Shown piece after piece: positions 1 to 64,000 of a stretch of DNA of 64,000 nt. The first letter of the stretch is position 1. Every line of letters starts with the position of its first letter. This DNA comes from Comamonas denitrificans. Its GTDB lineage: Bacteria; Pseudomonadota; Gammaproteobacteria; Burkholderiales; Burkholderiaceae_C. Below the pieces are notes generated by a model. It was not told where the DNA came from, searched no databases, and was given only the letters and a program-made list of their open reading frames with translations. Where the stretch lies: contig NZ_JAFNME010000016.1 of the NCBI RefSeq assembly GCF_017368815.1, positions 1 through 64,000 of the forward strand, in the 5' to 3' direction. The position numbers and the translations under genes were made by a program.

Positions 1-1398
1 GGAGTCAGCGGGGGGCAGCGTTTCGGCGCTCGCGCTGCCGCTGATGCGTTGGCTGGGCAGGCTGGTCAAGACATGGGCGGGGTTGATGCCTTGCAGCTGC
101 ACCTGGGCGTTCAATGCCTGGGTGGCCACAGTCCATTGGCCTTGGGCTTGGAGCTGGCCGCCGGGGGTGCCTGGATCTTCCTGCGTCGTCTCTTTTGTTC
201 CTTTGCCCTTTTTTGACCCTTTTGACTCTTTTTGGCCATGGGGCAATTGCAGCTGGAGCTGGTCGAGCGTCCACACCTGGCCATCGAATTGCGCTTGGGC
301 TTGCAGTTGCTGCAGGGGCAGGGCGGGGGCATCCCCGGGGCCGGCTTGGGGGTTGGCGATGTCGGTGCGAAAGCGCCAAACGCCGTCGGCATCGGTGGTG
401 ATGTGCAGCTGCCCGGTGAGATCGCTGGGCGGCAGCTGCGGGGCAAAGAGGGCGAGATTGACGTGCTGCAACTCCAGCTGGGCCTGCGGCAGCGGCTGGG
501 CTTGCCATGGGGTGACGGTGGCGTGCAGGCGGGCGGATAAAGGGGGCAGGGCGCTGTTTGCCCCAGTGGTGGGCGCATCGGCATCGGTGGCCTGGGGCTG
601 CACCTGGGCGGTCACTTGCAGTTGGGCCTGGGGGCCAAAGAGCTGGCCGCTGATGTCCACTTGCGCTTGCAGCGCCAAGGGCTGGGCCAGTTCCAACGCC
701 GGGGTGGCGCTGGCCTGGGCCTGGGCCGTCAGCTGCAGGGGCGCTTGGCCGCCCAGTTGCACGCTGGCGCTGAGCTGGGCCTGCTGGGGGCCGTAGCGCA
801 GGCTGCTTAGTTGCAGACGGTGTTGATCGCGGTCGTAGCGGTAGGTGGCAGCCAGGTGGTCAAGCTGGGCGCTGGGGCCGTCGGCCCAGGTGAAGGTGTC
901 GATCTGCACCGGCAGGTCAATGGCCAGGGGCAGTTGCAGGCTGCGCAGGGGCTGGCTGGGGGTGTCGTCCGGCGGGGCCTCGGGCTGGGCGCGGTAATCG
1001 ACGCGGGCGGCGTGCAGGCGCTCAACGGCCAAGCGCCGCTGCAGCAGCTGGCCCAGGTTCCAGGCCAGCGTTAGATTTTTTATTTGTAGCGTAAACCGCT
1101 GGTTGGATATGCGTAAACGGTCAATTTCACCCCCAAAACGCAAGCTGCCTTGGGCGTTTTCTACCTCAAGCTGCATGCCCGCAGGCAGCCAGCGCTGTGC
1201 CACGGCCAGGGTTTGCGCCAGGGATTGTTCTCGCCCGCTCCACCACCACAGGCTGGCCAGGCCCGTGGCCAGCACCAGCAGCAAGGCCAGGCCCAGCCAG
1301 CCCAGGCGGCGGCGCCTAGGGCGGTGTTTGGGGGCAGCAGGGGCGGCCGCTGGGGCCCCCGCCGGGGTGTCGAACACGGGGTCTTGGCGTTCAGGCAT
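1..1398 (-). CDS. tamB: TamB, translocation and assembly module inner-membrane subunit (N-terminal part; gene runs off the window)
   Basis: The reading frame opens with ATG at 1396-1398, 7 bases after the tamA stop, and stays open for 466 codons to the window edge. The N-terminus is a Pro/Ala- and Arg-rich cytoplasmic tail followed by one hydrophobic anchor at about residues 36-55, then the repetitive polar beta-rich sequence typical of AsmA/TamB proteins. TamB spans the periplasm and works with the outer-membrane protein TamA in lipid transport and outer-membrane protein assembly. The family is usually 1,200-1,500 residues, so most of the protein and its C-terminal DUF490 domain lie outside. 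A Lys-rich stretch falls near residues 388-400. Identification rests on the TamA partner, the anchor and the sequence character. Confidence 0.85.
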   Translation of the reverse strand, partial: MPERQDPVFDTPAGAPAAAPAAPKHRPRRRRLGWLGLALLLVLATGLASLWWWSGREQSLAQTLAVAQRWLPAGMQLEVENAQGSLRFGGEIDRLRISNQRFTLQIKNLTLAWNLGQLLQRRLAVERLHAARVDYRAQPEAPPDDTPSQPLRSLQLPLAIDLPVQIDTFTWADGPSAQLDHLAATYRYDRDQHRLQLSSLRYGPQQAQLSASVQLGGQAPLQLTAQAQASATPALELAQPLALQAQVDISGQLFGPQAQLQVTAQVQPQATDADAPTTGANSALPPLSARLHATVTPWQAQPLPQAQLELQHVNLALFAPQLPPSDLTGQLHITTDADGVWRFRTDIANPQAGPGDAPALPLQQLQAQAQFDGQVWTLDQLQLQLPHGQKESKGSKKGKGTKETTQEDPGTPGGQLQAQGQWTVATQALNAQVQLQGINPAHVLTSLPSQRISGSASAETLPPADS

Positions 1399-1405
1399 GG
1401 CAGGT

Positions 1406-3247
1406 TTAGAAGGTAAAGCCTAAGCGCAGGTGCAGGCGCAGTTGTTGGGTTTTAAAGCCATAGGCGATGTCGGCTTGCAAGGGGCCGACGGGGCTGTTCC
1501 AACGGATGCCGGAGCCGGCACCAACAAAGATTTGCACGTTGTTGCCGGGCTCATCGGTGACGGAGCCGGCATCCAGAAACACCGTGTGCTCCCAGTCTTT
1601 GCGGTTACCGGCCAGCACGATGGGGCGCTGCCATTCGGCCGAAGCGGCCAGCATATAGCGCCCGCCAATCATGTCATCGCCATTGCGCCGGGTGCCAATG
1701 CTTTGGTAGCTGTAGCCGCGCACGGTGGTGTCGCCGCCCGATAAGAAGAGCAGGGTCAGCGGGATATCCGTGCCTTTGCGGGCCACCACCGCGCCCAGTT
1801 GGCTGCGCAGCATCAGGCGGGCGCGGCGCTTGGTGGCCGCATCGCGCTCGCCCATGGGTTTGAAGTATTGCCAGCGGCCCAGCACGCGGGTGAAGGGGGT
1901 GCGCTCAGGGGTCAGCGTGCTGCCCAGGCCCAGCTCAAACGCCAGCCCATGGCCCCGGGTGGGGTTGCTGGCGTTGTTGAAGTAGCGCCCTGTCCAGCTG
2001 TAGTTGGCGCTGATGGCCGAGCTTTTGGGCGGGGCTTTGTCGCCTTGCGGGTTGGCCAGGTCGTAGCGCAGAAAGTACTGGCGGTCGATGCTGTCCTCAT
2101 CCTTGCCGCGCCCGGCGGCCAGGGAGATGCTGTTGGTGTCGTAATCGGCCAGTTCGGCGCGTTCGGCGCTGGCGCTGGCAAACCAGTTCCAGCCGGTTGC
2201 ATCGGGCAAGGAATACAGGCGGGTTGAGAGCAGTGGATTTTTGGCGTTGAGCTGCAGCTTGTTGTGCGCCTGCCAGCCCAGGCCCGGAATGCGGTGGTGG
2301 GTGTAATCCAGCGACAGGCGCGGCCCAATGTCGGTGCTCATGCCCGCGCCGTACACCCATTTGCGCAAAGGCGCTTCGCGCACCTGGGCCAGCACGGGCA
2401 CCTGCACTTCGGTGGCATCGGGGGGGATGTTGTCTGTCTGCAGTGTTAAAAAGACCGAGTCGTACAAGCCCGTGGCCGCCATGCGCTGCTGCACATCGAG
2501 CAAGGTGGTTTGCCGGTATTCCGCCCCCACGGGCAGGCGGGCCGCGCGGGCCACCCCGGCGTTGTCGTAACGCTCGCCGCCTTCAATGGTGAGCGCCCCA
2601 AAGCGCACCAGGGGACCGGTAGCGTAATGCGCCTGCAGGTGGGCTTGGTGGGTGTCGGCATCAATCTCGGCCCGGCTGCTGGTCAGCGCTGCGGTGGGGT
2701 AGCGCCGCGCTTGCAGGCTGCGCAGCCCTTCGGCCTTGGCGCTGGCCCAGGCCGCTTGGGAAAACGGCTGCCCCACCTCCAGGGGCCAATTGCGGCCAAT
2801 GCTTTGGCGTTGCCAGCTGCCGGCTTTTTCGCCCTCTTGCGGGCTGGTGACCTGGATATCGGCCTGCGCCACCGTGGTTTGCACGCCCGCATCGACGGTA
2901 ATGCGCACCGTGGGCAGCACCTCAGAGTCACGGGGCGGGGCCTCCAGGACCAGCTCCACCGTCGGGGCGAAATAGCCCAAGGTGCCCAAGAGTTTGCGAA
3001 TGTCGGCATCGGCCACACTCACCAGGCGGGTCAGTTCTTGGCGGCGCAAACCTTCCAAGTGGCGGTAGCGGTTGAGTTCCAGGTGCGCTTGCAGCAAGTC
3101 TTGTGCGGCCTCAGGCTGGGCGCGAATGACCAGTTCAAAATTCGGTTTGCCTTTGGCGGTGCCCAGGTTTTTGGCTTTGCCCAGCAGGCCGCAACCGGCC
3201 AGCAGCACGCTGGTTAGCAGGGCAAGGAGAAAGGAAGTCCAGCGCAT
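1406..3247 (-). CDS. tamA: TamA, BamA/Omp85-family outer-membrane protein
   Basis: A 613-aa Omp85-superfamily protein. The N-terminus is a hydrophobic signal ending in LLAGC, with Cys19 placed as in a lipoprotein signal; classical TamA has an ordinary signal peptide. POTRA-like modules follow (about residues 30-270), then a 16-strand barrel region ending in the aromatic beta-signal LRLGFTF. The barrel contains the GG-TTVRGY motif (about residue 510) seen in the Omp85 L6 loop (VRGY). TamA partners TamB, encoded 7 bases downstream, so the two are almost certainly cotranscribed. The ATG at 3247 is 5 bases from the VWA gene stop, so tamA also sits in one run of minus-strand genes. Confidence 0.92.
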   Translation of the reverse strand: MRWTSFLLALLTSVLLAGCGLLGKAKNLGTAKGKPNFELVIRAQPEAAQDLLQAHLELNRYRHLEGLRRQELTRLVSVADADIRKLLGTLGYFAPTVELVLEAPPRDSEVLPTVRITVDAGVQTTVAQADIQVTSPQEGEKAGSWQRQSIGRNWPLEVGQPFSQAAWASAKAEGLRSLQARRYPTAALTSSRAEIDADTHQAHLQAHYATGPLVRFGALTIEGGERYDNAGVARAARLPVGAEYRQTTLLDVQQRMAATGLYDSVFLTLQTDNIPPDATEVQVPVLAQVREAPLRKWVYGAGMSTDIGPRLSLDYTHHRIPGLGWQAHNKLQLNAKNPLLSTRLYSLPDATGWNWFASASAERAELADYDTNSISLAAGRGKDEDSIDRQYFLRYDLANPQGDKAPPKSSAISANYSWTGRYFNNASNPTRGHGLAFELGLGSTLTPERTPFTRVLGRWQYFKPMGERDAATKRRARLMLRSQLGAVVARKGTDIPLTLLFLSGGDTTVRGYSYQSIGTRRNGDDMIGGRYMLAASAEWQRPIVLAGNRKDWEHTVFLDAGSVTDEPGNNVQIFVGAGSGIRWNSPVGPLQADIAYGFKTQQLRLHLRLGFTF

Positions 3248-3252
3248 AAGGC

Positions 3253-4449
3253 TTACTTAGACAACTGGCGCATGCATTGTTCCAGCCCCTGCACGGTCAG
3301 CGGGTACATCTTGCCGCCCATCAGCTGGTGGATGATGTCAATGCTCTGGCGGTACTGCCACACGCCTTGCGGCTCGGGGTTGATCCAGGCGTGCTGGGCA
3401 AAGGCCTCGGTCAGGCGCTGCAACCAGACCGCGCCGGGCTCTTCGTTCATGTATTCCACGCTGCCGCCGGGCTGCAAGATTTCGTAGGGGCTCATGGTGG
3501 CATCGCCCACAAAGATCAGTTTGTAGTCTTGGTTGTACTTGCGGATGATGTCCCAGGTGTCAAATTTTTCGGCAAAGCGGCGGTGGTTGTTCTTCCAGAC
3601 AAAGTCGTACACGCAGTTGTGGAAGTAATAAAACTCCAGGTGCTTGAATTCGGCCTTGGCGGCTGAAAACAACTCTTCCACACGCTGGATGTGGTCGTCC
3701 ATGGTGCCGCCCACGTCCATCAGCAGCAGCACCTTCACGTTGTTGTGGCGCTCGGGCACCATCTTGATGTCCAGCCAACCGGCGTTGGCCGCCGTGCTGC
3801 GGATGGTGTCGGGTAAGTCCAGCTCCAGCTCGCCGCCCTGGCGGGCAAATTTGCGCAGGCGGCGCAGCGCCACCTTGATATTGCGCGTGCCCAGCTCCTG
3901 CGTGTCGTCGTAATCGCGGTAGGCCCGCTGCTCCCACACCTTCACCGCGCTGCGGTTTTTCCCCGCCCCGCCAATGCGAATGCCCGCCGGGTTGTAGCCG
4001 CCATGGCCAAAGGGGCTGGTACCGCCGGTGCCAATCCATTTGTTGCCGCCCTGGTGGCGCTCTTTTTGCTCTTCCAGGCGTTTTTTCAGCGTCTCCATCA
4101 ACTCGTCCCAGCCCATGGCCTCGATGGCGGCTTTTTCTTCCGGGGACAGTTCCCGCTCCAGCAGCTTGCGCAGCCAGTCTTGCGGGATTTCTTGCGTCAG
4201 GTCGGTGAGCATCTCCACGCCCTTGAAGTACGCCGCAAAGGCGCGGTCGAACTTGTCGAAGTGCTTCTCGTCCTTCACCAAAATGGTGCGGGCCAGGTAG
4301 TAAAAATCGTCCAGGCTCCAGCCGTCCCCGCCCGGCTCGGATTTGGGGCCGACCACGCCCACCTGCAGGGCTTCGAGCAGAGCCAGAAATTCTTTGACCG
4401 AAACCGGCAGCTTGGCCGCCCGCAAGGTGTAGAAAAAATCAATCAGCAT
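3253..4449 (-). CDS. VWA domain-containing protein, CoxE-like
   Basis: About 398 aa when started at the internal ATG (4449), where the conserved-looking MLIDFFYTLRAAKLPVS begins; six extra codons are possible upstream. A C-terminal von Willebrand A domain starts near residue 240. Its MIDAS motif reads DVGGTMDD (about residue 245), a variant of the usual DxSxS, and VGDATMSPYE supplies the later acidic residue. A charged middle segment (residues 95-140) precedes it. Proteins of this CoxE/YeaD2-like group commonly pair with MoxR AAA+ ATPases as metal-cofactor or complex assembly factors. A MoxR gene lies two genes upstream at 5083-5925, which supports the pairing. The client is unknown. Confidence 0.85.
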   Translation of the reverse strand: MLIDFFYTLRAAKLPVSVKEFLALLEALQVGVVGPKSEPGGDGWSLDDFYYLARTILVKDEKHFDKFDRAFAAYFKGVEMLTDLTQEIPQDWLRKLLERELSPEEKAAIEAMGWDELMETLKKRLEEQKERHQGGNKWIGTGGTSPFGHGGYNPAGIRIGGAGKNRSAVKVWEQRAYRDYDDTQELGTRNIKVALRRLRKFARQGGELELDLPDTIRSTAANAGWLDIKMVPERHNNVKVLLLMDVGGTMDDHIQRVEELFSAAKAEFKHLEFYYFHNCVYDFVWKNNHRRFAEKFDTWDIIRKYNQDYKLIFVGDATMSPYEILQPGGSVEYMNEEPGAVWLQRLTEAFAQHAWINPEPQGVWQYRQSIDIIHQLMGGKMYPLTVQGLEQCMRQLSK

Positions 4450-4467
4450 GAAATTGGCCTTTAGCAC

Positions 4468-5070
4468 TTATGTAGCCAGCGGATGCAGCTCTAAAAGATG
4501 AAGCAAATGGGCACGCACTTCGGGCCATTCACCCTGGTGCAGGCTGTACATCACCGTATCGCGAATCGTGCCATCGCGGCGCAGCGCGTGGCCGCGAATG
4601 ACACCGTCTTTTTTGGCCCCCAGGCGTTCAATCGCCCGCTGGCTGGCGTGGTTGAAATTGTCCGTGCGCCAGCCCACCACGTTGCAGCCCAGCGCCTCGA
4701 AAGCATGCGCCAGCAGCAACAGCTTGCAGGTGGTATTGACGTGGCTGCGCTGCACGCTCCGGGCGTACCAGGTGTAGCCGATTTCCACGCGGCGCACGGG
4801 TGCCAGGATGTCGTGGTAGCTGGTGGTGCCCAGCACGCGGCCTGTCGCCTCGTCGATGACGGCAAAGGCAAAGCGACTGCCCTCCTGGCGCATTTGCAGC
4901 GCGGTTTCGATGTAGGCGCGGGTGTTCTCGGGCTCGGGTACGCTGGTTACGCGCAGCTTCCACAATTGCCCGTCGGCAGCGGCGGCACGCAGGCCGTCCT
5001 CATGTTCCAACGCCAACGGCTCCAGGCGCACGCCATGGCGGCTCAGGACGACAGGCTGCACAAAAGCCAT
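4468..5070 (-). CDS. GNAT-family N-acetyltransferase
   Basis: A 200-aa protein resembling the RimJ/RimL type of GNAT enzymes: LEPLALEHEDGLRAAAADGQ at the N-terminus, then the acetyl-CoA region with FAVIDEATGRVLGTTSY and EIGYTWYARSVQRSHVNTTC, and a C-terminal NHASQRAIERLGAKKDGVIR segment typical of ribosomal-protein or amino-acid acetyltransferases. It would transfer an acetyl group from acetyl-CoA to an amino group; the substrate cannot be told from sequence. It sits between the moxR and VWA genes (12 and 18 bases away), so it is probably cotranscribed with them, although a functional link is not implied. Confidence 0.85.
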   Translation of the reverse strand: MAFVQPVVLSRHGVRLEPLALEHEDGLRAAAADGQLWKLRVTSVPEPENTRAYIETALQMRQEGSRFAFAVIDEATGRVLGTTSYHDILAPVRRVEIGYTWYARSVQRSHVNTTCKLLLLAHAFEALGCNVVGWRTDNFNHASQRAIERLGAKKDGVIRGHALRRDGTIRDTVMYSLHQGEWPEVRAHLLHLLELHPLAT

Positions 5071-5082
5071 AGCGGTGTTCCT

Positions 5083-5925
5083 TTAGCGGTTGCGCTGGTT
5101 CATAAACACCAGTTTTTCAAACAGCGAAATATCCTGCTCGTTCTTGAGTAGCGCCCCCACCAGCGGCGGCACGCTGATTTTGTTGTCGCCGCTGTGCAGC
5201 GCCTCGGCCGGGATTTCTTCAGCCAGCAGCAGTTTGAGCCAGTCGATCAGCTCGCTGGTCGAGGGCTTTTTCTTCAGCCCCGGCAGTTTGCGGATTTCGT
5301 AGAACACCTGCATCGCGGCGCTGAGCAGCTCGCCCTTGAGGCCAGGAAAGTGCACATCCACGATCTGGCGCATGGTGTCCGCCTCGGGGAACTTGATGTA
5401 GTGGAAGAAGCAGCGGCGCAAAAACGCATCCGGTAATTCTTTTTCATTGTTCGAGGTGATGAACACCAGCGGCCGGTGCTTGGCGCGGATGAGCTGGCGC
5501 GTCTCGTAGCAATAAAACTCCATGCGATCCAGCTCGCGCAGCAGGTCGTTGGGAAACTCGATGTCCGCCTTGTCGATCTCGTCGATCAGCAGCGCCACCG
5601 GCTGATCGGCCGTAAACGCCTGCCACAGCACGCCTTGCACGATGTAGTTGTCGATCACCTGCGAGCGGGCATCGCCCAGTTGGCTGTCGCGCAGGCGGTT
5701 TACCGCGTCGTATTCGTACAGCCCCTGCTGGGCCTTGGTGGTGGATTTGATGTGCCACTGCAAGAGTGGCAGGCCCAGCGCCTGGGCGGCCTCTTCGGCC
5801 AGCATGGTTTTGCCGGTGCCCGGTTCGCCCTTGACCAGCAAGGGGCGCTGCAGCTGGATGGCGGCATTGACGGCCAGCATCAGATCGGGGGTGGCGACGT
5901 AATTCTCAGAACCTTGGAATTTCAT
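5083..5925 (-). CDS. MoxR-family AAA+ ATPase
   Basis: A 280-aa AAA+ ATPase of the MoxR class. It has Walker A GEPGTGKT (about residues 33-40), Walker B LLIDEIDKAD (about 111-120), a sensor-1 FITSNNEKELP and an arginine-finger region DAFLRRCFFHYIKFP. The start MKFQGSENYV is chosen because it resembles family N-termini; five more codons upstream are open. MoxR ATPases act as chaperones that insert cofactors or assemble complexes, usually with a VWA-domain partner. The VWA protein at 3253-4449 is the evident partner, separated only by the GNAT gene. Confidence 0.9.
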   Translation of the reverse strand: MKFQGSENYVATPDLMLAVNAAIQLQRPLLVKGEPGTGKTMLAEEAAQALGLPLLQWHIKSTTKAQQGLYEYDAVNRLRDSQLGDARSQVIDNYIVQGVLWQAFTADQPVALLIDEIDKADIEFPNDLLRELDRMEFYCYETRQLIRAKHRPLVFITSNNEKELPDAFLRRCFFHYIKFPEADTMRQIVDVHFPGLKGELLSAAMQVFYEIRKLPGLKKKPSTSELIDWLKLLLAEEIPAEALHSGDNKISVPPLVGALLKNEQDISLFEKLVFMNQRNR

Positions 5926-5964
5926 AGTGCAAAAAGTCAAGAAAGGTGAAAAAACGCAATCGTC

Positions 5965-6402
5965 TCAATCTCGCGTTGCGCGGCGTTGCACGGCAGCGAC
6001 ATAGGTCGCGCCATCCGGCGGCAGGCCGCTGCGCTGGCTGTCGGCCAGCATCTGGCCCAGGCACTCCATCGCTGCGTGGTGGGCATCGTGCAGGCCACCA
6101 TCGAGCCGCTTGGAAAGCAGCTCCACCGCCTGGCGAATGCCGCGCGGTTGGTCGATGCTGCACTGCTCGCTGATGGACAGGTGCATGGACAGGTGCAGAA
6201 ACGGATTGGTGCGCTCGGGCGTGAGGTCGTAGTTGCGGGCAATCGCCGCCTCGGCATCGGCCAGATCGGCAAAGTATTCGGGGTGCTCTTCAATCCACAG
6301 GCTGGCCAGCGTTTCGATGGCTTCCATCGGGGCCTGGGTGAGCATTTTGGAGCGCACGCCGCAGAAGAAGCGGCGCACATCGGCTTGGGAAGGTTGGAAC
6401 AT
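5965..6402 (-). CDS. DUF1841 family protein
   Basis: A 145-aa soluble protein beginning MFQPSQADVRRFFCGV and containing ERTNPFLHLSMHLSISEQCS and a DAHHAAMECLGQML segment, which I recognise as the DUF1841 family found in beta- and gammaproteobacteria. It is His-rich in the middle (HLSMHLS, HDAHHA), which hints at metal binding, but no function is established. It is the last core gene before the accessory island at 6454-10692 and is separated from moxR by 39 bases. Confidence 0.82.
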   Translation of the reverse strand: MFQPSQADVRRFFCGVRSKMLTQAPMEAIETLASLWIEEHPEYFADLADAEAAIARNYDLTPERTNPFLHLSMHLSISEQCSIDQPRGIRQAVELLSKRLDGGLHDAHHAAMECLGQMLADSQRSGLPPDGATYVAAVQRRATRD

Positions 6403-6453
6403 AGTTCGTCAGCGTAGCATGCAAAGCATCCTGACCGGGCCAAGGAGCTGCTT

Positions 6454-7695
6454 CTACGTGCCCCACAAACTCGACAGTGGCGCTGCCCAGATTCCGTTCC
6501 CCAGGGGCATCGTCTCGGTGCCGTCATACAGCAGCACGCCCATTTTTAATTGGCTGCCCGCCAGGCTGGCCAGCTTCTTCAGTCCGCGAAGATCGCCCTC
6601 CCTGACGGAGGCTGCCGCTTTCACCTCCACACCGACCAGTTGCCCGGCTGCATTCTCGAGCACGACATCGACCTCGAACTTGTCCGCGTCCCGGTAGTAC
6701 ATCAGGCGGTAGTCGCCATCCGCTGTGGTCGTGTGCTTGAGCAGCTCACCAAAGACAAACGTCTCCAGCACGTTGCCAAACCGCGTGCGGTCTTGCTGCA
6801 CTTCTTCCAGGTTCACATCCAGCAGCGCCGCCAACAGGCCGGAGTCGATGAACTGCAATTTGGATGTCTTCACCACGCGGTTCAGGCGGTTGCGTGCCCA
6901 GACATCGATCCGCTTGAGCAGGTACATCTGCTCGAATACGCCAACGTAGCGTGCAGCGGTCTTACCATCCAGGCCGACCTGACCGCCAAGCTGGGTGTAA
7001 TTGCACATCTGGCCTGCTGTCTGCGCCAAGGCACGCAGAAATCGCGGTAACTGATCGAGCTTCTCGATGCCCGCCACCTCCCGCACATCTCGTTGAATGA
7101 TTGCGTCGATGTACTGCCGCGCCCACGCGATACGCCGCCTGGCCGAGGGGCGCGCAATGGCTTCGGGGTAGCCGCCCCGCAGCACACGTTCGACCAGATC
7201 ATTGCCCAGTGCGGGCTGGTCCACCTTCAGTATTCGACCTGCGAAGGCGCTATCGATCCAGTTCGCCGCATGCGTTTCGATTTCGCTCTGCGCCAGAGGC
7301 AGCAACGATAGCGTTTCCATCCGCCCCGCCAGTGAGTCGGCCACCGTGGGCAGCGCCATCAAATTGGCGGAACCGGTCAGCAGAAAGCGGCCAGGGCGGC
7401 GGTCTTCGTCCACACTCTTTTTAATGGCCAGCAGCAGCTCAGGCGCACGTTGGATTTCATCCAGCACGGCGCGATCTAGGCTGCGCACCATCCCGACCGG
7501 GTCCTCCCGTGCTGACAGCAAGGTCAGCCCATCGTCCATGGTCAGGTAGCGCAATCCTTGTTGTTCTGCAATTTGCCGCACCAGCGTTGTCTTGCCCGCC
7601 TGACGCGGGCCTGCCAGCAACACCACGGGCGTGTCCAGCATCGCTTCAGCAATGCGCGGTTCGATTCGGCGTGGGAAAAGGGATGCCATGTTCAT
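6454..7695 (-). CDS. AAA_14/DUF4143 ATP-binding protein
   Basis: A 413-aa protein with an N-terminal AAA domain: Walker A GPRQAGKTT (about 29-37), Walker B AVLDEIQRAPE (about 76-86) and sensor LLTGSANL (105-112). A winged-helix-like linker and a C-terminal DUF4143 follow, the latter with the nuclease-like core FEVDVVLENAAGQLVGVEVK (D-x(n)-E-x-K). Such ATPases are common in accessory DNA; their function is unsettled. Start MNM at 7695 or MAS at 7689. No clear ribosome-binding site is seen. Four phased 22-bp repeats (7709-7796) lie just upstream and fill the gap to the restriction-modification gene, so they are probably its operator. Confidence 0.88.
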   Translation of the reverse strand: MNMASLFPRRIEPRIAEAMLDTPVVLLAGPRQAGKTTLVRQIAEQQGLRYLTMDDGLTLLSAREDPVGMVRSLDRAVLDEIQRAPELLLAIKKSVDEDRRPGRFLLTGSANLMALPTVADSLAGRMETLSLLPLAQSEIETHAANWIDSAFAGRILKVDQPALGNDLVERVLRGGYPEAIARPSARRRIAWARQYIDAIIQRDVREVAGIEKLDQLPRFLRALAQTAGQMCNYTQLGGQVGLDGKTAARYVGVFEQMYLLKRIDVWARNRLNRVVKTSKLQFIDSGLLAALLDVNLEEVQQDRTRFGNVLETFVFGELLKHTTTADGDYRLMYYRDADKFEVDVVLENAAGQLVGVEVKAAASVREGDLRGLKKLASLAGSQLKMGVLLYDGTETMPLGNGIWAAPLSSLWGT

Positions 7696-7708
7696 GCAGA
7701 AATGGTAT

Positions 7709-7796
7709 CGTAAATCTCGGAATTTAGCGCCGTAAATCTCGGAATGTAGTTCCGTAAATCTCGGAATTGATCAACGTAAATTCCGCAGAATTTAGG
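7709..7796 (-). repeat. Four tandem 22-bp iterated units upstream of the AAA_14/DUF4143 gene
   Basis: The 15-mer cgtaaatctcggaat occurs at 7709-7723, 7731-7745 and 7753-7767, always 22 bases apart (about two helical turns). A degenerate fourth unit (cgtaaattccgcaga) begins at 7775, exactly 22 bases on. The block sits 14 bases in front of the ATPase start codon and reaches the stop codon of the preceding gene (7792-7794). Units 1 and 4 contain a TAAAT/ATTTA dyad. The phasing suggests cooperative binding of one protein on one DNA face; the winged-helix region of the adjacent ATPase is a candidate ligand, by inference only. Confidence 0.85.
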
Positions 7797-10692
7797 CCTG
7801 CTTTCTGCCCGCCTTCCCTTTGGTCTTCTCTTTACCTTTGCCCTTCACCGCTGGCAGCAAGCTGGTCAGGTGCTGGTAGCGCTCAAACAAAAATGCCACG
7901 CGCTCGGCATCGTTTTTCCAGGTTTTTTTGCCACCTACCAGGGCATACGCGGCATCGACGGCCGCGTCGAGCTTTTGGTGCGCCTTGAGCAGGGCGGGCG
8001 GCATGGTCAGCGGGTCGTACAGGTCGGCCAAGCTGCTGCCGGGGAACTGGGCGCGGGCATCGAGCACGGCTTGCGCGGCTTTTTCTATAGCTGTTTGCGC
8101 TTTATGGGCGGGCGTTTGAGGCTGATTTGGCTCTAATTTTTCTGGGAGATCGGGCCAGGGGAAGGTGTTGTAAACGATGGCGGCGGAGTAGCGGTAGCGG
8201 CTCTCCAGTCGCCCGCAGACAGCACGCACCCAGGCGTTGTGCATGGTGCTTGAGAGGATGCCGAAGTGGTAGAGCGTGGCGCTGGGGACAATGTAGAGCT
8301 GATTGGATGCAACGATGCTAGGCTCCAAAAACCCCATAGGTATGAAATGTCTGCGTTCCGAACTTACTGTGGGAATCGCGACGTAGTGGGTCCCTGGCTG
8401 CCTGATTTCAGCAAATACTGTGGGTGTAAGCGCTAATTTTTTGGTTGTCTCGCGGTCACGTGATGTTCGCCAATGGCGAACGGCTTCAATGCGCTTTATG
8501 ACAGAAGGCATTGATTTGAGCGTTGCAGGTGGCGCATTGAGTAACCAGAGGCACCAACGGGGTGTGCTATGCAAAAATTCTTCGCCTCCAATAAATGGGC
8601 GCAAATAGTCAGCAGCTTTCGGATCGGCTGAAAGCAGTTCTGCGCGTTCTTCGGCATTGATAGTGAAGTGCCCACCGTCCAATGCAAAACTGCCGTAGGA
8701 CACGGGCGGAACGTTGGGGAACGCATTTTTTTGTGCAGTGATTAGCAGATCAGGCCCGTCGATTAGATACGGATTGATATGCGTCGCCGGCACTGCCAGC
8801 GCCTCGCCCTTGATATCTTCATATTCAAAAATCGTCTTTTCCGCCACGTCCTGCAGGCCAAAACCCACAATCACGCAATGCACAGCGGCCTTGCCCTTGG
8901 CCTCGTTTGTCCATGAAAACGTGCGGTGGGCAAAGTGAATATGGACACCTTGCGCCAGCATCCAGCCCCACAGCACGCCCACTTGTTCCCCCTGGGTAAT
9001 GCTGTTGGTAGAGACAAACGCCACCCGCAGGGGCGTGGCAGGTGCAGGTTGGGCCGATTTGGGGGCCGCAGGCACCGTATGAGGCCCGGCCTGTGCCTGC
9101 CATGCCCCGGCCCCCTGCATATAGCGCGTGGCTTTCACGTACCAGGCTGCGACAAAATCCAACACGCCAAAGCCTTTGATGTGGCCCATGACGCACTCGA
9201 AATCGGCTTTTTGTGCAGCGCTTTGTTCTTTTTTGCCCAGGAACGGCGGATTGCCCAGCACATAGCTACAGCGCTGGGCGGGCAGCACCTCTTCCCAATC
9301 CAGCGTCAGTGCATTGCCGTGGACGATGTGCGGGCTGTTTTTCAAGGGAATGCGAGCAAAGTACAGGCCAAACTCTTCGCTCACACGCAAATTCATCTGG
9401 TGATCGACCAGCCACAGGGCCACCTGGGCGATTTGCGCCGGGAACTCTTCAATCTCGATGCCGTAAAACTGATCGACGTTCAGGCTGATGAGCTGGTGGA
9501 CATCCAGCGCTTGCTGGCCGCCTTGCCCTGAAAGTTTGTGGCTGGCACGCAGCACCTCCAGCTCCAGCAGGCGCAGCTCGCGGTAGCTCATCACCAGGAA
9601 GTTGCCACAGCCGCAGGCTGGGTCAAAAAACGTCAGGTGGCGCAGCTTTTTATGAAAGTCGAACAGGCGGTTTTTGTTGTTTTTGACTTTGTGAAACTCG
9701 GCCCACAGCGCATCCAGAAACAGCGGGCGGATGAGCTTGAGGATGTTTTCCTCACTGGTGTAATGCGCCCCCAGATTGCGCCGGGCCTTCTCGTCCATGA
9801 TGCTTTGGAACAGGCTGCCGAAGATGGCGGGCGAAATCGCCGACCAGTCCAGCGCACAGGCATCGAGCAAGGCGGTGCGCATGGTGGCGTTGAAGTCGGC
9901 CAGGGGCAGGGGCTCTTCAAACAGCTTGCCGTTGATGTAGGGAAAGGCGGCCAGTTGCTCATCGAGGTTTTTGCTGCGCTTGTCCTCGGGGGTGTTGAGC
10001 ACTTGAAACAGCTGGGCCAGGCGTGGGCCCAGGTCGCTGCCGTCTTCGCTGGTGCGCTCTTCAATGAATTGGCGCAGCGCTTGCGCGGGCTGGAAGATGC
10101 CGGTGTCGTCCGCAAACAAGCAAAACAGCAGGCGCACCAGCAGCACTTGCAGGGGGTGGCCGTCGTAGCCGCTGGCGTGCAGGGCATCGTGCAGGCGGCC
10201 CATGCGCTCGGCAGCGCGAATGTTTACCGGGTCTTGCGCCTGGATGGTTTGCACCTTGTACCCGGCGATAAAGCCAAACAGGCGCACGTGCTGGTGCAGG
10301 TCGGCCAGGGCAAATTCGGTGACCTGCCCATTGGCCAGGTCGTGTACGCGAAAGCGGGCAAAGTCGCACACCACGATGAGCTGGGGCAAGTCGCGCTCGG
10401 CAATGCCGGGGAAGTAGCCCAGGGCCTGGTCAAACGCGGCATCAAGGTTTTTGCCGCGCGACTTTTGCTCGACCAAGAGCATTCCGGGCCAGAACAAATC
10501 GACAAAGCCTTGGCCGCCGCCGTGCTTTTTCACGTTGTGCTCGAAGCTGGCCACGCGCTTGTTGGTGATGCCGAAGATTTCAAAAAAGTCGATCCAAAAG
10601 GGTTTGGCCTGCGCATCTTCATTGGCGGCATCGGCCCAAGTGCGGGAAAAGGCCAGGGCGCGGGATTTGATTTCGTTCCAGGACAGGGGCAT
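7792..10692 (-). CDS. MmeI-like type IIL restriction-modification enzyme (nuclease and DNA methyltransferase in one chain)
   Basis: A 966-aa single-chain enzyme. The N-terminus (MPLSWNEIKSRALAFSRTW) and a PD-ExK-type nuclease with D65-x9-E75-x-K77 have the spacing I recall for MmeI (D70-x9-E80-x-K82). A helical spacer follows to about residue 300. The gamma-class N6-adenine methyltransferase carries GAHYTSEENI (308-317, motif X), DPACGCGNF (357-365, motif I) and NPPF (481-484, motif IV). Target recognition probably lies at about 650-840, with a helical, Lys-rich C-terminus. MmeI enzymes methylate one strand and cut about 20 bases away, and need no separate specificity subunit. Oddities are a Pro/Ala-rich insert at about 531-554 and a repeat-like segment at about 851-869. 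The target sequence cannot be read by eye. Confidence 0.9.
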   Translation of the reverse strand: MPLSWNEIKSRALAFSRTWADAANEDAQAKPFWIDFFEIFGITNKRVASFEHNVKKHGGGQGFVDLFWPGMLLVEQKSRGKNLDAAFDQALGYFPGIAERDLPQLIVVCDFARFRVHDLANGQVTEFALADLHQHVRLFGFIAGYKVQTIQAQDPVNIRAAERMGRLHDALHASGYDGHPLQVLLVRLLFCLFADDTGIFQPAQALRQFIEERTSEDGSDLGPRLAQLFQVLNTPEDKRSKNLDEQLAAFPYINGKLFEEPLPLADFNATMRTALLDACALDWSAISPAIFGSLFQSIMDEKARRNLGAHYTSEENILKLIRPLFLDALWAEFHKVKNNKNRLFDFHKKLRHLTFFDPACGCGNFLVMSYRELRLLELEVLRASHKLSGQGGQQALDVHQLISLNVDQFYGIEIEEFPAQIAQVALWLVDHQMNLRVSEEFGLYFARIPLKNSPHIVHGNALTLDWEEVLPAQRCSYVLGNPPFLGKKEQSAAQKADFECVMGHIKGFGVLDFVAAWYVKATRYMQGAGAWQAQAGPHTVPAAPKSAQPAPATPLRVAFVSTNSITQGEQVGVLWGWMLAQGVHIHFAHRTFSWTNEAKGKAAVHCVIVGFGLQDVAEKTIFEYEDIKGEALAVPATHINPYLIDGPDLLITAQKNAFPNVPPVSYGSFALDGGHFTINAEERAELLSADPKAADYLRPFIGGEEFLHSTPRWCLWLLNAPPATLKSMPSVIKRIEAVRHWRTSRDRETTKKLALTPTVFAEIRQPGTHYVAIPTVSSERRHFIPMGFLEPSIVASNQLYIVPSATLYHFGILSSTMHNAWVRAVCGRLESRYRYSAAIVYNTFPWPDLPEKLEPNQPQTPAHKAQTAIEKAAQAVLDARAQFPGSSLADLYDPLTMPPALLKAHQKLDAAVDAAYALVGGKKTWKNDAERVAFLFERYQHLTSLLPAVKGKGKEKTKGKAGRKQA
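8085..8141 (+). repeat. AT-rich 'atagctg' dispersed repeat, copy inside the MmeI-like gene
   Basis: The + strand reads ctatagctgtttgcgctt followed by a ggcgggcgtttgaggctgattt tail. The first part matches the intergenic copy at 22346-22385 (read on the minus strand), which also starts atagctgtttgcgcttta and continues with a cgggcgttt tail. Here it lies in frame within the C-terminal part of the restriction enzyme and encodes the polar segment around KLEPNQPQTPAHKAQTAIEK. Confidence 0.6.
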
Positions 10693-10751
10693 GGGGCAGC
10701 AAGCAAAGACAAAACGGCTAATGTAGCCAAAAGGCTGGGGCGCGCTTTGCC

Positions 10752-12164
10752 TTAGTCGGCTTGGTCAGTGCGATCAGCTTGATCGGTGGCCGCAAACACC
10801 AGCATGGCCTGCAGCCCGCTGCTGCGCCCTGGCACCGGGCTGGTCAGGCTGAAGCTGGCCCCATGCTGGCGGGCAATGCTGCCCACGATGGACAGGCCCA
10901 GCCCGTAGCCCAGGCGCGAAGCGTCGGCCCGCACGTGGCGCTGCTGCACGGTGGATAAATCGTGGGCGGCAATGCCCGGGCCGCTGTCGCGCACGATGAT
11001 GGCCGGGGGCTGTGCCTGCACGGCCAGTTCGACCGGGCCGCTGCTGTAGGTCAGGGCGTTGTCAATCAGGTTGCGCAGGGCAATGGCCAGGGTGTCGATG
11101 TCGCCTTGCACGGGGAGGGTGATGGTTGGCGCATCCCAATCGAGGCGCTTTTGGGCCTGGGGCTGTTGCCAAAATTCTTGCGCCAAGGTGGTACACAGTG
11201 CGACTAAATCGACGGTGCTGCGTGCTTGGCTGGCCGCTTCGGCGCGGGACAGTTGCAGCAGCCGCTCGGTGCGGTGGCTCAAGGTGTGCAGGGCGTGCAG
11301 GATGGGCTGGATTTGCGCCAGGGCAATTTGCCCGCTGCCGTCGGCTTCGGCCTGCTCGATGGCGGTGTGCAGGCGCAGCCGTACCGAGGCCAGGGGCGTG
11401 CGCAGCTCGTGCGCGGCGTTGGCGGCCAGGGCGCGTTCCACGTCCAGGGCCAGGTGCAGGCGGTGCAGCAGCTGGTTTACGTCTTGCCCCACTTGGTGCA
11501 GTTCGTGTGGCAGGTCGGTCAGGGCCAGCGGTTGCAAATGGTCACCGCTGCGCTGCTGAATTTGCGCTTGCAGCCAGCGCAGGGAGTGCAGCTCGCGCCG
11601 GGCAATCCAGTGAATTAGCCACAGCAGCACCGGCAGCATGAGCAGTAGCACGGCAATCAGGCCGCTGGCGGTGCGCCAGCGGGCCTCGGTGCGCTCGTCC
11701 AGCGGGTCGGCCAGTTGCAGCCAGACACCGCTTTCGGGTTCTTCCAGGGTGTAGATGCGGTGCTGCGCGGTGTCGTAAAAGCCTTCTTGCAGGGGGGCGG
11801 CAAAGGCCTCCTCAGGCGCAGCGCGCGAGCGCAGCAGCAAGCGGCCCTGGGCATTGCGCAGTTGCAGCGAGAGCGGCTCGGTGTAGTCGGAGCCGGGCAC
11901 TTCGCCCAGGATGCGCACCGCCTGCGCCTGCGCCTGCGCCTGCGCTGGTTCGGGGGTGGCGGCATCAAGCAGCGCGGGGTAGAGCTGGCGGTGGGCGCTT
12001 TCGACCAGTTCGGTATCGAAGTTGTGCTGAATTTGCGTATCCACATACCAGGCCACCAGGGCCGTGCTGATGCTCCAGACCAGCACCACGGCGGCGACCA
12101 GTGGACGCGCCAAGCGCGAGGCCAGGCTGCGGGTGGGGCCAGGCGGGTGTGCAGGCGGCTTCAT
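10752..12164 (-). CDS. Sensor histidine kinase, OmpR/QseC/PmrB type
   Basis: A 470-aa membrane kinase. It has two transmembrane helices (about 21-40 and 168-187) enclosing a periplasmic sensor of about 125 residues, a HAMP-like linker, then the phosphoacceptor ANAAHELRTPLAS (His252), N-box LRNLIDNA (363-370), G1 DSGPGI and G2 GYGLGLSIV. The start ATG at 12164 overlaps the TGA of the response-regulator gene as ATGA, so expression is coupled. The sensor carries an Ala-Gln repeat at about 74-82 encoded by a hexanucleotide tract. Divergent placement beside eptA suggests a PmrB-like role in sensing cations or envelope stress, by inference. The C-terminus ends in a duplicated Asp-Gln-Ala-Asp-like tail. 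Confidence 0.92.
   Translation of the reverse strand: MKPPAHPPGPTRSLASRLARPLVAAVVLVWSISTALVAWYVDTQIQHNFDTELVESAHRQLYPALLDAATPEPAQAQAQAQAVRILGEVPGSDYTEPLSLQLRNAQGRLLLRSRAAPEEAFAAPLQEGFYDTAQHRIYTLEEPESGVWLQLADPLDERTEARWRTASGLIAVLLLMLPVLLWLIHWIARRELHSLRWLQAQIQQRSGDHLQPLALTDLPHELHQVGQDVNQLLHRLHLALDVERALAANAAHELRTPLASVRLRLHTAIEQAEADGSGQIALAQIQPILHALHTLSHRTERLLQLSRAEAASQARSTVDLVALCTTLAQEFWQQPQAQKRLDWDAPTITLPVQGDIDTLAIALRNLIDNALTYSSGPVELAVQAQPPAIIVRDSGPGIAAHDLSTVQQRHVRADASRLGYGLGLSIVGSIARQHGASFSLTSPVPGRSSGLQAMLVFAATDQADRTDQAD
11920..11944. repeat. Hexanucleotide tandem repeat (gcctgc)n within the kinase sensor domain
   Basis: About four tandem copies of gcctgc lie in the sensor-domain coding region and translate on the minus strand to Ala-Gln repeats. 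Because the unit is six bases, slippage would add or remove two residues without shifting the frame. Confidence 0.8.
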
Positions 12165-12820
12165 GCGGCCTCCAGCCGGTAGCCCACGCCGCGCACGGTT
12201 TGGATCAGGCTGCTGCCCAGCTTGCGGCGCAGGCGGCTGATGAACACTTCCAGCGTGTTGCTGTCGCTGCTGGCATCCCATTGGTAGAGGGCTTCTTGCA
12301 GGCGCTCGCGGGTAAAAATTTGTCCAGGGCGGCTGGCCAGTACGCGCAGCAAGGCCCATTCTTTTGGGGTCAGCACGACGGGTAGGCCCGCCACCTGCAC
12401 CCCCTCGCGCACCAGGTCGATATGGACGCTGCCGCGCACGACCTGGGCGGCGGCCTGTTGGCTGCGCCGCCGCTCGATGGCCCGCAGCCGGGCCAGCAGT
12501 TCTTCGGGGTCGTAGGGTTTGACCAGGTAGTCATCGGCCCCAGCGTCCAGCCCCCGAATGCGGTCGCTGACCTGGTCGCGTGCGGTGACGGCAATCACGG
12601 TGGGGCGGTCGGGCGCAGTGCGCAGTTGCGGCAGCAGCGTGAGGCCGTCGCCATCGGGCAGGTTTAAATCGAGCAGCACGGCCCAATAGTGGTTCACCCC
12701 AATCAAGGGTCGGGCCTGGGCCAGGCTGTCGGCCCAGTCCACCTGGTAGTGCTTGGTGTGCAGGTACGCCAACACGGCAGTGGCCAGGGTGCGATCGTCT
12801 TCTAAAAGCAGGATGTGCAT
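12161..12820 (-). CDS. OmpR-family response regulator
   Basis: A 219-aa regulator: receiver domain MHILLLEDDRTLATAVLAYL with phosphoacceptor Asp51 (LLDLNLPDGDGL), Thr79 and Lys101 (YLVKPYDPEEL), then a winged-helix DNA-binding domain with LTPKEWALLRVLASRPGQIF and the recognition-helix region SNTLEVFISRLRRKLG. The start ATG at 12820 gives a canonical receiver N-terminus; the longer open frame upstream runs into the regulatory palindrome and is not used. It is the first gene of a two-gene operon with the kinase (4-base overlap). A TACACT hexamer lies 9 bases before the ATG, suggesting a very short leader. It resembles PmrA/QseB proteins. Confidence 0.93.
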   Translation of the reverse strand: MHILLLEDDRTLATAVLAYLHTKHYQVDWADSLAQARPLIGVNHYWAVLLDLNLPDGDGLTLLPQLRTAPDRPTVIAVTARDQVSDRIRGLDAGADDYLVKPYDPEELLARLRAIERRRSQQAAAQVVRGSVHIDLVREGVQVAGLPVVLTPKEWALLRVLASRPGQIFTRERLQEALYQWDASSDSNTLEVFISRLRRKLGSSLIQTVRGVGYRLEAA

Positions 12821-12861
12821 GGTGGGTGCAGTGTAGGGGGCCGCCATGCTGAGCGCACAAG

Positions 12862-12900
12862 CTGAACGCTGTCTGAATCTGGGTTTCAGGCAGCGTTCAG
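12862..12900. promoter_or_regulatory. Near-perfect inverted repeat between the response-regulator gene and eptA
   Basis: The left arm ctgaacgctgtctgaa (12862-12877) and right arm ttcaggcagcgttcag (12885-12900) are reverse complements with one mismatch in 16, separated by 7 bases. It lies 25 bases before the eptA ATG and 42 bases before the regulator ATG, in the only shared intergenic space. It is therefore a good candidate operator for autoregulation and for control of eptA. Confidence 0.65.
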
Positions 12901-12924
12901 AGCAGCAGCGCACATTGGCGGCCT

Positions 12925-14634
12925 ATGACTGCGACTGCTCTTTCTTCGTCCCCCGCCCAAACGTCCCGCCCGCACTGGCTGCGCCGCCCGGCCCCCATCT
13001 CTTTGTCCACGCGCGCCGTGGCGCTGCTGCTGGCGCTGTGGTGCGCTGGGCCGCTGAATCTGGCGCTGTGGCAAAAACTGTCCGCCCTGGAGGATTTTGC
13101 CGATCCCTGGGCCCTTAAACGCCTGGCCCTGGGCGGCTTGATCGCTGCGGCCACGTTTCTGTGGCTGATGCTGTGGTCGTGGCCCGGGGTGCGCCGTCCG
13201 GCCTGGAGCGCCAACCTGCTGCTGGCCGCCAGCGTGCAGCATTTCATGCGCAGCTATGGGGTGGTGATGGACAGCTCCATGCTGGCCAACAGCCTGCACA
13301 CCAACTGGACGGAGGCCTGGGCGCTGCTCACGCCTGCGCTGCTGGTGCAGGTGTTGTTGTTGGCCGGGCTGCCCATGGCTTGGCTGTACTGGGGGGTGCA
13401 GATGCCGCGCCAGCGCCGGGGCTGGCTGCGCTCGGCCTTGTGGCTGCTGGCCGCGCTGGGCGTGCTGGTTGGCGGCGGTCTGCGCCTGTACCGTGATTTG
13501 GCCCCGCTGCTGCGCAACCACACGGAAATTCGCTATTTGGTTAATCCGCTGGCCACGGTGGTGTCGTGGGCCAATGTCACGCTGAAACCTATTTTGAAGC
13601 CGAAAAAACCTTTTCAGCCGGTGACGGCCGGTGCTTCCCTGGGGGCCAGCTATGCGGCGCAGGCGGCCGGTCAGGTCAAGCCGCCGCTGCTGGTACTGGT
13701 GGTGGGCGAGACGGCACGCGGTGACCACTTTGGTCTGAATGGCTATGCGCGCAACACCACGCCGCAGCTGGCCCAGCAGCCCGTGCTGAGCTGGCAGCAG
13801 GTGCAGTCCTGCGGCACCAACACCATTGCCTCGGTGCCGTGCATGTTCTCGCCCGTGGGCAAAGAAGGCTACGAAGGCCGCAAGGTGGAGTACGGCAACC
13901 TGCTGGACATCGTGCAGGCCGCTGGGTTGGGGGTGCGCTGGCTGGACAACCAAGCGGGCTGCAAAGGCGTGTGCGCGCGCATCCCCAGTGCCGATGCCCA
14001 GGCCATTGCCACGCCCGCCCAGCGCCAGCCGTGGTGCCGCGAGGGTGAATGCCTGGACCGCCTGATGCTTGACGAGCTGGACGGCGAATTGGCCGCCATT
14101 CCTGCCGCGCAGCGCCAGCAGGGCGTGGTGCTGGTGCTGCACCAGATGGGCAGCCACGGCCCGGCGTACTACCGCCGTTCGGCCCCAGACAGCAAGCATT
14201 TTGGGCCGGAATGTGCCACCCATGTCACCTCCGATTGCGAGCAGCAAGACTTGGTGAATGTGTACGACAACAGCATTGTCGAGACGGATGCCTTTCTGGC
14301 CCAGACCATCGCCTGGTTGCGCACCCAGGAACGGGATTTCGCCCCGGCCATGCTGTATGTGGGTGACCACGGTGAATCTTTAGGGGAAAACGGCCTGTAC
14401 CTGCACGGCCTGCCCTACCGCATTGCCCCCCAGGCGCAAAAACACGTGCCCTGGGTGCTGTGGCCCGGCCAGCTGCAGCAGCGCACCGGCTGGAGTGAGG
14501 CGTGCAGCCGCGCCCAGCTCAACCGGCCGCTGACGCACGATGCTTACTTTCACACCGTGCTGGGCATGTTGGACATCGCCAGCCCCTACTACCAGCGCCC
14601 GCTGGATGCCATGGCGGGGTGCCGCGCCAGCTAA
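12925..14634 (+). CDS. eptA: Phosphoethanolamine--lipid A transferase, EptA type
   Basis: A 569-aa inner-membrane enzyme of the alkaline-phosphatase superfamily. About five transmembrane helices fill residues 28-190, then a periplasmic sulfatase-like domain: VVGETARGDHFG (metal-binding Glu262), SCGTNTIASVPCMF with the probable nucleophile Thr300, HQMGSHGPAYY, and GDHGESLGENG near the C-terminus. It transfers phosphoethanolamine from phosphatidylethanolamine to lipid A, lowering surface charge and giving resistance to cationic peptides. It is divergent from the two-component pair, as in pmrC-pmrAB loci, with a palindrome between them. The stop codon TAA merges with the start of a palindromic repeat element (14634). 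Confidence 0.92.
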   Translation: MTATALSSSPAQTSRPHWLRRPAPISLSTRAVALLLALWCAGPLNLALWQKLSALEDFADPWALKRLALGGLIAAATFLWLMLWSWPGVRRPAWSANLLLAASVQHFMRSYGVVMDSSMLANSLHTNWTEAWALLTPALLVQVLLLAGLPMAWLYWGVQMPRQRRGWLRSALWLLAALGVLVGGGLRLYRDLAPLLRNHTEIRYLVNPLATVVSWANVTLKPILKPKKPFQPVTAGASLGASYAAQAAGQVKPPLLVLVVGETARGDHFGLNGYARNTTPQLAQQPVLSWQQVQSCGTNTIASVPCMFSPVGKEGYEGRKVEYGNLLDIVQAAGLGVRWLDNQAGCKGVCARIPSADAQAIATPAQRQPWCREGECLDRLMLDELDGELAAIPAAQRQQGVVLVLHQMGSHGPAYYRRSAPDSKHFGPECATHVTSDCEQQDLVNVYDNSIVETDAFLAQTIAWLRTQERDFAPAMLYVGDHGESLGENGLYLHGLPYRIAPQAQKHVPWVLWPGQLQQRTGWSEACSRAQLNRPLTHDAYFHTVLGMLDIASPYYQRPLDAMAGCRAS

Positions 14635-14797
14635 GAACGTGTTCACAATCTCCTCGCGGGTGTGCAGTCGCGGCCTCGGGCGGTCTGCGGCGTTGCAAAT
14701 CCTCGCCATAGCTAGCGCTATGTCTGTGGTTTGCGCCTTGCAGCCCATCCCGATCCGCATCCCGCACCCCTTCGCGCGGAAATCGTGAACACGTTCT
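14634..14797. repeat. Palindromic 164-bp dispersed element, copy 1 (MITE-like)
   Basis: The element starts agaacgtgttcac and ends gtgaacacgttct, a perfect 13-bp terminal inverted repeat, and is imperfectly palindromic throughout. The centre holds a CATAGC-TAGC-GCTATG hairpin. It is clearly homologous to 57532-57693. It begins on the last base of the eptA stop codon and lies between convergent genes. A lone terminus (agaacgtgttta) follows at 14799-14810. No open reading frame in it looks real. Confidence 0.85.
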
Positions 14798-14798
14798 C

Positions 14799-14810
14799 AG
14801 AACGTGTTTA
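14799..14810. repeat. Orphan terminus of the palindromic element
   Basis: agaacgtgttta repeats the first ten bases of the neighbouring element two bases beyond its right end. Its last bases (tta at 14808-14810) are the stop codon of the azlD gene on the minus strand, so an element remnant appears to set the azlD C-terminus. Confidence 0.6.
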
Positions 14811-15149
14811 TAAAAAATGGGCCAACCACCCGTTGGCCAACACCACGCACACCCCGGTGCCGACAAACAGGCTGAGGAACAGATTGCCCCGCCACAAATG
14901 CACGGCCACCGTGGCGGCGATGCCCGCCAGTTTGGCGCTGGCCAGGGAGGTGTCGTGCAGGTCAATCATGCGCAGGCAATAGACCACCAGGATGGCGGTC
15001 ACGCCCAGCGGCATCCAGGCGTTGAGGTGGGCCAGCAGGGGCGAATCCTTGATGGCCTCGCGAATGGCAAAGGGCAGCGCCCGCAGGGCAAAGGTGATGA
15101 TGGCGGCACAGCCAATGGCCAGTGCAATATAAGGAGCATTCAGCGCCAT
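14808..15149 (-). CDS. azlD: AzlD-family branched-chain amino acid export subunit
   Basis: A 113-aa, very hydrophobic protein with about four transmembrane helices and the AzlD features ITFALRALPFAI and WMPLGVTAILVVYCLRMID. With AzlC it forms a branched-chain amino acid exporter (AzlCD, BrnFE class) in the inner membrane. The start ATG lies 3 bases after the azlC stop, so the two form an operon. The last codons and stop come from an orphan terminus of the palindromic repeat. Confidence 0.88.
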   Translation of the reverse strand: MALNAPYIALAIGCAAIITFALRALPFAIREAIKDSPLLAHLNAWMPLGVTAILVVYCLRMIDLHDTSLASAKLAGIAATVAVHLWRGNLFLSLFVGTGVCVVLANGWLAHFL

Positions 15150-15152
15150 GTT

Positions 15153-15896
15153 TTAAGCCTTTTTATCGTTGTTTTTATTGAATATCCTTTGTTTTAATGC
15201 GTGGCGTGCTAGGCAAAAGATAAGAAAAGCCCCCATTGCCACCAGCAGCATGGCATCACCGGCCAGCACAGCGGCGGTGCCTCCGGCCCCCAGGGCGGCC
15301 AGGGCAATGGTTTTATCGGGCCGGGTGCGGTAGGCATCCATGGCCAGCACGATGAACAAGGCGGTTAAAACAAAATCCAGCCCCGCCACATCCTGCAGCC
15401 ACGTTGCGCCGGCCCAGGCCCCGGCAACCGAGCCCGATACCCACGACAGGTTCAGCCCCGCTTGAATCCACACAATCTGGCGGCTGGTCTGCGCCGATGT
15501 GGGCAGGTTGGCAATCAGCACGTAGGCCTCATCCGTCAGTGCGTACATGCTGTACAGCTTGCGCCACCCGCTGCGCACCTGTTGCAGTGGAAATGAGAGG
15601 CCGTAAAAAATATGCCGCGCGTTCACCAGCAGCGTGGTCAAAGCAATGGCCGACAGCGGGGCTGCGGTGGTGATCATGCCCACCAGCAAAAACTCCACCG
15701 ACCCGGCATACACCGCCCCTGAAAGAATCGGTGCCAGCCACCACGGCAAGCCGTTGCTGGTGACCAGCACCCCCAGGCCCAGCCCCAGTGCGAACATGCC
15801 CAACCACACTGGGCCGGTGCGGTGAACCGCCAGCCGCAGGCCGCGCTGGGCCGATTGGAGGGCGGGGGAGGAAAGGGGGGTAAGAAAACGGGACAT
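15153..15896 (-). CDS. azlC: AzlC-family branched-chain amino acid permease
   Basis: A 247-aa membrane protein started at ATG 15896 (MSRFLTPLSSPALQSAQ); eight more codons are open upstream. The pattern LGVLVTSNGLPWWLAPILSG, then VEFLLVGM and TLLVNARHIFYGLSFPL, is characteristic of AzlC, the large subunit of the AzlCD exporter that removes branched-chain amino acids and analogues. About seven hydrophobic helices are visible. It is followed directly by azlD. Confidence 0.9.
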   Translation of the reverse strand: MSRFLTPLSSPALQSAQRGLRLAVHRTGPVWLGMFALGLGLGVLVTSNGLPWWLAPILSGAVYAGSVEFLLVGMITTAAPLSAIALTTLLVNARHIFYGLSFPLQQVRSGWRKLYSMYALTDEAYVLIANLPTSAQTSRQIVWIQAGLNLSWVSGSVAGAWAGATWLQDVAGLDFVLTALFIVLAMDAYRTRPDKTIALAALGAGGTAAVLAGDAMLLVAMGAFLIFCLARHALKQRIFNKNNDKKA

Positions 15897-15972
15897 GCGG
15901 GAGCGAATCAAAACGTACAAATTTGAAAAATAGAACAGGCTGGGGGTATGGATGGGAGTATGGGGGGCATTT

Positions 15973-18735
15973 TTATGCCGCTGGCGCAGCGCGCCCCATG
16001 CGCCACCGCTGGATGGCTTTTTCTAGCTCGGCGATGGCAAATACCGAGGCCCCAGCCAGCACCACGCGCAGCCATTCGGCGGCGCTGAGGTTGGTCGAGC
16101 CAAATACCGCTTGCAGCCAGGGGGTGTACACAAAGGCCAGTTGCAGCACGGCGCACAGGGCGATGGTGGCGGGTATTTTGGGGTTGCCCAGCAGGCCTTC
16201 GCGGCTGAGGACGCTGTGCAGCACGTGGCGGCTGTTGTAGAGGTAGAACATTTCGACCAGCACCACGGTGCTTACGGCCATGGTGCGGGCGGTTTCGAGG
16301 CTGGAGCCGTGGCCCAGCTCCCACAAAAACAGGCCCAGCGCGGCGCAGGCCATGAGCACCGACACCATCACCACACGCCAGACGAACAGGCCCGACAGCA
16401 GCGATTGCCGTGGGTTGCGCGGGCGGCGGCGCATGACATCGCCCTCGGTCGGCTCAAAGGCCAGGGCCACGCCCAGGGTGCTGGAGGTGACCAGGTTGAT
16501 CCACAGCACCTGCGCCGGGGTGAGCGGCAGCACCAGGCCAAAGGCGATGGCGCTGAAGACGATCAGCGACTCGCCGCCGTTGGTGGGCAGCATGAACAGG
16601 ATGAACTTGCGCACGTTGTCGTAAATGCCCCGGCCCTCGCGCACGGCGTGGCCCAGGGTGGCGAAGTTGTCGTCGGCCAGCACCATGGCGGCGGCATCTT
16701 TGGCCGCTTCGGTGCCGTTTTTGCCCATGGCCACGCCCACGTCGGCGCGTTTCAGGGCCGGGGCATCGTTTACGCCGTCGCCGGTCATGGCGACCACTTC
16801 GCCGTTGGCTTGCAGGGCTTGCACCAGGCGCAGCTTGTGCTCGGGGCTGGCGCGGGCAAAGACATCGACATCGGTCACCACGTGGCGCAAGGCGGCATCG
16901 TCCAGCAGTTCGATTTCGGCCCCTGTCAGCGCCGGTTTGCCCAGGCCGATGCCCAGCTGGGCACCAATGGCGCGGGCGGTTTCGCCGTGGTCGCCGGTGA
17001 TCATCTTCACGCGAATGCCCGCTGCGTGGCATTCGGCCACGGCCGCCATGGCCTCGGGGCGGGGTGGGTCCATACTGCCCAGCAGGCCAAGCAGGGTAAA
17101 GCCGCCTTGCATGTCAGAAAACTGCAGCGTTTGCTGCTGCGCAGGCACGGTTTTGACGGCAATGGCCAGGACGCGCAGGGCGCGGGCGGCGCAGTCGTTG
17201 GCGGCGCGGCGCCAGTAGTCGGTATCCAGCGGTGCGGCTGGGTGGTGCCGATCGTGCTGGGCGTGGCACATGTCCAGCACGCACTCGGGCGCACCTTTGA
17301 CAAACACCAGGGCCTGGCCCGTGTGCTCGTGGTGCAGCGTGGCCATGAAGCGGTGCGCGGACTCAAACGGAATCGCATCGGTGCGGGGCAGGCGGGCGTG
17401 TTCGGCGGGCGCATCCAGCCCGGCTTTCAGGGCCAGGGTGAGCAGTGCGCCCTCGGTGGGGTCGCCGGTCAGCACCCAGCTGCCGTCGCTTTCATGCAGC
17501 GCCGCATCGTTGCACAGCAAGGCGGCGCGGGTGATGCCGGGCAGGGCGGGGTGGTCGTCCAGCGCCACATTGTGTGTTGCGCTGTGGCCGCTGCGGTGCA
17601 GCCCGCCTTCGGGGCGGTAGCCGCTGCCGCTGACTTCGTACACCTGGTTGGCCGTGACCACGCGCTGCACCGTCATTTCGTTGCAGGTGAGGGTGCCGGT
17701 TTTGTCCGAGCAGATGACGGTGACCGAGCCCAGCGTCTCCACCGCCGAGAGCTGGCGAATGATGGCCTTGTGCTGCGCCATGCGCCGCACGCCCAGCGCC
17801 AGGGTGATGGTCATCAGGGCGGGCAGCCCCTCGGGGATGGCCGAGGCGGCCAGGGCCACGGCCATCATGAACATCTCGGCCAGGGGCTGGCCGCGCCACA
17901 GCACGCCAATGGCGAAGGTGAGCACAACAAAGCCGACGATGACCAGCGCCAGCCAGTGGCTAAAGCGGGCCATTTGGCGCAGCAGCGGCGTGGTGGTGGA
18001 CTGCACCGTGGCCAGCAGGGCGCTGATGCGGCCCAGCTCCGTGGCGCTGCCCGTGGCCACGACCAGCCCCGTGGCCGTGCCCGAGGCCACCAGCGTGCCC
18101 GAGTACAGCATGCCGTGCCGGTCGCCCAGGGGGGCATCCTCGGCCACCGCGCCCGCGTGCTTGTCGCAGGGCAGGGATTCGCCGGTCAGCACCGCCTCAT
18201 TGGCCCGCAGGCCCTTGGCGTGCAGGATGCGCAGATCGGCGGGCACCTTGTCGCCCGAGGCCAGCAGCACCACATCGCCCGGCACCAGGGTTTGGGCATC
18301 CACCACCGTGCGCACGCCGCCGCGCAGCACCGTGGCCTGCAGCGACAGCATGCGCCGGATGGCATCGAGCGAGGACTCGGCCTTGCCTTCTTGCAAAAAG
18401 CCAATCAGTGCATTGATCACCACCGCCCCCAGCAGCACGCCCGTATCCAGCCAGTGCCCCAGCGCGGCGGTGACCACGGCAGCCACCAGCATCACGTAAA
18501 TCAAGACGTTGTGAAATTGCAGCAGCAACCGCAGCCACACCGGGCGTTTGCCCTGCTGCGCCAGGCGATTGGGGCCGTGCGTGGCCAGGCGCTGGGCGGC
18601 CTCAGCGGGGGTGAGTCCGTGGGTGGCGTGGCTGCCTTGCCGCTGCACAGCGGTGGCGCTGTCCAGGCTGTGCCAGGCAGTGCGGGTGCTGGCCGTGGAA
18701 GGAGAAGGGGGGGTGGAGGGTGGCAGCGTACTCAT
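15973..18735 (-). CDS. P-type cation-transporting ATPase (P2 type, SERCA/PMA-like)
   Basis: About 920 aa from ATG 18735; an open frame extends 31 codons further, but that start looks less natural. It contains the N-terminal cation-ATPase domain (HSLD...GLTPAEAAQRLATHGPN), LTGESLP actuator loop, IPEGLP in TM4, catalytic ICSDKTGTLT (Asp phosphorylated), hinge TGDGVNDAPALK and a C-terminal cation-ATPase domain with about six helices. The IPEGLP motif and layout point to Ca2+, Mg2+ or Na+/K+ rather than heavy-metal transport, since no N-terminal CxxC domain or CPC motif exists. The ion cannot be decided. The gene is a single unit, divergent from the lysE-type gene. Confidence 0.9.
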   Translation of the reverse strand: MSTLPPSTPPSPSTASTRTAWHSLDSATAVQRQGSHATHGLTPAEAAQRLATHGPNRLAQQGKRPVWLRLLLQFHNVLIYVMLVAAVVTAALGHWLDTGVLLGAVVINALIGFLQEGKAESSLDAIRRMLSLQATVLRGGVRTVVDAQTLVPGDVVLLASGDKVPADLRILHAKGLRANEAVLTGESLPCDKHAGAVAEDAPLGDRHGMLYSGTLVASGTATGLVVATGSATELGRISALLATVQSTTTPLLRQMARFSHWLALVIVGFVVLTFAIGVLWRGQPLAEMFMMAVALAASAIPEGLPALMTITLALGVRRMAQHKAIIRQLSAVETLGSVTVICSDKTGTLTCNEMTVQRVVTANQVYEVSGSGYRPEGGLHRSGHSATHNVALDDHPALPGITRAALLCNDAALHESDGSWVLTGDPTEGALLTLALKAGLDAPAEHARLPRTDAIPFESAHRFMATLHHEHTGQALVFVKGAPECVLDMCHAQHDRHHPAAPLDTDYWRRAANDCAARALRVLAIAVKTVPAQQQTLQFSDMQGGFTLLGLLGSMDPPRPEAMAAVAECHAAGIRVKMITGDHGETARAIGAQLGIGLGKPALTGAEIELLDDAALRHVVTDVDVFARASPEHKLRLVQALQANGEVVAMTGDGVNDAPALKRADVGVAMGKNGTEAAKDAAAMVLADDNFATLGHAVREGRGIYDNVRKFILFMLPTNGGESLIVFSAIAFGLVLPLTPAQVLWINLVTSSTLGVALAFEPTEGDVMRRRPRNPRQSLLSGLFVWRVVMVSVLMACAALGLFLWELGHGSSLETARTMAVSTVVLVEMFYLYNSRHVLHSVLSREGLLGNPKIPATIALCAVLQLAFVYTPWLQAVFGSTNLSAAEWLRVVLAGASVFAIAELEKAIQRWRMGRAAPAA

Positions 18736-18884
18736 GGCGATGGGGGATGCGTGGAGCATGTGCGTGGGGCATTTGATGGCGACGGCAGCCATCACTTTGT
18801 TCGGCACCTTGCGCAGCGGACGGGCCATTATCTGCCTGGGGGCCGCCCTAAAATTCAGCTTTTTCCAACAAGGTGGTGGGTGCG

Positions 18885-19520
18885 ATGGAGTTTCATGCTT
18901 GGGTGGCTTTTTTAATGGCCAGTATTTTTATTACCCTGTCGCCCGGTTCGGGGGCCGTGCTGTCCATGAGCCATGGCCTGGCCTATGGCGTGCGCCAGAC
19001 GACGGCAACCATCTTTGGGCTGCAGCTGGGCTTGATTCTTATCTTATTGATAGCGGGTGGCGGTGTTGGTGCGGTGCTTATCGCATCAGAACTTGCTTTT
19101 ACCGTAGTCAAAGTGCTCGGGGCCTGCTATTTAATTTATCTGGGCTGGTGCCAGTGGCGCAGCGCGGGCAATGCGCTGGATGTGGCCCATCTGCAGGGCC
19201 AGGCGCACCTGCCTTGGCAGCGGCGGGTGTTGATGGGGTTTTTGACCAACGCCACCAACCCCAAAGGCATCATCTTCATGGTGGCCGTGCTGCCGCAATT
19301 CATTAGCCACAGCCACCCGCTGTGGGTGCAATTGGTGGTGATGGCCGCCACCATGATCGGCGTGGATGTGGTGGGCATGCACGGCTACGCCCTGGGGGCC
19401 AGCGCCTTGCGCCGCTGGATGCGCAGCGCCAGCGCCCAGCGTGGGCAGAACCGGGTGTTTGGCGGCCTGCTGATGCTGATCGGGGCCGGGCTGTTTTTTG
19501 TGCGCCGCCAGCCCGGTTAA
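18885..19520 (+). CDS. LysE/RhtB-family amino acid exporter
   Basis: A 211-aa membrane protein starting at ATG 18885 (MEFHAWVAFLMASIFITLSPG); the TLSPGSGAVLSMSHGLAYG motif is the LysE-family hallmark, followed by FGLQLGL, CYLIYLGWCQWRSA and GFLTNATNPKGIIFMVAVLPQF. About six helices. It likely exports homoserine, threonine, leucine or a related amino acid. It converges on trmL; its stop codon lies in the first of three 11-bp tandem units (19516-19548). Confidence 0.9.
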   Translation: MEFHAWVAFLMASIFITLSPGSGAVLSMSHGLAYGVRQTTATIFGLQLGLILILLIAGGGVGAVLIASELAFTVVKVLGACYLIYLGWCQWRSAGNALDVAHLQGQAHLPWQRRVLMGFLTNATNPKGIIFMVAVLPQFISHSHPLWVQLVVMAATMIGVDVVGMHGYALGASALRRWMRSASAQRGQNRVFGGLLMLIGAGLFFVRRQPG

Positions 19521-19548
19521 AGACCAGTTAAAGACCGGCTAAAGGCCG
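19516..19548. repeat. Three 11-bp tandem units at the lysE/trmL convergent junction
   Basis: gttaaagacca, gttaaagaccg and gctaaaggccg follow each other without gaps. The first unit provides the TAA stop of the + strand exporter gene and the third provides the TAG stop (cta, 19539-19541) of trmL on the minus strand. Confidence 0.7.
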
Positions 19549-20018
19549 CTTGCTCCCCCAAAGCCGTTTTGCCGCCAGGCTTCAAAAACAGTGACGGCCA
19601 CCGCGTTCGATAAATTCAAACTGCGCTGCTCAGGGCACATGGGCAGGCGCAGGCGCTGCGCCGGTGGGAAAAAGCCCTCGCGAATCTCGACCGGCAAGCC
19701 CTTGGTTTCGCACCCAAAGATGAAGCAATCGCCCGGCTGAAACTGCAGCGCAAAAGCATTGCCGCTGCCGTGCGTGGTCAGGGCAAACATGCGCTGGGGA
19801 TGGGGCTGCTCACTGGCCAAAAATGCCGACCAATCGGCATGGCGGCGCACGCGGGCGTACTCGTGGTAATCCAGCCCAGCGCGGCGCATGTGGCGGTCTT
19901 CCATGGAAAAGCCCAGCGGCTCAATCAGATGCAGATGGCAGCCCGTATTGGCCGCCAGGCGGATGATATTGCCCGTATTGGGCGGAATTTCGGGGTGAAC
20001 CAGCACGATATGAAACAT
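19539..20018 (-). CDS. trmL: tRNA (cytidine(34)-2'-O)-methyltransferase TrmL
   Basis: A 159-aa SPOUT methyltransferase. It starts MFHIVLVHPEIPPNTGNIIR, a diagnostic TrmL N-terminus, and has the knot motifs IFGCETKGLP and LRLPMCPEQRSLNLSNAVAV. It 2'-O-methylates the wobble cytidine or cmnm5U of the two tRNA-Leu isoacceptors using S-adenosylmethionine and acts as a dimer. Length fits the family (150-160 aa). It is followed by the convergent lysE-type gene and preceded by comF on the same strand with a 43-base gap. Confidence 0.95.
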   Translation of the reverse strand: MFHIVLVHPEIPPNTGNIIRLAANTGCHLHLIEPLGFSMEDRHMRRAGLDYHEYARVRRHADWSAFLASEQPHPQRMFALTTHGSGNAFALQFQPGDCFIFGCETKGLPVEIREGFFPPAQRLRLPMCPEQRSLNLSNAVAVTVFEAWRQNGFGGASGL

Positions 20019-20061
20019 AGGGAGCGATTGTGCGCCTGTTCTTTACGGGTTTGGCACCGGC

Positions 20062-20778
20062 TCAACTGTTTGGCGTGCGCGCCACGGCCACAACCGCGAC
20101 CTCTTGCACGCCTGCTGCTTGCAAAGCCAGGCACGCCGCCTGCAAGGTGGCCCCGGTGGTCAGCACATCATCGACCAGCAAAACGCGCTGGCCTTGGAGG
20201 ACTGCTGGTGCGGGCACATGAAACGCTTGGCGCAAATTGCGCTGCCGCTGCGCCCGTGTCAGGCCGCGTTGGCTGGGGGCCTCTTGCTGGCGCTGTAAGG
20301 CCATGGGGTGGGATTTGGCCGGGGCCAGCAACGCGGTGAGTTGGGCGGCCTGGTTAAAGCCGCGCTGGCGCAACCGCTGGCGCGACAGGGGGATGGGCAC
20401 CAGCACATCGGCCTGGGCCACGGCGGCGGCAATGGCCGCGTCAGCGCCCAGCCAGTGGGCAATGGGCCGGGCCAGCGCGGGCTGCTGGTGCAGTTTCCAG
20501 CGCGTGAGCAGATCGGCCCAGGGGTAGGCGTAATCCACCCACACATGGCACGCCTGCCACGGCGGCGGTTGGCGCAGGCAGGCACCGCAGCGCGGGCCGC
20601 TGTACCCCTGGGGCAGGGCCAAGCCGCAGCCGGTGCAGCGCGGTGGGGCCGATGGGCCATGGGGCGCAAACGTGGCCCAACACGCCGCGCACAGCGGCCC
20701 GCCTTGGGCCCAGGTATGGCAGGCCAAGCATTGTTGGGGCAGGCGGGCAGATAGCCACAGGGCGGCGCTTGAAAGCAT
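20062..20778 (-). CDS. comF: ComF-family phosphoribosyltransferase-like protein
   Basis: A 238-aa protein with a four-Cys zinc-ribbon-like N-terminus (CLACHTW, CAAC, CTGCG, CGAC at about 17-67) and a C-terminal PRTase domain with the PRPP-binding motif VLLVDDVLTTGATLQ (about 205-219) and RQRGFNQAAQL. ComF/GntX proteins are linked to DNA uptake and use of DNA as nutrient; in ComF of naturally competent species the protein aids single-strand DNA import. No other competence genes are in the window. It is divergent from the BioC-like gene with 41 bases between. Confidence 0.92.
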   Translation of the reverse strand: MLSSAALWLSARLPQQCLACHTWAQGGPLCAACWATFAPHGPSAPPRCTGCGLALPQGYSGPRCGACLRQPPPWQACHVWVDYAYPWADLLTRWKLHQQPALARPIAHWLGADAAIAAAVAQADVLVPIPLSRQRLRQRGFNQAAQLTALLAPAKSHPMALQRQQEAPSQRGLTRAQRQRNLRQAFHVPAPAVLQGQRVLLVDDVLTTGATLQAACLALQAAGVQEVAVVAVARTPNS

Positions 20779-20819
20779 GGAGCCAATATACTGCGCGGCG
20801 CTTGAGCCTTGCCCTGACC

Positions 20820-21674
20820 ATGTCTGACTTTCTTCCCCCCACCATCGACCCCATTGCCGCGCAACGCTGGCAGCAGGCGGCCCCCCCTGTGGCCCCCTGG
20901 CTGCACGAAGAAGTGGGGCGGCGCATGCAAGAGCGGCTGCAGTGGATGGCTGCGCCGCCCGCCGTCTGGTGCCATTGGCACGCCTTGCGCGGCGGGGTGC
21001 AGACCCACGATTTAATCGCCCAGCGCTACCCGCAAGCGCAGTGCTATGTGGTGGAAGAGACCGCCGCCGCCCAGCAAGCGGCCCAGGCCCGCTGGGCCAG
21101 CCCCTGGTGGCAGCCCTGGCGTGCGGGCAAGCTGCAGGTGGCCATGCCGCCGGAGCTGGGGGCCAACATGCTCTGGGCCAATATGCTGCTGCACACGCAG
21201 GCCAACCCTTTGGCGCTGCTGCGCCGCTGGCATGCGGCCGTGGCGGTGGATGGCTTTGTCATGTTCTCGTGCCTGGGGCCGCAGACGGTGCAGACCTTGC
21301 ACCAGCTGTACGCCGCCCTGGGCTGGCCCCCCGCAGGGCACAGCTTTACCGATATGCATGACTGGGGCGATATGCTGATCCAAACCGGTTTTGCCGAGCC
21401 GGTGATGGACATGGAAACCATCACCCTGAGCTTTGCCACCCCCGAGCGCCTGCTGCAAGAGCTGCGCGAGCTGGGGCGCAATCTGCACCCCCAGCGCTTT
21501 GCCGGCTTGCGGGGCCCACAATGGCGCGATCGGCTTTTGCACGCTATAGACCAGCACCTGCGCCTGCCCGATGGGGCGTTGGGAATCAGCTTTGAAATTG
21601 TGTATGGTCATGCCTTCAAGGCGGCACCACGCAGCGCCCGCCAATGGAAAAAAAATCGCGCCGATCTGCGTTAG
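20820..21674 (+). CDS. BioC-like methyltransferase (malonyl-ACP O-methyltransferase candidate)
   Basis: A 284-aa class I methyltransferase-like protein, ATG 20820. The N-terminus (IDPIAAQRWQQAAPPVAPWLHEEVGRRMQERL) resembles BioC, and the rest follows the BioC plan, with ELGANMLWANMLLHTQANPLALLRRWHAAVAVDGFVMFSCLG and a GRNLHPQRFAGLRG segment. The glycine-rich SAM loop is weak, which is usual in the betaproteobacterial BioC group. BioC methylates malonyl-ACP to start pimelate synthesis for biotin. The other bio genes are not in the window, so assignment is moderate. Stop at 21674; sco1 follows after 18 bases. Confidence 0.75.
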   Translation: MSDFLPPTIDPIAAQRWQQAAPPVAPWLHEEVGRRMQERLQWMAAPPAVWCHWHALRGGVQTHDLIAQRYPQAQCYVVEETAAAQQAAQARWASPWWQPWRAGKLQVAMPPELGANMLWANMLLHTQANPLALLRRWHAAVAVDGFVMFSCLGPQTVQTLHQLYAALGWPPAGHSFTDMHDWGDMLIQTGFAEPVMDMETITLSFATPERLLQELRELGRNLHPQRFAGLRGPQWRDRLLHAIDQHLRLPDGALGISFEIVYGHAFKAAPRSARQWKKNRADLR

Positions 21675-21692
21675 TGCGCGAGGGAGAGAAAA

Positions 21693-22298
21693 ATGATGCA
21701 CCGTCGTCAATGGGCCTTGAGCGCCGCCGCCATCGCCGGTTTGAGTTTGCTCGGTTGCGATAGCCAAAGCAGCCTGCCGGTTGAAGGCATGGATTTAACC
21801 GGGGCCGAGCATGGCAAAGACTTTGCGCTGTTCGATGCCCAAGGGCAGCAGCGCTCGGTCAAAGACTTTGCCGGCAACGTTGTTGTGGTGTTTTTTGGCT
21901 ATACCCAGTGCCCCGATGTCTGCCCGACCACGCTGCAAGAGCTGGTCGAAGCCAAAGCCCTGCTGGGCCCCCTGGGGGAACGCTTAAAAGGCGTTTTCAT
22001 CACCGTGGACCCTGAGCGCGATACGCCCGAGGTGTTGCAGGCCTACACCCAAGCCTTCTCCCCCGACTTTGTCGGGCTGAGCGGCACCCCCGACCAAATT
22101 GCCGAAGTGGCCCGCAGCTTTAAGGTGTTTTATAAAAAAGTGCCCGGCAGCACCCCCAACAGCTACACCATCGACCACTCTGCCGGCATGTACATGTACG
22201 ACACCCAAGGCCAGCTGCGCGTGTACCACCGCTACGGCCAAGGGGCGCAGGCCCTGGCCACGGATGCCAAGCTGCTGCTGGGCTTGGCCGATAAATAA
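21693..22298 (+). CDS. Sco1/SenC/PrrC family copper chaperone (lipoprotein)
   Basis: A 201-aa protein with a twin-Arg-free signal and lipobox LSLLGC (Cys22), so probably a membrane-anchored lipoprotein facing the periplasm. The thioredoxin-like fold has the copper motif CPDVC (Cys73, Cys77), DPERDTP, and the distal ligand His162 in IDHSAGMY. Sco1 delivers copper to the CuA site of cytochrome c oxidase and can act as a thiol redox protein. It is not beside cox genes here; the closest upstream neighbour is the BioC-like gene, 18 bases away and likely cotranscribed. Confidence 0.93.
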   Translation: MMHRRQWALSAAAIAGLSLLGCDSQSSLPVEGMDLTGAEHGKDFALFDAQGQQRSVKDFAGNVVVVFFGYTQCPDVCPTTLQELVEAKALLGPLGERLKGVFITVDPERDTPEVLQAYTQAFSPDFVGLSGTPDQIAEVARSFKVFYKKVPGSTPNSYTIDHSAGMYMYDTQGQLRVYHRYGQGAQALATDAKLLLGLADK

Positions 22299-22306
22299 AA
22301 AAGCAC

Positions 22307-22372
22307 TTTGCGCTTGAAAAGGCTTGTTTAAAAGATTGCTTATCTTTTAAACGCCCGTATTTAAAGCGCAAA
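22307..22372. terminator. Nested hairpins at the sco1/bcr convergent junction
   Basis: An inner perfect 11-bp stem GTTTAAAAGAT/ATCTTTTAAAC (22326-22336, 22342-22352) with a 5-base loop sits inside an outer 9-bp stem tttgcgctt/aagcgcaaa (22307-22315, 22364-22372). Right of it is an AT-rich run. It may terminate both convergent genes. No classic GC stem with U-run is present, so termination is an inference. Confidence 0.45.
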
Positions 22373-22385
22373 CAGCTATTGTTTT
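22346..22385 (-). repeat. AT-rich 'atagctg' dispersed repeat, intergenic copy
   Basis: Read on the minus strand this tract gives aaaaacaatagctgtttgcg continuing ctttaaatacgggcgttt, matching the copy inside the MmeI-like gene (8085-8141) over about 30 positions. It fills the gap between the sco1 and drug-exporter genes and overlaps the hairpin structure. Confidence 0.6.
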
Positions 22386-23608
22386 TAATTTTCTCGGCCA
22401 ATTTCGGGCCAGCGCTGGTGCAGCACCATCCACGACACCAGCCCCACCAGCATCAACCCCAGTGAAGCGGTGGCCAAGGCAATGGCCGAGTGCATCACCA
22501 GCGGGGCCACCAAGCCAGCCACCAGCCCATTGGCCGTGGAGCCCACCACGGCCTGCAGCGACGAAGCCATGCCCCGGCGCTCGGGGAACAAGTCCAGCAG
22601 CTGCAAGGTCACCACCGGCACCATCAGCGCCCAGCCAAAGGAATAAATCGCAATCGGCAGCATGGCCCACAGCGCATGCGCGGGAAAGAGCAGGTTGGCC
22701 GTCAAGTTGATCAGAGAAATCACCAGCATGATCAGCAGGCCATGGCGCACTTGCTTTTTAGGCACCATCTTGCCCGCCAAGCGGCCACTGGCCCAGGCAC
22801 CGCCCATGATGCCGCCGATGTTCAGCACAAACAGCCAGAAGAACTGGGTGGGCTGCAGTTGCAGCAACTCCCCCAAAAATGCCGGGGCCGAGAGCACGTA
22901 CAAAAACATGCCGTTAAACGGTATGCCACTGGCCAGGGCCAAAAGCAAAAAGCGCGGATCGGTACACAGCTGCCAATAGCCGCGCATCAGGTGGGGGATG
23001 CTGAATGGCTGGCGCTGGCTGGCGTGCAGCGACTCGGGCAGCATTTTGAAATTCACCGCCCACAGCGCTAAACCAATGGCGGTGAGCAGCCAAAAAATAC
23101 TGTGCCAACCCAGGCTGACGAATAGCCAGCCGCCCATAATCGGTGCAATGGCCGGGGCCAGGCCAAAGAAGATGGTGATTTGGCTCATCACCTTTTGCGC
23201 CTGGGTGGGGGGGAATATGTCACGCACAATCGCCCGTGAAACGACCACCCCGGCTCCGCACGACAGGCCCTGCATGGCGCGAAAAACGATCAGCTGGGTG
23301 ACGTTTTGTGCCAATGCGCAGCCCAGGCTGGCCAAGGTAAAAGCCATCAAGCCCCACAAAATCACGGGGCGGCGGCCAAAGCTGTCGGCCAGTGCCCCGT
23401 GAAACAAGTTCATAAAAGCAAAGCCGAATAAATACGCCGACAGCGTTTGCTGCATGTGCACGGGCGAAGCATTCAGCGAGCTGGCAATGCCTGAGAACGC
23501 GGGCAGGTAGGTGTCAATCGAGAACGGCCCCAGCATGCCCAACACGGCCAGCAAAATAGCCAGTGTCCAGCGCGGGCCGCGCCACAGGGTTTCAGCGTGG
23601 GGGTGCAT
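22385..23608 (-). CDS. Bcr/CflA-family multidrug efflux MFS transporter
   Basis: About 407 aa from ATG 23608 (MHPHAETLWRGPRWTLAI); a TTG four codons upstream is possible. Twelve transmembrane helices are evident. Bcr/CflA signatures include GMLGPFSIDTYLPAFSGIA, the motif-A region GALADSFGRRPVILWG and CALAQNVTQLIVFRAMQGL followed by AGVVVSRAIVRDIF. It exports drugs such as bicyclomycin, chloramphenicol or sulfonamides by proton antiport; substrate unknown. It is divergent from mpl and a small hairpin (TTATTGCC/GGCAATAA, 23641-23660) lies in the gap. Confidence 0.92.
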   Translation of the reverse strand: MHPHAETLWRGPRWTLAILLAVLGMLGPFSIDTYLPAFSGIASSLNASPVHMQQTLSAYLFGFAFMNLFHGALADSFGRRPVILWGLMAFTLASLGCALAQNVTQLIVFRAMQGLSCGAGVVVSRAIVRDIFPPTQAQKVMSQITIFFGLAPAIAPIMGGWLFVSLGWHSIFWLLTAIGLALWAVNFKMLPESLHASQRQPFSIPHLMRGYWQLCTDPRFLLLALASGIPFNGMFLYVLSAPAFLGELLQLQPTQFFWLFVLNIGGIMGGAWASGRLAGKMVPKKQVRHGLLIMLVISLINLTANLLFPAHALWAMLPIAIYSFGWALMVPVVTLQLLDLFPERRGMASSLQAVVGSTANGLVAGLVAPLVMHSAIALATASLGLMLVGLVSWMVLHQRWPEIGREN

Positions 23609-23745
23609 AAGACGGGTCAAGAACCAAGTAAAGCGCTTGATTATTGCCCTGCGGCAATAAAAGCGTGGATCTCAGTGTTTTCCCTGGGTTGGTGCTGGTC
23701 TGGCAGGCCGCCCAGGGGCTGGCCAAATCCACTAGAGCCGCCCCG

Positions 23746-23760
23746 TAGAATCTGCGCCCA
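23746..23760 (+). promoter_or_regulatory. Putative -10 element of mpl with almost no leader
   Basis: TAGAAT (23746-23751) lies 8 bases before the mpl ATG (23760), and no Shine-Dalgarno sequence is visible. If used, transcription would begin at or next to the start codon. No convincing -35 box is seen. Confidence 0.35.
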
Positions 23761-25163
23761 TGCATATTCATATTTTGGGCATTTGCGGCACCTTTATGGG
23801 TGGCGTTGCTGCGCTGGCCCGCGAAGCAGGACATAAGGTGACGGGGTGTGATGCCGGGGTGTATCCACCCATGAGCGATCAATTGCGGGCCTTGGGGATT
23901 GAGTTGATCGAGGGCTACGACGCTGGCCAAGTGCAGCTGCAGCCCGATATGTTTGTGGTGGGCAACGTAGTGAGCCGGGCTCGCTTGGCCGATGGCTCGC
24001 CCAAATTTCCGCTGATGGAGGCGATTCTTGACCAAGGCCTGCCGTACACCAGCGGCCCCCAGTGGCTGGCAGAGCATGTGCTGCAAGGCCGCCATGTGCT
24101 GGCGGTTGCGGGCACCCATGGCAAAACCACCACCACATCCATGCTGGCGTGGATTTTGGAGTCGGCAGGATTGACACCAGGATTTTTAGTCGGCGGTGTG
24201 CCGCTCAATTTCGGTGTTTCCGCGCGGCTGGGGGATGTGGCACCCGGGCAGCAACGCCCCTTGTTTGTGATTGAGGCGGACGAGTACGACACCGCTTTTT
24301 TCGACAAACGCAGCAAGTTTGTGCACTACCGCCCCCGCACGGCGGTGCTGAACAACCTGGAGTTTGACCACGCCGACATCTTTCCCGATTTGGCGGCCAT
24401 TGAGCGGCAGTTTCAACACCTGCTGCGCACCGTGCCCGCCTCTGGGCGCGTGGTCAGCAACGGTCTGGAAGAGGCCCTGGCCCGCGTCTTGCACCAAGGC
24501 TGTTGGAGCCAGGTGCGCAGCTTTGGCAGTGCCGTCAGCGACTTTACGGCCCAGGGCCCGCACCACGCTTTTGCCGTGTTGCATGCCGGCCAGGTGGTGG
24601 GGCAGGTGCAATGGGGCTTGAGTGGTGAGCACAACCAGCTCAATGCCCTGGCGGCCATTGCGGCGGCAGAGCATGTGGGCGTGCCTCCCGCCACAGCCTG
24701 TGCCGCCTTGGCGGACTTTCAAAATGTGCGCCGTCGGATGGAGTTGCGTGGCACGGTGGCTGGTATTGCGCTGTACGACGATTTTGCCCACCACCCCACC
24801 GCCATTCGGACAACCTTGGATGGGCTGCGCCAGCAAATTGGCCAGCAAAAGCGCATCTTGGCGGTCTTTGAGCCGCGCAGCAACACCATGAAGCTGGGCA
24901 CCATGAAGGCCCAGCTGCCCTGGGCCTTGAAAGAGGCTGATCTGGCCTTTTGCCACACGGCGGGGCTGGATTGGGATGCGGCCCAGGCGCTGGAGCCTTT
25001 GGGGGCCGCTGGGCTGACGGCCGACAATATCCCCACCTTGGTGCAGCAAGTGATGGCGGCTGTGCAACCCAACGACACCATCGTGTGCATGAGCAATGGT
25101 GGTTTTGGTGGTGTGCATACGCAGTTGCTGGCTGCGTTGGCTGAAAAATTTTCAGCCCAGTAA
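23760..25163 (+). CDS. mpl: UDP-N-acetylmuramate:L-alanyl-gamma-D-glutamyl-meso-diaminopimelate ligase
   Basis: A 467-aa Mur-ligase. It starts MHIHILGICGTFMGGVAALA (Mpl-specific N-terminus), has the ATP loop [13 protein letters not shown] (117-127), EADEYDTAFFDKRSKF and the C-terminal DDFAHHPTAI and EPRSNTMK motifs. Mpl attaches the recycled tripeptide L-Ala-gamma-D-Glu-meso-DAP to UDP-MurNAc, saving three ligase steps of de novo wall synthesis. Length fits the family. It stands alone, divergent from the drug exporter, far from the dcw ligases. Confidence 0.96.
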   Translation: MHIHILGICGTFMGGVAALAREAGHKVTGCDAGVYPPMSDQLRALGIELIEGYDAGQVQLQPDMFVVGNVVSRARLADGSPKFPLMEAILDQGLPYTSGPQWLAEHVLQGRHVLAVAGTHGKTTTTSMLAWILESAGLTPGFLVGGVPLNFGVSARLGDVAPGQQRPLFVIEADEYDTAFFDKRSKFVHYRPRTAVLNNLEFDHADIFPDLAAIERQFQHLLRTVPASGRVVSNGLEEALARVLHQGCWSQVRSFGSAVSDFTAQGPHHAFAVLHAGQVVGQVQWGLSGEHNQLNALAAIAAAEHVGVPPATACAALADFQNVRRRMELRGTVAGIALYDDFAHHPTAIRTTLDGLRQQIGQQKRILAVFEPRSNTMKLGTMKAQLPWALKEADLAFCHTAGLDWDAAQALEPLGAAGLTADNIPTLVQQVMAAVQPNDTIVCMSNGGFGGVHTQLLAALAEKFSAQ

Positions 25164-25268
25164 ATCCACATTGAGGGGAAAAGCACTTGCCACGTACCGT
25201 GCATAGTGCATACCCTCAACCCCTTGCCATGGTCCATGGCGCAAGCGGGCCAAGCATTTTGGGGAGTG

Positions 25269-27572
25269 ATGGTGGGGATTAAAAAAATAAAACAAACAGC
25301 GGTGCAGACAACGGGGCTGTTGTGGGGGTTGATTGGCGCTTGCCTGTTGATTGTCTTGGGCAGTTTTTGGCTTTACCACAGTGAGCAAAAAACCTTGGGT
25401 GCCAAACTGGATTACTTGTGGGTTTTTCCGGTGTTTGGCTTGCTGCTCTTGTGTGTAGCGCTCTACTTAGTGCAGCGCAGCATGCGCCAAGGTCTGCGCC
25501 TGGCGTTGAAAGACCTGACCGATCATTTGCCCGTGGTGGTGTACCGCTACCAATTGCTGCCGGGGCATCGGCCGCACATGCTCTACATCAGCGAAGCGGT
25601 AGAGCGCTTGACCGGCAGCACAGCCCAAGCGGTGATGGATAATCCGCAAATTTTTTTTCAACGCATTCATCCTGACGATTTATCTGAATTTATTGCAGCC
25701 GATCAAAAATCCTGGGAAACCAAAACGGATTTTTCTTTGGAATTTCGATTTTATACGTCAGATAATTCACTGCATTGGCTTTATGCGAATTCTTCCCCTT
25801 TTGAATTATCAAATGGAAAAGTCGTGTACCACGGCTTCATTGAAGATATTACCGAGCGTAAATTAGCCGATGCCCGTATCAAAAAAAGTGAATCGCTGTT
25901 GCAGCAAATTTTTGATACTTCAACCGCTGGCATTTTTTTGGTGAATCAAGATGGCAACATCGTTCTTGCCAATAAGCGCATGGCAGAAATGTTTGGCCGC
26001 ACAGTCCGTGGCATGGTAGGAACTCCTTATGTAAGCTTGGTGGCCCCTGAAGAGCGGGCCATTAGCCATCAAAAAATGTTGGCTTTACTAGCAAGTGATA
26101 TTGATAATGTTGATCTGGAACGCTTGTATTGGCGTGAGGATGGCAGCCAGTTTTGGGGCAATTTAAGCGGCCGCCGGTTTCACGATACCCAAGGGCAAGA
26201 CAAAGGTTTGCTGGGTGTTATTTTGGATATCACCACGCGCAAACAAGCGGAGCAAGAAGCCAGTACCTTGGCTTTTTATGATCCCTTAACTGGTTTACCC
26301 AATCGCCGTCTATTGCGCGATCGGTTGCAGCAGGGGATGGCCAGCTCCGCCCGCAAGGGGACTTACGGCGCGTTAATTTTTCTCGATTTAGACAACTTTA
26401 AGACACTCAATGACACCCTGGGGCACGATGTAGGGGATGAGCTATTGGTCACCGTGGCGCAACGCTTGCAGGACTGTGTGCGCGAGGAAGATACGGTGGC
26501 CCGGCTGGGTGGGGATGAATTTATTGTGTTGCTCAATCATTTGGATACCGATGAATCGACGGCGGTTCATTTGGCGAAGAATATTGCAGAAAAAATAAAT
26601 AAAAATTTAAATCCATTTTATAAGTTTAATAAAAACACCATTCGAATTACCCCCAGTTTGGGGGTGGCGCTGTTTTTTGGTCATGAGATATCGGCTGATG
26701 AATTATTGAAGCGTGCTGATTTGGCAATGTACCAAGCGAAAGAAGCTGGGCGCAATACCACGCGCTTTTTTGATCCGAAAATGCAGGATAAAATCAATGC
26801 CCATGCAAAAATGGAAAGAGGGCTGTATTCAGCGCTAGAAAATCAAGAATTTACGCTGTTTTACCAGCCGCAGGTGGATGCTTATGGGCGCTGCATTGGG
26901 GTGGAGGCCTTGCTGCGCTGGCAGCATCCTACGCAGGGTTTGATTCCACCGGGTAAATTTATTCCTATTGCAGAGGCTACCGGACAAATTTTAGAGATTG
27001 GTCGCAGGGTATTTTTGCAGGCGTGTCAGCAGCAGGTGTTGTGGCAGCAGTCAGAAAGCAAGGCGCAGTTAGAAATCGCGGTCAATGTGAGTGCGCGGCA
27101 ATTTCATGATAATAATTTTGTGACCGAAATTCAGCAATGCCTCCAAGAAACAGGTGCCAATCCCGAAAGAATTTTGCTGGAACTGACCGAAAGCATTTTG
27201 TTGCAAGATATTAATGAGGTGATTGGAAAAATACGAGCTTTGCAGAAATTGGGCTTGCAATTCTCGCTGGATGACTTTGGCACTGGATATTCATCGCTGG
27301 CGTATTTAAAACGCCTGCCATTAACCCAGTTGAAAATCGACCAATCGTTTGTGCGCGATATTTTGACGGACAAGAACGATCGGACCATTTGTCGCTCGGT
27401 CATTGCCTTGGGCCGGAGCATGGGGTTGCGGGTCTTGGCCGAAGGGGTGGAGACCCAGGCCCATTGGCAGTTGCTGCGCGCGGATGGCTGTGAGGAAGCC
27501 CAAGGCTATTGGTTTGCCAAGCCTTTGCCGCTGCCGGAGTTGGAGCAGTGGCTGGCACAGCACGCGTTTTAA
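25269..27572 (+). CDS. Membrane PAS-PAS-GGDEF-EAL protein (cyclic-di-GMP turnover)
   Basis: About 767 aa from ATG 25269; ATG 25236 and GTG 25206 are also in frame. Two transmembrane helices (about 11-33 and 45-65) precede PAS1 (ending ITERK) and PAS2 (SESLLQQIFDTSTAGIFLV...DITTRKQ). The GGDEF domain has DPLTGLPNRR, an inhibitory REED I-site and ARLGGDEFIVLL. The EAL domain has EALLRW, ELTES, DDFGTGYSSL, KIDQSFV and AEGVETQ. Both catalytic motifs look intact, so it could make and degrade c-di-GMP. The middle (about 25640-27400) is clearly AT-richer than its neighbours. A terminator of the convergent cysK gene follows. Confidence 0.92.
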   Translation: MVGIKKIKQTAVQTTGLLWGLIGACLLIVLGSFWLYHSEQKTLGAKLDYLWVFPVFGLLLLCVALYLVQRSMRQGLRLALKDLTDHLPVVVYRYQLLPGHRPHMLYISEAVERLTGSTAQAVMDNPQIFFQRIHPDDLSEFIAADQKSWETKTDFSLEFRFYTSDNSLHWLYANSSPFELSNGKVVYHGFIEDITERKLADARIKKSESLLQQIFDTSTAGIFLVNQDGNIVLANKRMAEMFGRTVRGMVGTPYVSLVAPEERAISHQKMLALLASDIDNVDLERLYWREDGSQFWGNLSGRRFHDTQGQDKGLLGVILDITTRKQAEQEASTLAFYDPLTGLPNRRLLRDRLQQGMASSARKGTYGALIFLDLDNFKTLNDTLGHDVGDELLVTVAQRLQDCVREEDTVARLGGDEFIVLLNHLDTDESTAVHLAKNIAEKINKNLNPFYKFNKNTIRITPSLGVALFFGHEISADELLKRADLAMYQAKEAGRNTTRFFDPKMQDKINAHAKMERGLYSALENQEFTLFYQPQVDAYGRCIGVEALLRWQHPTQGLIPPGKFIPIAEATGQILEIGRRVFLQACQQQVLWQQSESKAQLEIAVNVSARQFHDNNFVTEIQQCLQETGANPERILLELTESILLQDINEVIGKIRALQKLGLQFSLDDFGTGYSSLAYLKRLPLTQLKIDQSFVRDILTDKNDRTICRSVIALGRSMGLRVLAEGVETQAHWQLLRADGCEEAQGYWFAKPLPLPELEQWLAQHAF

Positions 27573-27596
27573 GCGGGCCGGGCGTGCCAGCCTCAA

Positions 27597-27621
27597 TAAA
27601 AAAAACCGCCCATGGGGGCGG
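27597..27621 (-). terminator. Intrinsic terminator of cysK
   Basis: Read on the minus strand, ACCGCCC (complement of 27615-27621) pairs with GGGCGGT (27604-27610) across a 4-base loop and is followed by a run of U (poly-A at 27598-27604 on the + strand). It lies 43 bases beyond the cysK stop and between convergent genes. Confidence 0.85.
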
Positions 27622-27663
27622 TGGCAGGCGGAGGGCAATGCTTGCACCATTGCGCCTGAGGGC

Positions 27664-28584
27664 TTATTCGGTAGGCAAAAAGCCTGGTACGGACAAGTAG
27701 CGCTCGCCCGTGTCGTAGGCAAAGCCCAGCACCCGGCTGCCGGCTGGTAACTCCGGCAATTTTTGGGCAATGGCGGCCAGCGTGGCACCCGAGGAAATTC
27801 CGACCAACAACCCCTCTTGCGCGGCGGCGCGGCGGGCGTATTCGCGGGCGGCTTCGGCCTCCACTTGGATGGTGCCGTCCAGCAGGCTGGTGTCCAGGTT
27901 CTTGGGGATAAAGCCTGCGCCCAGACCTTGAATGGCATGGGGGCCTGGAGCACCGCCAGAAATCACCGCCGATTCTTTGGGCTCGACCGCAAACACTTTG
28001 AGCTGGGGAAACTTGGCCTTGAGCACGCGGGCCACGCCGGTCAGGTGCCCGCCTGTGCCCACGCCGGTAATCAGCGCGTCCAGCCCATCGGGAAAATCGG
28101 CCAGCACTTCTTGTGCGGTGGTGCTGGCGTGGATGTCGGCGTTGGCCGGGTTGTCAAATTGCTGGGGAATCCAGGCATTGGGCACTTGTGCGGCCAATTC
28201 TTCAGCGCGGGCGATGGCACCTTTCATGCCTTTTTCTTTGGGGGTGAGGTCAAACGATGCCCCGTAGGCCAGCATCAGGCGGCGGCGTTCGATGCTCATG
28301 CTGTCGGGCATCACCAAAATCAGTTTGTAGCCTTTGACCGCCGCCACCAGGGCCAGGCCCACGCCGGTATTGCCACTGGTCGGCTCGATGATGGTGCCGC
28401 CGGGCTTGAGCACTCCGGATTTTTCTGCCGCCTCGACCATCGCCAAAGCGATCCGGTCTTTGATGGAGCCGCCAGGATTGCCGCGCTCGGACTTGATCCA
28501 GACCTGGGCATTGGCACCCAGGATGCGGTTGATGCGAATGGCGGGGGTGTTGCCAATGGTTTGCAGAATGTTGTCAGCTTTCAT
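27664..28584 (-). CDS. cysK: Cysteine synthase A (O-acetylserine sulfhydrylase)
   Basis: A 306-aa PLP enzyme from ATG 28584 ([20 protein letters not shown]). PLP lysine is Lys42 in [11 protein letters not shown], with the substrate loop [20 protein letters not shown], the phosphate loop [11 protein letters not shown] and [10 protein letters not shown] near the C-terminus. It makes L-cysteine from O-acetyl-L-serine and sulfide. The long frame upstream runs into rnpB antisense sequence and is not coding. An intrinsic terminator follows. It is divergent from rnpB. Confidence 0.94.
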
Positions 28585-28708
28585 GGGGGCTCCAAAGAAG
28601 GGGGCAAAGTCAATGGTGCGCATTGTGGCGCAGTCATTCCTCTTGGCAACCATATGAATATGCTTTGCGTGGATAAAGCCAAGCGGTTTCCCAACGATAA
28701 TCCCGCCT

Positions 28709-29143
28709 GTGAAGCCCACCAGACCGCCGCCGGTGCAAGTGCTGAAAAGCCGCACTGGAGGAACGTCCGGACTGCACAGGGCAGCGTAGCAGCTAACGGC
28801 TGTCCACCGTGAGGTGAGGATCAGAGCAACAGAGACGAGTTCGAGCGTAGAAGTGTCCATCATGGGTGTTCTGCGGTTCGCTGACGCAAGTCGGCGCGGC
28901 TGGCGCAAGCCAGACGGTGACGGGCGATTAGCCCGGCACGACGCAGCCACCTCGGGCGCTTCGCGCCCGAGGTGAAACGGGCAATCTCTACGCGCAGCAA
29001 CACCAAGTAGGCACACGCTGACGGGGCCCCCGGAGTGTGCGGGTAGGTGGCATCGAGCCGGTGGGGCGACCCCCGGCCCAGAGTAATGGCGGTCACGTTT
29101 GGGCAACCAAGCGCACAGAATCCGGCTTATCGGTGGGCTTCAC
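28709..29143 (+). ncRNA. rnpB: RNase P RNA, bacterial type A
   Basis: The ends pair as helix P1: GTGAAGCCCACC (28709-28720) is the exact complement of GGTGGGCTTCAC (29132-29143). Conserved core blocks are in order: gaggaacgtccggact and cacagggcag (CR-I), aacggc, then gaggatcagagcaacagaga (CR-II), ggtgaaacgggcaa, agtaggcacacgctgacggg, gagtaatggcggtcac and acagaatccggcttat (CR-V). The 435-base length fits the family. It is the catalytic subunit that matures tRNA 5' ends. A GATAAT hexamer (28696-28701) sits 7 bases before the predicted 5' end as a likely -10 box. The space 28585-28708 otherwise holds only the divergent cysK promoter region. Confidence 0.95.
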
Positions 29144-29217
29144 ATTTTTACTGACGGCTGAAGCACAGGTGACTGCCCAGGCAGCTTTTGTGCCTGGGTT
29201 GGGCAAATAATCCTCCC

Positions 29218-30870
29218 ATGCGAGCCCAATACGATATTTACCCTGCCCGCGCGCCAGCGCCTTTGCTGGATGCCGCCACCTTGCTTTTGGTGCGCAGCAC
29301 CCCCTCCCAAGGATGGGAGCTGCTGATGACGCGCCGCTCTGCCCAAGCCAGCTTTGTGCCTGGCGGCTACGTGTTCCCCGGCGGTGGGCTGGAGGCGCAG
29401 GATGCGCAAGAGGGCCTGCCCGTGCTGACCCGTCCGGCCATGCCTGCGGCCCAGCGCCAGGCGGCCATTGCCGCGGTGCGGGAAACGTTTGAAGAGATGG
29501 GCCTGCTGCTGGCCGTGCATGCCGATGGCCGCCCGGCCACCCAGGCCGATGTGGATGCGCTGGACCGCCGTGCTGCCCTGTGGCCCCAACTGCTGGCCCG
29601 GGGCCTGCAACTGGACTTGCGCGGGGTGTGGCTGCTGGCCCATTGGACGGCGGACCCGTGCGTGCCCAAACGCTTTGCGGTGCCCTTTTTTATCGCTCTG
29701 GCCCCGCAGGGGCAAATGGCTGTGGCCGATGAGAGCGAACAGTTCGAGCCGGTCTGGGTCGCGCCCCAGCAAGCGCTGCAGCAGCATGCGGATGGGCACA
29801 TGCCCATGATTTATCCCACCTTGCGCACCTTGGAGCGCTTGGCGGCCTACCCCGAGACGGCAGCGCTGCTGGCGGCCGTGCAAACGGGCCCGCTGTGGCG
29901 CAGCATGCCGCGTTCGGGCCGTCTGGGGGGCAAGGAATACCGCTGCATGGAAAACGAAGCGGCCTATGGCGAGCTGGCCTTGCTCTGCCCCGATGGGCAA
30001 GCGCAGCATGTGCTGGACTGGCAATCGACGCAGGTGGTGGCGCTGCGCAAAAACGTGCTGCGCCTGACTGCTCCGAATGAGGGCGTGATGACCGGCCCGG
30101 GCACCAACAGCTACCTGATCGGTGAAGCGGCCACCGGTTTTATCGCCATTGATCCCGGGCCCAGCGATGCCCAGCACATTGAGCGGCTGTTGGTGGCCGC
30201 AGGCGCAGATATTCGCGCCATTGTGTGTACCCATTCGCACCCCGACCATGCCCCAGGGGCGTGGTTGCTGCAGGCCCTGTGCGAGGAGAAAACCGGGGTC
30301 AAACCCAGGGTGTACGGCCTGCCCAGCGGGCCGGGAGCCCCGGCGCACAGCCACTTCGTGCCCGATCAAGTTTTGCAAAATAAAGAGCTGCTTACGCTTG
30401 CTGGTAAAGGCGAAAATGCCAAAATAACCCATACTTTACAAGCCTTGCACACCCCGGGCCATGCCAGCAACCATCTGTGCTTGCTGTTGGTTGAAGATGG
30501 CCTGCTCTTTACGGGGGATCACATCCTCAATGGCAGCACCACCATCATCAATCCGCCCGATGGCAATATGGCCCAGTACCTGCAAAGCCTGGCGTATTTG
30601 GATGCGGTGTGTGCTGAGCACCAGGTGCAGTTCCTCCTGCCGGCCCATGGCTACGTGCTGGGCCAGGCGCGGCAGGTGATTGCCCAGCTTACGGCCCACC
30701 GTTTGGCCCGCGAGGCCAAAGTATTGGCCGCCATGCGCCAAGTGCCCCACGGCACGCCGACCGACTGGGTGGCGCTGGCCTACGCCGACACGCCCCAGGC
30801 CTTATGGCCGCTGGCACAAAGAAGCTTGCTGGCCCATGCAGAGCGCATTGAGGCACTGGGATTGCTTTAA
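29218..30870 (+). CDS. Nudix hydrolase fused to a metallo-beta-lactamase-fold hydrolase
   Basis: A 550-aa two-domain protein from ATG 29218. Residues 1-210 are a Nudix domain with PGGYVFPGGGLEAQD and the box core RETFEEMG (88-95), although the box is stretched by an insertion between its Gly and Arg parts. Residues 270-550 are a metallo-beta-lactamase domain of the LACTB2/glyoxalase-II-like group: THSHPDH (His339, His341, Asp343, His344), HTPGHASNHLC, FTGDHILNG and PAHG. A fused pair suggests stepwise hydrolysis of a nucleotide-linked or CoA-type substrate, unproven. A repeat-like segment (30375-30420) encodes residues 386-403. The gene runs into the S4-domain gene after 9 bases. Confidence 0.85.
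   Translation: MRAQYDIYPARAPAPLLDAATLLLVRSTPSQGWELLMTRRSAQASFVPGGYVFPGGGLEAQDAQEGLPVLTRPAMPAAQRQAAIAAVRETFEEMGLLLAVHADGRPATQADVDALDRRAALWPQLLARGLQLDLRGVWLLAHWTADPCVPKRFAVPFFIALAPQGQMAVADESEQFEPVWVAPQQALQQHADGHMPMIYPTLRTLERLAAYPETAALLAAVQTGPLWRSMPRSGRLGGKEYRCMENEAAYGELALLCPDGQAQHVLDWQSTQVVALRKNVLRLTAPNEGVMTGPGTNSYLIGEAATGFIAIDPGPSDAQHIERLLVAAGADIRAIVCTHSHPDHAPGAWLLQALCEEKTGVKPRVYGLPSGPGAPAHSHFVPDQVLQNKELLTLAGKGENAKITHTLQALHTPGHASNHLCLLLVEDGLLFTGDHILNGSTTIINPPDGNMAQYLQSLAYLDAVCAEHQVQFLLPAHGYVLGQARQVIAQLTAHRLAREAKVLAAMRQVPHGTPTDWVALAYADTPQALWPLAQRSLLAHAERIEALGLL
30375..30420 (+). repeat. AT-rich dispersed repeat inside the Nudix-MBL gene
   Basis: caaaataaagagctgcttac followed by gcttgctggtaaag closely matches the intergenic copy between hslV and hslU (37723-37760: aaaaataagagctgtttacg, then cttgct). 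It lies in frame between two conserved parts of the metallo-beta-lactamase domain and encodes NKELLTLAGKGENAK. Confidence 0.6.
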
Positions 30871-30879
30871 TCTTCGGTC

Positions 30880-31641
30880 ATGACAGAAAAAACCTTCCCC
30901 GAAAACACGCCCCCGGATGCGGGCGAACGCTTGGCCAAGCGCTTGGCCCGGCAACTCAATTGCTCACGCCGGGAGGCGGAGCTGTACATTGAAAACGGTG
31001 CCGTATTGGTCGATGGAGCCGTGGTCGAGGTGCTCTCAACGCGGGTACACCCTGGGCAGACGGTGGCGGTGGCGCCGGGGGCCCGGGCCGAGCCTGTGCC
31101 CCCCGTCACCTTGCTGTTGCATAAACCGGCAGGGTTTACGGTTGGCGATGGGCAGCCCAGTGCCTGGGATTTGCTCACCCCCGAGCGTTGGCAGCAAGGC
31201 AACACCCCCGCGCCGCTGAAAATGTTGAGCAAGCATTTTCAAAACCAAGAGCCCCTGCTCACCATCCCGATTCCGGCCAGCGGGCTCACCGTGCTGACGC
31301 AAGATGGCCGCATTCGGCGCAAGCTGACGGAAGATGCCCTGTTCATGGAGCAAGAATGCATTGCCCAGGTGCAAGGGCGCATCGCGCCAGAGGGCCTGCA
31401 GCGCCTGTGCGACGGCACCGCCATTGCTGGCAAGCGCTTGCCGCGTATCAAGGTCAGCTGGCAAAGCGAGGGGCATTTGCGCTTTGCCCTGCAAGGAATT
31501 TTTCCGCACGAAATCGAGGCCATGTGCGCCGGTGTGGGCTTGGAACTGGTGGGTTTAAAACGCCTGCGCATTGGGCGCATTGCCCTGGCTGGGCTGGCCG
31601 AGGGCCATTGGCGCTATTTGCAGCCCTGGGAACGGTTTTAA
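30880..31641 (+). CDS. RluF-like S4-domain protein lacking the pseudouridine-synthase catalytic Asp
   Basis: A 253-aa protein. Residues 15-62 are a good S4 RNA-binding domain (RLAKRLARQLNCSRREAELY, NGAVLVDG). The rest follows the RluB/E/F pseudouridine-synthase plan: LLLHKPAGF, SGLTVLTQDG, and the C-terminal LKRLRIGRIALAGLAEGHWR. However, at the GRLDxDxSGLL position it reads LTIPIPASGL (127-136), so the catalytic Asp is Pro130 by alignment, and the RQIRRM motif is replaced by PHEIEAM. It is probably an RNA binder without synthase activity, unless another residue substitutes. Nine bases separate it from the Nudix-MBL gene. Confidence 0.78.
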   Translation: MTEKTFPENTPPDAGERLAKRLARQLNCSRREAELYIENGAVLVDGAVVEVLSTRVHPGQTVAVAPGARAEPVPPVTLLLHKPAGFTVGDGQPSAWDLLTPERWQQGNTPAPLKMLSKHFQNQEPLLTIPIPASGLTVLTQDGRIRRKLTEDALFMEQECIAQVQGRIAPEGLQRLCDGTAIAGKRLPRIKVSWQSEGHLRFALQGIFPHEIEAMCAGVGLELVGLKRLRIGRIALAGLAEGHWRYLQPWERF

Positions 31642-31734
31642 GTTCAGCCAAGTGGTGGATTGGCCATAATCACGCCGAATCCGTATTGCCTGGTATTGCC
31701 TTGTATCGCCCTTTCTCCCCTTTATTTTTTGCCC

Positions 31735-32442
31735 ATGCACGCCAACGAATCCCCCGTTTTTGACGATCAACAGGTGGCCGACTACCTGCTGCGCCACCCC
31801 ACTTTTTTTGAACACCATGCCGAGTTACTGACCCGCGTGCAATTGCGCAGCGCCCATGGCCCGCAAGCGGTCAGTTTGCAAGAGCGCCAGGCCGAGTTGC
31901 TGCGCGAAAAAATCCGCAACCTCGAAGGCCGGGTGGCCGAAATGGTGCGCCACAGCAGCGAAAACGCCAGCATCGCCCACAAAATCCACCGCTGGAGCTG
32001 CGCCCTGGCCGGGGTGCCCGACGCCCGCTCCTTGCCCCATGTGATCAGCGAAGGCTTGCAAAAAGAGTTTGACGTGCCCCAGGTGGCCGTGCGCATGTGG
32101 CAGGTGGCCGGGCCGTTTATGGGCCTGCCGTTTACCTTGGGGGTGAGTGACGATGCGAAAGCCTTTGCCTCCTCGCTGACCATGCCGTTTTGCGGGCCCA
32201 ATTTGGGCTTTGAGCCCACCACCTGGTTGCCCCGGCCTGACGAGGTGCAATCCCTGGCACTGCTGACCTTGCGCGAAGGCCCCAACGACAGCCAAACCCC
32301 GGCCTTTGGCCTGCTGGTGCTGGGCTCGCCCGACCCACTGCGCTTTGATGCCACCATGGGCACCGACTTTTTATCGCACATCGCCGAGCAGGCCAGCGCC
32401 GCCCTGGGCCGGCTGCGCGGTGGTGTCGGTGGCAACGCCTGA
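31735..32442 (+). CDS. DUF484 family protein
   Basis: A 235-aa protein from ATG 31735. It opens MHANESPVFDDQQVADYLLR, the DUF484 signature (D-Q-Q-V-A-x-Y-L-x-x-H-P-x-F-F), then a coiled segment (LQERQAELLREKIRNLEGRV) and a GAF-like domain (about 85-230). It is usually found directly before xerC, as here: its end overlaps the xerC start by about 20 bases. Function is not established. An upstream in-frame extension to 31660 is not supported. Confidence 0.9.
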   Translation: MHANESPVFDDQQVADYLLRHPTFFEHHAELLTRVQLRSAHGPQAVSLQERQAELLREKIRNLEGRVAEMVRHSSENASIAHKIHRWSCALAGVPDARSLPHVISEGLQKEFDVPQVAVRMWQVAGPFMGLPFTLGVSDDAKAFASSLTMPFCGPNLGFEPTTWLPRPDEVQSLALLTLREGPNDSQTPAFGLLVLGSPDPLRFDATMGTDFLSHIAEQASAALGRLRGGVGGNA

Positions 32443-33496
32443 CCTCCCCGCAGACTTGGCCACAGCGCCCGCATCGGCCCAGCCTGTGCAGGCGGCACCG
32501 GTAGCTTCTGCAGCACCTGCAGATGCCGCCTTGGTTGCCGCCTACCTGCAGCATGTGGCGCTGGAAAAACGCCTCGCACCCCGCACCGTCGCCTTGTATG
32601 CCCACGGGCTGCAGCGCTTATTGGCCCTGGGGCAAGCGCTTGCCGTGCCGCTGTGTGCCTTGCAGCCGCAGCACATCCGCCGCAGCGTGGCCCAGTGGCA
32701 CAGCCAAGGGGGCAGCAGCGCCAGCATCGCTTTGGGCCTGTCGTGCTGGCGGGGGTTTTTTCACTGGCTGGCGGGGCAGCACCGGGTGCAGCGCAACCCG
32801 GTACAAGGCATTCGCCCGCCCAAGGCCGCGCAGCGCTTGCCCAAGGCCTTGCCGGTGGATGCGGCGGTGCAACTGGCGGCATTTGCAGGCGAAACTTCCA
32901 GCAGCCCCTGGCAAGAAGCGCGCGCCGCAGCGCTGACCGAGCTGCTCTACAGCAGCGGCTTGCGCGTGAGTGAACTGGTCGGGCTGGATGCCCAGCCCAG
33001 TGCGCAGGCCCTGGGCTGGGTGGATGAAGCGTCCGCCCTGGTGCATGTGCTGGGCAAAGGCGGCAAGCGCCGCAGCGTGCCGGTGGGCCCGCCCGCACTG
33101 GCGGCCCTGCGGCAGTGGCTGGCGCTGCGGGCGCAGCCCTTTGGGCCGCAGTGGCAGGAGCCGGCCTTGTTCGTGGGCGTGCGCGGGCGGCGCATCAGTG
33201 CGGCCCAGGTGTGGCACAGCGTGCGCCAGCGCAGCCAGCAGGCGGGGCTGGCGCAGCCGGTGCATCCGCACATGCTGCGACACTCGTTTGCCAGCCATGT
33301 GCTGCAATCGAGCGGCGATTTGCGGGCCGTGCAAGAGCTGCTGGGCCACAGCAGCATCCGCACCACGCAAGTCTATACACGCCTGGATTTTCAGCATTTG
33401 GCACAGGTGTACGATCAGGCCCACCCTCGGGCGCACCGGGGGCCAGCGGGCGCTGCGCCGCTGGCGGCCGCCAGCACCGAAGTGCAGGAGCCGTGA
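32423..33496 (+). CDS. xerC: Tyrosine recombinase XerC
   Basis: About 357 aa, starting at one of three nearby GTG codons (32420, 32423 or 32429) that overlap the DUF484 gene; the choice is uncertain. An Ala/Pro-rich leader of about 35 residues precedes the SAM-like N-terminal domain (AAYLQHVALEKRLAPRTVAL). The catalytic domain holds SSGLRVSELVGL (Arg), LGKGGKRRSVPV (Lys), HPHMLRHSFASH (His-x-x-Arg), LGHSSIRTTQVY with the Tyr nucleophile in VYTRLDF. XerC and XerD resolve chromosome dimers at dif during division. The leader is longer than in E. coli XerC (298 aa). Confidence 0.93.
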   Translation: MSVATPDLPADLATAPASAQPVQAAPVASAAPADAALVAAYLQHVALEKRLAPRTVALYAHGLQRLLALGQALAVPLCALQPQHIRRSVAQWHSQGGSSASIALGLSCWRGFFHWLAGQHRVQRNPVQGIRPPKAAQRLPKALPVDAAVQLAAFAGETSSSPWQEARAAALTELLYSSGLRVSELVGLDAQPSAQALGWVDEASALVHVLGKGGKRRSVPVGPPALAALRQWLALRAQPFGPQWQEPALFVGVRGRRISAAQVWHSVRQRSQQAGLAQPVHPHMLRHSFASHVLQSSGDLRAVQELLGHSSIRTTQVYTRLDFQHLAQVYDQAHPRAHRGPAGAAPLAAASTEVQEP

Positions 33497-33505
33497 CAGA
33501 AATTT

Positions 33506-33600
33506 TTTAAAAGGAGCTGTTTCCGTTGTATTGATAAGGTATTTTTGTATAAAAGATACTTTAACTCTTATTTAACAGGCGCAAATAGCTATTATTTTTT
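33506..33600. repeat. Inverted pair of AT-rich 'agctg' repeats between xerC and the CobW gene
   Basis: The left copy (33506-33541) reads ttttaaaaggagctgtttcc and a gttgtattgataagg tail. The right copy (33561-33600), on the minus strand, reads aataatagctatttgcgcct followed by gttaaataagagtt. The two face each other. No gene lies here; a promoter for the CobW gene may sit between them (TTGTAT 33526-33531, 16-base spacer, TATAAA 33548-33553). Confidence 0.5.
33526..33553 (+). promoter_or_regulatory. Putative promoter of the CobW-family gene
   Basis: TTGTAT (33526-33531) and TATAAA (33548-33553) are separated by 16 bases, a fair sigma-70-type match about 110 bases before the start codon. It is embedded in repeat sequence, so it may be coincidental. 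Confidence 0.3.
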
Positions 33601-33663
33601 TCCGCTATGCCTGCGCAGGTACAGCGGTTTTACGTTTGGTCAGTCGTTCTTGAAGGTACTTTT

Positions 33664-34731
33664 ATGGCTTTGATCCCCACCACCATCCTGACGGGCTTTT
33701 TGGGCGCAGGCAAAACCACGCTGCTCAAACGCATCCTGAGCGAAGCCCACGGCATGAAGATTGCCGTTATTGAAAATGAATTTGGCGAAGAAAACATCGA
33801 CACCGATATTTTGCGCACCGAATCCAAAGAACAAATCCTGCAGATGAGCAACGGCTGCATCTGCTGCACCATCCGCGAAGACCTGCGCGAAACCCTGCAA
33901 CTGCTGGCGGCCAAGCGGCGCAAAGGGCTGGTCGATTTTGAGCGCATTGTGATTGAAACCACGGGCCTAGCCGACCCCGGCCCGGTGGTGCAAACCTTTT
34001 TTATGGACGATGAGATTGCCGAGACCTACCTGGTCGATTCCATCCTCACCGTGGTCGATGCCAAACACGCCCCGCAGCAGCTCGATGAGCGCCAGGAAGC
34101 GCGTCGCCAGGTGGGTTTTGCCGACCAAATCTTTTTAAGCAAAACCGACTTAATCAGCGCCGAAGAAAAAGATGCGCTCATCCACCGCCTAAAGCACATG
34201 AATCCGCGTGCGCCCATTGAAGCGGTGCATTTTGGCCAAGTCGATTTAAAACAGGTGCTCGATCTGCGCGGCTTTAATCTGAACGCCAAACTCGAAGTCG
34301 ATCCCGATTTTTTGCAGGACGACGACCACAGCCACTGCGACCATGACCACGGCCACTGTTCGCATGGCCATGACCACCACCACGACCATGAGCATGGCGA
34401 GCACTGCCACCACCCGCACCACCATCACCACGATGACGATGTGAAAAGCTTTGTGTACCGTGCCACCCGCCCATTCAATCCGGCCAAGCTGGAAGACTTT
34501 TTGGGTGCGATTGTGAACATCTACGGCCCGCGCATGCTGCGCTACAAGGGCGTGCTGGACATGCAAGGCACCAGCCGCAAAGTGATCTTTCAAGGCGTAC
34601 ACCAGCTGATGGGCAGCGATTTGGGCCCCGAATGGGCTGCCGATGAAAAGCGCGAAAGCCGCATGGTATTCATCGGTATTGACCTGCCGCAAGACATCCT
34701 GCGCCAAGGCCTGGACCAAACCCTGAGCTAG
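33664..34731 (+). CDS. CobW/YjiA-family GTP-binding metallochaperone (COG0523)
   Basis: A 355-aa G3E GTPase from ATG 33664. Walker A is GFLGAGKT (11-18), the metal-binding CxCC motif is CICC (65-68), and Walker-B and NKxD-like motifs appear as ETTGLADPGP and LSKTDL. A long His-rich linker (about 218-262; DHSHCDHDHGHCSHGHDHHH is part) precedes the CobW C-terminal domain. COG0523 proteins supply zinc or cobalt to client proteins; the His-rich loop favours zinc or nickel storage. Its neighbour is dksA, whose product here has a nearly cysteine-free finger. Confidence 0.9.
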   Translation: MALIPTTILTGFLGAGKTTLLKRILSEAHGMKIAVIENEFGEENIDTDILRTESKEQILQMSNGCICCTIREDLRETLQLLAAKRRKGLVDFERIVIETTGLADPGPVVQTFFMDDEIAETYLVDSILTVVDAKHAPQQLDERQEARRQVGFADQIFLSKTDLISAEEKDALIHRLKHMNPRAPIEAVHFGQVDLKQVLDLRGFNLNAKLEVDPDFLQDDDHSHCDHDHGHCSHGHDHHHDHEHGEHCHHPHHHHHDDDVKSFVYRATRPFNPAKLEDFLGAIVNIYGPRMLRYKGVLDMQGTSRKVIFQGVHQLMGSDLGPEWAADEKRESRMVFIGIDLPQDILRQGLDQTLS

Positions 34732-34756
34732 CCCGGTGGGCCGACGCGGCACATGG

Positions 34757-34778
34757 TCACCCTAGGGTGATCCCTAGG
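34757..34778. promoter_or_regulatory. Overlapping palindromes upstream of dksA
   Basis: tcaccctagggtga (34757-34770) is a perfect 14-bp palindrome and overlaps a second perfect dyad, CCTAGGG-TGAT-CCCTAGG (34761-34778). It follows the CobW gene by 25 bases. No U-run is present, so it looks more like a protein-binding site than a terminator; it may also be an RNA hairpin. Confidence 0.45.
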
Positions 34779-34788
34779 AGATCAAGCC

Positions 34789-34816
34789 TTGCCCGTGTGC
34801 TGGTGTGCGATATAAA
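34789..34816 (+). promoter_or_regulatory. Putative dksA promoter
   Basis: TTGCCC (34789-34794), 16-base spacer, TATAAA (34811-34816). A second -10-like TACAAT lies at 34840-34845 without a good -35 box. Both are 120-160 bases before the dksA ATG, leaving a long leader. Confidence 0.4.
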
Positions 34817-34971
34817 GCCAGCCTTGCAATAGAGGTCGATACAATCGCGCCCCGCAAGCGCTGGCCTAGCGCATAGGCCAAAGCACCTCTTTGCCGGCCC
34901 CGCCCGCCAAGAGTGTGTTTCCCCTCAACCCCGGCAGCTGCCAAGCTGCCATTGTTGCGATTCAGAACATC

Positions 34972-35451
34972 ATGATTACGACCACTGCAGCGACCAAACG
35001 CGATCCCAAGCTGGCCAATAACTGGAAAAGCAAACCTGTTGAGGAATTGAGCGATGCCGAAATCATCGCCATGCCCGAGAGCGAATACATGAATGACACC
35101 CAGCTGGCGTACTTTCGCCTGAAGCTGGTCAAGCTCAAGCAAGATATGCACGCCAACGCCGGTGAAACCGCAGAAAACCTGCGCGAAGACACCGTGGTGG
35201 TGCCCGACCCGGCCGACCGTGCCACGATCGAAGAAGAGCACGCCCTGGAGCTGCGCACCCGCGACCGCGAGCGCAAGCTGCTGAAAAAAATTGAGCAATC
35301 GATTGCCAGCATCGACGCGGGTGAATACGGCTATTGCGATGAAACCGGCGAGCCCATTGGCGTGCCGCGTCTGCTGGCCCGTCCAACCGCAACTTTGTCG
35401 CTGGAAGCGCAGCAGCGACGCGAATTGAAACAGAAAATGTTTGGTGATTGA
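34972..35451 (+). CDS. dksA: RNA polymerase-binding transcription factor DksA (cysteine-poor type)
   Basis: A 159-aa DksA from ATG 34972. A long coiled coil (about 40-110) has the tip motif DPADRA (D79, D82) needed to act through the RNA polymerase secondary channel. In the C-terminal finger the four usual Cys positions are Cys122, Thr125, Ser143 and Ala146 (YGYCDETGEPIG, TLSLEAQQRRE), so no C4 zinc site can form. Such zinc-independent DksA variants are known, and the pattern seems common in betaproteobacteria. DksA with ppGpp mediates the stringent response. The STAS protein gene follows 28 bases downstream. Confidence 0.95.
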   Translation: MITTTAATKRDPKLANNWKSKPVEELSDAEIIAMPESEYMNDTQLAYFRLKLVKLKQDMHANAGETAENLREDTVVVPDPADRATIEEEHALELRTRDRERKLLKKIEQSIASIDAGEYGYCDETGEPIGVPRLLARPTATLSLEAQQRRELKQKMFGD

Positions 35452-35479
35452 GCGTTAAGCAGGCTGGCAAGCGGCTAGG

Positions 35480-37096
35480 ATGTTTGGCATGGTGACACAG
35501 GCAAACAAACCCACTGGACTGCTTTCAAAAGTGATCGGCTTGGTGCGCGGCAAGGACGATGCCAGCCCTGGCGAAAGCACCTTGTCCCCAGACAGCCGCC
35601 AAGAGCTGCGTGACCTCGTGGCGCGCAAGCGCCGCAACCTGGCGGTGCGCCACCAAGAATTTGCCCAGCTGCGCCAGTTGCGCCAAGCGGGCGTGACGGC
35701 GGAAAACCTGCCCTCGCCCGTCTCCAGCCAGCTGTCTTCGCAAGCTTTGGGGTATGAGCAGGGGGCGCTGAAAAGCACGCAAACCTTGCGCAAGATTGAT
35801 GTGATTGAGGCTCAAATGTCCCGCCAATGGTGGGGCGACAAAGCCGGTGCAAGCTCAAAAATCGCTGATTCTGTGCAGGAGGGCGCGTCTTTGCGGGCGG
35901 CGCAAGCGGCCGCTGGGGTCCCTCCAGGGACTGCGTCTGCGCCTGCGTCTGCTCCACCGATTCAGCCCGCACAGGAGCGTTGCGCAGTGGAGTTTGTTCC
36001 CCATGCCGATCTGGAAGAGCCTGCCATTTTGTTTGCCCACGGCGATGCGCAGGCCGCACGCACGCATCTGCTGGAGCAGCTTTCTCAATCCTTAAGCAAC
36101 CCTGCGGCAGAGCCTGAAACGGTGGCCCGGCTGTGGCACGCTGTCTTGGATTTGTGCCGTGCGACGGGGGATGAAGCAACCTTCGAACCCTTGGCGATTG
36201 ATTACGCCGCCCATTTTGGCAAATCGGCCCCCTTGTGGACTTCGCTGCCTGGGCAGCTGGGCTTGGCCCCTTTGCTGGATGGTGCCATGCACAGCGCCGC
36301 TGCCACGCCTGCTGGGCGCAAGGGGCCGTGGCAAAGCCCGGCGGCGGTGACCACCAGCACGGTGGCCGCCTTGAACGCCACCGTCAGCCGCGCGCTGCCG
36401 CCGTGGTGCATGTCCTGGCAACGCCTGCACACGGTGGATGAAGCGGCCTTGCCCCATTTGACGGCCTTGCTGCAGTGCTGGGCCGATGCCCCTGGCGACT
36501 ACGCCTGGTCGTACGCCGGGACATTGCTGCAATTGCTGCAGCGCCATACCGTGGTTGAAGACAAGCAGGCCAACCCCCAGTGGTGGATGCTGCGCCTGGC
36601 GGTGCTGCGCTTTTTGCACCGGATGGAGGAATACGATGAGGTGGCGCTGGAGTACTGCATCACCTACGAGGTTTCACCGCCGTCGTGGGTGCCGCCCTTG
36701 CACCAGTGCCTGGTTGAACTGGAGGGCGATTTAGACCCCAGCACCGTGCTCGATTCGTTGGAGCAGCAGACCCGCCAGCCAGGTTCCACCGCCGCCGCCA
36801 CTACCGCGATGACCCCGGTGAAGGGCGAGGGCTTGTGGGGAATTTTGGATGGCGATATTGACGCGCAATTGAACGCCGTGAGCGCCAAGCTGGTGCCCGG
36901 CCAGCCCTTGGAAGTCGATTGCAGCTTGCTGGTGCGGCTGGATTTTGTCGCCGCCGGCAGCTTGCTCAACTGGGCAGCCCAGGCCCAAAGCCAAGGGGTT
37001 GCGCTGCGTTTTACCCATTTGCACCACTTGGTGGCGGCCTTCATGACCGTGCTGGGGGTGCAAGAGCACGCCAAGCTGTACCTGAGCCCGGTATAA
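35480..37096 (+). CDS. Uncharacterised protein with a C-terminal STAS-like domain
   Basis: A 538-aa soluble protein (ATG 35480 or 35489), not a recognised named family. The N-terminus is polar with a coiled segment (residues 35-75), then a Pro/Ala-rich linker, then helical, Trp-rich repeats resembling a TPR-like region (about 200-430), and a C-terminal segment (about 445-538) with VDCSLLVRLDFVAAGSLLNW that resembles STAS domains in the MlaB/anti-sigma antagonist class. It lies between dksA (28 bases) and hslV (64 bases), so it may be expressed with them. Function unknown. Confidence 0.7.
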   Translation: MFGMVTQANKPTGLLSKVIGLVRGKDDASPGESTLSPDSRQELRDLVARKRRNLAVRHQEFAQLRQLRQAGVTAENLPSPVSSQLSSQALGYEQGALKSTQTLRKIDVIEAQMSRQWWGDKAGASSKIADSVQEGASLRAAQAAAGVPPGTASAPASAPPIQPAQERCAVEFVPHADLEEPAILFAHGDAQAARTHLLEQLSQSLSNPAAEPETVARLWHAVLDLCRATGDEATFEPLAIDYAAHFGKSAPLWTSLPGQLGLAPLLDGAMHSAAATPAGRKGPWQSPAAVTTSTVAALNATVSRALPPWCMSWQRLHTVDEAALPHLTALLQCWADAPGDYAWSYAGTLLQLLQRHTVVEDKQANPQWWMLRLAVLRFLHRMEEYDEVALEYCITYEVSPPSWVPPLHQCLVELEGDLDPSTVLDSLEQQTRQPGSTAAATTAMTPVKGEGLWGILDGDIDAQLNAVSAKLVPGQPLEVDCSLLVRLDFVAAGSLLNWAAQAQSQGVALRFTHLHHLVAAFMTVLGVQEHAKLYLSPV

Positions 37097-37160
37097 ATTT
37101 TTGTTTTTCTCCAGACAAACCCCCTTGTAATTGGGGGCAGCGGTGCCACTTGTTGGCGCT

Positions 37161-37724
37161 ATGGAACAATTTCACGGCACCACCATCATCAGCGTACGGC
37201 GGCAAACGCCGCAGGGCCTAGAAGTCGCCATCGGCGGCGACGGGCAAGTCACCCTGGGGCACATCGTTGTCAAAGGCAGCGCCCGCAAAGTGCGCAAGCT
37301 CTACCACGGCAAGGTTCTGGCCGGTTTTGCCGGCGCCACCGCCGATGCGTTTACCCTGTTTGAACGCTTTGAAGCCAAGCTGGAAAAGCACCAGGGCCAC
37401 CTCATGCGCGCGGCCATCGAGCTGACCAAAGACTGGCGCACCGACCGCGTGCTGCGCAAACTGGAGGCCATGCTGGCCGTAGCCGATCACTCGGCCTCGC
37501 TCATCATCACCGGCAATGGCGACGTGCTGGAGCCCGAGCAGGGCATTGTCGCCATTGGCTCGGGCGGGGCGTATGCGCACTCAGCGGCCAAAGCGCTTTT
37601 GAACAATACCGAGCTGGGGGCCGAGGCCATCGTAAAAAAATCGCTCGAAATTGCCGGCGAGCTGTGCATTTACACCAACATGCACCACACCATTGAAACC
37701 CTGCCTGTCCAGGCGGATTCTTAA
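37161..37724 (+). CDS. hslV: ATP-dependent protease subunit HslV
   Basis: A 187-aa proteasome-like peptidase from ATG 37161. After processing of MEQFHG the catalytic Thr7 begins TTIISVRRQ; Lys and Gly/Ser motifs [14 protein letters not shown] follow. HslV dodecamers associate with the HslU ATPase to degrade misfolded proteins. No Shine-Dalgarno is visible. A weak heat-shock-like promoter (CTTGTAA 37124-37130, CCACTTGT 37146-37153) lies upstream, which would fit control by sigma-32 but is not certain. hslU follows after 59 bases that include a repeat with a hairpin. Confidence 0.96.
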
Positions 37725-37760
37725 AAATAAGAGCTGTTTACGCTTGCTACATAAGCGTAA
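37723..37760 (+). repeat. AT-rich dispersed repeat with hairpin between hslV and hslU
   Basis: aaaaataagagctgtttacg continues to a stem TTTACGCTT/AAGCGTAAA with the loop gctacat (about 37737-37761). The sequence matches the repeat copy inside the Nudix-MBL gene (30375). It separates hslV and hslU and may affect relative expression. Confidence 0.6.
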
Positions 37761-37783
37761 ATGACCATTTGAATGGATAAAAC

Positions 37784-39106
37784 ATGTCGTCCATGACTCC
37801 CCAAGAAATTGTCAGTGAACTCGATCGCCACATCGTTGGGCAAACCGGTGCCAAGCGGGCCGTGGCCATTGCCCTGCGCAACCGCTGGCGCCGCCAGCAG
37901 GTCGATGAGGCGCTGCGCCCGGAGATTACGCCGAAAAATATTTTGATGATTGGCCCCACCGGCGTAGGCAAAACCGAAATTGCCCGCCGCTTGGCGCGGC
38001 TGGCCGATGCGCCCTTCATCAAAATTGAAGCCACCAAGTTCACCGAGGTGGGCTATGTGGGCAAGGATGTGGATGCCATCATCCGTGACTTGGCCGAAGT
38101 GGCGGTGAAACAGGCCCGCGAAGCGGACATGAAAAAGCAGCGCATGCGCGCCGAAGACGCGGCCGAAGAGCGGGTGCTGGAGGTGCTGCTGCCCTCGGCC
38201 CGCACGCACGGCGATACCCCGGCCACCGACAACGCCACGCGCCAAGTTTTTCGTAAAAAATTGCGCGAGGGGCAGCTCGATGACAAGGAAATCGAAATCG
38301 ACCTGCTCGATGCCCGCCCCCAGGTAGAAATCATGGGCCCCCAGGGCATGGAGGAAATGGCCGAACAGCTGCGCGGCATGTTCAGTCACATGGGCGCAGA
38401 GCGGCGCAAAACCCGCAAACTCAAGATCAAGGAGGCGCTCAAGCTCTTGGTCGATGAAGAGGCGGCCAAGCTGGTGAACGAAGAAGAGCTCAGAGCCCGC
38501 GCCCTGCACAATTTGGAGCAAAACGGCATCGTCTTTTTGGACGAAATCGACAAAGTCGCCTCGCGCCAAGACAGCGGCGGGGCCGAAGTCTCCCGCCAGG
38601 GCGTGCAGCGCGATTTGCTGCCGCTGGTCGAGGGCACCACGGTGAATACCAAATACGGCATGGTGAAAACCGACCATATTTTGTTCATCGCCTCGGGGGC
38701 GTTTCACCTGTCCAAGCCCAGCGATTTGATTCCTGAGCTGCAAGGGCGTTTTCCGATTCGCGTCGAACTCGACAGCCTGTCGGTGCAAGACTTTGAGGCT
38801 ATCCTCACCCAAACCCACGCCAGCTTGACCAAGCAATACCAGGCCCTGCTGGCCACCGAAGGTGTCACGCTGGAGTTCACCCCCGAGGGCATCACCCGCC
38901 TGGCGCACACCGCGTTTACGGTGAACGAGCGCACCGAAAACATTGGCGCGCGCCGTTTATCGACGGTGATGGAGCGGCTGCTGGACGAGGTCAGCTTTGA
39001 TGCGGTCAAGCACCAGGGCCAGACCATTGTGATTGATGCCGCTTACGTCGATGCCCGGCTGGAGCAGCTGAGCAAAGATGAAGATTTGTCACGCTACATC
39101 TTGTAA
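37784..39106 (+). CDS. hslU: ATP-dependent protease ATPase subunit HslU
   Basis: A 440-aa AAA+ unfoldase. Walker A is GPTGVGKT (57-64), Walker B is [12 protein letters not shown] (about 247-258), the pore motif GYVGKD lies at about 91-96, and the C-terminus ends [12 protein letters not shown], as needed to dock into HslV. It unfolds substrates and feeds them to HslV. ATG 37784 starts [20 protein letters not shown], the normal family start. A strong terminator at 39152-39190 closes the hslVU unit. Confidence 0.97.
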
Positions 39107-39151
39107 AGTCCCGCAGCGCGGTGGCCCTGGGCCGGTCGCTTAAAATCTTTC

Positions 39152-39190
39152 CCCTCTGGCGGCACTGGTCCCAGAGGGTTTTCTGTTTTT
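39152..39190 (+). terminator. Intrinsic terminator between hslU and the dcw cluster
   Basis: CCCTCTGG (39152-39159) pairs perfectly with CCAGAGGG (39171-39178) over an 11-base loop and is followed by TTTTCTGTTTTT (39179-39190). It ends the hslVU transcript and lies only 25 bases before the rsmH start codon, in the place where mraZ is usually found. Confidence 0.85.
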
Positions 39191-39214
39191 CTCTACCCGC
39201 TGAAGGCTGCTGCT

Positions 39215-40144
39215 TTGACCTCCACCTCGCCCGAACACATTACGGTTTTGCGCCAAGAAGCGGTACACGCTTTGCTGGCAGGACATGGCGAGCAGCCCGC
39301 TGGCACCTGGGTGGATGGCACCTTTGGGCGCGGCGGCCATGCGCGGCTGCTGCTTAGTCGGCTGGGGCCGCAGGGGCGCTTGATTGCCTTTGACAAAGAC
39401 CCGCAAGCCATTGCCGAGGCGGCCACCATCCATGACCCGCGCTTTAGCATTCGCCACCAGGGCTTTTGCCATCTGGCCGAATTACCAATAGCTAGCACCG
39501 CAGGCGTACTCTTGGATTTAGGGGTCAGTTCCCCGCAAATCGACACGCCAGAGCGCGGTTTCAGCTTCCGTTTTGATGGCCCGCTGGACATGCGCATGGA
39601 CACCACGCGCGGCATGAGCGTGGCCCAGTGGCTGGCGGAGGCCGAGGTGCAGCAGATCACCGATGTCATTCGCAACTATGGCGAAGAGCGCTTTGCCTTT
39701 CCCATTGCCAAGGCCATCGTCGCCCAGCGCGAGGCACAAGGGCCGCTGCAGACCACCGCTGAGCTGGCCAGCCTGGTGGCCCGCGTGGTCAAAACCCGCG
39801 AAGCGGGCCAGAACCCGGCCACGCGCACGTTTCAAGCGCTGCGCATTTTTATCAACGCCGAGCTGCAAGAGCTGGAGCAGGCCCTGGCCGCCAGCCTGCA
39901 GGTGCTGCAGCCGGGCGGCTGGCTGGTGGTGATTAGCTTTCACTCGCTGGAAGACCGCATCGTCAAGCAATTCATGGCCGAGCACTCCAAAGAGGTGTAC
40001 GACCGGCGCATGCCGCTGGCCCCGCCCCAGCCCATGCGCCTGACGGCGGTGCAGCGCATCAAGCCCAGCGCCGCCGAGGTGGCGGCCAACCCGCGCGCGC
40101 GCAGTGCGGTGATGCGCGTTGCCCAGCGTACCGACGTGGTGTAA
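39215..40144 (+). CDS. rsmH: 16S rRNA (cytosine(1402)-N4)-methyltransferase RsmH (MraW)
   Basis: A 309-aa methyltransferase, TTG start at 39215 ([20 protein letters not shown]). SAM motif I is [16 protein letters not shown], followed by [20 protein letters not shown] and the C-terminal [17 protein letters not shown]. It N4-methylates C1402 of 16S rRNA. It is the first gene of the dcw cluster, with ftsL 2 bases after its stop. mraZ, which usually precedes it, is not in the window. The TTG start limits translation, but no ATG in frame sits near the conserved N-terminus. Confidence 0.96.
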
Positions 40145-40146
40145 GC

Positions 40147-40434
40147 ATGGAACGGGTGCTGCTGCGCATGCATATTTTGTTGCTGCTGGCCGTGATTGCC
40201 AGTGCCTTGTACTTGGTGCAAACCCAGTACGCAGCGCGGCGCTTGTTTACCGAGCTGGACCAAGCCATTGCCAAAAACCGGCAGCTGGAAGAAGAGCGCG
40301 AGCGCCTGCAGGTGGAGCAGCGGGCCCAATCGGCGCCGGTGCGCATTGAAAAATTGGCCCAAGAGCTGGGCATGGAAACGGCCACCCCAGCGCTGACCAC
40401 CTATGTGCGCGATGACCGTGGGGTGGGGCAATAG
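40147..40434 (+). CDS. ftsL: Cell division protein FtsL
   Basis: A 95-aa bitopic membrane protein: short cytoplasmic start (MERVLLRMH), one transmembrane helix (about 7-25, ILLLLAVIASALYLVQ), then a periplasmic coiled coil rich in Gln/Glu and Arg (LDQAIAKNRQLEEERERLQ). FtsL joins FtsB and FtsQ in the divisome and activates FtsWI. Position between rsmH and ftsI and length are diagnostic. Spacing is 2 bases on each side. Confidence 0.93.
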   Translation: MERVLLRMHILLLLAVIASALYLVQTQYAARRLFTELDQAIAKNRQLEEERERLQVEQRAQSAPVRIEKLAQELGMETATPALTTYVRDDRGVGQ

Positions 40435-40436
40435 GC

Positions 40437-42176
40437 ATGCGCAGCGTTTCTTATGGCAGCAGCCCCTTGCTGGCGCACAAAACCCAGCTGTGGCGCAGCC
40501 GCTTGGTGATGATGTTGGTGGCCCTGGGCTTTTTGGGCCTGGCCGGGCGCGCGGCCTATGTGCAGTTGATTGGCAATGACTTTTTCCTGCGCCAGGGCGA
40601 GGTGCGCTTTGCCCGCACGATTGAGCTGGCGGCCAACCGGGGGCGCATTTTGGATCGCAACGGGCTGATTTTGGCCTCCAGCGTGCCAGCGGCCAGCATC
40701 TGGGCCATCCCGGAAGACGTGGATATGGCCGATCCGGCCGTGCTGGCCCAGCTGCCCGCGTTGGCCCAGCTGATGGATGTGCCCTTGGCGCAGCTCAAGC
40801 AAAAGCTGGACACGGACAAAACCTTTGTCTGGCTCAAGCGCCAGCTCGATTGGGATGTGGGCCAGCAAATTAAGGCGCTGGCCATCAAAGGCATCTACCA
40901 AACGCGCGAATACAAGCGCCAGTACCCGGAGGGTGAATCGGCGGCCCACATTGTTGGCTTTACCAATGTGGAGGACAAAGGCCAAGAGGGCATGGAGCTG
41001 GCCTTTGAAAAAGAGCTGGCTGGCCAACCGGGCTCGCGCCGGGTGATCAAAGACCGCCTGGGGCGGGTGGTGGAAGGCGTGGGCGAAGAAATCCCGCCGA
41101 TTGATGGGCGCGAAATTACCCTGTCCATTGACAGCAAAATCCAGTTTTTTGCCTACCAAAAAATCAAAGAACAGGTGCTGGCCCACAAAGCCCTGGGCGG
41201 CTCGGTGGTGGTGATGGATGCGCGCACGGGGGAGCTGCTGGCCTTGGCCAACTACCCCAGTTTTGACCCGGGCAACCGCAAAAAACTCACGGGTGAGCAG
41301 CTGCGCAACCGTGCCATCACCGATGTGTTTGAGCCGGGCTCAACCGTTAAACCAATCACGGTGGCCATGGGCCTGGAGTCGGGCAAGTTCCGGCCCGATA
41401 CCTTGATTGATACCTCGCCAGGGCGCTTGAACGTCACCGGCTCGACCATCTCCGATACGCGCAACCACGGGGTGCTCACGGTCGAAGGCGTGATTCAAAA
41501 GTCCAGCAATATTGGGGTGACCAAAATTGCCCAACAACTCACCGCCCAGGAAATGTGGGAAACCTTCTCGGCCGTGGGCTATGGACAAAAGCCGCAAATT
41601 GCCTTCCCCGGTGTGGCCAGTGGGCGCTTGCGGCCCTTTAAAAGCTGGCGGCCCATTGAGCAGGCCACCATGTCCTACGGCTATGGCCTGTCGGCCAGTT
41701 TGCTGCAAATGGCGCGCTCGTACACCGTGTTTTCCAATGATGGGCGGGTGATTCCGGCCTCCATGCTCAAGCTCAAGCAGCCGCCTGTGGGCGTGCCGAT
41801 CTTCTCCATCAAAACGGCCAATGCCGTGCGCCACATGCTCGCCCTGGCCACCGGCCCTGGGGGCACGGGGCAGCGGGCGCAAACGGTGGGTTACTCCGTG
41901 GGCGGCAAATCCGGCACGGCGCGCAAGCAGGTGGGCAAGGGCTATGCCGCCGGCAAATACCGCGCGTGGTTTACCGGCCTGGCCCCGGTGGAAGAGCCGC
42001 GCATCATCGTCGCCGTTATGGTCGATGAGCCCAACAATGGCACCTATTACGGTGGCACCGTGGCCGCACCGGTGTTCAGTGCCGTGGTGCAACAAAGTTT
42101 GCGCTTTATGGGCGTGCCGCCGGACATGGCTGTGCAGCCCCAAATCGTCGCCGATCCGGTCGAGGAATCTTTGTGA
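40437..42176 (+). CDS. ftsI: Peptidoglycan D,D-transpeptidase FtsI (PBP3)
   Basis: A 579-aa class B penicillin-binding protein. One membrane anchor (about 22-40), a pedestal domain, then the transpeptidase with nucleophile motif STVK (EPGSTVKP, about 302), SSN (KSSNIGVTK, about 357) and KSGTA (GGKSGTARK, about 490). It cross-links septal peptidoglycan with FtsW. The ATG at 40437 follows the ftsL stop by 2 bases; its TGA overlaps the murE GTG (GTGA). Confidence 0.97.
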   Translation: MRSVSYGSSPLLAHKTQLWRSRLVMMLVALGFLGLAGRAAYVQLIGNDFFLRQGEVRFARTIELAANRGRILDRNGLILASSVPAASIWAIPEDVDMADPAVLAQLPALAQLMDVPLAQLKQKLDTDKTFVWLKRQLDWDVGQQIKALAIKGIYQTREYKRQYPEGESAAHIVGFTNVEDKGQEGMELAFEKELAGQPGSRRVIKDRLGRVVEGVGEEIPPIDGREITLSIDSKIQFFAYQKIKEQVLAHKALGGSVVVMDARTGELLALANYPSFDPGNRKKLTGEQLRNRAITDVFEPGSTVKPITVAMGLESGKFRPDTLIDTSPGRLNVTGSTISDTRNHGVLTVEGVIQKSSNIGVTKIAQQLTAQEMWETFSAVGYGQKPQIAFPGVASGRLRPFKSWRPIEQATMSYGYGLSASLLQMARSYTVFSNDGRVIPASMLKLKQPPVGVPIFSIKTANAVRHMLALATGPGGTGQRAQTVGYSVGGKSGTARKQVGKGYAAGKYRAWFTGLAPVEEPRIIVAVMVDEPNNGTYYGGTVAAPVFSAVVQQSLRFMGVPPDMAVQPQIVADPVEESL

Positions 42177-43654
42177 GTTCAGTTTTTTTGCATTTATCCG
42201 ATCTGCCCAGCACCTTGGCTTGGTTGCGCGCGCGCGCCCCTCAGGGGCAGTTGCGCACCGACAGCCGCCACGTGCAGCCGGGCGATATTTTTATTGCCTG
42301 GCCGGGGGCCGCAGTCGATGGCCGCGCCTTTGTCGCCCAGGCCTTGGCGCACGGCGCTGCGGCGTGCTTGGTGGAGCACGACGGCAGCGCCGACTTTGCG
42401 TTTGCCGATGCCCGCATTGCCAGCTTTACCGGCCTGAAAGCCATCACCGGCAGCCTGGCCGCGCAGTGGCTGGGCCACCCCGCGCAGGCGCTGCGCATTG
42501 TGGCGGTCACGGGCACCAATGGCAAAACCAGCACCGCCTGGTGGCTGGCCCACGCCCTGCCGCGCTGTGCCATGGTTGGCACCCTGGGGGTGGGCCTGCC
42601 GCCGCACTTCACCAGCACCGGCATGACCACGCCCGACCCGGTGCTGCTGCAGACCGAGTTTGCAAAGTTCATAGCTGCTGGCGCTGAATTTGCAGCCATT
42701 GAGGCCTCATCTATTGGAATAGTTGAGCATCGCCTTGCGGGCACTGCTATTGATACTGCCGTCTTTACCAACTTCACCCAAGACCACCTGGACTACCACG
42801 GCAGCATGGACGCTTACTGGCAGGCCAAGGCCCAGCTGTTCGATTGGCCCGGCCTGCGCGTGGCCGTGGTGAATGTGGACGATGCCCAAGGCCGGGCGCT
42901 GGCGCAAACGCTGGCCCCGCGTTGCGCGCTGGAGGTGTGGACGGTGGGCCTGCAGCACCCTGCGCGCTTGATGGCCGTCGATATTGCCCACACCGCCCAA
43001 GGCATGGCCTTTACCGTGGTAGAGGGCCAGCAGCGCCAGCCCATGCAAACGGCCCTGATTGGCCAGTACAACATCAGCAACCTGCTGGGCGTGCTGGCCA
43101 CCCTGCGCGGCCAAGGCCACAGCCTGGCGCAGGCCGTGGCGGCGTGCGCCAGCTTGCAACCCGTGCCTGGGCGCATGCAGCAAATTGCCGTGGTGGGCCA
43201 GCCTTTGGTGGCCATTGACTACGCGCACACCCCCGATGCCCTGCAGCAAGCCCTGGCCGCCTTGCGCCCCTTGGCCCAGGCGCGGGGCGGGCGGCTGTGC
43301 TGCGTGTTTGGCTGTGGCGGCAACCGCGATGCCCGCAAGCGCCCGCTGATGGGGGCCGCCGCCGAGCAAGGGGCCGACCAGGTGCTGGTCACCAGCGACA
43401 ACCCGCGCCTGGAAGATCCGCAGGCCATCGTGGCCGATATCTTGGCGGGCATGCGCCCCCAGACCCCTTATGAACTGGACCGCGCGGCCGCCATTGCCCA
43501 GGCCATTGCCCAGGCCGATGCCCGCGATGTGGTCTTGCTGGCCGGCAAAGGCCACGAAGATTACCAAGACGCGCAGGGCCACAAACGCCCGTTTTCCGAT
43601 TACCACGAGGCCGCACGCGCCGTGCAGGCCCGCCAAGAAAGAACCCAGCCATGA
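42173..43654 (+). CDS. murE: UDP-N-acetylmuramoyl-L-alanyl-D-glutamate--2,6-diaminopimelate ligase MurE
   Basis: A 493-aa Mur-ligase with a GTG start that overlaps the ftsI stop by 4 bases. Substrate motif RTDSRHVQPGDIFIAW, ATP loop VTGTNGKTST, C-terminal DYAHTPDAL and the meso-DAP specificity motif DNPR (about 407) show it adds meso-diaminopimelate. The segment at 42669-42715, encoding FIAAGAEFAAIEASSIGI, is AT-richer than its surroundings and partly resembles the dispersed repeat. The ATGA overlap couples it to murF. Confidence 0.96.
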   Translation: MSSVFLHLSDLPSTLAWLRARAPQGQLRTDSRHVQPGDIFIAWPGAAVDGRAFVAQALAHGAAACLVEHDGSADFAFADARIASFTGLKAITGSLAAQWLGHPAQALRIVAVTGTNGKTSTAWWLAHALPRCAMVGTLGVGLPPHFTSTGMTTPDPVLLQTEFAKFIAAGAEFAAIEASSIGIVEHRLAGTAIDTAVFTNFTQDHLDYHGSMDAYWQAKAQLFDWPGLRVAVVNVDDAQGRALAQTLAPRCALEVWTVGLQHPARLMAVDIAHTAQGMAFTVVEGQQRQPMQTALIGQYNISNLLGVLATLRGQGHSLAQAVAACASLQPVPGRMQQIAVVGQPLVAIDYAHTPDALQQALAALRPLAQARGGRLCCVFGCGGNRDARKRPLMGAAAEQGADQVLVTSDNPRLEDPQAIVADILAGMRPQTPYELDRAAAIAQAIAQADARDVVLLAGKGHEDYQDAQGHKRPFSDYHEAARAVQARQERTQP

Positions 43655-45069
43655 TGACTTTGGCCCAGGCGGCTGCCTGGATAGCCCAGACCCTGCCCCA
43701 GGTGCAGTACGGCAGTGCCGCTGCTGCCGAAGGGGCCCAGCACCTTGCCCTGCAGCGCGTGCACACCGACAGCCGCAGCGTGCAGCCCGGCGATCTCTTC
43801 ATCGCCCTGCGCGGCGAGCGCTTGGATGCACACGACTTTTTGGCCCAGGCCCAAGCGGCCGGTGCCGCTGCCGCCGTGGTCGAGCTGGGGCGCAGCCTGC
43901 CCGGTTTGCCGTGCCTGGAGGTGAGCGATACCACCGCCGCCCTGGGGGCGCTGGCCGCCGGTTGGCGCAGCCAGTTTGGCCTGCCATTGGTGGCGGTGAC
44001 CGGCAGCAATGGCAAAACCACCGTCACGCAAATGCTGGCCAGCATCCTGACCGCCGCAGCGGGCGAGGCCGCTTTTGCCACGCGGGGCAATTTCAACAAC
44101 GCGATTGGCGTGCCGCTGACGCTGTTGCGCTTGACCGCGCAGCACCGTCTGGGCGTGGTCGAGCTGGGCATGAACCACCCCGGCGAGATTGCCGACCTGG
44201 CCTGCATTGCCCAGCCCACCATCGCCTTGGTGAACAACGCCCAGCGCGAGCACCAGGAATTCATGCACACCGTGCAGGCCGTGGCCGAAGAAAACGGCAG
44301 CGTGCTGGCCATGCTGCCGGTGGATGGCACGGCCGTGTTCCCGGCGGACGATGCCTTTACCCCCCTGTGGCAAGGCTTGGCCGCTGGGCGCACGGTGCTC
44401 ACCTTTGGCGCTGGCGTGGGCGATGTGCAAGCGTCGCACGCCGTGTGGCAGGGCGACCATTGGCAGGTGAGCATCACCACCCCGCATGGCCCGCTGCACA
44501 CCGCCTTGCACATTGCCGGGCGGCACAACGTGCGCAATGCCCTGGCGGCCACCGCCTGCGCGGTGGCGGCCGGCGTGCCCTTGGCGGCCATTGCCCAGGG
44601 CCTGCAGGCCTTCACCCCGGTGACGGGGCGCAGCCGGGCGCTGGCCCTGCCCTGGCAGGGACGCACGCTGACGCTGGTGGACGACACCTACAACGCCAAC
44701 CCCGATTCCATGCAAGCGGCCATTACCGTGCTGGCCGAGTTGCCCGCCCCGCGCCTGCTGGTGCTGGGCGATATGGGCGAGGTGGGCGACCAAGGCCCGG
44801 CCTTTCACGCCGAGGTAGGGCACAGTGCCCGCGCCGCTGGGATTGAACAATTGATAGCACTGGGCCCCCAAAGCCAGGGCGCTGTGGTCGCTTTTGGCCC
44901 CGCCGGTTGGCATGGCCAGGACATGGCCGCCGTGCAAGCGCAGGTGCTGGCCGCGGTGCAGGCCGGGGTGGCCAGCGTGGTGGTCAAGGGTTCGCGCAGC
45001 ATGCGCATGGAACAGGTGGTGCAGGCGCTGCAAGCGGCCAGCGCCCAGCAGGGAGCAGGGGTATGTTGA
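43651..45069 (+). CDS. murF: UDP-N-acetylmuramoyl-tripeptide--D-alanyl-D-alanine ligase MurF
   Basis: A 472-aa Mur-ligase starting at ATG 43651, overlapping the murE stop by 4 bases. It has [20 protein letters not shown], the ATP loop [13 protein letters not shown] (about 113-125), [16 protein letters not shown] (MurF hallmark) and [11 protein letters not shown]. It adds D-Ala-D-Ala to the UDP-MurNAc-tripeptide in the cytoplasm. Its last 7 bases overlap mraY. Confidence 0.97.
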
Positions 45070-46241
45070 TTTGGTTGGCCCAGTGGTTGCAAAGCCTGCA
45101 GCCGGACTGGACGTTTTTGCGCGTGGTGCAGTACATCACCTTCCGCGCCGTGATGGCGGCCATGACCGCCTTGCTCATTGGCCTGTGGATTGGCCCCAAG
45201 GCGATTCGCATGCTCACGGCGCTGAAAGTGGGCCAGCCCATTCGCGGCTACGCCATGCAAACGCACCTGGTCAAAAGCGGCACGCCCACCATGGGCGGGG
45301 TGCTGATTTTGTTGTCGATTGCCGTCTCCACCCTGCTGTGGTTTGAGCTGAGCAACCGCTTTGTCTGGACGACGTTGATCGTCACCCTCGGTTTTGGCGC
45401 GATTGGCTGGGTGGACGACTGGCGCAAGGTGGTGAATAAAGACCCCGAAGGCATGCGCTCGCGCGAGAAGTATTTCTGGCAATCGGTCATTGGCCTGCTG
45501 GCGGCGCTGGCGCTGGTGTTCAGCATTTCCGAGTCCAGCAATGCCCGGGCTTTTGAGCTGTTCATCACCTGGGTGCAATCGGGTTTTTCGATGGATTTGC
45601 CGCCGCAAACCGGGCTGATGCTGCCGTTTTTCAAACAGGTCAGCTACCCGCTGGGCGTGTTGGGCTTTGTCGTGCTGACGTATTTGGTCATTGTCGGCGC
45701 GAGCAATGCGGTGAATTTGACCGATGGGCTCGATGGCCTGGCCATCATGCCGGTGATTTTGGTGGCGGCTTCGCTGGGCATTTTTGCCTACGTGACGGGC
45801 AGCAGCACCTACGCCAAATACCTGCACCTGCCGCACATTCCGGGCACGGGCGAGCTGCTGGTGTTTTGCGGGGCCATGGCCGGCGCGGGGTTGGCCTTTT
45901 TGTGGTTCAACGCCCACCCGGCGCAGATTTTTATGGGCGATGTGGGGGCGCTGGCCCTGGGCGGTGCCCTGGGCACGATTGCCGTCATCGTGCGCCAAGA
46001 GATCGTGCTGGCCATCATGGGCGGCATTTTTGTCCTGGAGGCCTTGTCCGTCATGCTGCAGGTGGTCTACTTCAAATACACCAAAAAGCGCTACGGCGAA
46101 GGGCGGCGCTTGCTCAAAATGGCGCCGCTGCACCACCATTTTGAAAAAAGCGGCTGGAAGGAAACCCAAGTTGTCACGCGCTTTTGGATCATCACCATGC
46201 TGCTGTGCCTGATTGGCCTGTCCACTCTGAAACTGCGGTAA
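45063..46241 (+). CDS. mraY: Phospho-N-acetylmuramoyl-pentapeptide-transferase MraY
   Basis: A 392-aa polytopic enzyme from ATG 45063 ([20 protein letters not shown]), overlapping murF by 7 bases. About ten transmembrane helices. Catalytic motifs are [15 protein letters not shown] (Asp pair), [13 protein letters not shown] and [11 protein letters not shown]. It transfers phospho-MurNAc-pentapeptide to undecaprenyl phosphate, making lipid I. The long frame upstream of the ATG is a shadow of murF. Confidence 0.97.
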
Positions 46242-46246
46242 GCGCC

Positions 46247-48010
46247 ATGGTGCAAGAGAATCAAAACCTAGCTGCTCTCGCTGATGAAATCAAGGCTTCA
46301 GAAGTAAATATGCCTGAAAGCATTGAAAAACAAGCGGATGCAGCTCCTGAAAACAAAGCGCTGACCGCCGCCAGCGACGCGGCGGCCTTTGTCGCGCAGA
46401 TTTTTCAAGACGATCAAGCCGCTGCGGCCACGGACGCGGCCGACGCACAGACCGACCTGCCGCTGGCCGCCGTGCAGTGGCCCCCGGTGCCTGCCCGCTG
46501 GCCGCAGGATGCTGCCCAGCACCTGCGCGGCCAGCGCGTGCTGGTGCTGGGTCTGGGCGCATCCGGGCTGGCCATGGCCCGCTGGTGCGCCCGCGCCGGG
46601 GCGCAGGTGACGGTGGCCGATACGCGCAGTGCACCGCCGCAGTTGGCGCTGCTGCATGCCGAGTTGCCCAGCGTGCGTTTTATCGCCGGGCCGTTCAGCG
46701 CCGAGTTGGTGGCCGGGCAGGACGTGCGCAGCGTGTACCGCTCCCCCGGACTGGCCCCGCAGGAGATTGCGCCCGTGGTTGATGCCGCCCGCGCCATCGG
46801 TCTGCCGGTGGGCGGCGAGCTGGATTTGTTTGCCAAAGCCCTGGCCGCCTTGGCCCAGCAGCACGGCTATGCGCCCAAAGTGCTGGCCATTACCGGCACC
46901 AATGGCAAAACCACGGTCACCGCGCTCACGGGTCACTTGCTGGAGCATGCGGGCTGGTCGGTGGCGGTGGCGGGCAATATCGGCCCCAGCCTGCTCGACA
47001 CCCTGACGCACCACCTGGACGCTGAAAATTTGCCCCAGGCCTGGGTGCTGGAGTTGTCCAGCTTTCAGCTTGAGGGCGTGCAAGATTTCGCGCCCAGTGC
47101 GGCCGTGGTGCTCAACATCACGCAAGACCACCTGGACTGGCACGGCAGCATGGCCGCTTACGCCGCCGCCAAAGCACGGGTGTTTGGGGCCCAAGGCTGC
47201 ATGGTGCTCAACCGCCAGGACGAGGCCGTCATGGCCATGCTGCCTGCGCCGGTGAAATTGAAGGGCGGCAAGCTGCAGCCGCGCTGGCACACCACCTTTG
47301 GCAGCAATCTGCCGCAGCAGCCGGGTGACTTTGGCCTGGAAGAAGTCAATGGCATGCGCTGGCTGGTGCGCGCGCACGACGAGGCCGGGCCCGATGGCAG
47401 CCTGTTTCTGCAGCGCCTGCTGCCGGCCGATGTGCTGCGCATTCGCGGCCTGCACAACGCTTGCAACGCCTTGGCCGCCTTGGCCCTGGCCCAGGCGGCG
47501 GGCTGCCCGCTGGCACCGCTCTTGTTTGGCCTGCGCGAATACCGGGGCGAGCCGCACCGGGTGCAGTCCCTGGGGCTGGTCGATGGCATAGAGTATTTTG
47601 ACGATAGCAAGGGCACCAATGTGGGGGCCACCGTGGCGGCCCTGCACGGGCTGGGGCCGCAGCAGCGCATCGTGCTGATTTTGGGGGGCCTGGGCAAAGG
47701 GCAAGACTTTGCCCCGCTGGCCGCGCCCGTGGCCCAGTATGTGCGCGCCGTGGTGTTGATCGGGCGCGATGCGCCCGCCATTCGCCAGGCTTTGGCCCCC
47801 ACCGGGGTGGCGCTGCACGATGCTGCCGATCTGCCCAGCGCCGTGCTACTGGCCCGTGACCAGGCGCAGCCGGGCGATGCCGTGTTGCTCTCCCCGGCCT
47901 GCGCCAGCATGGACATGTTCCGCGACTACGCCCACCGCGCCCAGGTGTTTACCGAGGCCGTGCAGGCCCTGGCCGAGGCCGCCGGGCAGGTGCTGGAGGT
48001 GGGCAGTTAA
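46247..48010 (+). CDS. murD: UDP-N-acetylmuramoyl-L-alanine--D-glutamate ligase MurD with N-terminal extension
   Basis: A 587-aa ligase if started at ATG 46247, 5 bases after the mraY stop; the catalytic part begins only near residue 95 ([20 protein letters not shown]). The first 90 residues are polar, Ala/Asp/Gln-rich and low in complexity, absent from ordinary MurD (about 440 aa). The core has [38 protein letters not shown] and [12 protein letters not shown]. MurD adds D-glutamate to UDP-MurNAc-L-Ala. An alternative start is ATG 46311 (MPESIEK), still leaving an extension. It ends TAATG with ftsW. Confidence 0.94.
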
Positions 48011-49317
48011 TGGCCAAGCAAAAGACGGACCACACGCCCGAGCAGTCCGCTGCGCCCTCGGCGCACCGCTCTTGGCGCACACGCCTGACCGGCTGGATGC
48101 GCGGCCCGCAGGACAAGCCCGTCGATGTCCTGCCCGTGCGCGTGGGCGATGCCCAGTACCGCAGCAAAGCCTTGCCGCCGACCACGCTGGGCCTGGACCA
48201 GGCGCTGATTTGGGTGGTGATTGGCCTGCTGGCCTGGGGGCTGGTGATGGTGTATTCGGCCTCGATTGCCATGGCCGACAACCCGCGCTTTGGCAAGATA
48301 CTGCCCTACCACTTCGCCCTGCGCCACGCCATCTCGCTGGGCGTGGGCTTTGTGGCGGCCTTGCTGGCCTTTCAAGTGCCGATGGAGCGCTGGGAGCAGC
48401 TGGCCCCGCGCATTTTCATGTTGGCGCTGGTGCTGCTGGTGATTGTGCTCATCCCCCACGTGGGCGTGTCCGTCAATGGCTCGCGGCGCTGGCTGTCGCT
48501 GGGGGTGATGAATTTTCAGCCCTCCGAATTGGCCAAATTCGCCGTGCTTTTGTACGCCGCCGACTACATGGTGCGGCGCATGGCGGTGAAAGAGCGCTTC
48601 TTTCGTGCCGTGCTGCCCATGGCGTTTGCCGTGCTGATTGTTGGCGTGCTGCTGCTGGCCGAGCCGGACATGGGCGCTTTTCTGGTGATCGTCATCATCG
48701 CCATGGGAATTTTGTTTTTGGGCGGGGTCAATGCCCGCATGTTCTTTGGCATGGGGGCGCTGGTGGTGTTGGCCTTTGTGGCCATGATCGCCACCTCGCC
48801 CTGGCGGCGCGAGCGCATTTTTGCCTACCTCAACCCCTGGGACATGGAGCACGCCCTGGGCAAGGGCTACCAGCTCACGCACGCGCTGATCGCCATCGGC
48901 CGCGGCGAGGTGACCGGCGTGGGCCTGGGCCGCAGCGTGGAAAAATTGCATTGGTTGCCCGAGGCGCACACCGACTTTTTGTTCTCGGTGATTGGCGAGG
49001 AGTTTGGCTTTGTCGGCCTGATGGTGTTGATTTTTGCCTTCTACTGGCTGATGCGGCGCATGACCGAAATTGGCCGCGAGGCGATTATTTTGGACCGCGT
49101 TTTTTCGGGCCTGGTGGCGCAAGGGGTGGCCATTTGGATGGGGTTTCAGGCCTTTATCAATATGGGCGTGAACCTGGGGGCGCTGCCTACCAAAGGGCTG
49201 ACCTTGCCGCTGATGAGTTTCGGCGGTTCCGCCATATTATTTAATTTGATAGCTATTGCCGTGGTACTACGCGTGGATTACGAGAACAAAGCACTGCAAA
49301 GCCCCAGGAGAGCGTGA
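48010..49317 (+). CDS. ftsW: Peptidoglycan glycosyltransferase FtsW
   Basis: A 435-aa SEDS protein; ATG 48010 shares one base with the murD stop. A charged cytoplasmic N-terminus of about 60 residues precedes about ten helices. SEDS features are [58 protein letters not shown] and [17 protein letters not shown]. It polymerises septal glycan with FtsI. Its stop overlaps the first codon of murG. Confidence 0.96.
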
Positions 49318-50387
49318 TGAGTGCTACACAAAAAACCGCCTTGGTCATGGCGGGCGGCACCGGTGGGCACATCTTCCCCGGCCTGGCCGTGGCCCAGGCG
49401 CTGCGCGAGCAGGGCTGGAAAGTCCATTGGCTGGGGGCCCCTGGCAGCATGGAAGAGCGCCTGGTGCCGCCCCAGGGCTTTCCTTTAGAAACAATCGACT
49501 TCTCTGGCGTGCGCGGCAAAGGGCTGCTTACGCTGGCCTTGCTGCCGCTGCGCCTGCTCAAGGCCTTTGCCCAGGCCTGGGCCGTGGTGCGGCGCGTGCG
49601 TCCGGATGTGGTCATTGGCCTGGGCGGCTACATCAGCTTTCCCGGCGGCATGATGGCCACGCTGGCGGGCAAACCGCTCATCCTGCACGAGCAAAATTCC
49701 GTGGCCGGCATGGCCAACAAAGTGCTGGCCAACGTTGCCAGCCGCGTGTTCTGTGCCTTTCCCAACGCCTTGCCGGGGGCGCAGTGGGTGGGCAACCCCT
49801 TGCGCCAAGCATTTTTGCAGCAGCCCCCACCGGCCGAGCGCTTTGCCGGGCGCAGCGGGCCGTTGCGCATCTTGGTGGTGGGCGGCAGCCTGGGGGCCAA
49901 GGCGCTCAACGACACCGTGCCGCAGGCGCTGGCCCTGATTCCGCCTGAACAACGCCCGCAGGTGCGGCACCAAAGTGGGGCCAAGCAAATGCAGGCCCTG
50001 CAGGCCAGCTACGCCGCTGCCGGGGTGCAGGCCGAATTGACCCCGTTCATTGACGACACCGCCAGCGCGTACGCCCAGGCCGACCTCGTCATTTGCCGCG
50101 CCGGGGCCAGCACCGTGACCGAGCTGGCCGCCGTGGGCGCAGCCGCCATCTACGTGCCCTTTCCCCATGCGGTGGACGACCACCAAACCACCAACGCCCG
50201 CTTTGTGGTCGATGCCGGGGGCGGCTGGGTGGTGCAACAAACGGCATTAAGCCCGGAAAAACTGGCACACATGATTCAAAATATGCAGCGCTCAACGCTG
50301 CTAGAGACTGCGCAAAAGGCCAAAATGATGCAAAAAACCGAAGCCACCGCTGCCGTGGTGGCCGCCTGCCAGGAGCTGGCCCGATGA
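49317..50387 (+). CDS. murG: UDP-GlcNAc--lipid I N-acetylglucosaminyltransferase MurG
   Basis: A 356-aa GT28 glycosyltransferase. ATG 49317 is preferred over the GTG at 49314 because AGGAG (49306-49310) is 6 bases away. It has [17 protein letters not shown] (lipid-binding G-loop), [42 protein letters not shown] and [15 protein letters not shown]. It converts lipid I to lipid II at the inner membrane. Its stop overlaps the murC ATG (ATGA). Confidence 0.97.
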
Positions 50388-51814
50388 AACACGCCATTCA
50401 ACACATTCACTTTGTCGGCATTGGCGGCTCGGGTATGAGCGGCATTGCCGAAGTGCTGCACAACCTGGGTTACACCATCTCGGGGTCGGACTTGGCCGAC
50501 AGTGCCACCTTGCAGCACCTGCAGTCCTTGGGCATTGCCACCTTTATTGGCCACGCCGCAGAGCACATTGCCGGGGCGCAGGTCATCGTCACCTCGACGG
50601 CGGTGCGCGCTGACAATCCGGAAGTGGTGGCCGCGCGGGCGCAAAAAATCACCGTCGTGCCCCGCGCCCTGATGCTGGCCGAGTTGATGCGCTTTAAAAC
50701 CGGCATCGCCATTGCCGGAGCGCATGGCAAAACCACCACCACCAGCCTGGTCGCCAGTGTGCTGGCCGAGGCCGGGCTGGACCCCACCTTTGTGATTGGC
50801 GGGCGGCTCAACAGCGCCGGGGCCAATGCCAAACTGGGCCAGGGCGATTACATCGTGGTCGAGGCGGACGAATCCGATGCCTCGTTTCTGAACCTGCTGC
50901 CCGTCATGGCCGTGGTGACCAACATCGATGCCGACCACATGGAGACCTATGGCCACGATTTTGGGCGGCTGAAACAGGCTTTTCTCGACTTTTTGCACCG
51001 CATGCCGTTTTATGGCCGGGCCATTGTCTGCACCGAAAGCCCCGCCATTTGCGACATCCTGCCCCAGCTGGCCCGCCCGGTCACCACCTATGGCCTGGCC
51101 GAAGGCGCGCAGGTGCGGGCGGTGGATGTTCGCGCCGAGCAGGGCCAAATGCGCTTTACCGTGCTGCGGCAAAACGGCAAGCCCTATCCGCCGCTGCACG
51201 TCACCCTGAACCTGCCGGGTGAGCACAACGTCTTGAACGCCCTGGCGGCCGTGGCCATTGCCATGGAGCTGGAAGTGGACGATGCCGCCGTGCTGCGGGC
51301 GCTGGAAAACTTCAAAGGCGTAGGTCGGCGCTTTCAGCGCTACGGCGAGCTGCCGTGCGCAGGCGGCCAGTTCACCGTGATTGATGACTACGGCCACCAC
51401 CCGGTGGAAATGCAGGCCACCATTGCTGCGGCACGCGGGGCCTTTCCGGGGCGGCGCTTGGTGTTGGCCTTTCAGCCCCACCGCTACACCCGCACCCGCG
51501 ATTGCTTTGAAGACTTTGTGCAGGTGCTCAGCCAGGCCGATGCCGTGTTGCTGGCCGAAGTCTATGCCGCCGGTGAAGAGCCGATCCAGGCCGCCGATGG
51601 CCGCGCCTTGGCTCGGGGACTGCGCGTGGCGGGCAAGGTGGAGCCTTTATTTGTAGCGGACATTGCCCAAATGCCCAGCACCATCGTGGACAATGCCCGC
51701 CCGGGCGATGTGGTGCTGACCATGGGGGCCGGATCGATTGGTGCGGTGCCAGCCAAAGTAGTACAGCTGCTCGCAAAAGACAAGCTAGAGACGCATATTG
51801 GACGTGGGTTATGA
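50384..51814 (+). CDS. murC: UDP-N-acetylmuramate--L-alanine ligase MurC
   Basis: A 476-aa Mur-ligase from ATG 50384, 4-base overlap with murG. It has [42 protein letters not shown] and [10 protein letters not shown]. It adds L-alanine to UDP-MurNAc, the first ligase step. The final 15 codons include a segment (51763-51800) resembling the dispersed repeat. The stop overlaps the ddl start as ATGA. Confidence 0.97.
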
Positions 51815-52782
51815 CACAAAACAATGACAAATTAACACCCGCCGCTTTCGGTAAAGTGGCGGTGCTGCTGGGTGGACGCTCTTCGGAGCGCGAAGTCTCT
51901 CTGATGTCTGGGCAGGGCGTGCTGAACGCCTTGCGTGCGCAAGGGGTTGATGCCCACGCATTCGATCCAGCCGAAAAAGACCTGTGCGCGCTGAAAACAG
52001 AAGGCTTTGCCCGCTGCTTTATTGCCCTGCACGGTCGCCACGGCGAAGACGGCACGGTGCAAGGGGCGCTGGAGCTGCTGGGCATTCCCTACACCGGCTC
52101 GGGCGTGATGGCTTCGAGCATGGCCATGGACAAAATCATGACCAAGCGCATCTGGCGTTTTGAAGGCCTGCCCACCCCCGATTGGCGCATGGTGGCCAGT
52201 GTGGCCGATACGCAAGCGGCCTTTGCCGCCCTGGGCAGCCCCATGATTGTTAAACCGGCGCGCGAAGGCTCCACCATTGGCCTGACCAAAGTCACCAGTG
52301 CCGAGCAATGCGCCCAGGCCTATGCCCTGGCCGCCCGGTACGACCCCGAAGTGCTGTGCGAAGAATTTATTGCCGGTGACGAAACCACCTGCCCCGTGCT
52401 GGGCACCGGCGCGGCCGCCCAGGCGCTGCCCCTGATCCGCATCGTCGCGCCCGACGGTAATTACGATTACCAGAACAAATACTTCACCGACACCACCCAA
52501 TACCACTGCCCCAGCGGCCTGCCGCCGCAGGAAGAGGAGGCCATCCAGCGCATGGTGGAAAAAGCCTACCGCACCCTGGGCTGCCGGGGCTGGGCGCGCG
52601 CCGATGTGATGATTCGCGCCAGCGACCGCAAGCCGTTCTTGCTGGAAATGAATACCTCGCCGGGCATGACGGGCCACTCCCTGGTGCCCATGGCCGCCCG
52701 GGCTCAAGGCATCAGTTACGAGGCACTGTGCTTGCAGCTGCTGGCCACCGCCACTCTGGACAGCGCAGCTGCCACTTCCTAG
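51811..52782 (+). CDS. ddl: D-alanine--D-alanine ligase
   Basis: A 323-aa ATP-grasp enzyme from ATG 51811. Motifs are [68 protein letters not shown] and [15 protein letters not shown]. It joins two D-alanines for the pentapeptide. Its position in the dcw cluster is that of ddlB. ftsQ starts 18 bases after its stop. Confidence 0.96.
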
Positions 52783-52800
52783 CCACGGCAGTGACTGTGT

Positions 52801-53652
52801 ATGCGCGAGCGGCCTACCCCCCTGGATATTCGCCTCATGAACGTGACGGCTTCGTTCATGTTTGGGGGCGGGTGCATTCTGGTGCTGGTGCTGGTTGTTG
52901 GCTGGGCGCTGCGCCATCCGGTGTTTTCGATTAACCGCATCGTGGTTGAAGGTGAATTGGTGCACAACAACGCGGTGACCTTGCGGGCCAATGTGGCCCC
53001 GCATTTGGCTGGTAATTTTTTCACCATTGATTTGCCCCAGGCGCAGACCGTATTCGAGCAGGTGCCCTGGGTGCGCAAAGCCGAGGTGCGCCGCGCGTAC
53101 CCCAATAGTTTGCGTGTGCTCTTGCATGAGCATGTGGCCCAGGCGTACTGGGGCGCGGCTTCGGGCGCGGCCATGGTCAATACCTTGGGGGAAGTGTTTG
53201 AAGCCAACTTGGGCGAACTCGAACGCGAGGGCCTGCCCCGCCTGGACGGCCCCGAGGGCTCGGCCCCCCAGGTGTTGGCCATGTTTTATGCGCTGGAGCC
53301 ATTGTTTCAAGCGCTGGACCTGTCGGTCGATGCCCTGAGCCTGCGTGACCGGGGCAGCTGGCTGCTGGTGCTGAGCAATGAGGCGCAGCTTGAATTGGGC
53401 AGCGGCACCCCCGAACAAGTTTTGCAGCGCACCCAGCGCTGGCTGCGCACGGTGCGCACGGTGCTGGAACGCTACCAACGCACGGCAAATGCTATAGAGT
53501 ACGCCGATTTGCGCTATACCGATGGTTATGCTTTGCGCTTGCGTGGCGTGAACACAATTTCACCCGCTGCGGCCAAGGCCTTGGCACAGCGCCAAGCAGC
53601 AGCAACAACAACAAATAGTCCAAAAAATCGACCTGCAGAGGGCAGACACTGA
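52801..53652 (+). CDS. ftsQ: Cell division protein FtsQ
   Basis: A 283-aa bitopic protein from ATG 52801 (MRERPTPLDIRLMNVTASFM). One transmembrane helix (about 18-37) is followed by a POTRA domain (HPVFSINRIVVEGELVHNN, PWVRKAEVRRAYPNSLRVLL) and a beta domain (DLRYTDGYALRLRG). FtsQ links early and late divisome parts via FtsB/FtsL. ftsA follows with a single base between stop and ATG. Confidence 0.96.
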   Translation: MRERPTPLDIRLMNVTASFMFGGGCILVLVLVVGWALRHPVFSINRIVVEGELVHNNAVTLRANVAPHLAGNFFTIDLPQAQTVFEQVPWVRKAEVRRAYPNSLRVLLHEHVAQAYWGAASGAAMVNTLGEVFEANLGELEREGLPRLDGPEGSAPQVLAMFYALEPLFQALDLSVDALSLRDRGSWLLVLSNEAQLELGSGTPEQVLQRTQRWLRTVRTVLERYQRTANAIEYADLRYTDGYALRLRGVNTISPAAAKALAQRQAAATTTNSPKNRPAEGRH

Positions 53653-53653
53653 A

Positions 53654-54883
53654 ATGGCAAGAGAGTACAAAGATGTGGTGGTAGGGCTGGATATCGGCAC
53701 CTCCAAAGTCATGGCTGTGGTGGCCGAAGTGTTGCCCAATGGCGATTTAAAACTGGCGGGCTTGGGGGTCGCCTCCAGCAACGGATTAAAGCGCGGTGTG
53801 GTGGTCAATATTGAAGCCACCGTGCAAAGCATTCAGCAGGCTTTAAAAGAAGCCGAGCTGATGGCCGATTGCAAAATTCAGCGCGTGCATACCGGCATCA
53901 CCGGCAGCCATATTCGGGGCCTTAATCAAAGTGGCGTAGTGGCCATTAAAGACAAAGAAGTCACGCCCACGGATGTGGCCCGGGTGATTGAAACGGCCAA
54001 GGCGGTGAGTATTTCGTCCGATCAACGCCTGCTGTTGGTCGAGCCGCAAGAATTTGTCATTGACGGACAAGACGTTAAAGAGCCCATCGGCATGAGCGGC
54101 ATTCGTTTGGAAGCGAAAGTACACATTGTCACCGGGGCCCAAAGTGCGGCGGAAAACATCATTAAATGCGTGCGCCGTTGTGGCTTGGAAGTGGAGCAAT
54201 TGCTGCTCAATCCCTTGGCCGCCAGCCAATCGGTGCTGACCGATGACGAGCGCGAATTGGGCGTGGTCTTGGTCGATATTGGTGCCGGCACCACCGATGT
54301 GGCGATCTTTACCGGTGGGGCCATTCGCCATACGGCGGTGATTCCGATTGCGGGCGATTTAATTACCAGCGATATCGCTATGGCCCTGCGCACGCCCACG
54401 AAAGATGCCGAAGACATCAAGGTTGAGAGCGGTTTTGCCAAGCAATCGCTGGCCGATCCGCAGGCCCAGGTGGAAGTGCCCGGCCTGGGCGACCGGGGGC
54501 CGCGCATGCTGGGCAAGCAGGCCTTGGCCGGGGTGATTGAGCCGCGGGTCGAAGAAATTTTTCATCTGGTGCACCAAGTCATTCGCGAATCGGGCTATGA
54601 AGAGGTGCTCTCCTCCGGGGTGGTGATCACGGGCGGCAGCTCGGTCATGCCGGGGATGGTGGAGCTGGGAGAGGATATTTTTCTCAAGCCGGTGCGCCGG
54701 GGGGTGCCCCAATATGCCAGCGCTTTGGCCGATATGGTGGCCCAACCACGCTCAGCAACGGTGATGGGATTATTGGAGGAAGCGCGCCTGGCGCGCTTGC
54801 GCGGTTTCAAGGTGGCACAAAAAAGTGGCTCGATGAAGACCGCTTTAGGCCGATTCAGAGACTTTATTGTGGGAAACTTCTAG
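53654..54883 (+). CDS. ftsA: Cell division protein FtsA
   Basis: A 409-aa actin-like ATPase: VVGLDIGTSKVMAVVAE (phosphate 1), VDIGAGTTDVAIFTGG (phosphate 2) and VITGGSSVMPGMVELGE (adenosine). The C-terminal amphipathic helix RFRDFIVGNF anchors FtsZ filaments to the membrane. It sits directly before ftsZ, separated by 109 bases. Confidence 0.97.
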   Translation: MAREYKDVVVGLDIGTSKVMAVVAEVLPNGDLKLAGLGVASSNGLKRGVVVNIEATVQSIQQALKEAELMADCKIQRVHTGITGSHIRGLNQSGVVAIKDKEVTPTDVARVIETAKAVSISSDQRLLLVEPQEFVIDGQDVKEPIGMSGIRLEAKVHIVTGAQSAAENIIKCVRRCGLEVEQLLLNPLAASQSVLTDDERELGVVLVDIGAGTTDVAIFTGGAIRHTAVIPIAGDLITSDIAMALRTPTKDAEDIKVESGFAKQSLADPQAQVEVPGLGDRGPRMLGKQALAGVIEPRVEEIFHLVHQVIRESGYEEVLSSGVVITGGSSVMPGMVELGEDIFLKPVRRGVPQYASALADMVAQPRSATVMGLLEEARLARLRGFKVAQKSGSMKTALGRFRDFIVGNF

Positions 54884-54890
54884 GTATCGC

Positions 54891-54910
54891 TATCTGAAGC
54901 TTTCCAGATA
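54891..54910 (+). promoter_or_regulatory. Small hairpin in the ftsA-ftsZ gap
   Basis: TATCTG (54891-54896) pairs with CAGATA (54905-54910). A second dyad, GCAAATT/AATTTGC, lies around 54922-54936. The 109-base gap is the longest inside the cluster and probably holds an ftsZ promoter, but I see no clear -35/-10 pair. Confidence 0.35.
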
Positions 54911-54992
54911 CATTTGCGCGATGGCAAATTGAATTTGCTTTCCAATAAAACACTAGCAGTGCATGATTGACAAGGTTTCCAGGAGTTCCCGC

Positions 54993-56255
54993 ATGACGAC
55001 TATCGAAATGATCGACACCGAAAAATTTAACCAAGGTACTCAGATTAAAGTGATCGGGGTCGGTGGTGGTGGCGGCAACGCGGTTGAGCACATGATCGCC
55101 AACAGCGTGCAGGGTGTGGAGTTCGTGTGTGCTAACACCGATGCGCAGGCCTTGATTCGCAGCAACGCCAACCGCACCATCCAGCTGGGGCTAAGCGGCT
55201 TGGGCGCGGGCAGCAAACCCGACAAAGGCCGTGAAGCGGCCGAGGCCGCTGTGGAAGATATTCGTGCCGCTATTGATGGCTCGCACATGCTTTTTATTAC
55301 CGCCGGTATGGGCGGTGGCACGGGCACGGGGGCTGCCCCCGTCATTGCCCGCGTGGCCAAGGAAATGGGGATTTTGACTGTTGGTGTGGTGACCAAACCC
55401 TTCGAGTGGGAGGGCAACCGCCGCATGAAAAACGCCGATGAGGGCCTGTCTGAACTGGAGGCCAACGTCGATTCCCTGATCGTCGTGCTCAACGAAAAAT
55501 TGCTGGAAGTCTTGGGTGACGATGTCTCTCAGGAAGAGGCGTTTTCCCACGCCAACGATGTGCTGCGCAATGCGGTGGGCGGTATCGCTGAAATCATCAA
55601 CGAATACGGCCACGTGAACGTGGACTTTGAAGACGTGCGTACCGTGATGGGCGAACCGGGCAAGGCCATGATGGGCACGGCCCGTGCCAGCGGCCCCGAT
55701 CGCGCCCGTATTGCCGCCGAGCAAGCAGTGGCTTGCCCGCTGCTGGAAGGCATTGACCTTTCGGGTGCCAAAGGCGTGCTGGTGCTGGTCACGGCGGCCC
55801 GTGGCAGCTTGAAGCTGTCGGAGTCGCGCCAGGCCATGACCACCATCAAGGCCTATGCTTCGGAAGATGCCCACGTGATTTACGGGGCAGCGTATGACGA
55901 CAGCCTGGGTGAAGATATTCGCGTGACGGTGGTGGCTACGGGCCTGTCCCGTCCAGGGGCACGTCGCCAGGCCATGTCGGTGGTGCAGGGCGGTTTGCGC
56001 ACTGGTACCGACAACATGACCCTGGTCGGCACCCCAACGGCCAGCATGAACGCGGCGTTGGCCGGCGGCAATCCGGTGGCTGCTGCTCCCGTGGGTGCCG
56101 CAGGTGCCTATGGCAGCGGCGATGCCTCGACCTCCAGCGTTTGGGGCTCTAACCGCACCAACCGCACCCATGCTGCGGCCCGTGTGGATGCCTTGTCCTC
56201 TGGCGGCATGGACGATTTGGAAATTCCCGCTTTCTTGCGCAAACAGGCCGATTAA
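54993..56255 (+). CDS. ftsZ: Cell division protein FtsZ
   Basis: A 420-aa tubulin homologue from ATG 54993, with AGGAG at 54981-54985 as ribosome-binding site. GTP motif GGGTGTG (about 107-113, GMGGGTGTGAAPV), the T7 loop NVDFEDVRTVM, a variable Ala/Ser-rich linker and the C-terminal peptide DDLEIPAFLRKQAD, which binds FtsA and ZipA. It forms the Z ring. A terminator follows at 56331-56388. Confidence 0.98.
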   Translation: MTTIEMIDTEKFNQGTQIKVIGVGGGGGNAVEHMIANSVQGVEFVCANTDAQALIRSNANRTIQLGLSGLGAGSKPDKGREAAEAAVEDIRAAIDGSHMLFITAGMGGGTGTGAAPVIARVAKEMGILTVGVVTKPFEWEGNRRMKNADEGLSELEANVDSLIVVLNEKLLEVLGDDVSQEEAFSHANDVLRNAVGGIAEIINEYGHVNVDFEDVRTVMGEPGKAMMGTARASGPDRARIAAEQAVACPLLEGIDLSGAKGVLVLVTAARGSLKLSESRQAMTTIKAYASEDAHVIYGAAYDDSLGEDIRVTVVATGLSRPGARRQAMSVVQGGLRTGTDNMTLVGTPTASMNAALAGGNPVAAAPVGAAGAYGSGDASTSSVWGSNRTNRTHAAARVDALSSGGMDDLEIPAFLRKQAD

Positions 56256-56330
56256 GGGCACTGAGCCGCATTCTCTGCGGCCCACGCGCCCAGCTTGGTG
56301 GCGATTCCAGCTTCGGTTGGGCAGCCTTAG

Positions 56331-56388
56331 AAACCATCCATGGTGCTTATAGAAAAATCTATAAGTTTGCTTTGGATGGTTTTTGTTT
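56331..56388 (+). terminator. Nested hairpin terminator after ftsZ
   Basis: AAACCATCCA (56331-56340) pairs with TGGATGGTTT (56373-56382); inside it CTTATAGA-AAAA-TCTATAAG (56346-56365) forms a perfect 8-bp stem. A T-rich run follows to about 56388. It would end the dcw transcript before lpxC, giving lpxC its own promoter. Confidence 0.7.
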
Positions 56389-56402
56389 TAGCTCTCTACA
56401 AT
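56372..56402 (+). promoter_or_regulatory. Putative lpxC promoter, leaderless
   Basis: TACAAT (56397-56402) lies 6 bases before the lpxC ATG, with TTGGAT (56372-56377) 19 bases upstream as a weak -35 box. No Shine-Dalgarno is present. Transcription would start at the start codon. The -35 region overlaps the right arm of the ftsZ terminator. Confidence 0.45.
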
Positions 56403-56408
56403 CGCGCC

Positions 56409-57332
56409 ATGCTAGAGCAAAGAACCATTAAAACACTCACCCGTGCCGTGGGCATGGGGCTTCACAGTGGCCAGCGGGTGGAGATGACGCTACGGCCCGC
56501 GCCCCCGGATACCGGTATTGTTTTTCGCCGCGTTGATTTGCCGGAACCGGTGGATATTGCCATTTCTGCGCAAGCGGTGGTCGATACCCGCATGGCCTCG
56601 ACGATTGGCGCAGCCGGGGCCAAGGTGCATACGGTGGAGCACTTGATGTCGGCTTTGTGCGGGCTGGGAATTGACAATATCGTGATTGATATTACGGCCG
56701 AGGAAGTGCCCATTTTGGATGGTTCTTCTTCTTCCTTTGTATTTCTATTGCAAAGTGCCGGTATTGAATTACAAAAAGTAGCAAAAAAATTTATTCGCGT
56801 GATAAAGCCTGTGGAGGTGCGCGAAGGCGCCGGTGCCCAATTGAAGTGGGCGCGGTTTGAGCCCTACCATGGTTTTAAATTGCGCTTTGAAATTGATTTT
56901 GCCCATCCGGCGGTGGATTCAACGGGGCAAAGTTTTGAGTTTGATTTCGGCCGGGGGGATTACGTGCGCGATATTGCACGGGCCCGCACTTTTGGCTTTA
57001 CCCGCGATGTAGAAATGCTGCGCACCAATGGTTTGGCGCTGGGCGGTGGTCTGGACAATGCGATTGTGATGGACGACTACAAGGTGTTGAACAGCGATGG
57101 TTTGCGCTACGGGGATGAGTTTGTCAAACACAAAATCCTTGATGCGATTGGCGATTTGTACCTGATTGGCCGCCCGATCTTGGGCGCATACAGCGCGTTT
57201 CGCTCTGGCCATGCCATGAACAACCAGCTGCTGCGGGCCTTGCTGGCCCAGCCCGATAGCTGGGAGGAGGTGACCTTTGCCCGCGATCGGGACGCGCCGG
57301 CCGGATTTAATGCCGTCGCTGCGGCCTGGTAA
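56409..57332 (+). CDS. lpxC: UDP-3-O-acyl-N-acetylglucosamine deacetylase LpxC
   Basis: A 307-aa zinc deacetylase from ATG 56409 ([20 protein letters not shown]). Zinc and catalytic motifs are [11 protein letters not shown] (His), [14 protein letters not shown] (Glu/Asp), [14 protein letters not shown] and [15 protein letters not shown] (His, Asp), and the C-terminal [14 protein letters not shown]. It commits to lipid A synthesis and is a standard neighbour of ftsZ. Confidence 0.98.
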
Positions 57333-57356
57333 ACACAGCACAACCCAGGAGCTGGC

Positions 57357-57533
57357 ATGCTGATTTTTCGTTGGTTGGTGCTGTTTTTGTTGCTGGGGGC
57401 GGCGCTGTCGTTTGCGTTTTATCTGGGCACAGGCCGCGTTTATTTCAAACGCTGGGCGCTGTTGATTTTGAAGTGGAGTGTGATTGCGGGCATCAGCTTT
57501 TTTGCCGTGCTGATGCTGGGCCGCATTGTTTAG
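57357..57533 (+). CDS. Small hydrophobic membrane protein (58 aa)
   Basis: ATG 57357 opens a 58-codon frame preceded by AGGAG (57347-57351). The product starts MLIFRWLVLFLLLGAALSFA and contains two predicted transmembrane helices (about 5-24 and 38-56) joined by a short basic loop (RVYFKRW). No catalytic residue is visible. It follows lpxC by 24 bases and is likely cotranscribed. The TAG stop (57531-57533) overlaps the start of the palindromic repeat element. Confidence 0.7.
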   Translation: MLIFRWLVLFLLLGAALSFAFYLGTGRVYFKRWALLILKWSVIAGISFFAVLMLGRIV

Positions 57534-57693
57534 AACGTGTTCACGATCTCCTCATGGGTGTGCGGGCGCGGCTTCGGGCGGTCTGCGTCGTTGCAAATCC
57601 TCGCAATAGCCAAGCTATTGCTGTGGTTTGCGCCTCACAACCCATCCCGAACCGCATCCCCCACACCTTCATTCGAGATCATGAACACGTTCT
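57532..57693. repeat. Palindromic 162-bp dispersed element, copy 2 (MITE-like)
   Basis: It begins agaacgtgttcac and ends atgaacacgttct, with the same order of conserved blocks as 14634-14797 (cgggcggtctgcg, ttgcaaatcctcgc, tgtggtttgcgcc, cccatcccga). The central hairpin is CAATAGC-CAA-GCTATTG, replacing CATAGC/GCTATG of copy 1 with pairing kept. It overlaps the stop codon of the small membrane protein and lies between convergent genes. Confidence 0.85.
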
Positions 57694-57732
57694 TAGCCAG
57701 GCGGTGCCTTGGCGGGTGATTCAGCGGGTGAT

Positions 57733-58671
57733 TTATTGCAGCCCATTGCGCCGCGCCAGTTCGGCAAACAGGCCGCTGTGGTCGAGCTGGTCAAAGCCAT
57801 GTTCCACGGCGCTGGTGTAGAGCTGGGCGAAAAAATCGGTAATCGGCACCTCTAGCCCCACTTCTGCCGCAGTCGTTTGCGCATTGCGCAGGTCTTTGAG
57901 CTGCACGCCCATGCGGGCCCCAGGGGCAAAGTTGCGCTGCACCATGCGCTGGCCGTGCAGTTGCAGGATGCGGCTGTCGGCAAAGCCGCCGGTGATGGCT
58001 TCGCGCACTTTGGCCGGGTCGGCCCCGCCTTGTTCGCACAGCAGCAGGGCTTCGGCCACGGCGCCGATGGTGATGCCCACAATCATTTGGTTGGCCAGCT
58101 TGGCCAGTTGCCCGCTGCCGTGGGGGCCCACATGGGTGGCACGGCCTAAAACATTAAAAATAGGAGCTGCTTGCGCTGCATCTTCAACATCTCCACCGAC
58201 CATGATTGCCAAAGTGCCCGCCTCTGCACCGACAGTACCTCCTGAAACAGGAGCATCCAGGTGCCGCACGCCTTGCGTCTGCAGGCGTTGGGCGTGCGCA
58301 CGGGCTTGGCGCGGCTGGATGGAGGCCATGTCGATCACCAGGCTGCCGCTGGCCAGGCCGTGGCAGGCGCTGTCCGCGCCCAGGCCAAACAGCACCTGCT
58401 CGACCACATCGCCGTTTTCCAGCAGGCTGAGCGTGATGTCGGCCCCGGTGCAAGCTTGGCGCGGGGTGGCGCAAATGACGGCTCCATCTGCGGCCAAGAC
58501 TTCGGCCTTGGCCTGAGTGCGGTTCCAGACGCGCACCGGGTAACCGGCTTGGGCCAAGCGCCGGGCCATGGGCAGGCCCATGTTGCCGGTGCCCAGCAGG
58601 CACAGGGTCAGAGGGGAGGGGGGCAAGGTGGCGAGGGTGGGCATGGTGTGTAAGGTGTTGTGGGTGTGCAA
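57733..58671 (-). CDS. NAD(P)-dependent beta-hydroxyacid dehydrogenase (HIBADH/GarR family)
   Basis: A 312-aa dehydrogenase; ATG 58671 or 58644. The Rossmann core LCLLGTGNMGLPMARRLAQA, DAPVSGGTVGAEAGTLAIMV and the catalytic GSGQLAKLANQM (Lys about 193) are family signatures. Members reduce tartronate semialdehyde, 3-hydroxyisobutyrate or succinate semialdehyde; the substrate is not evident. A segment at 58150-58190 (+ strand) resembles the dispersed AT-rich repeat. It is 12 bases after the ABC exporter gene on the same strand. Confidence 0.9.
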   Translation of the reverse strand: MHTHNTLHTMPTLATLPPSPLTLCLLGTGNMGLPMARRLAQAGYPVRVWNRTQAKAEVLAADGAVICATPRQACTGADITLSLLENGDVVEQVLFGLGADSACHGLASGSLVIDMASIQPRQARAHAQRLQTQGVRHLDAPVSGGTVGAEAGTLAIMVGGDVEDAAQAAPIFNVLGRATHVGPHGSGQLAKLANQMIVGITIGAVAEALLLCEQGGADPAKVREAITGGFADSRILQLHGQRMVQRNFAPGARMGVQLKDLRNAQTTAAEVGLEVPITDFFAQLYTSAVEHGFDQLDHSGLFAELARRNGLQ

Positions 58672-58683
58672 GGTGGTTGTGGT

Positions 58684-60477
58684 TTAAGTGGACTGTTGTT
58701 GCAGGGCCCACATGCTGGCGTAGCGGCCATTCAGTGCCAGCAGTTGCTGGTGGTTACCGCGCTCGACAATCTGGCCGGCATCGAGCACCAGAATTTCGTG
58801 CGCATCGACCACGGTGGACAGGCGGTGGGCGATCACCAAGGTGGTTTTGCCCTGGGCAGCGGCCCGCAGCTCGGCCTGGATGGCGCGTTCGTTGGCGGAA
58901 TCGAGGGCGCTGGTGGCTTCGTCAAAAATCAAAATGGGCGGGTCTTTGAGCAGGGTGCGGGCAATGGCCACGCGCTGCTTTTCGCCCCCGGAGAGTTTCA
59001 GGCCGCGCTCCCCCACCGTGGTGGCGTAGCCCTGGGGTTGGGCAGCGATGAAGTTGTGAATGTGCGCGGCGCGGGCGGCCTGCTCAATCTCTTCTTGGCT
59101 GGCATCGGTGCGGCCATAGGCAATGTTGAAGGCGATGCTGTCGTTGAACAGCACCGTATCCTGCGGCACGATGCCGATGGCGCGGCGCAGGCTGGCTTGC
59201 GTGACCTGGCGAATGTCTTGCCCGGCGATGGTGATGCGCCCCTCTTGCACATCGTAAAAGCGGTAGAGCAGGCGGCTTAAAGTGGATTTGCCCGCGCCTG
59301 AGGGGCCGACCACGGCCACGGTTTTGCCTGCCGGAATCTCAAAACTCAGGCCGTGCAGGATGGGGCGCTCGGCTTCGTAGGCAAAACGCACGTTTTCAAA
59401 GCGCACGGTGGGCGTGGCCAGATCGGTCAGCGCGGTGGCATCGGGGCGGTCTTGCACCTCTTGCGGGCGGTCCATCAGGGTGAACATCTTGTCCAGATCG
59501 ACCAGGTTTTGCTTGATTTCGCGGTAGATCACGCCCAGAAAATTGAGCGGGATGTAAATCTGAATCATGAAGGCATTCACCATGACCAGATCGCCCAGGC
59601 TCAAACGCCCATCCACCACCCCTTGCGTGGCCCGCCACAGCATGGCCACCAGCCCCACGGCAATGATCAGCTGCTGCCCGCCGTTGAGCAGCGACAGGCT
59701 GGTGCGGCTTTTGAGCTGGGCGCTGCGCAGTTGCTGCAGGCTGGTGTCGTAGCGTTGGGCCTCAAAGGCTTCGTTGTTGAAGTATTTGACCGTTTCGTAA
59801 TTGAGCAGGGAATCGACCGCCTTGGTGTTGGCCGCCGAATCAAACTGGTTGGCCTGGCGGCGAAACTGGATGCGCCATTCGGTCACCGCCACGGTAAAAA
59901 TCACATACACCACCAGGGCGGCCAGGGTGATCAGGGCAAAGCCGATGTCCAGCTTGTTGCCCAGCACCGTGAGCACCAGCAGCACCTCGACCAAGGTGGC
60001 CACGATGTTGAAAAACGCAAACGACACCAGCGATTCAATGCCGCGCACGCCGCGCTCGATGTCGCGGGTCATGCCGCCGGTTTGCCGCTCCAGGTGAAAG
60101 CGCAGGCTCAAGCGGTGCAGGTGCTCAAACGTGGCCAGCGCAATCGAGCGGGCCGCGCCGTGGGTGGCTTTGGAGAAGACAAATTCCCGCAGTTCATTGA
60201 ACAAGGAGTTGGCAAAGCGCAAGGCCCCGTAGGCCACGAGCAGGCCCACGGGCACCACCAGCAGCGCCTGGGCGCTGCCAGCGGGCACGTCCATGGCATC
60301 AATCAACTGTTTCAGGAGCAGGGGCACGCCCACGTTGGCGCTTTTGGCGGCCACCATGCAGGCAATGGCAATGATGACGCGCCACTTGTACTCCCACAAA
60401 TAGGGCAGCAGGCGGGCAATGGTGCGCCAGTCGCCGGGGCGGTGGCTGGCCGCACTGGAATCAAAAGAGGGGGGCAT
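58684..60477 (-). CDS. ABC exporter, Atm1/HMT type (fused permease and ATPase)
   Basis: A 597-aa half-transporter. Six transmembrane helices (about 30-310) contain the HMT/Atm1 segments ANVGVPLLLKQLIDAM, FVFSKATHGAARSIALATFE and NYETVKYFNNEAFEAQRYD. The nucleotide-binding domain has Walker A GPSGAGKST, signature KLSGGEKQRVAIA and Walker B PILIFDEATSALD. Bacterial Atm1-like exporters move glutathione-linked metals or persulfides. It is divergent from the thioesterase gene. Confidence 0.92.
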   Translation of the reverse strand: MPPSFDSSAASHRPGDWRTIARLLPYLWEYKWRVIIAIACMVAAKSANVGVPLLLKQLIDAMDVPAGSAQALLVVPVGLLVAYGALRFANSLFNELREFVFSKATHGAARSIALATFEHLHRLSLRFHLERQTGGMTRDIERGVRGIESLVSFAFFNIVATLVEVLLVLTVLGNKLDIGFALITLAALVVYVIFTVAVTEWRIQFRRQANQFDSAANTKAVDSLLNYETVKYFNNEAFEAQRYDTSLQQLRSAQLKSRTSLSLLNGGQQLIIAVGLVAMLWRATQGVVDGRLSLGDLVMVNAFMIQIYIPLNFLGVIYREIKQNLVDLDKMFTLMDRPQEVQDRPDATALTDLATPTVRFENVRFAYEAERPILHGLSFEIPAGKTVAVVGPSGAGKSTLSRLLYRFYDVQEGRITIAGQDIRQVTQASLRRAIGIVPQDTVLFNDSIAFNIAYGRTDASQEEIEQAARAAHIHNFIAAQPQGYATTVGERGLKLSGGEKQRVAIARTLLKDPPILIFDEATSALDSANERAIQAELRAAAQGKTTLVIAHRLSTVVDAHEILVLDAGQIVERGNHQQLLALNGRYASMWALQQQST

Positions 60478-60518
60478 AGGAGAGAATTGGGCGTTTTAAG
60501 ATGAAGGAATTGTCCCCC

Positions 60519-60935
60519 ATGAATCTGGATAAGTTCACCCTGCAAGCGCCGCCCGCTGACCGCGAGCTGGTATTGAAAGTGATTCCCATGCCTGCTGATT
60601 GCAACGCCAATGGCGATATTTTTGGCGGCTGGCTGATGTCGCAGGTCGATTTGGCTGGCTGCATCTTGCCCATGCGCTTGAGCCAGGGGCGCATGGCGAC
60701 GGTGGCGGTGAAAGAGTTTTTATTCACCCAGCCGGTGCGCGTGGGTGATTTGCTCTCGTTCTACGCCAAGATTGAGCGCGTCGGCACGACCTCGGTCACG
60801 GTGGAAGTGCAGGTGCTGGCCCAGCGCCTGGCCACGCAAAACGCCTATGTGCAAGTGGCGCACGCCATCCTTACCTATGTGGCCATTGACGACGAAGGCC
60901 GCCCGCGCCCGGTGGCACCCGCGGCCGTGCATTGA
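60519..60935 (+). CDS. Acyl-CoA thioesterase, YciA-like hotdog family
   Basis: A 138-aa hotdog protein, ATG 60519 with AAGGAA (60504-60509) upstream; ATG 60501 is also in frame. It has NANGDIFGGWLMSQVDLAG (catalytic Asp in the YciA group), VKEFLFTQPVRVGDLLSFYA and an AILTYVAIDDEGRPRPV tail. It hydrolyses acyl-CoA thioesters; chain-length preference is unknown. It is a single gene, divergent from the ABC exporter. Confidence 0.92.
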   Translation: MNLDKFTLQAPPADRELVLKVIPMPADCNANGDIFGGWLMSQVDLAGCILPMRLSQGRMATVAVKEFLFTQPVRVGDLLSFYAKIERVGTTSVTVEVQVLAQRLATQNAYVQVAHAILTYVAIDDEGRPRPVAPAAVH

Positions 60936-60972
60936 GCCGACGGCGGGGGCGGCACGGGCGCTTTAACGCTAC

Positions 60973-62586
60973 TTAACGCTGCTCGTGCACCTGGGTGCCT
61001 TTCTCTGTGCTAATGGTGTATTTGGCTGAAAACGCTTTGCTGGATTGCGCTTCTAGCTCTTGTTCCCATAGCACAAAACCTGGCTGGCCATTCCATTCGG
61101 TGCTGGTGGCGTTGGGGCTAAAGCTGGTTTGCACCCGAATGGCGGCGTTTTTGGCCACCGGCGCTGCCTCCAACACTTGCAGCACGATGGGCTGGCGGTG
61201 GCGGTTTTCGACGCTGAAGCGGTGCTCGATGCTGCGTTCGCTGCGGCCCTGCATAAAGCCTGCGGTATCGGTCAGCTCTTTGACCGGTTCGGTGCGCACC
61301 ACGATGCGATCGTCGCGGCCAAAGGACAGGCCCAGGCGCTCGAAATCGCTCGATTGCGGGTCAAACCGGGTTTGGCCCACGTTGGCCTGGTTCCGCTCCA
61401 GGGCCATGGGGCCCGCGGGCCAATCGCCGGACAGTTTGGGCAATTGGGCCACCAGCCAGGCGTGGGGCTCGCGCATGGGGGTGGTGCGTGCCACCAGCAC
61501 GGCAGGCACTTGTTCGGCACTGAGCGACAAGGTGACGCGCTCCCCGCCCGAGGGGATGCTCACCTTTTGCGGCAGGGCAAACTGGGTGGCGTAGGCCCCC
61601 TCGGTGGCTACGGCCTCAAAGCTGGGCAGGGGGGCAGCATCGGCGCTGGCGGCTTTGCGCAGCGCTGGCGCTGGTGCCGACAGGGCCACCATGGGGGCGC
61701 TGGCCATGTTCATTTCGGCCTGCGCAGCTGGCGGCGGTGGCACATCCAGCGTCCAGGGGCGCGGCAGTGGCCCTTGGCTGGCGGCCAGCGGCTGGCCGGT
61801 GGACAGGGTCAGCGCCACGCCGCGCCAATCTTCGCCGGTGGTTTGTGCCACCAGGGCCAGGCGCTCCAGCTCCACGGTGGCGGTCTCGGTATTGAGCCGG
61901 GCGCGGTAGCTGGGCCCCCAGCTGGGGCCGCGCACTTGGTAGTGCAGGTGGATGTCGGCGGCGTTGGCGCTGGCCAAGGTCACGCGCACCATGGCCACTT
62001 GCTCAGATTGCACGCTGCCTTGCTCGGCCTGGATGCGCTCCAGCGCCTGTTGGCGCTCTTCCAAGCTGCGCTGGGCGCGGGCCAGTTGGGTGAGGGTATC
62101 GACCGCTGAGCGGCGCAGGGCTTGGGCTTTGGCCCCAATCTGGGGGGGCGGCGGCAGCCCTTGGGTGCCTGGGGCTGCGCCAGCTTGGGTGGTTAGCCAG
62201 GTGTGGGCCAGCTCCAGCCCTTGGACCTCGGCTTGGGCGCGGGCCACATCGTCCTGGGCGCTGCGTATGCGCTCGGCCACGGCACTGTCGCAGCCGGTGG
62301 CAATGCGCCGCTCCAGGGTTTGCACATTCACTTCGCCAATGCGCACGCTGCGGTCGCTGCGCACTTGCAGGCTGCGGGGATCGAGTTGGGCGGGCAGGCA
62401 GGCAAAGACGGCTTGCGTGCTGCCCGCAGGCAGGCGCAAGACGCGCTCGACCGAGGCCACGCCAGGGTAGAGCGTGACCGCGCGGATGGTTGAAGCCGGT
62501 GTGGCTGGAGCGCCTGCCGCCAAGGCGGTGGAAGTGATGGCCACCAAGGCGGCGGCACCCCCAGCGTAACGAAAGCAAGACAGCAT
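60973..62586 (-). CDS. DUF4139 domain-containing periplasmic protein
   Basis: A 537-aa secreted protein from ATG 62586 with a signal peptide (MLSCFRYAGGAAALVAITST, cleavage near ALAAGA). The N-terminal DUF4140-like part has VTLYPGVASVERVLRLPAGS, then a coiled segment (ARAQAEVQGLELAHT...EERQQALERIQAEQ), then the DUF4139 beta-rich domain from about residue 190 (YQVRGPSWGPSYRARLNTET). Members of this 'mucoidy inhibitor A' group have no settled function. It follows the enoyl-CoA hydratase gene on the same strand with an 80-base gap. Confidence 0.85.
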   Translation of the reverse strand: MLSCFRYAGGAAALVAITSTALAAGAPATPASTIRAVTLYPGVASVERVLRLPAGSTQAVFACLPAQLDPRSLQVRSDRSVRIGEVNVQTLERRIATGCDSAVAERIRSAQDDVARAQAEVQGLELAHTWLTTQAGAAPGTQGLPPPPQIGAKAQALRRSAVDTLTQLARAQRSLEERQQALERIQAEQGSVQSEQVAMVRVTLASANAADIHLHYQVRGPSWGPSYRARLNTETATVELERLALVAQTTGEDWRGVALTLSTGQPLAASQGPLPRPWTLDVPPPPAAQAEMNMASAPMVALSAPAPALRKAASADAAPLPSFEAVATEGAYATQFALPQKVSIPSGGERVTLSLSAEQVPAVLVARTTPMREPHAWLVAQLPKLSGDWPAGPMALERNQANVGQTRFDPQSSDFERLGLSFGRDDRIVVRTEPVKELTDTAGFMQGRSERSIEHRFSVENRHRQPIVLQVLEAAPVAKNAAIRVQTSFSPNATSTEWNGQPGFVLWEQELEAQSSKAFSAKYTISTEKGTQVHEQR

Positions 62587-62666
62587 GGTGAGCCTTTCTT
62601 GGAAAGCCGCCATGCTAATCAATTGCGCCGGCTTTGCCTTGGCTTATTACGCTTTGGAACGTGCGT

Positions 62667-63434
62667 TCAGCAGCCGCTGAAGTCGGGGCGGCGTTTCTGC
62701 ATAAACGCCGAGAACGCTTCTTTGGCCGCCGGGCCGCGCAGCAGTTGGCCAAAGGTGTGGCCTTCTTCCTCGATGCGCTGCAGCGTGGCCGCTTGCTGGC
62801 CTTGCTTCATTAGGCGCTTGGTGGCCACCAGCGATGCCAAGGGTTTGGCGGCCAGTTTTTTGGCTTGGGCCTGGGCGTAGGCGTTGCATTCGGTGGGCGG
62901 CAGCACGCGATTGACCAGGCCCACCTCGAGTGCGGCCTCGGCCATGAAGGGCTCGCCCAGCAAGAGGGCTTCGGCGGCGCGGTGGTAGCCCAGCATTTGC
63001 GGCAGCAGCAGGCTGGAGGCGGCCTCGGGGCACAGGCCCAGGTTCACAAAGGGCAAAGAGAAGGCCGCGTTGTCACCCGCATAGACCAAATCGCAGTGCA
63101 GCAGCAGCGTGGTGCCAATGCCCACGGCCGGGCCGCAAACGGCGGCCAGCATGGGTTTGCTAAAGCCCACCAAGGCCCGAAGGAACTGAAAGACCGCTGC
63201 TTCTTCGTTGGCCGGTGGGTTGTTTAAAAAATCGCCAATATCGTTGCCCGCGCTAAAGACGGTGACATCACCCTGAAACACCAGCACGCGCGTGGCCGCG
63301 TCGGCATCGGCGGCGGTCAGCGCCTGGGTCAGCTGGGCGTACATGGCTTCGGTGAAAGAGTTTTTCTTCTCCACGCGGTTGAAGGTGATGGTGGTGACAC
63401 CGGCTTCGGTGTGGATGAGGAGGTCTTGGTGCAT
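62667..63434 (-). CDS. Enoyl-CoA hydratase/isomerase family protein
   Basis: A 255-aa crotonase-fold protein. The oxyanion-hole segments are VTVFSAGNDIGDFLN and AAVCGPAVGIGTTLLLHCDL; the second acidic residue is in VNLGLCPEAASSLLLP. Crotonases hydrate or isomerise enoyl-CoA thioesters in fatty-acid or aromatic-acid degradation; the isomerase (PaaG/ECI) possibility is open. It starts 6 bases after the thioesterase stop, so the two form an operon. Confidence 0.9.
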   Translation of the reverse strand: MHQDLLIHTEAGVTTITFNRVEKKNSFTEAMYAQLTQALTAADADAATRVLVFQGDVTVFSAGNDIGDFLNNPPANEEAAVFQFLRALVGFSKPMLAAVCGPAVGIGTTLLLHCDLVYAGDNAAFSLPFVNLGLCPEAASSLLLPQMLGYHRAAEALLLGEPFMAEAALEVGLVNRVLPPTECNAYAQAQAKKLAAKPLASLVATKRLMKQGQQAATLQRIEEEGHTFGQLLRGPAAKEAFSAFMQKRRPDFSGC

Positions 63435-63440
63435 GGCGCT

Positions 63441-64000
63441 TTATTCCTTGTAGTAAACGATTTGGTGGCTGGTGGCCAGCAGCTGGCCTTGGGTGTCCCA
63501 GATTTGGGCAGTTTGGTCGAAAAATCCGTTGCGCAGCGCCTGCGCGTCGGCCTGGCCCAGCACATGGGCACTGCCCTGGGCGGCCAGCTGGGCGCTGTCG
63601 GCGTGAAAGTACACCGTGAACGACACCGTGCCGGCGGGCACGATGCGGGCGCGGCGCAGCCAAACGCGCGGGAAGAAGACATCGCACAGCGCCGCCAGGC
63701 TGGCAAAGTCCAGCGGCCGGGGCGGTTCGTCGCGCACCCACAGCTGGCTTTGCGTGGGGTGCAGGCTGTCGTCCCATACGCTGGGCAGGTTGCCGCTGAT
63801 GGCCCGCCAGTCGTAGCGCTGCAGCCAGGTCATGGCGCGGCGCACGTCCACGCTGGGGCAATCGGCGGCGGCCGGTACGGTGGGGGCCGCCACGGCATCG
63901 GCGCTGAAGGTGGCCCGGCGCACGGCGGTGACCACGGTGGCGGTGGTGGTGATTTCCTCTTGCCCGCTGGCATTGGTTTGGCGCAGCTCCACCACCCAAT
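63441..64000 (-). CDS. TesB-like thioesterase family protein (N-terminus outside the window)
   Basis: At least 186 codons are visible; the frame continues beyond the window's right edge, so the gene is partial at its 5' end. The C-terminal hotdog half has WLQRYDWRAISGNLPSVWDD, PLDFASLAALCDVFFPRVWL and ATSHQIVYYKE at the terminus, typical of acyl-CoA thioesterase II-like double-hotdog proteins. The likely role is release of fatty acids from CoA. It is the first gene visible of an operon with the enoyl-CoA hydratase. Confidence 0.85.
   Translation of the reverse strand, partial: WVVELRQTNASGQEEITTTATVVTAVRRATFSADAVAAPTVPAAADCPSVDVRRAMTWLQRYDWRAISGNLPSVWDDSLHPTQSQLWVRDEPPRPLDFASLAALCDVFFPRVWLRRARIVPAGTVSFTVYFHADSAQLAAQGSAHVLGQADAQALRNGFFDQTAQIWDTQGQLLATSHQIVYYKE

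Follow-up and report, generated by a model that had tools for sequence, protein, structure and literature searches.

Results

Two palindromic repeats and their gene neighbors

We analyzed a 64,000-nucleotide stretch of Comamonas denitrificans DNA (the window; C8:1-64000 of genome G000, which comprises 3.0 Mb in 74 contigs), and genes were called with a simple caller of our own. Two related repeats were located with the following features, the element edges being set by alignment of genomic copies.

12925..14634, plus strand: EptA/EptB-like phosphoethanolamine transferase gene (Sulfatase + EptA_B_N), with its 3' end on the duplication
14632..14634, plus strand: left target triplet of copy 1, TAA, the stop codon of the EptA-like gene
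14635..14796, plus strand: MITE copy 1, subfamily A, 162 bp, GAACGTGTT...AACACGTTC
14707..14722, plus strand: central hairpin of copy 1, CATAGC-TAGC-GCTATG
14797..14799, plus strand: right target triplet of copy 1, TCA, unlike the left TAA (one of 9 unequal pairs among 41 copies)
14800..14810, plus strand: partial extra element end, GAACGTGTTTA, directly 3' of copy 1
14808..15149, minus strand: AzlD-like gene, convergent neighbor of copy 1
57357..57533, plus strand: 58-codon hydrophobic ORF downstream of lpxC, its TAG stop completed by copy 2
57530..57532, plus strand: left target duplication of copy 2, TTA
57533..57692, plus strand: MITE copy 2, subfamily B, 160 bp
57603..57621, plus strand: central hairpin of copy 2, GCAATAGC-CAA-GCTATTGC
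57693..57695, plus strand: right target duplication of copy 2, TTA, identical to the left
57733..58671, minus strand: 3-hydroxyisobutyrate-dehydrogenase-like (NAD-binding) gene, convergent neighbor of copy 2

The 58-codon ORF gave no Pfam match; the TA of the left TTA and the first G of copy 2 together form its stop codon (TAG, 57531-57533). The partial end beyond copy 1 overlaps the stop codon (TAA, minus strand) of the AzlD-like gene. A sequence-only reading of this DNA had described two homologous repeats, with edges that included one flanking base per side, and had assigned to them terminal inverted repeats of the 13-bp class, central hairpins that differ in sequence yet still pair, and a start on the upstream stop codon between convergent genes. 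All of this was borne out for the two window copies. On the basis of 41 aligned genomic copies, the element proper is GAACGTG...CACGTTC, within which the terminal inverted repeats comprise 12 (copy 1) and 11 (copy 2) terminal pairs, or 13 and 12, respectively, when one flank pair is included. Each window copy folded over its full length as a single long imperfect hairpin, with RNA folding energies of -82.1 (copy 1) and -85.0 kcal/mol (copy 2). The end motif, searched in the window with up to three mismatches, gave 4 matches in comparison to 0.02 expected. Given this excess and the presence of at least 41 full copies in the genome, chance is excluded as the origin of the repeats.

Other features of the window were also recorded. 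The RNase P RNA (class A) at 28711-29145 was the only Rfam match in the window at the gathering score, and no Rfam family matched the element at that score. Three copies of a repeat with a 22-bp period (CGTAAATCTCGGAAT...) occupy positions 7709-7781, just upstream of a 413-aa minus-strand ORF. A 31-nt dispersed inverted pair (8087-8117 and 22349-22379; 87% complementary; ATAGCTGTTTGCGCTTTATGGGCGGGCGTTT) is possibly another dispersed repeat family.

The repeats belong to a recently multiplied mobile family

The search for more copies that the sequence-only reading had proposed was carried out with each window copy as query. In the genome, the full copies number at least 41 and fall into two subfamilies (with 40 candidates scored per query, each gave 40 places, 41 in the union, which is a lower bound). 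Ten copies were 96-100% identical to copy 1 and 30 were 96-100% identical to copy 2, with the subfamilies being ~85% alike. One copy (L011, G000:C24:18363-18525), 95% identical to copy 1 and 90% to copy 2, looks like a mosaic between the subfamilies, as if recombined or gene-converted. Among the subfamily A copies (L001-L010, 96-100% identical to copy 1), the central four-base loop was TAGC, TAGT, TACC, or TACG; this variation among near-identical copies suggests that the loop may evolve more quickly than the stem does.

TNA triplets flanked 40 of the 41 full copies on both sides and were identical in 32 of the 41 (TAA/TAA in 21, TTA/TTA in 8, TCA/TCA in 2, and TGA/TGA in 1); the probability of obtaining 32 identical pairs among 40 by chance, calculated from the triplet frequencies, was 1.3e-5. 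Because these triplets are direct rather than inverted repeats, they are target duplications that lie outside the palindrome. In the 32 restored targets, the triplet was preceded by C and followed by G in 77% of symmetrised positions. The element inserts mostly at C/TNA/G (slashes bound the triplet), with TNA being duplicated.

Orthologous loci of relatives were empty. Copy 2 was absent at G005:C200 and G012:C26 and copy 1 was absent at G012:C68, with the flanking genes aligning on both sides; conservation was poor among the few bases of intergenic sequence at the insertion site. In both G005 and G012, the gene upstream of copy 2 terminates at the aligned position with a TAG of its own. The sequence-only reading had taken the paired differences as a sign of selection for structure rather than of recent copying, and this part of it found no support: apart from the mosaic, copies are 96-100% identical within subfamilies, their targets are duplicated, and orthologous sites are empty. 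The element is a recently multiplied mobile family. Both window repeats are copies of this one non-autonomous palindromic family, a MITE, and at 160-162 bp the element is too short for a transposase.

A probable partner insertion sequence of the IS5 family

An 842-bp insertion sequence (IS) flanked by TAA on both sides (G000:C14:23412-24253) lies directly beside a MITE copy. Its terminal sequence, GAACGTGTTCA, has a terminal 11 bp identical to that of the MITE, and its ends read GAACGTGTTCAAAGTCTC in comparison to GAACGTGTTCAYGATYTC in most MITE copies. Two overlapping frames of this IS match NF033580 (IS5-family transposase) and PF13340/PF01609 (DUF4096 + DDE). ORF 2 scored 144.8 against the NF033580 cut-off of 110, the N-terminal ORF 1 scored 97.4 and is by itself under that cut-off, and the PF13340 and PF01609 matches were over theirs. 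The frames overlap near a run of seven A residues, so a programmed frameshift is likely. A second IS copy starts at C8:75433, beside a 65-bp short MITE copy, and runs off the end of the contig that holds the window. Relatives of the IS were carried by 15 of 53 genus genomes, own genome included; the ends of those fetched mostly fit GA[AG]C[CG]TGTT with TNA flanks, and an IS fragment of one relative (G005, L220) ends in GAACGTGTTTACGATCTC, one base from the MITE end. Beyond the terminal ~12-21 bp, no similarity was found between the MITE and IS interiors (the IS slice was offset by 2-3 bases at the ends). Derivation of the MITE by internal deletion of the partner IS was rejected since the interiors are unrelated. 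On the basis of the shared ends, the two-frame IS5-family transposase (DUF4096 + DDE) would most likely move the MITE in trans.

Full copies are concentrated on stop codons

Placement of the copies was not random. The stop codon of a neighboring gene was abutted by 28 of the 41 full copies in comparison to 9.7 expected (P = 1.7e-9), the expectation being derived from context-matched TNA sites in non-coding sequence of the window and its flanks; 32% of the sampled CTNAG sites, 13.5% of YTNAR sites, and 10.9% of other sites were on stops. The abutting stops were TAA (17) and TGA (2) within the duplication and TAG (10) composed of the TA of the duplication and the first G of the element, with one full copy abutting two stops. 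When genes were called on the restored sequences, 19 of the 28 stops were found to pre-date the insertion. For 7 of the 28, unequal triplets made the restoration ambiguous, and for 2 (L032 and L041) the restored frame reads on; the latter stops may have been created by insertion. The restored insertion point was inside a called ORF for 5 of the 32 equal-triplet copies, L032 (G000:C1:61130-61291) and L041 (G000:C23:140927-141087) among them, and gene truncation is possible at these two sites.

A local test on equal-triplet copies, from which those with unequal triplets (9 of the 41 full copies and 4 of the 29 solo 16-bp units described below) and then those inside called ORFs (5 and 2, respectively) were set aside, again gave an excess on stops (19 of 27 versus 8.15 expected, P = 8e-8). 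Restricted to CTNAG sites, it gave no stop excess, with 12 observed and 12.5 expected of 15 full copies and 9 observed and 7.83 expected of 10 solo units. This result speaks against active targeting of stop codons, with little power because most gaps hold few CTNAG sites.

The gene contexts of the 41 full copies were 28 tandem, 11 convergent, 0 divergent, and 2 undetermined. Nearby element-free gaps were tandem, convergent, and divergent in 24, 6, and 6 cases in the window (n = 36) and in 33, 11, and 17 cases in the flanks (n = 61). Thus none of the 39 classified full copies was in a divergent gap, the share of such gaps nearby being 6 of 36 (window) and 17 of 61 (flanks). The placement at convergent 3' ends that the two window copies had suggested does not extend to the family: specificity of full copies for convergent genes was rejected, with 11 of 39 classified sites in comparison to 6 of 36 and 11 of 61 nearby gaps being convergent.

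With a stop codon as the target, the upstream gene would be unharmed by insertion. A TAA or TGA stop is restored because TNA is duplicated, and a TAG stop is rebuilt with the initial G of the element. Insertions on stops would be silent for the upstream gene, so that full copies accumulate there and at gene 3' ends. Active targeting of stop codons is the other way to account for the excess; we infer instead a C/TNA/G preference combined with removal of harmful insertions, that is, purifying selection.

Shortened copies and 16-bp stubs

The genome also contains shortened copies of 115, 65, 65, and 56 bp, each of which keeps both ends and is flanked by equal duplications (4 of 4); the 115-bp copy is in a divergent gap. 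Still shorter are units of 16 bp that are flanked by TNA triplets and mostly read GAACGTGTTCAYGATC or GAACGTGTTCACGTTC. The 16-bp pattern gave 100 matches in G000 at up to one mismatch, some of them being ends of full copies, and the reversed pattern gave 0 matches in the same genome. We examined 29 solo units from this genome outside the window (L332-L357 and L361; the same places appear in L284 and L289-L300). Identical triplets flanked 25 of the 29; 20 abutted a stop codon, 19 of these being confirmed on restored sequence; 15 were in convergent gaps, more often than full copies, and 2 were in divergent gaps. For stub L352, the four aligned relatives lack the insert, and a stop codon occupies the site. 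For stub L349, the insert is missing both from G005, which has the stop, and from G012, which shows no stop there; G024 was unaligned at this place. The 16-bp units equal two element ends fused via CACG or TCT microhomology and are therefore probably deletion scars of former full copies. The alternative is that they are ultrashort elements rather than scars.

The element interior covaries across Burkholderiales

The element or its core was present in 25 of 41 genomes searched, own genome included. Among the matches listed, Burkholderiales with the element or its core include Comamonas, Acidovorax, Xylophilus, Tibeticola, Simplicispira, Giesbergeria, Ottowia, Hylemonella, Roseateles, Variovorax, and Rhodoferax. 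Six of 72,556 plasmid records (Cupriavidus, Comamonas, and Mitsuaria) matched over 31-56% of the query, in the core only, and there were 0 matches among 50,697 phage records.

For the analysis of covariation, which the sequence-only reading had put forward from two copies, 202 core matches (overlapping loci included) were reduced to 67 representatives of <93% identity, of which 61 were aligned and 6 with large indels were left out. In a 41-pair structure, 87.8% of cells paired versus a shuffled mean of 79.1, both-sided change affected 26 of 41 pairs versus 16.3 shuffled, and 205 cells showed such change versus 72.7 shuffled. The covariation score was 0.239 in comparison to 0.102 for shuffles, which do not remove relatedness, and at most 0.099 for slid versions, over which the structure is favored, above all on cells paired, by having been drawn from one of the aligned sequences. 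RNAalifold alone gave no more than 17 pairs, all of them inner; 6 of these changed on both sides, and the covariation term was -1.01 kcal/mol. The central pair (columns 51-66) was C-G in 33, A-U in 17, and G-C in 10 of the 61 sequences. The covariation stands above both shuffled and slid controls; it is genuine and a property of the whole element family. The interior core was more conserved than expected of neutral filler. Conservation of the left half-core is partly by construction, the loci having been found by an exact 26-base pattern from it; the right half is outside that pattern and is conserved too.

DNA palindromes undergo template-switch correction, and the covariation could have arisen from such quasipalindrome correction copying one arm onto the other rather than from selection. 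The many both-sided changes in the outer arms, and arm sequences that differ between families yet pair, are as this process would leave them. The inner core, however, keeps non-pairing T-G combinations (columns 37-81 in 58 of 61 sequences and columns 44-74 in 59 of 61) that correction would erase, and the conservation of the right half-core also argues against it. We regard template switching as a credible explanation, though one short of even odds. The arms appear to stay complementary at the DNA level, through selection or through template-switch correction.

The same core occurs with other ends

Among 121 loci scanned, 40 elements of 147-162 bp between end motifs were parsed (some loci being the same place fetched twice), with ends GGATSCTCTG in 19, AACGCTGAA in 12, GAACSTGTT in 5, and GAACCTCTG in 4. 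Elements of every type except GAACSTGTT often had CTAG, TTAG, or TTAA as flanks. Two end types coexist in G012, where a search for an IS that could partner the GGATSCTCTG ends gave no candidate; the one DDE_Tnp_1 match there was without the sought ends. Core matches with yet other ends were present in more distant genomes (L089 and L090). Longer elements (268-348 bp by inverted-repeat scan; L104, L106, L110, L142, L148, L155, L162, L166, and L167) with the same core and similar ends were seen in Comamonas, Acidovorax, and other Burkholderiaceae records, and Comamonas-genus loci among L076-L088 contain an extra segment bearing TGCACCGGGGTGCAAGC-like inverted repeats.

The conserved covarying core of ~75-90 bp could be the real heritable unit, a functional hairpin passed among several IS5-type systems across Burkholderiales by swapping or remodelling of its ends (GAACSTGTT, GGATSCTCTG, AACGCTGAA, and GAACCTCTG) and spreading silently via stop insertion. 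Gradual divergence is as possible as end exchange, since GGATSCTCTG, AACGCTGAA, and GAACCTCTG resemble one another, and we offer the heritable-core proposal tentatively, as rather doubtful. Its possible roles would be a DNA structure for host-factor binding or use in transposition, and if it were true the 16-bp stubs would be excision footprints or extraordinarily small mobile units.

A host function of the hairpin

The sequence-only reading had concluded that DNA or RNA structure is under selection. Its basis, the covariation, is genuine; an RNA made from one fixed strand is disfavored by the random orientation of the copies. A structure kept by the host at gene ends, for example a bidirectional transcription terminator or a protector of mRNA 3' ends, would suit copies located at 3' ends, a covarying hairpin that is very stable on either strand, and the terminator-like scores of both window central hairpins. 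Against it, the target duplications and empty sites indicate arrival by insertion, and the copies are near-identical within subfamilies. Terminator-like matches barely exceeded shuffles (3 versus 0.6 and 3 versus 1.0, one of the three matches per region being the central hairpin) and had a weak T-run tail, and a strong terminator could be costly at the tandem sites, which make up 28 of 39 classified sites. Tandem copies showed no strand bias (14 in the same and 14 in the opposite direction to transcription; 12 and 15, respectively, for stop-abutting copies), and G-U and A-C departures in the outer arms numbered 62 and 55, favoring neither RNA strand there. The lack of strand bias and the near-equal departures speak for structure at the DNA level. 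We consider a host-kept structure unlikely. An inner-stem G-U excess, a possible sign of fixed-strand RNA, came from a structure drawn on the plus strand and carries no claim; for only 11 of the 61 representatives, and for a single one of the 41 own-genome copies, was the plus strand the better-folding one.

Discussion

The results taken as a whole are best explained by a palindromic MITE, probably IS5-dependent, that inserts mostly at C/TNA/G and rebuilds stop codons, a reading to which we assign a probability of about 0.9. An element of the REP/REPIN type, mobilized by a RAYT tyrosine transposase, would also be palindromic, mostly extragenic, and of high copy number, but REPs measure 20-40 bp and carry a GTAG or CGTC tag according to the available text of PMC3733652, whereas the unit here is 160-162 bp (GAACGTG...CACGTTC) with 3-bp TNA duplications and ends common to a DDE IS5-family element, which makes that origin extremely improbable.

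The element is of a known kind in an unusual form, a palindromic MITE that is probably IS5-dependent and is seated largely on stop codons. MITEPsy1 of Pseudomonas syringae, listed in the available text of PMC3189936 with 100 bp, 18-bp repeats, the entry "IS5?", a 4-nt duplication, and 6 copies, represents bacterial MITEs that are likewise short and multicopy, with terminal inverted repeats, target duplication, and a presumed IS5-type link. The Comamonas element differs from it in its whole-length hairpin, conserved covarying core, TNA duplication, stop placement, and number of full copies (at least 41). Correia elements, RUP, CIR, and other small bacterial mobile repeats are similar in being ~100-160 bp, dispersed, and non-autonomous, as described in the available text of PMC2229807. 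The terms IS5, TNA, Burkholderi-, Comamonas, and hairpin are absent from the main text of that source in its available form, and its three passages with "stop codon" concern stops inside repeats, unlike the insertion at stops here. The partner IS and its genus relatives, which belong with the IS5 family (NF033580 type), share MITE-type ends and TNA flanks, whereas the MITE is without a transposase and has an unrelated interior. NuwaII, a eukaryotic element of the PHIS superfamily, has the same C/TNA/G target; the available text of PMC4482050 compares NuwaII transposases with bacterial IS5 and gives the bacterial IS5 target as ANT, whereas the IS5-linked target here is TNA. The words "stop codon" do not occur in the available text of a paper on IS-gene orientation (PMC9208149). 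In the literature searched, whose scope left subscription journals mostly outside, we found no account of this family or of stop-rebuilding MITEs. What is unusual about this family is that it rebuilds stop codons, keeps a conserved covarying core beneath several types of ends, and is accompanied by 16-bp stubs.

Why a non-coding element would keep interior structure at all is a question posed by the covarying core that differing ends have in common. The size series of 162/160, 115, 65, 56, and 16 bp provides a natural record of how long palindromes in bacterial chromosomes may decay. For the stop excess, which extends to stubs as well as full copies, targeting and selection are separable in principle by a transposition assay. 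The C/TNA/G target and the end base G together can rebuild all three stop codons, which makes this family a concrete case of a near-harmless transposable element, one whose stop placement lets it spread with little harm.
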